From positions 1 through 39,048 of the forward strand of contig CAJXEN010000002.1 in NCBI GenBank assembly GCA_913052465.1: a stretch of DNA of 39,048 nucleotides, in the 5' to 3' direction. This document shows positions 1 through 39,048 of this stretch, piece by piece. A program made the translations under genes and the position numbers. The notes beneath the pieces are model-generated. The model was not told where the DNA came from. It saw only the letters and a list, made by a program, of their open reading frames with translations, and did no database searches. Source of the stretch: an uncultured Oceanospirillaceae bacterium (lineage in GTDB: Bacteria; Pseudomonadota; Gammaproteobacteria; Pseudomonadales; Balneatricaceae). Positions within the stretch are counted from its first letter, which is position 1. Each line of letters begins with the position of its first letter.

Positions 1-62
1 AAGAAGCTGAGAAGATCACCACTGTTCAAGCTGCAATCGACTACGTTAATGCTAATCAGTAA
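1..62 (+). CDS. acpP: Acyl carrier protein, C-terminal fragment (window-truncated)
   Basis: Reading frame ending ...EAEKITTVQAAIDYVNANQ* matches the ACP C-terminus; immediately upstream of fabF as in many gammaproteobacteria. Confidence 0.93.
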   Translation, partial: EAEKITTVQAAIDYVNANQ

Positions 63-96
63 GTTAGCTTAGTTTTTTGCACGTTGAATTGAAGTT

Positions 97-128
97 AGAA
101 AAGCCGCACCACTTGGTGCGGCTTTTCT
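97..128 (+). terminator. Rho-independent terminator after acpP
   Basis: Perfect 14-bp inverted repeat AGAAAAGCCGCACC-ACTT-GGTGCGGCTTTTCT; 3' arm ends in a T-rich run. Confidence 0.9.
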
Positions 129-229
129 GCATCTACAGCTTTTAAAACAGCTGTTTGATGGCAAAAAAATGCCATAATAGAAGTATTACTTACGCAATTT
201 GCGTGGGCTATCATTGAAAGGAGATTCAA

Positions 230-1468
230 ATGACTCGTAAGCGCGTTGTAGTTACTGGCATGGGTATGTTGAGCCCAGTTGGTAACACCATGGACGAAAC
301 TTGGAGCAACCTCCTAGCTGCAAAAAGTGGTGTGGCGAACATTACTCATTTTGATACTGAAGGTTTTGGTACTCACTTTTCTGCTGGTGTAAAAGATTTT
401 GACCTAAGCAACTACTTGCCACCCAAAGAAGGCAAGAAGATGGATTTATTTATTCAGTATGGTATGGCCGCAGGTATCCAGGCTATTCAAGATGCCAATC
501 TAGAAATTACCGATGCTAATGCAGACCGCATTGGTGTTGCGATTGGCTCTGGCATTGGCGGTTTACCCTTGATTGAAAAATGCCATGATGCCCTTAATAA
601 AAGTGGTCCCAGACGGATCTCTCCGTTCTTTGTACCAGGCAGTATTATCAATATGATCTCTGGTAATTTGTCGATTATGTACGGATTACGTGGTCCTAAT
701 ATTGCGATTACCACAGCCTGTACCACGGGCACCCACAACATTGGCGCCTCTGCACGTATGATCGCTTATGGTGACGCAGATGTGATGGTGTGTGGCGGAG
801 CTGAAATGGCTACCACGCCATTAGGTTTAGGTGGTTTTGGCGCTGCTCGTGCGTTATCTACTCGTAATGATGATCCGTTAGCAGCGAGTCGCCCTTGGGA
901 TGCTGGCCGAGACGGTTTTGTTTTGGGTGATGGCGCGGGTGTAATGGTGCTAGAGGAGTATGAATCGGCGAAAGCTCGTGGTGCTAGAATCTACGCTGAG
1001 CTAACTGGCTTTGGGATGAGTGGCGACGCATACCACATGACCTCGCCACCAGAAGATGGCCGTGGCGCTGCAGCATCAATGCGCAACGCTATGAAGGATG
1101 CTGGCCTCAACGGTGGTGATATTCAGTACATAAATGCCCACGGTACATCGACACCTGCAGGAGACATTGCCGAATCCAATGCCGCAAAACTAGTGTTAGG
1201 TTCAGCCGCAGAGAATGTACGCATGAGCTCAACTAAATCTATGATCGGGCACTTACTCGGCGCAGCAGGTGCTGTAGAAGCCATCTTTTCTGTTTTGGCG
1301 ATACGTGACCAGGTAGCACCACCGACCATTAATTTAGATAACCCTTCGCCTGGGTGTGACCTTAACTACGTGCCTCATCAACCACAAGAAACTCGTATAC
1401 ACTCAGCAATGTCTAATTCATTTGGTTTTGGCGGCACTAACGGCACGTTGATTTTCTCTCGTATTTAA
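230..1468 (+). CDS. fabF: Beta-ketoacyl-ACP synthase II
   Basis: [18 protein letters not shown] start, [11 protein letters not shown] active-site Cys region, [11 protein letters not shown] and [12 protein letters not shown] His motifs; AAGGAG RBS upstream. Confidence 0.97.
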
Positions 1469-1489
1469 CCTTCCAATGAGGCTGGCGCA

Positions 1490-2392
1490 ATGGAGTCTAC
1501 AACCCTGGTTAATGGCCAGCCTTCAAATACGCTAGAAGTTAGTGATCGTGGTCTAGCTTATGGTGATGGGGTATTTGAAACCATTGCTTTAAGCCAAGGC
1601 CAAGTGCAGTTATGGCAAGGTCACCAACAGCGCCTAATAACGGGCTTGTTGACGTTAGGTATTGTAGCTGATCGAGTGTCAGCACAAAACTTGGTTGACG
1701 CCATAGCAAACGATATCCAAACTGCATACGCCCTATATGGCCGCCCCAAGGGAGTGATCAAAATTACCGTCACTCGTGGCAGCGGTGGGCGTGGGTATGC
1801 GCCACCAATTGAATCCATACCCACACGCATTGTTTTTATATTACCTTGGCCGTTAGGGCGCAGTCACTTGTCTGGAGACGGTGTGCGCGTTCAAATTTGC
1901 CAGCACCGATGGTCCAATAATACTGCCTTAGCAGGCGTTAAACACCTTAATCGTTTAGACCAAGTAATGGCGCGTCGTGAGTGGAGTGATAGCAATATCC
2001 ATGAAGGCATTATGCTCGACCAAAACGGCCTAGTGATTTCGGGAGTGATGAGTAATCTATTCATCCAAATGGATGGTGTACTTATTACACCCAAGCTAGA
2101 CCAATGCGGCATTAACGGCACTATGGCCCAAGTAGTGCGTACCATAGCCGAACAATGTAATATTGACGTGGTCCAGCAACAAGTGACTTTAGAACTGCTT
2201 CTTAAAGCTGATGCAGCCTTTATGACCAACAGTTTAAATGGCATGTGGCCTATTATAACTCTGACACAATCAGCACTCGGCTCTCCTAGCCTCAATACAA
2301 CGCGCTGGCCTATTTCTGCGCTCATTCAAACACTTCAGAAAACCCTTGCACAACACTTGTCTGAGCAACTGACTGTCGGTGAAATATGTTAA
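1490..2392 (+). CDS. pabC: Aminodeoxychorismate lyase (PLP fold type IV)
   Basis: VNGQPSNTLEVSDRGLAYGDGVFET and KHLNRLDQVMAR motifs; between fabF and mltG. Confidence 0.93.
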   Translation: MESTTLVNGQPSNTLEVSDRGLAYGDGVFETIALSQGQVQLWQGHQQRLITGLLTLGIVADRVSAQNLVDAIANDIQTAYALYGRPKGVIKITVTRGSGGRGYAPPIESIPTRIVFILPWPLGRSHLSGDGVRVQICQHRWSNNTALAGVKHLNRLDQVMARREWSDSNIHEGIMLDQNGLVISGVMSNLFIQMDGVLITPKLDQCGINGTMAQVVRTIAEQCNIDVVQQQVTLELLLKADAAFMTNSLNGMWPIITLTQSALGSPSLNTTRWPISALIQTLQKTLAQHLSEQLTVGEIC

Positions 2393-3390
2393 AAAAAGTA
2401 TGGTTTTGGCTACTAATGGTTAGTATTTTAGTAATCACTTTAATCACTTACGGCGCCATACGGCAAGTACAAGTATGGTTATATGAACCTTTACCACTTT
2501 CAGATCCCACACTAATTACTATATCCTCTGGCACTGGGCTAGGTGCCATTAGTAATAAGCTCGAACAAGTGGGGGTTATTGCTCATGCCGATAGTTTTAA
2601 ATATTATGCAAAATGGCGTCAATTGGATCGTCATATAAAGGCCGGAGAATATCAGTTTAGTGGCTCCCTTAGTAGCGTAGAAGTGCTCGCGCAATTGGTG
2701 TCTGGTAAAGTTTTGGAGTATCAGTTCACAGTTCCAGAGGGACTGCGTTATAAGGACTTCGTAACACTTTTGAGCCAACATCCTGCGATGCAAGGCAAAC
2801 CCATACCTGAAGCTGACGAATGGCTCAGCGTAATGCATAGCCGCTGGCAACATCCAGAAGGTTTACTGTTTCCATCTACCTACCGATTTGCTCGGCACAA
2901 TTTGCCGATGGACATCATCAAGCAAGCACATTTAAAACAATTGCAGATTTTACAAACTGCCTGGGCACAAAGGGCAGCCGACTTACCCTATGAAACACCC
3001 TATGAAGCCCTTATTATGGCTTCTATTATTGAAAAAGAAACGGGCTTAGCTAGTGAACGAGCAACGATCGCTGGCGTGTTTGTTAGACGCCTACAAAAGG
3101 GCATGAAACTACAAACTGATCCCACAGTAATTTATGGCATGGGCGCAGACTTTAAGGGTAACATTCGCCGTTCTGATTTAACCAAAGACACGCCGTACAA
3201 TACCTACGTTCATCGTGGGCTTCCTCCTACACCCATCGCGTTACCAGGTTTAGCTGCTATACATGCAGCATTAAACCCAGAAGATGGCCTCAGCCTGTTT
3301 TTTGTCTCGAGGGGAGACGGTAGCCATGAGTTTTCAGATACGTACCCACAGCACCTGATTAATGTGCGTAAATACCAGCTAAAAAACTAA
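2386..3390 (+). CDS. mltG: Endolytic murein transglycosylase
   Basis: YceG-like: N-terminal TM segment, MASIIEKETG, LQTDPTVIYGMG and YNTYVHRGLPPTPIALPG motifs; 7-bp overlap with pabC. Confidence 0.95.
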   Translation: MLKKVWFWLLMVSILVITLITYGAIRQVQVWLYEPLPLSDPTLITISSGTGLGAISNKLEQVGVIAHADSFKYYAKWRQLDRHIKAGEYQFSGSLSSVEVLAQLVSGKVLEYQFTVPEGLRYKDFVTLLSQHPAMQGKPIPEADEWLSVMHSRWQHPEGLLFPSTYRFARHNLPMDIIKQAHLKQLQILQTAWAQRAADLPYETPYEALIMASIIEKETGLASERATIAGVFVRRLQKGMKLQTDPTVIYGMGADFKGNIRRSDLTKDTPYNTYVHRGLPPTPIALPGLAAIHAALNPEDGLSLFFVSRGDGSHEFSDTYPQHLINVRKYQLKN

Positions 3391-3400
3391 GAGATTTTTT

Positions 3401-4057
3401 ATGGCCTCATCATTTATATCAATAGAAGGCGGCGAGGGTGCTGGTAAGTCTACGAGTATTGAATACATCAGACAAAAACTCGAAGCTTGTGGCATAGAGT
3501 GTGTAGTTACGCGAGAACCTGGTGGCACACCCATGGCTGAAGATATTCGACAACTATTACTGCAACATCGTGATGAAATTGTTGATCCATATACCGAGCT
3601 TTTGTTAATGTTTGCGTCGCGTCGGCAACATGTAGAAAATGTTATCCGACCCGCTCTAGCCTCAGGAAAATGGGTAGTTTGTGATCGTTTTACAGACGCT
3701 TCATTCGCTTATCAAGGATTCGGGCGTGGTTTAGATAAAGACTTTATTACTAGCCTTAAACATTGGGTGCACGGTGATTTAACCCCACATATGACCTTAC
3801 TATTTGACCTAGATATCAATATTGGCATGGGGCGGGCAGGCAAGCGGTCTAATTTTGACCGAATTGAAACGGAACAAACCAGCTTCTTTGAGCGAGTCAG
3901 GCAAGGTTATTTGACCCAAGCAAACGATGAGCCACAACGGTACCGTATTGTTGATGCATCCCAATCTATTAACCATGTTGAAAACCAAGTGGACAATTTC
4001 CTTATGCCATTATTGGCCTCTTCGAAGGCAGCTTCCTTGTTGGCCTCGGGGCACTAG
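3401..4057 (+). CDS. tmk: Thymidylate kinase
   Basis: P-loop IEGGEGAGKST, TREPGGTP, CDRFTDASFAYQG motifs. Confidence 0.96.
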   Translation: MASSFISIEGGEGAGKSTSIEYIRQKLEACGIECVVTREPGGTPMAEDIRQLLLQHRDEIVDPYTELLLMFASRRQHVENVIRPALASGKWVVCDRFTDASFAYQGFGRGLDKDFITSLKHWVHGDLTPHMTLLFDLDINIGMGRAGKRSNFDRIETEQTSFFERVRQGYLTQANDEPQRYRIVDASQSINHVENQVDNFLMPLLASSKAASLLASGH

Positions 4058-4058
4058 C

Positions 4059-5090
4059 ATGATGACCAACGAGACTAATGTATCGTTTTTGAACTCATAT
4101 CCCTGGCAGCAAGAGTATTGGCTGCAGGTCAACAACATGATGCAGCAACAACGCTTGCCCCATGCATTAATTATTGGTGGTGTACCTGGCCTTGGAAAGT
4201 TAGCCTTTGCCAAACGACTTGCTGCAGCTTTATTGTGCCAACAACAGACCAGTGGTAATGCCTGTGGCGAATGTAAGTCTTGCCAGCTATTAGCTGCCAA
4301 CAGTCATCCTGACTTTAAGATAATGCAACCTGAAGAGGCTGGTAAAGCTATTTTGGTAGACCAAGTTCGAGGTATTCAACATGCCATGGCCACCACTGCT
4401 CAACAAGGTGGTGCTCGAGTAATAATTATTAATGGCGCAGCAGATCTTAACTTAAATGCGGCAAATGCGTTATTGAAACAGCTGGAAGAACCGGGAGCTA
4501 ATAGCTATTTTTTGCTTCTACACCAATGGCCTAAGTCTGTATTGCCTACGGTTCGCAGTCGTTGCCAGCAATTAGACATCGCTATACCTTCATCTGAAGA
4601 CGCCTTGCAGTGGCTGCAACAACAGTTAATTGGTATTGATGTCAGTAATGATGCAGCTATAAAACTATTACAGCTGGCCAACGGAGGCCCACTCAAAGCA
4701 CTAGAGCTGCATGCTGCTAAGGCCCACCAGCTGCGTCACCAAATGCTCGTTGATCTTACGGCTATTTTAAGGGGTAAAGAAAGCCCAGTAACAGTAGCTC
4801 ATAGCTGGCATAAGCAGCCTTTAGACCAGATGTTCAGCTGGTGGATAGAGTGGCTAAATGATCTTATTAAATTGAAAATGACGGCCAGTACATTACACTT
4901 AAATAATCCAGACATTGTTAAACTACTGCAGGCTGTCGCTTCGCGTAGCAATGTCATGGCTATTTACTCCTTGTTAGAAAAACTGACTCAACAGCTTAGC
5001 TATATTAATCAGCGTCGTAACCTTAATGCCCAATTGGTGTGTGAAGAACTCTTACATCAATGGTATTTATTAGTACGTTCTGGAACTTAA
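4059..5090 (+). CDS. holB: DNA polymerase III subunit delta'
   Basis: GGVPGLGKLAFAKRLA P-loop-like segment, CGECKSCQL zinc motif, LLKQLEEPGANSYFLL. ORF track opens at 3927 but ATGATG at 4059, right after the tmk stop, is the likely start. Confidence 0.93.
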   Translation: MMTNETNVSFLNSYPWQQEYWLQVNNMMQQQRLPHALIIGGVPGLGKLAFAKRLAAALLCQQQTSGNACGECKSCQLLAANSHPDFKIMQPEEAGKAILVDQVRGIQHAMATTAQQGGARVIIINGAADLNLNAANALLKQLEEPGANSYFLLLHQWPKSVLPTVRSRCQQLDIAIPSSEDALQWLQQQLIGIDVSNDAAIKLLQLANGGPLKALELHAAKAHQLRHQMLVDLTAILRGKESPVTVAHSWHKQPLDQMFSWWIEWLNDLIKLKMTASTLHLNNPDIVKLLQAVASRSNVMAIYSLLEKLTQQLSYINQRRNLNAQLVCEELLHQWYLLVRSGT

Positions 5091-5092
5091 CA

Positions 5093-5866
5093 ATGATTAT
5101 CGATTCCCACTGTCATCTAGATAAACTAGATACAAGTCACTACCCTAACGGTTTAGCAGGTTTAATCTCTGCTGCTCAAGCTGATGGTATTTCACAAATG
5201 TTAAGTATTGGTGTGGATACAGACCAGTTTGAACCAATGATGTCTCAAATTAAAGACTATGACTTTATACATGCTTCTGCTGGACTTCACCCCCTTGGCG
5301 TTAAAAGCCTAGATAGTCTTAAGCTGTTAGAGCAGCAGGCTAAACATGATAAGGTGGTCGCTATTGGCGAAACTGGCTTAGATTACTTTTATGAAAAAGA
5401 CAATTCGCAATTGCAGCAACAATCGTTTGCTACCCATTTGCAGCTTTCAAAACAACTTCGTAAACCTGTCATCGTTCATACACGGGACGCTAATGCTGAC
5501 ACTTTAAGCTTACTTAGTAATGAAGCAGACCTAACAGTAAGTGGCGTGATTCATTGCTTTACAGAAGATTGGGCCATGGCTAAAGCCTGTTTAGACTTAG
5601 GTTTTTACATCTCTATCTCTGGCATAGTAACCTTTAACAACGCTAATGCATTAAGAGAGTTGGTTAAAAAACTTCCTATGGATCGCTTGTTGGTAGAAAC
5701 TGACTCACCCTACCTAACACCAGCGCCTCACCGTGGTCAACAAAATGAACCTAAACATGTACGCTTGGTTGCCCAATATGTAGCCGGCCTTAAAGGAGTT
5801 TCATTAGAGCATCTTGCTGAACAGACCAGTGATAATTTTGTTAAGCTATTTCTGACACCACGCTAG
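5093..5866 (+). CDS. TatD-family metal-dependent hydrolase (YcfH-like)
   Basis: MIIDSHCHLD, IGETGLDYFYE, PVIVHTRDA, VETDSPYLTP motifs; likely start at 5093, not the ORF-track 5060. Confidence 0.92.
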   Translation: MIIDSHCHLDKLDTSHYPNGLAGLISAAQADGISQMLSIGVDTDQFEPMMSQIKDYDFIHASAGLHPLGVKSLDSLKLLEQQAKHDKVVAIGETGLDYFYEKDNSQLQQQSFATHLQLSKQLRKPVIVHTRDANADTLSLLSNEADLTVSGVIHCFTEDWAMAKACLDLGFYISISGIVTFNNANALRELVKKLPMDRLLVETDSPYLTPAPHRGQQNEPKHVRLVAQYVAGLKGVSLEHLAEQTSDNFVKLFLTPR

Positions 5867-5992
5867 TTAAGGAATATTATAAGTAATGGCCTTTTGAAGC
5901 TTTTATGACTATGATGATTACCTTAGTCATAGCTTGACCGGCTTACCTATTTATCTATTTACCGACCTATTTGTAAAATCGAAGGTATCACT

Positions 5993-6712
5993 ATGAATTG
6001 GGGCATTGCTTCTAAACCAAAAATTCCTGCCTATTTTCCGCGCGAAAAGGAAAACCGTAAAGTACGTGAGTTTCAGCGTAGGGAAGAAGAGATACTAGAA
6101 ACGGCGTTAGAACTTTTTCGTGTTCACGGTGAAGATAAAGTGACTGTAGAAATGATTGCAGACAATGTCGGTATTGGTAAGGGCACCATATACAAACACT
6201 TTAAGTCTAAATCAGATATTTATATCTATTTACTGATTAACTATGAACAACAGTTAGCCAGTTTATTAGCGACAAAAGATTTTTCTGATCCTGAGTCCTT
6301 GTGGCGCAGTTATTTTGAGTATCGGATGAATGACCCAGAGCAAGCGTTACTGTTCGATCGCTTGGAGGACCGTTTGATCAAGGGTGAAGAATATGAAAAT
6401 GAGATCGCCGAAGTCCATAAAATACGCAATCAAAATATGCAAGTATTAACGACCCTAGTTGAAAAGCGTATCGATTCTGGCAGGTTAGAACAAGTGCCTG
6501 CATATTTCCATTTATCTGCTTCTTGGGCTCTAGTTCATGGTGCCCTAGCTTTGCATGATTCAGGCTTCTTTAAACAGTTTATTCAAGACCGTGAAGCTTT
6601 TTTTGAGTTCCTTATGCAAATAGGTATGCGCATGGGTAATCGCGGGCAAAGTCGCAATACCGATGCTACCAAAAAAGCGCACCCTGAAAATGATACTGCC
6701 GACAGAGACTAA
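5993..6712 (+). CDS. TetR/AcrR-family transcriptional regulator
   Basis: N-terminal HTH: RREEEILETALELFRVHGEDKVTVEMIADNVGIGKGTIYKHFKSKSDIY. Confidence 0.92.
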   Translation: MNWGIASKPKIPAYFPREKENRKVREFQRREEEILETALELFRVHGEDKVTVEMIADNVGIGKGTIYKHFKSKSDIYIYLLINYEQQLASLLATKDFSDPESLWRSYFEYRMNDPEQALLFDRLEDRLIKGEEYENEIAEVHKIRNQNMQVLTTLVEKRIDSGRLEQVPAYFHLSASWALVHGALALHDSGFFKQFIQDREAFFEFLMQIGMRMGNRGQSRNTDATKKAHPENDTADRD

Positions 6713-6718
6713 CTGAAC

Positions 6719-7258
6719 ATGTTAGAACAACTAGTAAAACATGCACAACAATTGCCCGATTATGATTTGGCCTCTTGGCAGCCTACATTTCATGGTGACA
6801 TGAACCTAGTTATCGCTGCTGACGGTACTTGGTACCATGAAGGAAGTGCCATCCTTAAATCAAAAATCATGCAATTATTTGGTAGATTATTGCAACGCCA
6901 AAAAAATGATGATTATTGGATTATTACTCCTGTAGACGCCTTTCGCATCACTGTTGAAGACTTACCTTTTGTCATTGTTGCTGCAGACCAGGTTCTCCAA
7001 AATGGTATTAAAGTGTGGCAATTCACCAGTAATACGGGTGACCAAACTTACCTCTCACGCGCTAATCAATTGGTTGTGACCTTCGACTCAGAGCAACAAC
7101 CACAACCTAAGTTGTGGTTACGCGATGGTCTATGGGGGCGCATTAATCGTGCAGTTTTTTACCAACTTGCTTTAGCCTGTGAGGTGGTTGAAACACCTCA
7201 AGGTGATCGAGCCGAGTTGACCAGCGGCCCTCACCGATACTGTTTCGGGCCAGTTTAA
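6719..7258 (+). CDS. DUF1285 family protein
   Basis: [37 protein letters not shown]...[21 protein letters not shown] resembles DUF1285; adjacent to the TetR gene. Confidence 0.8.
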
Positions 7259-7278
7259 CTCACCAGGAAATACATATT

Positions 7279-7908
7279 ATGCCAGTACATGAAATTCACC
7301 ACCCCCTTATTTCACATAAACTTGCACTACTACGCAAGGCTTTTGTAAGCACAAAACAATTTCGAGAACTATCTAATGAAGTAGCCAGTCTATTAACCTA
7401 TGAAGCGAGTAGGGGTTTACCGTTGGAAAAGGTGAATATTGATGGTTGGCAAGGCGAACCAATCCCTGTGCAAATGTTAGCTGGAAAAAAACTCACAATT
7501 GTGCCTATTCTGAGAGCAGGTCTAGGTATGCTTGAGGGAGTAATGCAGTTAGTGCCTAATGCAAAAGTGAGTGTTGTGGGACTTTACCGTAATGAAGAGA
7601 CCTTAGAACCAGTAGCTTACTTTGATAAGATAATTGCCGATGTAGATCAAAGAACAGCGCTTATTATTGACCCAATGCTAGCAACAGGAGGCACACTTTT
7701 GGCCACCATTGATTTACTTAAACAAAAGGGCTGTAAAAATATTATGGGATTATTCTTAGTCGCATCTCCTGAAGGTTTAGCCAAAGTTGCAGAATTACAT
7801 CCAGAGGTTAATCTGTATGTTGCCGCCATCGATGATTGCTTAAATGATCAAGGCTATATTATCCCAGGCTTAGGTGACGCTGGGGATAAAATATTTGGCA
7901 CCAAGTAA
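7279..7908 (+). CDS. upp: Uracil phosphoribosyltransferase
   Basis: [38 protein letters not shown] motif, [14 protein letters not shown]-terminus. Confidence 0.97.
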
Positions 7909-7926
7909 TTTGATGCCTAAGTAAAG

Positions 7927-7949
7927 TAGGGCTAGTTATACCAGCCCTA
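7927..7949. terminator. Hairpin between convergent upp and etfD (candidate bidirectional terminator)
   Basis: TAGGGCT-9 nt-AGCCCTA inverted repeat with partial stem extension (GTAAAG/GCTTAC); no strong U-tract. Confidence 0.5.
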
Positions 7950-7952
7950 TGC

Positions 7953-9605
7953 TTACATATTGGGGTAGTTTGGGCCACCAGCACCTTCTGGTACTACCCA
8001 AGTGATATTTTGACTTGGGTCTTTAATATCACAGGTTTTGCAATGTACACAGTTTTGGCCGTTTATTTGGAAGGTTTTTTCACCCTTTTCGTTCTCTAAA
8101 ACCTCGTAAACTCCAGCCGGGCAATACCTTTGTGCTGGTTCGTCCCACATGCTCAAATTAATACCTAAGGGCAGGCTTGAATCTTTTAAAGTAAGATGGC
8201 ACGGTTGATTTTCTTCATGGTTGGTGCCAGAAATAAATACTGATGACAACTTATCAAAACTAATTAACCCATCAGGTTTAGGGTACTCAATTTTAGGCAT
8301 CTGTGCTGCAGGTTTAAGCTGAGCATGGTCAGGAATATTGTCTTTTAAGCTAACGGGCAATTTGCCACCAAAAATGTTTTGGTCAACCCAGTTGAAAGCA
8401 CCACCTAGCCACATGCCAAACTTATGCATTGCCGCACCAAAGTTACGTGCTTTATAAAGTTCTTCATGTAACCAAGACTGCTTAAATTTTTGGCCATAAG
8501 CTAATAAGTCTTGTTTACCTTCATCGCCATTAGTCAGCGCTTCAAATAATGTTTCAGCGGCTAACATGCCAGACTTCATAGCAGTATGACTACCTTTAAT
8601 CTTGGCAAAGTTCATAGTGCCAGCATCACACCCGATTAACAAAGCACCAGGCAAGCTCATTTTAGGCAAAGCAAAAAGACCACCTTTTTCCACTGCACGA
8701 GCACCGTAAGAAACCCTAGAACCTCCTTCTAAATGCTGCTTAAGCACTGGATGATGCTTGAGGCGCTGAAACTCATCAAACGGGCTTAAATGGGGATTGT
8801 CGTAGCTTAAGTCAATAATAAGGCCAACGGTGACCTGGTTGTTATCTCCGTGATAAAGGAAAAAACCACCATTAGCCCCTTTGGTTAGTGGCCAACCAGA
8901 TCCATGAACCACTAAACCCGGCTGGTGTTTAGCTGGATCAATATCCCACAGTTCTTTAATGCCAATGCCATAGTGTTGGCTTGTAGTGCCTGCATCAAGG
9001 TTAAACTTTTCGATCAGTTGTTTACCTAGGTGGCCACGACAGCCTTCAGAGAAAACAGTATATTTTGCGTGTAACTCCATGCCTTGCATGTAGCTGTCTT
9101 TTTGCTCACCCGCTTCACTTACACCCATATCACCTGTGGCAATACCTTTAACACTGCCATCTTCGTGGTAGAGTATTTCAGACGCAGCAAAACCTGGAAA
9201 TATTTCGGCACCTAAGTTTTCAGCTTGTTCTGCCAACCAACGACACACATTGCCTAAGCTGACAATGTAGTTGCCTTCATTGTGCATTGGTTTTGGGATA
9301 GCAAAGTTAGGTAACGTAATGCCACCACTTGCACTGGTGAGAATGTGCATCTCGTCTTTGGCGACAGACGTCGTTACAGGGGCCCCCATAGATTGCCAAT
9401 CAGGAAAGAGTTCGTCTAGGGCAGTAGGTTCTAAAATAGCGCCAGACAATATATGTGCGCCCACTTCAGACCCTTTTTCAACCACACAAACAGTTAACTC
9501 TTGCTCTTTTTGTTGTGCTAGTTGTAGTAGTTTGCATGCGGTGGCTAGACCAGATGGGCCAGCACCAACGATAACAACATCAAATTCCATTGATTCACGT
9601 TCCAC
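7953..9605 (-). CDS. etfD: Electron transfer flavoprotein-ubiquinone oxidoreductase
   Basis: VVIVGAGPSGLATACKLLQLA FAD motif, EKGSEVGAHILSGAILEP, C-terminal CVHCKTCDIKDPSQNITWVVPEGAGGPNYPNM 4Fe-4S signature. Start could be the second Met. Confidence 0.96.
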   Translation of the reverse strand: MERESMEFDVVIVGAGPSGLATACKLLQLAQQKEQELTVCVVEKGSEVGAHILSGAILEPTALDELFPDWQSMGAPVTTSVAKDEMHILTSASGGITLPNFAIPKPMHNEGNYIVSLGNVCRWLAEQAENLGAEIFPGFAASEILYHEDGSVKGIATGDMGVSEAGEQKDSYMQGMELHAKYTVFSEGCRGHLGKQLIEKFNLDAGTTSQHYGIGIKELWDIDPAKHQPGLVVHGSGWPLTKGANGGFFLYHGDNNQVTVGLIIDLSYDNPHLSPFDEFQRLKHHPVLKQHLEGGSRVSYGARAVEKGGLFALPKMSLPGALLIGCDAGTMNFAKIKGSHTAMKSGMLAAETLFEALTNGDEGKQDLLAYGQKFKQSWLHEELYKARNFGAAMHKFGMWLGGAFNWVDQNIFGGKLPVSLKDNIPDHAQLKPAAQMPKIEYPKPDGLISFDKLSSVFISGTNHEENQPCHLTLKDSSLPLGINLSMWDEPAQRYCPAGVYEVLENEKGEKTFQINGQNCVHCKTCDIKDPSQNITWVVPEGAGGPNYPNM

Positions 9606-9815
9606 TGCATATCCTCTTATTTAGTCTTTAGGGTGTAAAAAGCCACTTTAGCGTCTACAAAAGTGGCCTACTGTTCATATACCGACTTATATTGGCTCTT
9701 CTTATACAGAGTTTCAATCAATACCGTATAGTCTCAGGGCTTAATCGCTGAAAATGTCCACTTTTCCCTAATGTTTGTTAAACTATTGGCCCCTATACTA
9801 AGCAAAGCCGCTCTA

Positions 9816-10262
9816 ATGCATATAGAAATCACCAGCACCTCCACTCAGAAACAGGTGCAAGATGAGTTACGCCAATTGAACGCAGGCGACCGCATACATT
9901 GCATTGATGTTGGACAGTTTTTGGTGTGTAAAGATTTGTTGGAGACCTGGCGCTGGAGTAACGTGCTATTGTTAATGATAGATGATCAGAAGCAGGTATT
10001 AAAACAGTTTAAATACAAACCTCCAGCCCATGAAGAAGTGCCAAGAGAGCGTTTGCTTAAGGATCAAGAGCAAGTTGTGCACGCGCTAGAGAAGGTATTC
10101 GCTCATTGCCATAAAGTGGGCTTGCAGGTGGTGTCTTTTAGTGATGGTTTGGTGGTGGTACCAAAGGATCTAGCTGAAGATCCTATGGCATTATGTTCGG
10201 CAGCGGCGTTAGGCATTAATGATTATGAAACATACTCCACTTTTGCTGAACATCTAGACTAG
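9816..10262 (+). CDS. Uncharacterised protein (~148 aa)
   Basis: Full-length ORF with ordinary composition; likely start MHIEITSTSTQKQ at 9816 (ORF track 9771). No family recognised. Confidence 0.65.
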   Translation: MHIEITSTSTQKQVQDELRQLNAGDRIHCIDVGQFLVCKDLLETWRWSNVLLLMIDDQKQVLKQFKYKPPAHEEVPRERLLKDQEQVVHALEKVFAHCHKVGLQVVSFSDGLVVVPKDLAEDPMALCSAAALGINDYETYSTFAEHLD

Positions 10263-10292
10263 ATTATATGCTTTATGGCTTTTAACTTTTGA

Positions 10293-10643
10293 TTAGGCCA
10301 CTTCCTCATCCGGCTCCTCTGGAGGTACTCTCATACCCTTATCAATACCTTTACGGATTTGTGTTTTAGATTTCACTTTTTGTAACTGGGTTTCTATCTT
10401 TGAACTCAGCGAATCTATGGCACTAAACATATTATCGCCAGTGGCTTTGGCAAATATTTCTTGGCCAGTATCTAGGTGAAGGGTGGCTTCAGCAAGGTCT
10501 TGGTTACCTTCTTTGTCCATCGTGACTTGGATGTTAGTAATATGATCGAAGTGGCTTTCATTTTTCTGCAGCTTGGCCATAATACGTTCTTTTATGGCAT
10601 CGGTAGCTTTGGTGTCGTGACGAGCAGTAATGTTCATTTGCAT
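10293..10643 (-). CDS. hpf: Ribosome hibernation promoting factor / RaiA family (short form)
   Basis: MQMNITARHDTKATDAIKERIMAKLQKNESHFDHITNIQVTMDKEG... matches the HPF/YfiA fold pattern; 116 aa. Confidence 0.88.
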   Translation of the reverse strand: MQMNITARHDTKATDAIKERIMAKLQKNESHFDHITNIQVTMDKEGNQDLAEATLHLDTGQEIFAKATGDNMFSAIDSLSSKIETQLQKVKSKTQIRKGIDKGMRVPPEEPDEEVA

Positions 10644-10706
10644 AATCGATTCCTTCTTATCGAAAGTTTAAAAAAGTATATAGAAATAAAGTTTGAGCCC
10701 TCTAAA

Positions 10707-10729
10707 GTTGGTTGGTTGGTTGGTTGGTT
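10707..10729. repeat. Tetranucleotide microsatellite (GTTG)5GTT
   Basis: GTTGGTTGGTTGGTTGGTTGGTT read directly, 64-86 nt upstream of the hpf start codon. Confidence 0.95.
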
Positions 10730-10738
10730 AAGTTCAGT

Positions 10739-10758
10739 TGTTAGTCACATGACTAACA
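10739..10758. promoter_or_regulatory. Dyad-symmetric element TGTTAGTCA-CA-TGACTAACA
   Basis: Perfect 9-bp inverted arms with 2-nt centre in the hpf / UbiH-family divergent intergenic region. Confidence 0.55.
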
Positions 10759-10899
10759 TAACTTCGGCTCCAAATAAGAAAGTACTCACGCTGAAGCCTT
10801 GTTTCAATAAACCATAAGTGGACTAGGAAGGGAAGTGCTTTTGTTAAGCAGGAGTAATTAAATTGGGTACTTTAGTGATAAAATTAAAGGCTAATAGAC

Positions 10900-12072
10900 G
10901 TGAAAAGTGATTACGACATTGTTATTTGTGGTGGTGGCATGATTGGTGCTGCATTGGCAACACGACTTGCTCCACACGGATTCTCCATCGCACTAGTAGA
11001 GGCACAAGCCCCTGCTGCTTATGATTTGAGCCAACGCTTTGATTTAAAAGTTTGCGCGTTAAGTCCTAAAAGCGCAGAGGTTATGCAGCAATCTAAAGCC
11101 TGGAGTATTCTTCAAGAAATGCGCCTGTGTCCATACAAGCGTATGCGCGTATGGGAAATGGCAGTGTTTGGAGACTTAACCTTTGATGCTAGCCAAGTTG
11201 GCGTACCAGAACTTGGGCATATCGTTGAAAATAGGTTAGTACAATTAAGCCTTTGGCAGGCTTTGGAGGACAGCGAAAACGTTGACCTAATCTGTCCTGC
11301 TTCTCCACAACAGTTCCACCACGAAGGCTCTACCACCACTATTGACCTGGATACAGGACAAAGTCTATCAGCTCGATTAGTTGTTGGTGCTGACGGTGCT
11401 CAATCTAAGGTGAGGCAGGGTTTTGGCGTTGGGGTTAATCGTGGTCAATATCAGCAAGCTTGCTTAGTTGCTTCAGTGAATACGCAACTGGGCCAGCAAG
11501 ATATTACGTGGCAACGTTTTGTAAGTACTGGCCCACAAGCCTTTTTACCACTGCTTGGGCAGCATGGCTCTGTAGTTTGGTACCACCAAGCTGATCAAGC
11601 AAGGGCCTTGTGTAGCTTATCAAATGAGGACTTGGCGGCTAAAATTATGGCGCAATTCCCACCCCAGCTTGGCCAAATTGAAGTTATAGACAAGGCTTCT
11701 TTTGGTCTACAAAAACAGCACACCCAAAGTTATTGTAAACAGGGTATGGTTTTGATTGGTGATGCAGCCCATGTTATCAACCCATTAGCAGGACAGGGTG
11801 TTAATTTAGGGTTTCAAGATGTTAACTGTTTAGCAAAGGTGCTAACTGATGCTTATAATAATGGCCAAGACTGGTCAGCTACACAGGTTTTAAGACGCTA
11901 TGAAAAGCAGCGTAAATTAGCCAACAGCCTCATGCTCCACAGCATGGATGCATTTCACCATGGTTTCAGCCAAACTAACAGCAAGACTAAATGGCTACGA
12001 AATTTAGCGCTCGCATCTGCTAACCTCCCCGTTATTAAGAAACGAGTGGTTCGATATGCCATGGGGATGTGA
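10900..12072 (+). CDS. UbiH/UbiF/VisC/COQ6-family FAD-dependent hydroxylase
   Basis: YDIVICGGGMIGAALATRLAPHG, RLVVGADGAQSKVR, VLIGDAAHVINPLAGQGVNLGFQD motifs; GTG start. Confidence 0.92.
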   Translation: MKSDYDIVICGGGMIGAALATRLAPHGFSIALVEAQAPAAYDLSQRFDLKVCALSPKSAEVMQQSKAWSILQEMRLCPYKRMRVWEMAVFGDLTFDASQVGVPELGHIVENRLVQLSLWQALEDSENVDLICPASPQQFHHEGSTTTIDLDTGQSLSARLVVGADGAQSKVRQGFGVGVNRGQYQQACLVASVNTQLGQQDITWQRFVSTGPQAFLPLLGQHGSVVWYHQADQARALCSLSNEDLAAKIMAQFPPQLGQIEVIDKASFGLQKQHTQSYCKQGMVLIGDAAHVINPLAGQGVNLGFQDVNCLAKVLTDAYNNGQDWSATQVLRRYEKQRKLANSLMLHSMDAFHHGFSQTNSKTKWLRNLALASANLPVIKKRVVRYAMGM

Positions 12073-12290
12073 TAGGGTAATTTAGCATTTCTGGTAAAGA
12101 GGACTTTTCTAGTCGCGCTTTTCAAATTATACTCGAGGAAGCAACACTAGTATCGCTATAGTTTTGGACAATGCTTTTTCCAAAGTTTGTTGTTAACAGC
12201 CTTACACATAACCAGCATAAGTAACTTTTGACTAATGTTTGTCAACCGATCTCAGGTCTAGAAGTCAATTAATATCTAGGCCTTATATAT

Positions 12291-12319
12291 GCCACAATCG
12301 GCGTCTCACTGATTGTGGC
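12291..12319 (+). promoter_or_regulatory. Hairpin in the 5' leader of the M16C peptidase gene
   Basis: GCCACAATC-11 nt-GATTGTGGC perfect 9-bp inverted repeat ending 26 nt before the likely ATG (12346). Confidence 0.5.
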
Positions 12320-12345
12320 TTTCGTATTTATTAATTGGTAAAAAT

Positions 12346-15285
12346 ATGCCCGCAGCACCACAGTCACATTCTGCATTTCGTTTTTTGCGCCAGCAAACCA
12401 TAGCTTCGTTAAATATTAATATTCAGCAATATGAGCACATTACTACGGGTGCTTTACACCTCCACTTGGCCAGCGAACAAACAGAAAACGTGTTTTTAGT
12501 GGCGTTAAAAACTATGCCACAAGATTCTTCTGGGGTAGCTCATGTATTGGAACATACTGCCCTTTGCGGGAGTGAAAAGTTCCCAGTAAGAGACCCTTTT
12601 TTCATGATGATAAGGCGCTCTTTAAACACTTTTATGAATGCCTTTACTAGCAGCGACTGGACTGCATACCCATTTGCTAGTCAAAACAAAAAGGACTTCA
12701 ATAATCTGTTAGAAGTCTATTTAGACGCGGTGTTTTTTGCCCGCCTTGATGCTTTAGACTTTGCCCAAGAGGGCCATCGTGTAGAGTTTATTGATGACGA
12801 AAACGGTAACCAAAGTCTGACCTATAAAGGCGTGGTGTTTAACGAAATGAAAGGTGCTATGAGTTCGCCAGTAAGTCAGCTCTGGCAGACCTTGACCAAA
12901 TACCTATTTCCAAGTACCACCTATCATTTTAATAGCGGTGGTGAGCCATCAGATATTCCTGACCTTACCCATGAGCAGCTACTCGCGTTTTATAAACGCC
13001 ATTATCACCCATCTAACGCTATTTTCATGACCAGTGGTGATATATCAGCTGAAACTCATCAAAACGCTTTTGAAACCCATGCACTACATCGCTTTTCAGC
13101 ACAGAAAATTGATCTTTTTGTTGCTGATGAAAAACGCTATTTTAGCCCCTTAAAGGTGCAGGAAAGTTACCCTGCAGCGGTGCATGATAAGCAGGCAAAA
13201 AGCCACTTAGTATTGGGTTGGTTGCTTGGTCATAGCACCGACTTGAAGCAACAAATGCAAGCTAATTTACTGGCCAGAGTGTTACTTGACAACAGTGCTT
13301 CCCCTTTGCGCAAAGAGCTAGAAACATGTGGAATTGGTACTGGGCCTTCACAACTGTGTGGGTTAGAAGACTCTAACAAAGAAATGACTTTTGTTTGTGG
13401 CTTAGAGGGTGCCGATGTTGCAGACGCAGATGCTTTTGAAAAGCTAGTACTAAATTGCCTACAAAAAGTCGCAGACGAGGGCGTGGCGCAAAGCGAAATT
13501 GAAGCAGCTTTACACCAGCTTGAACTAGGGCAACGTGAAATTGGTGGTGATGGCTACCCATTCGGTATGCAATTGATTTTGAGTGCACTACCTGCTGCTA
13601 TCCACGGTGGTGATGCATTAACAGCACTTAACTTAGATCCTGTATTGTTACAGCTTGCTGACGACATTAAAGATCGCAACTTTATACCAAGCTTAATACA
13701 AGACTTACTGCTGGGTAATAGCCATCAAGTGCGCTTAACACTAGCACCTGATGAGCAGATGTCAAACCGCAGAGAGGCCGCAGAAAAGCAGCGTCTTAGT
13801 GAAATGCTTAAAGCGATGAACGATGAACAGCGTAAAGTAGTGGTCGAAGAAACGGCAGCACTGTTAGAACGCCAGTCTCAAGAAGATGATGCTGATATTT
13901 TACCTGAAGTCACCAGAGAAGATATTCCCGCTACCCAGTTTATTGCTAGCCCTACAGTGTCTAATAAAGACTTAGGCTGGCAGTTTTATGGTGCAGGAAC
14001 TAACGGCTTAGTGTATCACCAGCTAGTGATCGATTGGCCCACAGTGGATGAAAAAACCTTACCTTACCTTAATTTGATGGCCCAACTAATGACTGAAGTT
14101 GGTATTGGTAAACAAGATTACTTGGCTGTTCAAGCCAAACAGGCTGCTGTCTGTGGTAGCCTTGCAGCGTATTTATCTTATCGCGGCCAAGCCACCGATG
14201 CTGATCAATTAGACGCTTATTTTGTTCTTAGTACCAAAGGGTTAGTTAGCCAACAAGTGGCGATCGTCGATTTACTCAAGCAAACCTTGATGTCTGTGCG
14301 CTTTGATGAAAAGCAGCGCATCAAAGAACTAGTAGGGCAGTTACGATCGCGCCGTCAGCAAAGTGTGGGTCAATCTGGCCATAGTTTTGCTTTAGGTGCA
14401 GCCAGCCGCAATATGAGCTCAGGAGCAAATCTTCAGTACAGTATCAGTGGCTTACAGGGCATTGTTTGGTTACAAAAGCTTGATGATAGCTTGCAAGATG
14501 AGCAACATCTAACTGATTTATGCAACACACTTACAAACCTACAAAAACAGTTATGCCAACAACCTTTACAATTGGCCAGTGTTGCTGATGAGCAGCAACA
14601 AACTCACTTAGAGGCAACGTTTACTAAAGCCTTTGCAGAGCAGGTGGGGCCGTTAAATGGTCGCTTAAATTGGTCTTACGACAAGGCTCATACTAAGGCA
14701 GATTATAAGCCAGTACAGCAGTTATGGACCACTAACACCCAGGTTAATTACTGTGCAAGATCTTTTCCTACCGTATCCAGTGCTCATCCAGATGCTGCTT
14801 CTTTGGTGATACTTGGTGAGGTTTTACGTAATGGATATTTGCACCGCGCAGTGCGTGAACAAGGTGGCGCGTATGGTGGTGGTGCGGGCCAAGACAATAA
14901 TAACGCCTGCTTCCGTTTTTACTCCTACCGCGATCCCCGCAGTGAAGAAACCTTTGCCGATTTTAGTGCTTCGGTGGATTGGGTATTGTCTGATCAGCTA
15001 CTACCAACACATCTTGAAGAAGCCGTGTTAGGTGTTATTGGTAGCTTAGACAAACCAGGTTCGCCTGCAGGTGAAGCCTTACAAGCCTATCAAAATGAGC
15101 TTCATGGGCGTACTTCAAAAATTCGTCAAGCCTTTAGGTTAGCTATATTGGCTGTTGATTTACACTCGTTAAAAACGGTGGCTGAGCGGTACTTGCAACA
15201 CACTCAGCCAGCAGAGGCTGTTGTTGCACCTTCAGAGTTAAGTGAGCACGCTTATTTTAAAGATTTTGACGTTTATAGTGTTTAA
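12346..15285 (+). CDS. M16C-family metalloprotease (presequence protease/PreP-like)
   Basis: HVLEHTALCGSEKFPVRDPFFMMIRRSLNTFMNAFTSSDWTAYPF inverted zinc motif HxxEH typical of M16C; C-terminal REQGGAYGGGA region. ORF track start 12313 is a TTG; ATG at 12346 more likely. Confidence 0.93.
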   Translation: MPAAPQSHSAFRFLRQQTIASLNINIQQYEHITTGALHLHLASEQTENVFLVALKTMPQDSSGVAHVLEHTALCGSEKFPVRDPFFMMIRRSLNTFMNAFTSSDWTAYPFASQNKKDFNNLLEVYLDAVFFARLDALDFAQEGHRVEFIDDENGNQSLTYKGVVFNEMKGAMSSPVSQLWQTLTKYLFPSTTYHFNSGGEPSDIPDLTHEQLLAFYKRHYHPSNAIFMTSGDISAETHQNAFETHALHRFSAQKIDLFVADEKRYFSPLKVQESYPAAVHDKQAKSHLVLGWLLGHSTDLKQQMQANLLARVLLDNSASPLRKELETCGIGTGPSQLCGLEDSNKEMTFVCGLEGADVADADAFEKLVLNCLQKVADEGVAQSEIEAALHQLELGQREIGGDGYPFGMQLILSALPAAIHGGDALTALNLDPVLLQLADDIKDRNFIPSLIQDLLLGNSHQVRLTLAPDEQMSNRREAAEKQRLSEMLKAMNDEQRKVVVEETAALLERQSQEDDADILPEVTREDIPATQFIASPTVSNKDLGWQFYGAGTNGLVYHQLVIDWPTVDEKTLPYLNLMAQLMTEVGIGKQDYLAVQAKQAAVCGSLAAYLSYRGQATDADQLDAYFVLSTKGLVSQQVAIVDLLKQTLMSVRFDEKQRIKELVGQLRSRRQQSVGQSGHSFALGAASRNMSSGANLQYSISGLQGIVWLQKLDDSLQDEQHLTDLCNTLTNLQKQLCQQPLQLASVADEQQQTHLEATFTKAFAEQVGPLNGRLNWSYDKAHTKADYKPVQQLWTTNTQVNYCARSFPTVSSAHPDAASLVILGEVLRNGYLHRAVREQGGAYGGGAGQDNNNACFRFYSYRDPRSEETFADFSASVDWVLSDQLLPTHLEEAVLGVIGSLDKPGSPAGEALQAYQNELHGRTSKIRQAFRLAILAVDLHSLKTVAERYLQHTQPAEAVVAPSELSEHAYFKDFDVYSV

Positions 15286-15358
15286 TGCAGGTGAGCGTTT
15301 TTTGAAAAGCTAACCAATTAGTCAGTTTTTTGTTGACGCGCACTATTTTACCGTTACA

Positions 15359-16975
15359 ATGCTATTTAGTATTACTTCTAAATACTGGAAATCTATGCTC
15401 AATAAATATAATAAAAATGCACAATCGACCCTATTACAGGTCAAAAGTATTACCAAAAAATTTGGCGAATTTTATGCCAATGACACCATTAACCTGTCCA
15501 TAAACGCCGGTAGGGTTCATGCCTTATTAGGTGAGAATGGAGCGGGCAAGTCCACCCTAGTAAAAATGATGTACGGCGCTTTACAACCTACATCTGGCAC
15601 CATCCATTGGCAAGGTAATGAAGTTTCAATTGCTAGCCCTGCTCATGCAAGAGACCTGGGCATAGGCATGGTATTCCAACACTTTTCATTGTTTGAAGCC
15701 CTTACTGTGGTCGAAAACATTAGTCTTGCATTGCCACCAGAGCTACGCCAGGGTGACTTAAGTCACCGCATTGCTGACTTGTCACAAGATTATGGTTTAC
15801 CGCTTAATCCTGCAGCATTAGTAGCCGACTTATCTGTTGGTGAAAGGCAACGTATCGAAATTGTTCGCTGCTTGTTGCAACAGCCCAAACTCCTTATCAT
15901 GGATGAACCTACTGCGGTTCTTACCCCTCAAGAAGCGCAAGCATTATTTGCTACCTTACGCCGTTTAGTCGAAGAGGGTTGTGCTGTGCTTTATATCTCT
16001 CATCGCTTGGAAGAGGTAAAACAAATATGCCATGACGCAACGATTCTGCGCCATGGCAAGTTAGTCGCAGAAGTAGATCCGCAAGAAGAGACTGCTGCAA
16101 CCTTAGCGCAGCTGATGGTAGGTGCTAGTGTGCACAAGGTCAGCCGTGATAATAACGATCAAGTAGGTGACGTTCTACTAGAACTTTCTAACCTCTACCA
16201 AAATTCATCGACGCCGTTTGGAGTAGATCTTGTCGATGTGAATTTGCAAGTTAAAAGTGGGGAGATCTTGGCAGTTGCAGGTATTGCAGGCAATGGCCAG
16301 GGTGAGTTATTTGGGGTGATTTCCGGTGAGGAGTGTAACCCTAATCAAAACGCTATTTCATTACTAGGGCAGGCCGGTGATGGCCTTAATATAAATCAGC
16401 GGCGTTGTTTAGGTGCAGCTTTTGTACCGGAGGAACGAATGGGGCATGGGGCAGTAGAACACTTAAGTTTAACTGATAACATTTTACTTTCTCGCCACGG
16501 TTGTATTGATACACACTCGCCATTAGACCGAGGTTGGTTAGGCATCGACAAAAAGCAGTTAGCTCAGTTAAACCAGGTTATTGGTGCAGATTATGACGTG
16601 CGCAAATCAAAGGAAGACGCTGCAGCTGGTTCATTATCTGGTGGTAATCTACAAAAATTTGTAGTGGGCAGGGAACTCAATCGCAAACCTAAAGTTTTAG
16701 TGATTAATCAGCCAACATGGGGTGTTGATGCGGGTGCTGCGGCTTTAATTCGCCAAGCAGTAATCGATTTATCACGCCAAGGCAGTGCCATTTTAATTAT
16801 TAGCCAAGACCTTGATGAAATTTTTGAGTTAGCCGATACCATTGCAGTAATGTCGCGTGGGCAATTATCGCCTATCTATGCAGCAGGTGATCTAACCCGT
16901 GAGCAGATTGGTTTAATGATGGCTGGGTCTCATGAGCAGTCCGACTTCAACTCTAACCTAGATGCTGGAGCTTAA
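15359..16975 (+). CDS. ABC transporter ATPase, duplicated NBD (sugar/nucleoside importer, BMP-associated)
   Basis: LLGENGAGKSTLVKMMYGALQP Walker A, LSVGERQRIEIVRCLLQQPKLLIMDEPTAVL, second NBD with LSGGNLQKFVVGREL. Start may be 15395. Confidence 0.93.
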   Translation: MLFSITSKYWKSMLNKYNKNAQSTLLQVKSITKKFGEFYANDTINLSINAGRVHALLGENGAGKSTLVKMMYGALQPTSGTIHWQGNEVSIASPAHARDLGIGMVFQHFSLFEALTVVENISLALPPELRQGDLSHRIADLSQDYGLPLNPAALVADLSVGERQRIEIVRCLLQQPKLLIMDEPTAVLTPQEAQALFATLRRLVEEGCAVLYISHRLEEVKQICHDATILRHGKLVAEVDPQEETAATLAQLMVGASVHKVSRDNNDQVGDVLLELSNLYQNSSTPFGVDLVDVNLQVKSGEILAVAGIAGNGQGELFGVISGEECNPNQNAISLLGQAGDGLNINQRRCLGAAFVPEERMGHGAVEHLSLTDNILLSRHGCIDTHSPLDRGWLGIDKKQLAQLNQVIGADYDVRKSKEDAAAGSLSGGNLQKFVVGRELNRKPKVLVINQPTWGVDAGAAALIRQAVIDLSRQGSAILIISQDLDEIFELADTIAVMSRGQLSPIYAAGDLTREQIGLMMAGSHEQSDFNSNLDAGA

Positions 16976-18068
16976 TATGCAGCTGATTTTAGAAAAACGC
17001 GCCCAGGCCTCAGGTTTAATGAATCTATTGTCGCCAGTGCTGGCTATATTACTTACCGTGATTATGGGTGGTTTAATTTTTGCTGCCATGGGTAAACCAC
17101 CCCTTACGGCCTTGTACCTCTACTTTATAGACCCCTTAACTAGTTGGTGGTCAATTGAAGAAGTACTAGTAAAAGCGGGACCATTAATACTCATCGGCGT
17201 GGGATTAGCAGTTTGTTTTAAGGCCAACGTTTGGAATATCGGAGCTGAAGGCCAGTTCACTGCTGGTGCGTTAATGGGCGCTATTATCCCTGTATTGTGG
17301 GGAGAGTGGCAGTCACCTTTTGCACTGGTGGCGATGTTATTTTTAGGTGCGTTAGGTGGTGCGTTATTTGCGTTTATACCTGCTTGGTTAAAAACTCGCT
17401 TTGGTGTTAATGAAATTCTTACTAGCTTGATGCTGGTTTATATTGCTCAGTTACTCTTAGACTGGATGGTACGCGGGCCGTGGAACGACCCCCATGGTTA
17501 TAACTTCCCAAAGTCTGCATCCTTTGAAGGGTGGCATCTTTTACCTATGTGGGGTGATGGCCGAATGCACCTAGGTTTGGTAGTTTCTTTGGTTGCAGCG
17601 TTAGTACTGTTCTGGGTCATGCGTCACACGCTAAAGGGCTTTGAGGTTAATGTTGTTGGCAGTGCTCCTAGAGCTGGCGCTTTTGCAGGTTTTTCACAAA
17701 CTAAAATGGTTTGGTTCTGTTTTGCACTTTCTGGTGGCCTTGCAGGCCTAGCTGGCCTAATTGAAGTAGCAGGCCCTGTGGGGCAACTACAACCCAATAT
17801 TTCACCTAATTATGGCTTTACCGCTATTATTGTGGCTTTCTTGGGGCGTTTAAACCCAATTGGTGTCATCTTTGCTGGTCTTTTACTGGCCATTAGCTAC
17901 ATTGGTGGTGAAGGTGTGCAAATAGAATTAGGTATTTCTGACAAAACTACACAGGTGTTTCAGGGTATGTTGTTATTCTTTATTCTGATGTGCGATACGT
18001 TAATTTTATATCGTCTTAAATGGATCAGTACTCAATCTAGTCAGCAAGCTATAGGTGACCCATCATGA
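16962..18068 (+). CDS. ABC transporter permease (BMP-associated)
   Basis: Multi-TM protein with KANVWNIGAEGQFTAGALMGA and GVNEILTSLMLVYIA motifs; overlaps the ATPase gene. Confidence 0.92.
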   Translation: MLELNMQLILEKRAQASGLMNLLSPVLAILLTVIMGGLIFAAMGKPPLTALYLYFIDPLTSWWSIEEVLVKAGPLILIGVGLAVCFKANVWNIGAEGQFTAGALMGAIIPVLWGEWQSPFALVAMLFLGALGGALFAFIPAWLKTRFGVNEILTSLMLVYIAQLLLDWMVRGPWNDPHGYNFPKSASFEGWHLLPMWGDGRMHLGLVVSLVAALVLFWVMRHTLKGFEVNVVGSAPRAGAFAGFSQTKMVWFCFALSGGLAGLAGLIEVAGPVGQLQPNISPNYGFTAIIVAFLGRLNPIGVIFAGLLLAISYIGGEGVQIELGISDKTTQVFQGMLLFFILMCDTLILYRLKWISTQSSQQAIGDPS

Positions 18069-18985
18069 GCCCATATGAAGCAATACTTTTAACCATCATT
18101 ACCGCTTCGACACCTTTATTATTAGCAGCCATCGGTGAACTAGTAGTGGAGCGTTCTGGGGTGCTTAATCTTGGTATTGAGGGCATGATGGTGATGGGAG
18201 CAGTGTGTGGCTTTGCAGCAGCCCATGTCACAGGTTCTGCTTGGTTAGGGGTATTAGCAGCAACCTTTGCAGGCATCGCTACATCTTTATTATTCGGACT
18301 ACTCACGCAAACCTTAATTACTAATCAGGTGGCAACGGGTTTGGCAATTACTTTATTAGGCTTAGGACTTTCTGGTTTAATTGGTAGCGGATTTGTAGGT
18401 TTACCCGGTGTTAAGTTAGCCAATGTGTCTATTCCGTGGTTGTCTGATTTACCTTATGTGGGTCGATTAATTTTTGGCCAAGACCCGTTAGTTTATATTT
18501 CTATCGTGTTAACTGTTGGTGTGGCTTATGTGCTTAACAACACCCGTGTGGGTTTAATTATCCGTGCAGTCGGCCAAAACCATCATTCTGCTCACGCGTT
18601 AGGTTATCGTGTAGTGGCGGTTCGTTATGCTTGCATTGCCTTTGGAGGTGCTACGTCAGGCCTAGCTGGGGCCTATTTATCTTTGGTCTATACTCCACAG
18701 TGGATAGAAAACATGACTGCTGGTAGGGGCTGGATTGCACTGGCATTAGTGGTATTCTCTACTTGGTTACCTGAACGCTTAGCCGCAGGAGCCTATTTAT
18801 TTGGTGGTGTGTGGATATTAGGACTCTATGCACAGGGTATGGGTATAGGGATTCCGTCGCAGCTGTTATCTGCCTTGCCATACATCGCTACTATTTTGGC
18901 GTTGGTTATTATTTCCACTAATCGACGTTTATCTGTAATCAATACCCCAGCCTCTTTAGGGCAAGGGTTTGTACCTGATCGTTAA
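18065..18985 (+). CDS. ABC transporter permease (BMP-associated)
   Basis: GELVVERSGVLNLGIEGMMVMGA and NQVATGLAITLLGLGLSG motifs; overlaps the preceding permease. Confidence 0.93.
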   Translation: MSPYEAILLTIITASTPLLLAAIGELVVERSGVLNLGIEGMMVMGAVCGFAAAHVTGSAWLGVLAATFAGIATSLLFGLLTQTLITNQVATGLAITLLGLGLSGLIGSGFVGLPGVKLANVSIPWLSDLPYVGRLIFGQDPLVYISIVLTVGVAYVLNNTRVGLIIRAVGQNHHSAHALGYRVVAVRYACIAFGGATSGLAGAYLSLVYTPQWIENMTAGRGWIALALVVFSTWLPERLAAGAYLFGGVWILGLYAQGMGIGIPSQLLSALPYIATILALVIISTNRRLSVINTPASLGQGFVPDR

Positions 18986-19055
18986 GCCTGGCTTAAGGTC
19001 AATATTGCTGTAACATTTTAATAATATGTCATTACAAATGATGAGGAGAAGTTTT

Positions 19056-20120
19056 ATGAAGAAGTTGCTCACAGCTGCAGCCAGCATTGCACTGGTCTCA
19101 GCACTATCCATTTCTGCCGTTGCTGCAGATAAGCTCAAGGTTGGTTTCATCTACATTGGACCTCCTGGTGACCATGGTTGGACTTACCAGCATGACCAAG
19201 GTCGCCAAGCAATTGATACTCGTTTTGGTGATCAAGTAGAAACGGTATTTGTTGAAAATGTTCCTGAGGGACCAGATGCTGAACGTACCATTACTCGTTT
19301 AGCCCGCCAAGGTGCTGGCTTAATTTTTACTACATCATTCGGCTACATGGACCCCACATTAAAAGTGGCTGCCAAGTTCCCAGATGTTAAGTTTGAACAC
19401 GCCACTGGTTACAAGCGCACAGATAACGTTTCAACCTACTCGTCACGTTTTTATGAAGGCCGTTACGTCATTGGTCAGATTGCTGCTAAAACATCCAAAA
19501 CTGGCGTAGCGGGTTATATTGGTTCTTTTCCTATACCCGAGGTAGTGCGCGGTATTAATGCCTTCTTGTTAGGTGCTCAGACTGTTAATCCAGACTTTAA
19601 ACTTAAAGTAGTATGGGTTAACTCTTGGTTTGACCCTGGCCGTGAAGCTGATGCTGCTAAAGTGTTAATCAGCCAAGGCGCTGATATTATTACCCAGCAC
19701 ACCGATTCTACAGCCGCAGTACAAGTTGCAGAAGAGCAGGGTGTCAATGCGTTTGGTCAAGCTTCAGATATGGCTGCATTTGCACCTAATGCTTTGCTAA
19801 CCTCCATCATTGATAACTGGGCTGACTATTATATTGCTCGTACACAAGCGGTATTAGACGGTTCTTGGGTGAGCACAGACACCTTTGGTGGCATGGATGC
19901 CAACATGGTTAATATTGGCCCATTCATCAACATGCCTGCTGATGTTAAAGCTGAGGCAGAGGCAACAGTAGCTGCTATCATATCTGGTAAACTACACCCG
20001 TTTGCTGGACCTATATATAAGCAAGATGGTTCATTAGCCGCTGCTGCAGGCGAGACCATTGATCTTGGTACTCTATTGGGTATGGATTGGTATGTTCAGG
20101 GCGTTGACGACAAACTGTAA
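19056..20120 (+). CDS. BMP-family ABC transporter substrate-binding protein
   Basis: Sec signal MKKLLTAAASIALVSALSISAVA-AD; KVGFIYIGPPGDHGWTYQHDQGRQ BMP motif. AGGAG RBS precedes ATG 19056 (ORF track 19026). Confidence 0.93.
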   Translation: MKKLLTAAASIALVSALSISAVAADKLKVGFIYIGPPGDHGWTYQHDQGRQAIDTRFGDQVETVFVENVPEGPDAERTITRLARQGAGLIFTTSFGYMDPTLKVAAKFPDVKFEHATGYKRTDNVSTYSSRFYEGRYVIGQIAAKTSKTGVAGYIGSFPIPEVVRGINAFLLGAQTVNPDFKLKVVWVNSWFDPGREADAAKVLISQGADIITQHTDSTAAVQVAEEQGVNAFGQASDMAAFAPNALLTSIIDNWADYYIARTQAVLDGSWVSTDTFGGMDANMVNIGPFINMPADVKAEAEATVAAIISGKLHPFAGPIYKQDGSLAAAAGETIDLGTLLGMDWYVQGVDDKL

Positions 20121-20172
20121 ATTAGTTTGGTAACAACCTTGCTAGTTGGTTTTTATGCTCTTAGCTTTATTG

Positions 20173-22020
20173 CTATTGCTTAAGTTTGGTAACGTTAACA
20201 AAGAGGCTTAACTGCTGACCTGGTTGAAGGTATTTCTTAAGTGATTGGTTCCACTTTTGAATATCGTTAACAGTCACGCTAAATCGATGGGCAATAGCCG
20301 ATAAGTTATCACCAGAACGAACCTTATAGGTGAGCTTTTTAACGACATTACGCTGGGTCTTAGCAGGGAGTTTATTACCACTACTACGTGGCCAGATGTT
20401 GAGCTGGTCACCAATCTGCAACACTGATTTAGTACCCAATTTATTCCAGCTTGCGATCTGTGCAATACTGACCTTATACTTTTTAGCGATTTTCCAAAGG
20501 CTGTCACCACTTTTAATCTTATACTCAATACGCTGTCCTGCTTGAGTTTGAGTAATTCTTTGCTGTCTATTAATTACCCGCTGAGCCGCACTTAAAGTGT
20601 AAGCAGCTGCATCCTTGCTGGCAATAGGGATCATTAAGGTTTTACCCGCTCTAATCATATGGCCATCTATATTGTTAATAGTACGTAATAGATCAACGCT
20701 CACATGATACTGATTAGCAAGCGCCAATAAGCTATCACCTGAAACTATTTTATACCTTTCCCACGCCACTCTTTTACTTGATGGCAGGTCTAATAGACTA
20801 GCTTTGAAAGTTTCTAAATGAGCAATAGGAATAAGGAGGTTGTGCGGGCCTTGGGGGTCTGTGGCCCATTGATTAAAAGCAGGGTTCAATCGATACATTT
20901 CATCGGTGGTAATGTTGGCCATTTCTGCAGCTTGAGCTAAGTCAATCTGAGATCCGATACTTACCGACTTAAAATAGGCTTCATCAGCAATACTATTTAG
21001 ACTATCTGTGCCCGCCTGCTCAGCAATAACGCGTGCTACAGCCAACAATTTAGGCACATAATTCATGGTTTCTTGAGGCAGGTCTAACGACCAAAAATCT
21101 GTAGGCTTACCAGCCTTTCTGTTGCGTTTAATGGCCTTCAGCACAGTACCTTGGCCACCATTATACGAGGCAATGGCAAGTAACCAGTCGCCATCAAACA
21201 TTTTGTGCAACATTAATAAATATTTATGAGCAGCATTGGTAGACGCAACAATATCTCGACGACCGTCATACCACCAGTTCTGTTTTAGGTCAAAAGCAAG
21301 ACCTGTGTTGGGGATAAATTGCCATGCACCAGATGCACGTCCAGATGAATAGGCAAAGGGGTCAAAACCACTCTCTATAATCGGTAGCAATGCTATTTCT
21401 GCTGGCAGCGATTGATCTAAAGCTTCGTGTAACATGAAATGATAGTAACGGTTTGCCCGGGTAGTGACACGGCGCATATATTCTGTGTGTTTGTTGTACC
21501 ATTTGTAATACTTATCAATACGAGCGTTCTCAACACGACCTAAGCCGTAATTGGCCACAGTAAGTTGCCAAAGGTCTAGTTTCGCGATTGGCTCTGGAAT
21601 AGCTTCGATCGTTATGTCTAAAGTGATGTTTTGGTCAACGTTTTGGTACGCTTCTGCTAGTAAATCAGCGGCCGTGGAAGTACTAGCCTCTGAGTCTAGT
21701 TCAGACCAACCGAGAGAATTGTTATTTGTAATGTTTTCAACAATGGCTTCAGCCGACAGGTACGGTTCTGCTTCTGAATTATAGCGAATCTCATTAAATA
21801 CTAGAGCTTCTTGTGGCGTGTCTACTACTTCATCTAAATCATCAACCGGAATAATTACCTTAGCCATGGTTGAATTGATGGCATCTTTTTTAGACAGCTG
21901 AGGTTGTAAAGGCGTTGTTTGGCATGCGCTAAGAAATAAAACTAAGGCAAGTAAACACGTCGACTTAAGGGCATCTTTAGAGATGTGGTGTACAAAATTT
22001 CGTGTCAAAATAATAATCAC
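20173..22020 (-). CDS. mltD: Membrane-bound lytic murein transglycosylase D with three C-terminal LysM domains
   Basis: Lipobox LFLSAC; SLT motif PIIESGFDPFAYSSGRASGAWQFIPNTG; three LysM repeats (VSGDSLLALA, KSGDSLWKIA, RSGDNLSAIA). Confidence 0.94.
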   Translation of the reverse strand: MIIILTRNFVHHISKDALKSTCLLALVLFLSACQTTPLQPQLSKKDAINSTMAKVIIPVDDLDEVVDTPQEALVFNEIRYNSEAEPYLSAEAIVENITNNNSLGWSELDSEASTSTAADLLAEAYQNVDQNITLDITIEAIPEPIAKLDLWQLTVANYGLGRVENARIDKYYKWYNKHTEYMRRVTTRANRYYHFMLHEALDQSLPAEIALLPIIESGFDPFAYSSGRASGAWQFIPNTGLAFDLKQNWWYDGRRDIVASTNAAHKYLLMLHKMFDGDWLLAIASYNGGQGTVLKAIKRNRKAGKPTDFWSLDLPQETMNYVPKLLAVARVIAEQAGTDSLNSIADEAYFKSVSIGSQIDLAQAAEMANITTDEMYRLNPAFNQWATDPQGPHNLLIPIAHLETFKASLLDLPSSKRVAWERYKIVSGDSLLALANQYHVSVDLLRTINNIDGHMIRAGKTLMIPIASKDAAAYTLSAAQRVINRQQRITQTQAGQRIEYKIKSGDSLWKIAKKYKVSIAQIASWNKLGTKSVLQIGDQLNIWPRSSGNKLPAKTQRNVVKKLTYKVRSGDNLSAIAHRFSVTVNDIQKWNQSLKKYLQPGQQLSLFVNVTKLKQ

Positions 22021-22124
22021 AATTTAAAGTTCAAAAGGTCGCTAATTTTAGCAGGACAGGCACATAGTTCAATATAGAACCTTAAGTCTTCTTATAGTTC
22101 CTTAGTTTTTATCACTATTAACGA

Positions 22125-22946
22125 TTAAAAACTGTTTTTCCATTCCCTCAGTGCCGCAAAAACCTCACTAGACTGTGGCAATTCCCTACGCTTAAAGCTT
22201 TCTGCACTAGCAATTACAGCCCTATCATGGGTGCGTACAAAAGGGTTGATGGCCAATTCTTGAGCCAAGCGCGTGGGTAATGTAACTTCATTCTCTGCAC
22301 GAATTTCTTGACACATTTCTTGAGCTAACTTTAAGGCCCCATTGTCTCCGTCCACTACCATAGCAAATTTTAAATTGGCTAAACTATATTCATGTGTGGG
22401 ATAGGCTTTAGTCATGGCAGGTAATGCCATGATTTTGTTAAGAGACTGATGCATTTGGTGATCTGTCCCTTCGAACACACGACCACAACCTGCCAAAAAT
22501 AAAGTGTCTCCACAAAACAGCAGCCCTTGCTGGTCATTATAATAGGCAATGTGATCAAGAGTATGGCCCGGAATTTCTATGACGTTAAAAGTAAAACCTA
22601 ATACATCTAAAGTGTCGTCTTCTTTTACCTGGTGGGTGACTCCCTTGTAAGGGCTGCTAACTGGACCATAAATAGGTAAATTGCCAAAATGATTAACTAG
22701 TTCCGCGATACCACCCGTGTGGTCAGCGTGATGGTGGGTCACCAATATAGCACAAAGGTTTTTTTGTGTTCTTGATGAGTGGTTAATAACAACCTGTGCG
22801 TCACCAGGGTCTACCACTATAAAAGAATCAGATTGTACATCTTCGATAGACCAAATGTAGTTATCATCAAAAGCTGGAAGTGGCGTGATGATTAGATTGG
22901 AAGCTGTTGTCTGCATAATATGAACTTTCTCAGATCTAGGTTTCAT
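22125..22946 (-). CDS. gloB: Hydroxyacylglutathione hydrolase (glyoxalase II)
   Basis: THHHADHTGG metallo-beta-lactamase motif, DTLFLAGCGRVFEGT, PTHEYSLANLKFA; likely start near 22916 (MQTTASNLIITPLPAFDDNYIW). Confidence 0.96.
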   Translation of the reverse strand: MKPRSEKVHIMQTTASNLIITPLPAFDDNYIWSIEDVQSDSFIVVDPGDAQVVINHSSRTQKNLCAILVTHHHADHTGGIAELVNHFGNLPIYGPVSSPYKGVTHQVKEDDTLDVLGFTFNVIEIPGHTLDHIAYYNDQQGLLFCGDTLFLAGCGRVFEGTDHQMHQSLNKIMALPAMTKAYPTHEYSLANLKFAMVVDGDNGALKLAQEMCQEIRAENEVTLPTRLAQELAINPFVRTHDRAVIASAESFKRRELPQSSEVFAALREWKNSF

Positions 22947-23012
22947 AACGCAGGGTAGCGGTGCTGGCTAAATTACGCAAGCAAGGCAGATAATAATGCC
23001 TTATTATAGACC

Positions 23013-23768
23013 ATGACTGAACATACCCACTTACAATCCTACCAGTTTGAAGAACAACAATTCGCTGCTTGGTTAAAGACTGAAAAAGGGGCCTCATTTA
23101 TGGCCCAGGAGCAACAACAGCTGGCTTTTTTGATGCCTAGAGCATTTGGACATTACAGTGTCTATTTGGGGCTCAATGCCAAACTTACTTCGAGCTTTGA
23201 AAGCCCCATAAAAAGGGCTATGGCGTTAACGGCAAACCTTCAGTTGGAGGGCCATGCAGTAATGGATCCACACCAATTACCACTCGCCAACGAAGCCATA
23301 GACCTAGTTGTACTGCAGCACGTTTTAGATATGAGCGACAACCCTCATCAAACCCTTCGCGAAGCTGCACGAGTCATTAACTCTGGAGGTCGTCTTGTGA
23401 TCACCGGTTTTAACCCTTTCAGCTTATGGGGCTTATGGCGACAACTCAGGCTCAAGCGCGGAGTACCATGGCGTGTAAACTTCTTAGCTCAAAGTAGGCT
23501 TAAAGACTGGCTTACGCTACTCAATTTTGGTGACTTTGATATCAAGCCTGTATATGATTGCTCACCCGCTAAGTGGAAGACTAATCCTTGGCTCACCTGC
23601 TTCTTAAACCCGTTGGGCTCTGGTTATGTTTTATCTGCAGTAAAGCAAGAGACACGGGTACATTTACTTAAAACACATTGGCGTAACAGAATGATCAAGC
23701 CAAGCTTTGGCTTAGCTGGAGCAACAAGGCAACCCAGCCAAAATAAACAATGTTTGGAGACTAATTGA
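23013..23768 (+). CDS. SAM-dependent methyltransferase (YafS-like)
   Basis: DLVVLQHVLDMSDNPHQTLREAARVINSGGRLVITGFNPFSLWGLWR; conserved gloB-yafS-rnhA-dnaQ neighbourhood. Confidence 0.85.
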   Translation: MTEHTHLQSYQFEEQQFAAWLKTEKGASFMAQEQQQLAFLMPRAFGHYSVYLGLNAKLTSSFESPIKRAMALTANLQLEGHAVMDPHQLPLANEAIDLVVLQHVLDMSDNPHQTLREAARVINSGGRLVITGFNPFSLWGLWRQLRLKRGVPWRVNFLAQSRLKDWLTLLNFGDFDIKPVYDCSPAKWKTNPWLTCFLNPLGSGYVLSAVKQETRVHLLKTHWRNRMIKPSFGLAGATRQPSQNKQCLETN

Positions 23769-24212
23769 TTGACCACAGATAATGTTGAGTTATTTACCGA
23801 TGGTGCATGTAAAGGTAACCCTGGCCCTGGAGGTTGGGGGGTATTGATACGTTTTAAAAATCAAGAAAAACGGTTGCATGGCGGTGAACCATTAACTACT
23901 AATAATAGAATGGAGCTGATGGCGGCTATCAAGGGTCTAGAGGCATTAACGCGTCCATGCAAGGTAGATCTAACCACCGATTCGCAATATGTTCGTAAAG
24001 GTATTACTGAGTGGATTTTTAATTGGCGTAAAAACAACTGGCGTACAGCTGCTAAAAAACCTGTGAAAAATGCTGATCTTTGGCAGATGTTAGATCTGGC
24101 TGTGCAACCCCATGAGGTACAATGGCACTGGGTTAAAGGACATAGTGGCCATGTGGAAAACGAAATTGCTGATGACCTTGCCAATCTCGGTGCAGCACAA
24201 CATACGGCATAA
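23769..24212 (+). CDS. rnhA: Ribonuclease HI
   Basis: [57 protein letters not shown] start directly abutting the upstream stop. Confidence 0.96.
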
Positions 24213-24230
24213 GCTACACAGGAATAAATT

Positions 24231-24950
24231 GTGCGATTAATAGTATTAGATACAGAAACAACAGGCTTAGAACCCAAACAGGGGCATCGATTAATTGAGG
24301 TTGGTGCCCTAGAAATGGTTAATAGACGTCTTACGGGGGTAAACTTTCATCAGTACGTTAATCCACAACGTGATATGCCGATGGAAGCTCATGCGGTGCA
24401 TGGGATTAGTGAAGAGTTCTTGCAAGACAAACCATTGTTCTGTGCCATTGCAGATGAGTTTATAGAGTTTGTACGTGGTGCTGAATTAATCATTCACAAT
24501 GCTCCCTTTGACCTAGGTTTCCTAGATAATGAACTTGCGATAGCTGGTAAAACCAATGGGCAGCGTTATCCAAAAATTGCTGATATTTGTAAAATTACAG
24601 ATTCCTTAAAGCTAGCTAGACAACAACACCCCGGACAAAAAAACAACCTAGATGCCCTTTGTCGCCGCTACGGCATTAATAATTCTCATCGGGAATTGCA
24701 TGGAGCATTGTTAGATTCTGAAATTTTAGCAGACGTATACCTGTTGATGACTGGTGGTCAAACTGACTTGATGTGGGCAACACAAACGTCTTCTGCTAAC
24801 GACAAATCAACCACAAATAGCAGAATGGTGAGCTTAAGAGGAAACAATCTGCCTGTGGTTTTAGCGACCATCGAAGAGCTTAATGCTCATCAACTAAAGC
24901 TTGAAACAGTCTCAAAGGCATCGGGGGATCTATGCCTGTGGTTGCAATAA
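24231..24950 (+). CDS. dnaQ: DNA polymerase III epsilon subunit (3'-5' exonuclease)
   Basis: LDTETTGLEPKQGHRLIEVGALE ExoI motif, HNAPFDLGFLDNEL, HGALLDSEILADVYL; GTG start. Confidence 0.96.
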   Translation: MRLIVLDTETTGLEPKQGHRLIEVGALEMVNRRLTGVNFHQYVNPQRDMPMEAHAVHGISEEFLQDKPLFCAIADEFIEFVRGAELIIHNAPFDLGFLDNELAIAGKTNGQRYPKIADICKITDSLKLARQQHPGQKNNLDALCRRYGINNSHRELHGALLDSEILADVYLLMTGGQTDLMWATQTSSANDKSTTNSRMVSLRGNNLPVVLATIEELNAHQLKLETVSKASGDLCLWLQ

Positions 24951-25126
24951 GCACAATAAGTTAGCTCTCGAGTGATTTTTTTCAACGCCTAAAAAGGCAT
25001 TAATAAAGCGTAAACGGTCACTCTAGCAGACGACATCAGCAATCGTGTAATCCCGTTCGATGCTTTAAAGATCCCGCCCTATGCAATGCTATCTAGGCAG
25101 TAATAATGCAGCGCTTAAGAAACAAA

Positions 25127-25155
25127 GGCCACTAACCGCAATCGATTGAGTGGCC
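25127..25155 (-). terminator. Candidate terminator of the SCP2 gene
   Basis: On minus strand GGCCACT-15 nt-AGTGGCC followed by TTTGTTTCTT. Confidence 0.6.
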
Positions 25156-25162
25156 TGTGAAA

Positions 25163-25477
25163 TTAACCCATTTTGAATAATTGGCTTAACCGTGTACCCA
25201 ACATAACATCGCCTTCAGCCTGCAAACGACCACCCATAAATGCTGCCATACCATCTAATTCACCTGACACAATTTCTGAAAGTGTTTCTGAGTCCATAGA
25301 CATCGTAATTTCAGGGTCATCATGGTTGCCTAGGTTAGCATCGCAGTTTGCATCATTAATGGTTACGTAAAAATCATCATCATCAGAAATGCAAAATTGG
25401 AATGTTGCTTGTAAGCCTTCAGCTTCATCAGCGACGAATGCAGACTGCATTTGTGCCATTATTTCTGCTACTGCCAT
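25163..25477 (-). CDS. SCP2 sterol-binding domain protein
   Basis: 104 aa; TFQFCISDDDDFYVTINDANC...PEITMSMDSETLSEIVSGELDGMAAFMGGRLQAEGDVMLGTRLSQLF is typical of SCP2. Confidence 0.88.
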   Translation of the reverse strand: MAVAEIMAQMQSAFVADEAEGLQATFQFCISDDDDFYVTINDANCDANLGNHDDPEITMSMDSETLSEIVSGELDGMAAFMGGRLQAEGDVMLGTRLSQLFKMG

Positions 25478-25652
25478 TGGATTAGTCCTAGTAGTGAGTT
25501 TGAGGGGTCGATTCTATGGGTTTTTTAACATAAAATCAAACAGCCGTTTGAATTGTAACTTTGATGCATGTTTCGTTATGGTTTTATGTCCTAATTAGAC
25601 TAGAATATGGGGTATTATTGAGTGTACCCAAGAACCATATCTGGAGAGTTAC

Positions 25653-26762
25653 GTGTTAGATTTTTTGTACGAGTACGGGTTATTTTTAGCTAAAGTGATT
25701 ACTTTTTGTGTTGCAGCTGTCGTGGTTATTGGCTTTTTAATAATGACAGGACAAAACCGCCGCCAACACAGTAAGGCTGGGCACATCGAGGTACGAAATC
25801 TTAATGAAGAATTTGAAGACATGACGGATACACTAGATCACGCCATGATGGACAAATACCAATTCAAGCAGTTACGTAAAAGCCAAGAGAAAGCTGACAA
25901 GCTCCAAACTAAACTAGATAAGGCTTATGCAAAAAAGCAGGCCAAGCAAACTAAGCTAAATGTCTCTGCAGAAACAAGCGAGGAAGAGGATGTTTCTACA
26001 GCCAAAAAACGTACCTTTGTATTGGATTTTGATGGCGACGTAAAAGCCAGCGCGTTAGAGTTTCTACGTCACGAGATTAGTGCCATTATATCTGTTGCTA
26101 AAGTGACTGATGAAATTATTATGCGCTTAGACTCAAGCGGTGGCATGGTGCACACCTATGGTTTGGCTGCATCGCAACTGGGACGCATTAACGCTGCCAA
26201 AATCCCACTCACTATTTGTGTTGACGAAATAGCGGCTAGTGGTGGCTACATGATGGCTTGTATGGCTAACCATATTATTGCCGCACCATTTGCCCTTGTC
26301 GGTTCTATTGGCGTAGTGGCAGAGGTACCTAACGTACACAGATTGTTAAAAAAGCACTCTATTGATGTTGAAGTGCTAACTGCAGGTGAACACAAGCGAA
26401 GCCTCACTATAATGGGTGAAAATACACGCAAGGGACGTGATAAGTTTGTAGACGACTTACAGCAAACTCACAGTTTATTTAAACATTGGGTAAAGCAACA
26501 ACGCCCACAACTTGATTTAGATAAAGTGGCTAATGGTGATGTATGGTATGGCCAACAAGCTATTGATATGGGCCTTGTAGACGCAGTGGGCACCTCAGAT
26601 GAAGTATTACTAGAGGCCATTAAAAAAAGTGATGTATTACTGATAGAGTACGTTGCTAAAAAGACCATTGGTGAAAAATTTGGCATTGCAGCCGCTACGA
26701 GTATAACGCTGTTCAGCAACCGCATATGGTCCAAAATACAACGTCAGTCTATTACCCACTAA
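25653..26762 (+). CDS. sohB: S49-family inner-membrane protease SohB
   Basis: N-terminal TM, LRLDSSGGMVHTYGLAASQL, DEIAASGGYMMACMANHIIAAPFALVGSIGV; GTG start. Confidence 0.94.
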   Translation: MLDFLYEYGLFLAKVITFCVAAVVVIGFLIMTGQNRRQHSKAGHIEVRNLNEEFEDMTDTLDHAMMDKYQFKQLRKSQEKADKLQTKLDKAYAKKQAKQTKLNVSAETSEEEDVSTAKKRTFVLDFDGDVKASALEFLRHEISAIISVAKVTDEIIMRLDSSGGMVHTYGLAASQLGRINAAKIPLTICVDEIAASGGYMMACMANHIIAAPFALVGSIGVVAEVPNVHRLLKKHSIDVEVLTAGEHKRSLTIMGENTRKGRDKFVDDLQQTHSLFKHWVKQQRPQLDLDKVANGDVWYGQQAIDMGLVDAVGTSDEVLLEAIKKSDVLLIEYVAKKTIGEKFGIAAATSITLFSNRIWSKIQRQSITH

Positions 26763-26782
26763 ATTGCTTAAGGAACTATTTA

Positions 26783-27565
26783 ATGCAGTCTTTTTCAAGC
26801 CTTTGTAAACCTTTGAAACCAAACTTTTTGGGGTTAAGCGATACACCAGTGCGTATTGGCTTAGTGGTATTGGCAACAGACATGGTGCTTGAAGCCGAAT
26901 GGCGCGAACTATTTACTGGCTTACCGATCGAGGTTTTGGTAGCTCGCATAGCCTGTGAAGCAGAAGTGACTCCTGAGGCGTTGTTAACCATGGCGCATCA
27001 GATAGGTCAGTGTGCTAGCTTAATATTGCCGGACGTAACGCTAGATGCGATCGCTTACGGATGCACGTCTGGCAGTTTAGTGATAGGTGAAGATAAGGTG
27101 CATCAATTGCTTCAACAGGGCAACGTACAACAAATTACTAGTAATCCATTTAGTGCAGCCAAAGCTGCATTAGCACACATTAAGGCGCAAAATGTGGTGG
27201 TGCTTTCTCCTTACTTAGCCTCTGTCAATAGACCCTTTTATAAGGCGCTAACTCACGCCAGTTTTAACATTACACGTTGGGGCAGCTTGGACCTAACACT
27301 AGATCGTGACATTGGCGCCATGAACCCAGATCATTTACCTATATTGATTGATCAGCTAATTGATGGTCTTGAAGTGTTGCCAGATGCAGTATTTATTTCT
27401 TGCACTAACTTTAAAGCAATAGCCAAGTTACATGAACTAGAGCAGCGTTATGGCTGTTACTTTATGTCTAGTAATCAAGTGATGGCCTGGCATGTTTTAC
27501 ACCAGCTTAATATTACACTACCTAAAGCCCAGGCTGGACGCTTGCTGAGTTCGGTATCCGTATAA
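26783..27565 (+). CDS. Maleate isomerase / Asp-Glu racemase superfamily protein
   Basis: RIGLVVLATDMVLEAEWRELF..., paired Cys motifs AYGCTSGSLVIG and FISCTNFKAI as in maleate cis-trans isomerases/arylmalonate decarboxylases; ATG at 26783. Confidence 0.78.
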   Translation: MQSFSSLCKPLKPNFLGLSDTPVRIGLVVLATDMVLEAEWRELFTGLPIEVLVARIACEAEVTPEALLTMAHQIGQCASLILPDVTLDAIAYGCTSGSLVIGEDKVHQLLQQGNVQQITSNPFSAAKAALAHIKAQNVVVLSPYLASVNRPFYKALTHASFNITRWGSLDLTLDRDIGAMNPDHLPILIDQLIDGLEVLPDAVFISCTNFKAIAKLHELEQRYGCYFMSSNQVMAWHVLHQLNITLPKAQAGRLLSSVSV

Positions 27566-29626
27566 CTAGTTAGTTTTACTACAAGGCTTCAGCCACACGC
27601 TGGTGTCATGAAATACTGCACCACCATATGGTAAGCCTGGTTCTGCGCTGGTAAGGGCATTAATGCCCACTTTGCCAATAAAGGCTTTATTGGGCCAAAT
27701 AGATTCGCACACTAAAACCCCCTGTTGCAATCCTGCATACTCTTTAATAGGCAAAATAAGTTGCCCCCTTGAATTACCTATTTCAACAAGGTCGCCATTT
27801 TTCACACCTAAAGCTAAGCAATCCTTAGGGTGAATCATTAGGTCTGGTTGCTTCTCCAACCTCAGTGAAGATGGGGTCTCAGTAAAACTTGTGTTCAAAA
27901 AATGACGGGCAGGGGCCGTTACCAAGCGCCATCGCTGTTTAGCTGTGGTAGGGTCAGTGATCGCAACATGGTCGGCAAACGAAGAGGTATTAACCTTACC
28001 TAACAAGAGCTCATCCCAGCCATGGCGAAAATGAAATTTACCATCACTATGACCAAAGCCATTTAAGTAATGTGCATCCTCAAAGGGTAACGCACAGTCT
28101 ACAAAATTATTTTGCCATAAGGTTTTCCAATCAACTACGCCACCTCGCTCTACGCAGTCTTTCATAAGCGCTACTTCAGACATTTTAAAGCCTTCATGCT
28201 GGCTACCTAAACGTCGACCCAACTCGTTAATAACCCATAAATTACTGCGACATTGGCCAGGTGGCTCAATGACTTTACGACTGATTTGAAGGTGTGTGTG
28301 GCCGCCCCCTAAATAAATGTCATCATGTTCTAAAAACATAGTGGCAGGTAGGACTAGGTCTGCCATAGCAGCTGTTTCTGTCATAAACTGCTCATGCACA
28401 CAAATAAACAAATTATTACGTTCAAAACCCTGTCGCACCAAATTTGATTCGGGGCATACCGCTAAGGGATTAGTGTTTTGAATGAACAGGGCTTTAATAG
28501 GCGCCTTACCTTGCAAGTCTTTTTTATTATTAGTAAGTATTGGACCAATACGTGATTGGTCTAATTCTCGGGTAATTTCATCAAGGCAATCCAAACCTCT
28601 GATAATATTTAAGTCTACTGGATACATAGCACTGTTAGTGTAAAGGGCTCCACCACCCAAGTGTTTCCAAGCGCCAGTCACTGCTGGTAAACACGAGGCC
28701 GCATGCATATTAAAAGCACCATTGCGGCTGCGGCTGAAGCCATATCCTAAGCGAATAAATGACTGGGGATTGGCACCATACCATTGCGCGAAGGTTTCTA
28801 TGTCTGCTTCAGTTAAGCCTGTAATGTTTGACGCCCATGCTGGTGTTCTTGTTTGTAGATGTTTTTCTAGCCCGCATGGGTCATCCGTGTATTTATTCAA
28901 ATAATCCCAGTCAGCGTATCCGTCTCTAAATAAACAATGCATAACGGCACAAGCCAAAGCGCCATCAGTGCCAGGTTTTAGCATCAGGTGTAAATCGGCT
29001 TTTTGCGCCGTTGCTGTCTGGTACGGATCTACAACAATTAACTTGGATTTATTGTTATTACGAGCTTTATTAATGTGATTCATGACATTAATTTGGGTGT
29101 GCACTGGATTACCACCCCACACCACAATAAGCGATGAATACTTCATTTCACGTGGATCGATACCTCGCTTAAGTCCAGCACCTGCAGTATAACCGGCGTC
29201 AGCTAAAGTCGTACAAATGGTAGATTTTTGACGTGAATAACCTAAAGCATGGCTAAGCCGGTCTATAGAGTCCCTTTGAACTAACCCCATAGTGCCTGCG
29301 TAGTGATAAGGCCAAATGGCCTCAGGACCATATTTACTGGTAATTTTGGTGAATTTATCAACCATCATCGCCATAGCTTGATCCCAGCCAATAGGTTCAA
29401 ACGCCTCTATGCCTTTGGCACCAGTACGCATTAGGGGCTGAGTCAGACGTTGAGGGTGGTGTATGCGGTCTTTATAGCGGGCCACCTTTGCGCAAATAAC
29501 ACCATCAGTATAGGTCTGGCTTTTGCTACCATAAACGCCACCGATGGTATGGCTGTCTATACGCTCTACTTCTAAGGCGCAAACACTTGGGCAATCATGA
29601 GGGCAGGTAGCTGCTATTCTTTGCAT
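27566..29626 (-). CDS. Molybdopterin-dependent oxidoreductase (DMSO reductase superfamily, N-terminal 4Fe-4S)
   Basis: CPHDCPSVCALEVER...DGVICAKVARY cluster motif, WPYHYAGTMG, VVWGGNPVHTQ, molybdopterin-binding C-domain (LVTAPARHFLNTSF). Start MQRIAATCPHDCPS at 29626; ORF track opens at 29677. Confidence 0.9.
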   Translation of the reverse strand: MQRIAATCPHDCPSVCALEVERIDSHTIGGVYGSKSQTYTDGVICAKVARYKDRIHHPQRLTQPLMRTGAKGIEAFEPIGWDQAMAMMVDKFTKITSKYGPEAIWPYHYAGTMGLVQRDSIDRLSHALGYSRQKSTICTTLADAGYTAGAGLKRGIDPREMKYSSLIVVWGGNPVHTQINVMNHINKARNNNKSKLIVVDPYQTATAQKADLHLMLKPGTDGALACAVMHCLFRDGYADWDYLNKYTDDPCGLEKHLQTRTPAWASNITGLTEADIETFAQWYGANPQSFIRLGYGFSRSRNGAFNMHAASCLPAVTGAWKHLGGGALYTNSAMYPVDLNIIRGLDCLDEITRELDQSRIGPILTNNKKDLQGKAPIKALFIQNTNPLAVCPESNLVRQGFERNNLFICVHEQFMTETAAMADLVLPATMFLEHDDIYLGGGHTHLQISRKVIEPPGQCRSNLWVINELGRRLGSQHEGFKMSEVALMKDCVERGGVVDWKTLWQNNFVDCALPFEDAHYLNGFGHSDGKFHFRHGWDELLLGKVNTSSFADHVAITDPTTAKQRWRLVTAPARHFLNTSFTETPSSLRLEKQPDLMIHPKDCLALGVKNGDLVEIGNSRGQLILPIKEYAGLQQGVLVCESIWPNKAFIGKVGINALTSAEPGLPYGGAVFHDTSVWLKPCSKTN

Positions 29627-29670
29627 ATTGTTTTTGACATCGTTTATTGTTACTTCTAAGTGTACAATAA

Positions 29671-31782
29671 ATGCCACTCATAGCCACCAAGGATTGGACT
29701 ACTTTGCACCCTATTCCACTATTAGCTGATTTTCGTGAACCGCTATTAATGGCACGATTAAACGGCCATCGTTTGATGTTAGTGGTGGCAATGTCACAAG
29801 AGCAAGGTATCGCTCAGGCGCAAGAACTGACTCGCGCTAGTTCCTCGTGCTTGTGGATAGATGTAATAAAAAATGACCAAATTTTGTATACAAACCACCA
29901 ATACATCAGCTCGGATCAAGCTAATCAGTTCTTAGGCACATGTAACCAATATGTGGTCTACAATGCACATAGTGGGTTTAATGCCAACGCTTTTTGTGGC
30001 TTTAGCGGAACGGTTTCTGCAGGGGGTGTATTAGTTTTACTTACACCAGACACGCATCAATGGCATAGTAATTTTGATACTCAACTAAAAAATTATGGCC
30101 AACTAGCCAGCAATGCTCATTCATATTTTATCCAATGGTGGCAACTGCAATGGCAAAGCCATGACGCAGTATACGTTTTGCAGTCGCAGGTATATGGCCA
30201 TAATGATCAACTAAAAAGCGATATTTGGCAGCCATTATCTGACCTCACACAAACCTCGATGAGGTTTGAGCCTACGGCCCAACAACAGGGCATTATTGAT
30301 CAACTTATTACTGTCTATGATAGACAAACGCCTATGGTTTTTACTATTGATGCTCATAGAGGTAGGGGCAAATCATCTTGCTTAGGGTGGCTAATTAAAG
30401 CCATTAGCAAAAATGCCAGACACGAGCAGATTCACAATAGCATTATAGTCACTGCGCCGAGCAAACGGGCCCTTGGCGCTATGATACATACTGCAGCGCC
30501 ACAAAAGATCAATTTTTATGCCTTAGACACCCTATTAAAGATGCGCCCAGAGGGAGGTATGCTAATCGTTGATGAAGCTGCATCTGTGCCTCTGTCGCAG
30601 CTGAAAAAGCTAATCGACTACTATGATTTAGTCGTTTTATCGTCCACGCAAGATGGCTATGAGGGCAGTGGTCAAGGTTATCGACTTAAGTTACCACATA
30701 TTATTAATGACCTTGGACGGGCCTGTAAGGTAATGAAATTAACCCAACCTATGCGCTGGCAGACCAATGACCCGTTAGAAGAGTTTATCCGAAGTAGTTT
30801 TTTATGTGATGTAAAGACGCCAAATGTTGGAAAAAAGTTACCCTATGACTCTAAACAATTACCCAATTACTGTCAGGTAACAGGCCAGCAATTGGCTTAT
30901 GATAATAACTTATTGAGGCAGGTTTACGCATTACTCATGTTGGCTCACTACCAAACCACCCCCCAAGACTTGCGGATATTGCTTGATCACCCTGAACATA
31001 AGATTCATCTGTGTTATGTCGGCAGTCAACTAGCTGGGTTAGCATGGGTGGCCTGTGAGGGTGGTTTAGACTCTGAATTAGCCCAGCAAATTACGCTAGG
31101 AACACGACGTATTCAAGGCCATCTTTTAGCGCAAATTTTAGCCCAGCAAGCTAGCTTTTCAAACGCTTGTCAAATGCACAGTTGGCGTATCCAACGCCTA
31201 GTAGTGTTGCCGTCGCTACAGGGAAAGGGACTAGGGTCGGCTTTACTGCAACAGATTTATAGTTTGGCAAAACAGTCTCACGTGGACTTTGTTGGTGCCA
31301 GTTTTTCTGCAAGCAACGATACCTTAAGGTTTTGGCGTACCAACAACTTTTTACCTGCATGGCTTGGAATACGAGCAGACGCGGCTACTGGGCTCAATAG
31401 TGTGCAGGTGATACGCCCCATAAGTGATGCGGCCACACAAATGACCAAAGACCTAAGCTATCACTTGCAAGGTTACTTAAATTTTGGCAAAGACATTTGG
31501 TTTGGCTCAGTAAATTCGCAAACTTGGCAAGACCTGCATTGGGCAGATCTTCCAACTGTAACTATAGATCACCAACGCCAGCAACAGCAGAAGCTGTTAA
31601 GGATACTGGCACAAGGGCTTGCAGGCTTTAGTGGACCGTTGTATTTATTGCACAGACAATTAGCGGATAAAAAACGCAAAAAAATAGTAATGAATGCAGC
31701 ACAAAACAACACTCATAAAGGCTTACAGCGTGAAGTGAGGCAACTAGCAGCACTAATACTAGAATCTTCTTCTGTTGAATAA
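29671..31782 (+). CDS. tmcA: tRNA(Met) cytidine acetyltransferase
   Basis: TIDAHRGRGKSSCLGWLIKA Walker A, LIVDEAASVPLSQL, GNAT region RLVVLPSLQGKGLGSALLQQI, VGASFSASNDTLRFWRTNNF. Confidence 0.94.
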   Translation: MPLIATKDWTTLHPIPLLADFREPLLMARLNGHRLMLVVAMSQEQGIAQAQELTRASSSCLWIDVIKNDQILYTNHQYISSDQANQFLGTCNQYVVYNAHSGFNANAFCGFSGTVSAGGVLVLLTPDTHQWHSNFDTQLKNYGQLASNAHSYFIQWWQLQWQSHDAVYVLQSQVYGHNDQLKSDIWQPLSDLTQTSMRFEPTAQQQGIIDQLITVYDRQTPMVFTIDAHRGRGKSSCLGWLIKAISKNARHEQIHNSIIVTAPSKRALGAMIHTAAPQKINFYALDTLLKMRPEGGMLIVDEAASVPLSQLKKLIDYYDLVVLSSTQDGYEGSGQGYRLKLPHIINDLGRACKVMKLTQPMRWQTNDPLEEFIRSSFLCDVKTPNVGKKLPYDSKQLPNYCQVTGQQLAYDNNLLRQVYALLMLAHYQTTPQDLRILLDHPEHKIHLCYVGSQLAGLAWVACEGGLDSELAQQITLGTRRIQGHLLAQILAQQASFSNACQMHSWRIQRLVVLPSLQGKGLGSALLQQIYSLAKQSHVDFVGASFSASNDTLRFWRTNNFLPAWLGIRADAATGLNSVQVIRPISDAATQMTKDLSYHLQGYLNFGKDIWFGSVNSQTWQDLHWADLPTVTIDHQRQQQQKLLRILAQGLAGFSGPLYLLHRQLADKKRKKIVMNAAQNNTHKGLQREVRQLAALILESSSVE

Positions 31783-31891
31783 CAATGATAATTGTTGATG
31801 GATGGATTGGTGATAGGTTTCGCAATTGAGGCGCAGCACAATAGGTATAAACTGGGTATACTGCTATCTTTGTTAATTTGTCTGATTAATC

Positions 31892-32932
31892 ATGAGCTCA
31901 GTTAAACTTACCCAATATAGCCACGGTGCTGGTTGTGGCTGTAAAATTTCGCCCCAAGTACTTGATGTGATGCTACAATCACAGCTACCCAAATTCTCTC
32001 ACCCTAATTTACTCGTGGGCAACGAAACCCGTGATGACGCCGCAGTGTTTGATTTGGGTGATGGTTCTGGCATTATCAGTACCACTGATTTTTTCATGCC
32101 TATCGTTGATGACCCCTTTGATTTTGGCCGCGTTGCAGCCACTAATGCGATTAGTGATGTTTATGCAATGGGTGGCCAGCCATTAATGGCCATTGCCATA
32201 TTAGGATGGCCTGTTGATAAATTGGACCCAGAAATTGCTGCCATGGTGATAGATGGCGCACGAGCGGTATGTGCACAGGCCAACATTTGCCTCGCAGGTG
32301 GTCACAGTATAGATGCATTAGAACCTATATTTGGGCTAGCCGTAACCGGCCGAGTGGAGTTAGAGCACCTTCAACGCAATGACCAAGCTCAAGCTGGTGA
32401 TCGATTAATGCTTACCAAACCCTTGGGTATAGGCATCTTAACTACAGCTGAAAAACGCGGCATACTCCGACCAGCAGATGTAAACTTGGCTCGTGACAGT
32501 ATGGTGAAGCTCAATGACTTAGGTGCAAAGTTGGCGCCTTTAACGGGCGTACATGCAATGACTGACGTTACTGGTTTCGGCTTAATGGGTCATTTAGTTG
32601 AGGTCTGTGAGGGAAGCCAGTTACAAGCCCTTATTGAGTTCGACAAAGTCCCCTTACTAACAGATCTACAACACTACCTTAACCAAGACTGCGTGCCAGG
32701 AGGCAGTGCTAGGAACTTTGCCAGCTATAGCCATAAGCTAGGAACTCTCACTGAGGAACAGTTGAACATCCTGTGTGACCCGCAAACAAGTGGTGGTTTA
32801 TTGGTGGCTGTGGCAGAGAGTCAAGTCGGCGCAGCAGAAGAAATTTGCCGTGCTCAAGCACATGAGTGTGTGTGGATTGGACGCTTATCTGCCCCAAAAG
32901 ATACGCAAAAACACTGGATCGAGGTAATTTAA
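31892..32932 (+). CDS. selD: Selenide, water dikinase (Cys form)
   Basis: [51 protein letters not shown]; active-site residue encoded as TGT (Cys). Confidence 0.97.
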
Positions 32933-32933
32933 A

Positions 32934-34082
32934 GTGGCTCCTCAAAGCAGACCAAAAAAAATGCCAAAGTCAATTAAGGCAGATGAATTTGACGATTTAC
33001 TATTACATCAACGTCCCATGTTTGATGTGCGAGCGCCTATAGAATTTGATAAGGGGGCGTTTCCCAACGTCGTTAACTTACCCCTAATGAACGATGATGA
33101 ACGCCAACAAATTGGTGTCTGTTATAAGCAACAAGGCCAAGAGGCTGCTATCGCTCTAGGCCATCAGTTAGTTAACGGCAACACTAAAGCGGAACGTGTT
33201 CAAAAATGGCATAACTTCGCTAGTGAACACCCAGAAGCTGTGCTCTATTGTTTTCGTGGAGGCCTTCGATCAAAAATTAGCCAGCAATGGCTGGCAGAGG
33301 CGGGCATTGTTATTCCTTTTGTTGAGGGTGGCTATAAAGCGCTGCGTTCTCATTTGCTTGAACGTTTAGACCACCTGATAGAAGAGGTACCTGCGTTTGT
33401 ACTCAGTGGCCGCACTGGCACTGGTAAGACCGAAATATTACCGCAGTTTGATCGCCCCATCGACTTAGAAGGTATTGCTAAACATCGCGGCTCTAGTTTT
33501 GGTAAATATATAGAAGAGCAACCCAGCCAAATTACCTTTGAAAACAATTTGGCTATCGCTTTAATGAAACTAAAACGAGCCGCTAATGCACCAGTAATCT
33601 ACGAAGACGAAAGTCGCTTGGTGGGCTGTCGCTTACTGCCTATAAGCCTTCAGGAAAAACTAAAATCTTCACCAATAATGGTATTAAGTGATGACTTTGA
33701 CCAGCGAGTAGAGCGTATTTTTGGTGAGTATGTAGTTAAGGCTGTCACAGCTTGGGAGCAAGAACTTATAGACCCCAATGAGGCTTTTTTAGCCTTTGGT
33801 GATAGTCTATTACAAAGCATTAATAGAATTCGTAAACGTTTAGGTAGTGAAGCCCATGCACATCTTGTTAAACTACTTGAAAAGGCCTTAAACCTGCAAT
33901 CTAAGCAACATAACCTTAGCAATCATAAAGATTGGATTTGCTACTTACTCATCCATTATTATGACCCCATGTATGACTACCAACTGTCCCTTAAACAGGA
34001 TCGTGTGGTTATGCGAGGCACCTCAAGTGAACTGGTCACTTGGTACAGAGCCAACATTACTAACAACACGCCACTTACTTAA
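32934..34082 (+). CDS. selU: tRNA 2-selenouridine synthase
   Basis: Rhodanese domain MFDVRAPIEFDKGAFPNVVNLPLM, YCFRGGLRSKISQQWL, P-loop SGRTGTGKTEIL; 1 nt after selD. GTG at 32934, or ATG at 32961. Confidence 0.96.
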   Translation: MAPQSRPKKMPKSIKADEFDDLLLHQRPMFDVRAPIEFDKGAFPNVVNLPLMNDDERQQIGVCYKQQGQEAAIALGHQLVNGNTKAERVQKWHNFASEHPEAVLYCFRGGLRSKISQQWLAEAGIVIPFVEGGYKALRSHLLERLDHLIEEVPAFVLSGRTGTGKTEILPQFDRPIDLEGIAKHRGSSFGKYIEEQPSQITFENNLAIALMKLKRAANAPVIYEDESRLVGCRLLPISLQEKLKSSPIMVLSDDFDQRVERIFGEYVVKAVTAWEQELIDPNEAFLAFGDSLLQSINRIRKRLGSEAHAHLVKLLEKALNLQSKQHNLSNHKDWICYLLIHYYDPMYDYQLSLKQDRVVMRGTSSELVTWYRANITNNTPLT

Positions 34083-35213
<1,131 letters not shown>

Positions 35214-35223
35214 GGGGCCTTGT

Positions 35224-36105
35224 ATGTCTTTAAATCAACTTTCAGAAGTAAAGGTTAGCGGCGGTCGTTTATTGCGTATGCAACATGAATCTGCCATGTG
35301 CAACGGCACAATGACCTTCGCTATTTTTTTGCCACCTCAATCGCAGCAAGGCCCTAATTTAAGCGCTCAAGTAAACAAGGTGCCCGCACTCTATTGGTTA
35401 TCTGGACTCACCTGTAATGATGAAAACTTCTGCCAGAAGTCTGGTGCATTTTCTGTAGCGGCTCAATTAGGCATGGCTCTTATCATGCCTGATACCAGCC
35501 CACGTAACGCCAATATTGAGGGCGAATACGAGGCTTATGATCTAGGCACTGGCGCAGGCTTTTATGTCAACGCTACTCAAGCGCCATGGTCTGCTGCTTA
35601 CAACATGTACAGCTATGTTACCGAAGAATTACCACAACTCATTCAAAGCAACTTTGCAGTGAGCGAGCAAGCAGCCATTAGTGGCCACTCCATGGGAGGT
35701 CATGGCGCGTTAATTTGTGCCTTAAAGAACCCAGGTAGATACGCTTCAGTGTCGGCTTTTGCACCCATTGCTTCACCTTCAAAGTGCCCTTGGGGCCAAA
35801 AAGGTCTTACAGCTTATTTAGGTAAAGATGAGGCCTCTTGGGCTCAGTGGGATGCTAACCAGTTGGTGCAAATAAACCATGCAGCAGGCATTGCACCCCA
35901 AAATTTGTTAATCGACCAAGGTACCAGCGATCCGTTTTATAAAGATCAGCTGATGCCAGAGTTATTTAATGCAACCTGTGAGCGCTTGCAACATCCAGTA
36001 GACTACCGTGAGCGTGAGGGCTACGACCATAGCTATTATTATATTAGTAGCTTTATCGAGGAGCACCTTCGTTATCATGTAACACATCTTGGTTTAACGG
36101 TATAA
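35224..36105 (+). CDS. fghA: S-formylglutathione hydrolase
   Basis: YWLSGLTCNDENFCQKSGA, AISGHSMGGHGALICAL, DYREREGYDHSYYYISSFIEEHL. Confidence 0.97.
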   Translation: MSLNQLSEVKVSGGRLLRMQHESAMCNGTMTFAIFLPPQSQQGPNLSAQVNKVPALYWLSGLTCNDENFCQKSGAFSVAAQLGMALIMPDTSPRNANIEGEYEAYDLGTGAGFYVNATQAPWSAAYNMYSYVTEELPQLIQSNFAVSEQAAISGHSMGGHGALICALKNPGRYASVSAFAPIASPSKCPWGQKGLTAYLGKDEASWAQWDANQLVQINHAAGIAPQNLLIDQGTSDPFYKDQLMPELFNATCERLQHPVDYREREGYDHSYYYISSFIEEHLRYHVTHLGLTV

Positions 36106-36108
36106 ATA

Positions 36109-36492
36109 ATGATAAAAAAACAGCATCCACCTGTCATCAACAATGCTGGTGATACCCCTCGCCAAACAAGGCAGGGGCACATGGCACGAGTCTCCAAGCT
36201 AGCTTTGGGGGACAATGCCTTGCCCGTCCGTTTTATGTACAAAACCATACCAGAGCATGGTAATGACACAGGTTGGCGCTTGTTCACTGGTTATGAAACG
36301 CCTGAATTCCTAGAACAGTTCTCCAACCTAGAACCTTTCCCATTGGAGCCTATGTGTGAAGCGGACTCAAGCCTAAACGCTTTGTTAGACCAAAACGCAG
36401 GTACTGCGTGGGAGAGACCCCCACAACAACCATGGCAACAAGTGTATGACTTCGAAATCCCTGTGGAAGAAGTCGCTGTTGATGTAAGCTAA
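36109..36492 (+). CDS. DUF2185 / Imm33-like small protein
   Basis: MYKTIPEHGNDTGWRLFTGYETPEFLEQFSNLEPFPLEPMCEADSSLNALLDQNAGTAWERP resembles DUF2185 (GW-F-G-E, late AFER-like motif). Confidence 0.65.
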   Translation: MIKKQHPPVINNAGDTPRQTRQGHMARVSKLALGDNALPVRFMYKTIPEHGNDTGWRLFTGYETPEFLEQFSNLEPFPLEPMCEADSSLNALLDQNAGTAWERPPQQPWQQVYDFEIPVEEVAVDVS

Positions 36493-37283
36493 TGCTACTC
36501 AATACCCTTCAATTTAACACTCATGGTAAATACCCTCTAGTGGTTTTACATGGCCTTTTTGGTGCCCAAGATAATTGGCGTAGCCAAGCCTTAGTTTGGG
36601 CGCAAGATCGTCGTGTGATTATTATGGACCTGCGTAACCATGGTATGTCGCCTCACGATCCGTTGATAAACTATGTCTCTATGTCTGAGGATGTGATAGA
36701 AAGTTTAAACTGGCTGGGGTTACAACAGGTTGACCTTTTAGGTCATTCCATGGGAGGCAAGGTGGCTATGCAACTGGCCTTTAATCACCCACAACGTATA
36801 ACAAGCCTGCTAGTAGCAGATATAGCGCCAGTATCTTATCAACCCCATCACCAGAAAATATTAGCAGGCCTCAATAGTATTAATCTTGACACGTTAAAGT
36901 CACGTAAAGAGGCTTTAGATATACTTATGGCCTACCAACCAGATGCTAGTGTGTGTCAGTTTTTACTTAAAAGCCTTTATAAAAATGAAAGTGGCATGTT
37001 TGCTTTTCGCTACAACCTCAAAGCCATCAACGAGAACTATCAAGCGATCAATGCAGCTCCTGAGCCTGACATACTCTCTGCTAAACAAGCCTACTCTGGC
37101 CCAACTATGGTACTTAAGGGTGCTAACTCTGCTTACATATTACCTCAACATAAGCCTGCTTTTGATGCTTTGTTGCCCAGCGCACAGCTTAAAATCATGG
37201 CCGATTGTGGGCATTGGTTACATGCCGAAAAACCAGAGCTTTTTTGTCGTTTGGTGACCCGTTTTTTAGACCGTGTTGTTTAA
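36492..37283 (+). CDS. Alpha/beta-hydrolase (YbfF-like esterase)
   Basis: LVVLHGLFGAQDNWRSQA, DLRNHGMSPHD, LLGHSMGGKVAMQLA, CGHWLHAEKPELF. Confidence 0.9.
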   Translation: MLLNTLQFNTHGKYPLVVLHGLFGAQDNWRSQALVWAQDRRVIIMDLRNHGMSPHDPLINYVSMSEDVIESLNWLGLQQVDLLGHSMGGKVAMQLAFNHPQRITSLLVADIAPVSYQPHHQKILAGLNSINLDTLKSRKEALDILMAYQPDASVCQFLLKSLYKNESGMFAFRYNLKAINENYQAINAAPEPDILSAKQAYSGPTMVLKGANSAYILPQHKPAFDALLPSAQLKIMADCGHWLHAEKPELFCRLVTRFLDRVV

Positions 37284-37286
37284 TTA

Positions 37287-38417
37287 ATGCGTATTTTATT
37301 ACTTTCAGCTTACGATGCTCAAAGTCATCAATATTGGCGTGAGGGGCTAGTAGCTCAGTTCCCAAGCTCTGATTGGACCCAGTTAGTATTGCCAGGGAGA
37401 TATTTTAGTTGGCGTATTCGGGGCAATAGTATGCAATGGGCTTTGGGAGAAAGAGCCACTTTAGACCAGCCCTATGATTTAGTTATTGCTACCTCCATGG
37501 TTGATTTAGCCTCCCTCAAAGGGTTTGTGCCTAACTTGGCACATGTACCGTCAATTCTATATTTCCATGAAAATCAGTTTATTTATCCCCTTAGTCATTC
37601 CAACAAAAAACACCATTTAGACCCTAAAATAGTGACTTTATACGGTGCTTTAGCTGCTGATAAGTTGTTATTTAATAGTCGATACAACCAACAAAGTTTT
37701 ATGTCAGGGATCAAAGAGTTACTCAACCAATTACCAGAAAAGATGCCTGTAGATGTGGCTCAACTATTAGACGAAAAAAGCTCTGTGTTGCCAGTACCCT
37801 TAAGGTCTCTCACAGACAATAGCCACCAAGACTATCAAAATTTGTGGCCTAAACGAAAGGGCGTATCACCTTTACGGTTAGTTTGGGCTGCGCGATGGGA
37901 ATACGACAAGGGTCCACAACTTCTGCAAGCCATATTACGAGAACTAGGTAAAAGAAATATAGACTTCCAGATTTGTGTTCTAGGGCAGAAGTTTCGTAAA
38001 CAACCCATCGAATTTGAACAAATAAAAGATGAATTCAGTACTCAAATTATTCAATTTGGGTATGCTGAATCCCGTCATCACTACCTTAGTTGGCTGGCGG
38101 CAGCCGATATAGTACTGTCTACGGCGCTGCATGAGTTTCAAGGGCTAGCTGTGCTAGAAGCAGTGCAGTTAGGGTGTATTCCCGTATTGCCAAATCACCT
38201 AGTTTATCCAGAACTATTTGCTCCCATATACCTGTACACATCTGCCTTTAATAACCTACCACAAGAAGCCAGTTCGGCTGTGTCTGTGATTCAGTATCAA
38301 ATGGGGCTAATGGTTAAAGGCATAGCCGTAGCACCGATAATAAAAAACCTAGAATGGCCCGCTATGACGATTGCTTATGACGAAATTTTGCGTTGCGTTC
38401 GTTATAGTCGAAGTTAG
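37287..38417 (+). CDS. DUF3524 glycosyltransferase, predicted tRNA-queuosine mannosyltransferase-like (QTMAN/GTDC1 family)
   Basis: N-terminal SAYDAQSHQYWREGLVAQFP...LVLPGRYFSWRIRGNSMQWA, SILYFHENQFIYP, and GT-B E-x7-E motif HEFQGLAVLEAVQLGCIPVLPNHLVYPELF resemble the GTDC1/QTMAN family as I remember it. Confidence 0.82.
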   Translation: MRILLLSAYDAQSHQYWREGLVAQFPSSDWTQLVLPGRYFSWRIRGNSMQWALGERATLDQPYDLVIATSMVDLASLKGFVPNLAHVPSILYFHENQFIYPLSHSNKKHHLDPKIVTLYGALAADKLLFNSRYNQQSFMSGIKELLNQLPEKMPVDVAQLLDEKSSVLPVPLRSLTDNSHQDYQNLWPKRKGVSPLRLVWAARWEYDKGPQLLQAILRELGKRNIDFQICVLGQKFRKQPIEFEQIKDEFSTQIIQFGYAESRHHYLSWLAAADIVLSTALHEFQGLAVLEAVQLGCIPVLPNHLVYPELFAPIYLYTSAFNNLPQEASSAVSVIQYQMGLMVKGIAVAPIIKNLEWPAMTIAYDEILRCVRYSRS

Positions 38418-39048
38418 GGCACTGGCAAAGTGACTGTTGTAGCTTGCCTAGGACAATGCCATGGGTTTACGTACCGATAACGATTATTGGACCAAGCAAC
38501 ATGTGAACCAAAAACTGTAGACTTTTTAAATTTAAAAAAATGCGCAAATATTACGCCCTAAATGACCAGAGTAATAATTACAGACTATTGTGCCGGCAAT
38601 TTATTTAACGTCAAAGTAGCATACAGAGCTGCCCCACAGCTAGGACAACCCAATGATCTATTTGGATCAGTCCCTTGATTACGAAAACAGTATAGCAACA
38701 TATTCTGGTATTACTTTGTCACCATATAGTCATTATTTAACAGCTGTATTGGATTCTGTGTTGTTACCGTAATTTTACAGCAGAGCTGTAAAAAAAATAA
38801 GCATATGGCGCCCAAACTAATACTGAAGCATGGTAAAATTACTATATATTATTACTAATGCCATTGAGCTGAACCCACATGACTCGTGTCAAAAAGAAAA
38901 TGCCTGCCGTAGCTGGTGTGACTTTTAAGTAAGCCCCATAAAAAAAATCCATCGTTGCTAAGAATTTGTCGCCTTCCAGTTATCAAGTGCGTAAACAAAA
39001 AGGCTTAGCCACTAAAAAGAAACAAAAGTCTGTATTCCAGCAGCACGA

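Follow-up and report, generated by a model that had tools for sequence, protein, structure and literature searches.

A QTMAN homologue as a probable queuosine-34 glycosyltransferase in marine Gammaproteobacteria, with a sugar that may differ from mannose

The product of the gene at 37287..38417 of the window (the whole stretch of 39,048 nucleotides analysed here) is most likely a bacterial glycosyltransferase of the QTMAN family that acts on queuosine at tRNA position 34 (Q34), a reading to which we give a probability of roughly 0.65. The protein would be a cytosolic, retaining GT-B enzyme that uses a nucleotide-sugar as donor to glycosylate a hydroxyl of the queuosine cyclopentenediol at the wobble position of one or more GUN tRNAs. 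Family membership, conserved donor-side residues, a queuosine-making host and a predicted fold support a QTMAN homologue; we infer Q in tRNA as the acceptor, as well as the tRNA and the hydroxyl concerned. The features concerned are collected in Table 1.

Table 1. Coordinates in the window of the QTMAN-homologue gene, its domain and motifs, and conserved neighbours
Feature	Position	Strand	Basis or remark
QTMAN-family glycosyltransferase gene, 376 aa	37287..38417	+	ORF list, Pfam, AlphaFold2 model
QTMAN_N domain (PF12038)	37290..37802	+	Pfam profile match
PGRYFSWRIRGN, residues 36-47	37392..37427	+	R43 is the same in all 58 homologues; proposed to lie on the acceptor (tRNA) side
HENQxxxP, residues 94-101	37566..37589	+	H94, E95, N96, P101 invariant; active-site loop of the N-domain (proposed)
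WxxRWEYDK, residues 200-208	37884..37910	+	W200, R203, D207, K208 invariant (58 homologues)
HEFQGLAVLE, residues 282-291, E-x7-E donor motif	38130..38159	+	G286, E291 invariant
YbfF-like alpha/beta hydrolase	36492..37283	+	Ends 3 nt upstream of the QTMAN homologue, same orientation
MnmH, tRNA 2-selenouridine(34) synthase, wobble-base enzyme	32934..34082	+	Same conserved gene run
SelD, selenide water dikinase	31892..32932	+	
TmcA, tRNA(Met) cytidine acetyltransferase (ac4C34), wobble-base enzyme	29671..31782	+	

The open reading frame is intact, with an ATG start and zero internal stops. Its translation matches the Pfam domain QTMAN_N (formerly DUF3524), with residues 2-172 covering profile positions 1-168 of 168 (E = 3e-54; 183.8 bits at a curated cut-off of 25 bits), and this match is far beyond chance. 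The domain is followed by the GT1/GT4 domains PF00534 and PF13692 (residues ~197-312). The DUF3524-like N-terminus and GT-B-type C-terminus read by eye in the earlier note were therefore recovered by profile search, and the protein fell to the DUF3524/QTMAN model over its full length rather than to a generic GT4 clade lacking that domain. NCBIfam holds no equivalog covering the protein. A profile search of its own genome found this QTMAN_N copy only, and comparison with the closest relative (L007) indicated purifying selection (dN 0.22, dS 1.25). Judged by its profile matches, the gene genuinely belongs to the QTMAN sequence family, as a bacterial representative.

Four motifs stand out in the protein, namely PGRYFSWRIRGN (residues 36-47), YFHENQFIYP (92-101), HEFQGLAVLEAV (282-293) and LVYPELF (305-311). 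Invariant positions are few in an alignment of 58 bacterial QTMAN homologues (S13, H14, R43, H94, E95, N96, P101, W200, R203, D207, K208, G233, G286 and E291), and residue 283 is either E or D. The PF00534 region has both the R/K pair and the E-x7-E of a GT4 C-terminal domain, with R203, K208 and E291 invariant. R203/K208 together with E283-x7-E291 make up the signature that retaining GT4 enzymes show on the donor side, in which the R/K pair would hold the donor diphosphate. In the N-terminal domain, we infer that HENQ occupies the place where retaining GT4 enzymes have their active-site histidine. The structure prediction that the earlier note had proposed yielded a confident AlphaFold2 model with a GT-B fold (mean pLDDT 94, pTM 0.92). 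Foldseek aligned this model with the GT4 enzymes GlgM, MshA, PglA, BshA and PimA (E down to 6e-13). A choice of donor by fold comparison was rejected, since enzymes using ADP-, UDP- and GDP-sugars match alike. No solved QTMAN structure was found by profile search, which returned distant GT4 enzymes only.

The QTMAN family is not rare in bacteria. QTMAN_N is encoded in 98 of the 196 genomes sampled from the host's order, in 10 of 184 class-wide genomes and in 14 of 297 Actinomycetota genomes, and Bdellovibrionota and Planctomycetota contribute single loci. The 14 well-known control genomes, among them E. coli, all lack it. Horizontal mobility was considered and rejected, as no relative was detected on plasmids or viral contigs, where a few phages match the generic GT domain only. 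A phylogenetic tree placed 46 gammaproteobacterial proteins in a separate clade (support 100/100, stem of 1.29 changes per column), apart from the actinobacterial type. Residue 285 in the donor loop is Q in 45 alignment rows, all from this clade, and F, Y or L in the others. Human QTMAN reads HEFFG at this loop, like the actinobacterial type, which we treat as a lead only.

The animal enzyme QTMAN is GTDC1, whose identification as the tRNA-queuosine alpha-mannosyltransferase is cited in two reports (PMC11705514, PMC12518689). In its product, manQ, alpha-mannose is attached to the allylic hydroxyl of Q (PMC8654956; PMC12518689). For bacterial tRNA, a 2025 review gives Q34 and GluQ34 only (PMC12548931). 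We found no experimental report on the function of a bacterial QTMAN in the literature searched, which was mostly open-access. That bacteria possess the family is no novelty, because bacterial members are common and the Pfam domain already bears the name QTMAN. Glycosylated queuosine has been described from animals. With a close family member in about half of the genomes sampled from a large marine order, part of which can be cultured, glycosyl-Q could be widespread in bacteria and have escaped notice. At the family level, the protein shares with animal QTMAN the QTMAN_N domain, the GT4 C-terminal domain, the GT-B architecture and a host with Q in its tRNA. Unlike the animal enzyme, it belongs to a host that makes its own Q and to a gamma-specific clade marked by Q285 in its donor loop.

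The queuosine genes that the earlier note had wished to see in the rest of the genome are all there. The home genome encodes queA and tgt in one operon beside yajC/secD-type genes (L076) and queG elsewhere (C47:8892-9899), all above curated cut-offs, and also gluQRS (C150:2020-2811). Beyond this genome, bacterial tgt was present in all 18 QTMAN_N genomes examined from four phyla. The same holds for each of the 98 carriers in the order sample (one with a fragment only), a co-occurrence without statistical power because tgt is near universal in the host's order. Power lies only in the Actinomycetota comparison, where tgt exceeded the cut-off in 183 of 297 genomes (62%) and in 14 of 14 QTMAN_N carriers (Fisher p = 0.0012, uncorrected for kinship; near duplicates account for two or three of the 14, and the carriers occupy two or more distinct regions of the tree). 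The distribution of QTMAN_N depends on tgt. In most genomes the two genes are not adjacent. Both lie within 20 kb of each other in 9 genomes, but we treat this linkage as weak because the 9 genomes represent just two families, which differ in the intervening genes. Taken together, queuosine is the likely acceptor of the bacterial QTMAN homologue.

The sugar is a separate matter, and here mannose, which the earlier note names for the vertebrate enzyme, was not supported. A mannosyl enzyme requires GDP-mannose. G298, a 100% complete genome of the same genus, has the QTMAN_N gene and no GMP_PMI match, so that GDP-mannose synthesis of any recognisable kind is absent, another difference from animal QTMAN. 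Its sole PF00483 NTP_transferase protein is GlmU, which makes UDP-GlcNAc. GlmU is also alone among PF00483 proteins in G389, G390 and G393 (a completeness figure applies only to G298), whose QTMAN proteins are 65-69% identical to the 376-aa protein; in none of the four genomes did we find GalU, RmlA or ManC among PF00483 proteins. To have GlmU as the only nucleotidyltransferase of this family is unusual for Gram-negative bacteria. Because PF00483 also covers GalU, RmlA and GlgC, UDP-GlcNAc is the only product of that family in G298; ADP-heptose and CMP-Kdo come from other families. Since these close relatives are without the usual mannose donor, the sugar may differ from mannose. For the gammaproteobacterial clade GDP-mannose is an improbable donor, and the foremost candidate is UDP-GlcNAc. 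Tentatively, and at rather less than even odds, we suggest that this clade makes an undescribed non-mannose glycosyl-Q34 in bacterial tRNAs, most simply GlcNAc-Q from UDP-GlcNAc, or else heptosyl-Q from ADP-heptose.

The nearest alternative is a plain bacterial QTMAN that transfers mannose from GDP-mannose to Q34 of tRNA-Asp and makes manQ as in animals. It draws on the shared Pfam family and on GMP_PMI (manC), which exceeds the cut-off in 57 of 73 QTMAN_N carriers, most of the larger-genome ones included, so that GDP-mannose is still a possible donor there. We nevertheless regard it as unlikely, given the four genomes with GlmU alone, the separate, long-stemmed gammaproteobacterial clade and the state of manC in the home genome (L137, G000 C89:5991-7373). 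This manC is spread across three reading frames and belongs to an accessory sugar locus, where an intact GDP-fucose synthase gene adjoins it; in a MAG that is 84% complete, the split could reflect a pseudogene or an assembly error. With no recognisable source of GDP-mannose in the complete genome of the same genus, we refrain from calling the gene a manQ synthase. Should the sugar of the Q34 glycosyltransferase differ from mannose, the automatic database name would be wrong for the whole clade and a new wobble-base nucleoside would await discovery; cultured strains of the order include Amphritea and Teredinibacter. A further enzyme that places a sugar on Q34 of tRNA, the galactosyl-queuosine transferase QTGAL (B3GNTL1), is a GT-A protein. 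It is separate from QTMAN and differs in forming beta-galactosyl-Q on tRNA-Tyr, at another hydroxyl (PMC12518689).

The protein could instead be a GT4 enzyme that helps to make surface polysaccharides, lipids or thiols and resembles QTMAN in appearance only. Among the solved structures nearest in fold are MshA, BshA, PglA and glycogen synthases, whose substrates are small molecules, lipids or glycans, and the predicted model has the GT-B fold and retaining GT4 donor site of MshA, BshA, PglA, PimA and SenB. But these five enzymes are only 12-16% identical to the protein, have other acceptors and no reported QTMAN_N domain; QTMAN_N stands as a separate domain, and the profile search matched no generic GT4 N-terminal domain. 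In addition, no other GT4 gene was detected in the flanks of 66 QTMAN_N loci, where the neighbours are housekeeping genes, which argues against a polysaccharide locus. With the co-occurrence with tgt, and with the gene retained in streamlined genomes that lost GalU and ManC, a generic GT4 function appears quite improbable, and we keep to a glycosyltransferase acting on Q34.

GluQRS (YadB), the glutamyl-Q tRNA(Asp) synthetase, is the bacterial enzyme known to attach a further group to Q34 and is encoded in the same genome; it differs from the QTMAN homologue in adding an amino acid and in being a tRNA-synthetase paralogue, not a glycosyltransferase. Mutual exclusion of the two, expected if both modified Q34 of tRNA-Asp, was rejected, since GluQRS exceeded the cut-off in 98 of 98 QTMAN_N carriers of the order sample versus 84 of 98 non-carriers (Fisher p = 7e-5, an association confounded by kinship and reduced genomes). 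Because both coexist, they are not alternatives; they may use different hydroxyls or different tRNAs, or both may simply track Q. An acceptor related to Q but distinct from plain tRNA-bound Q (glutamyl-Q, preQ1 or epoxyQ tRNA, free queuine) would fit this association and the four Actinomycetota carriers in which a profile search gave no QueG match, yet with the association confounded and the QueG gaps possibly filled by QueH, we rate it as very improbable.

In the home clade, the QTMAN homologue belongs to a conserved gene run in the order tmcA, selD, mnmH, alcohol dehydrogenase, S-formylglutathione hydrolase (these two named by eye from sequence), an Imm33-domain ORF, ybfF and QTMAN, with ybfF directly upstream in 7 of 7 syntenic loci. 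TmcA and MnmH act at wobble position 34 (ac4C34 and 2-selenouridine34). The QTMAN homologue thus travels with two other wobble-base enzymes. The genes tmcA, selD and mnmH lie side by side (29671-34082), and with the QTMAN homologue three wobble-34 genes fall within 9 kb. The Imm33 (immunity protein) ORF (127 aa, 36109-36492, E = 1.4e-16) stands within this housekeeping run and is kept in the 7 syntenic loci. Elsewhere in the host's order, the gene most often found next downstream is trpS (15 of 66 loci). Downstream of the gene, 38420-39048 contains no long ORF, and five relatives have a conserved gene for a 254-aa membrane protein there. The last 170 bases of the window resemble a short basic protein interrupted by stops, in a frame read by eye. 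At 26726-27565, a domain of the arylmalonate decarboxylase (Amdase) family was detected (E = 5e-11).
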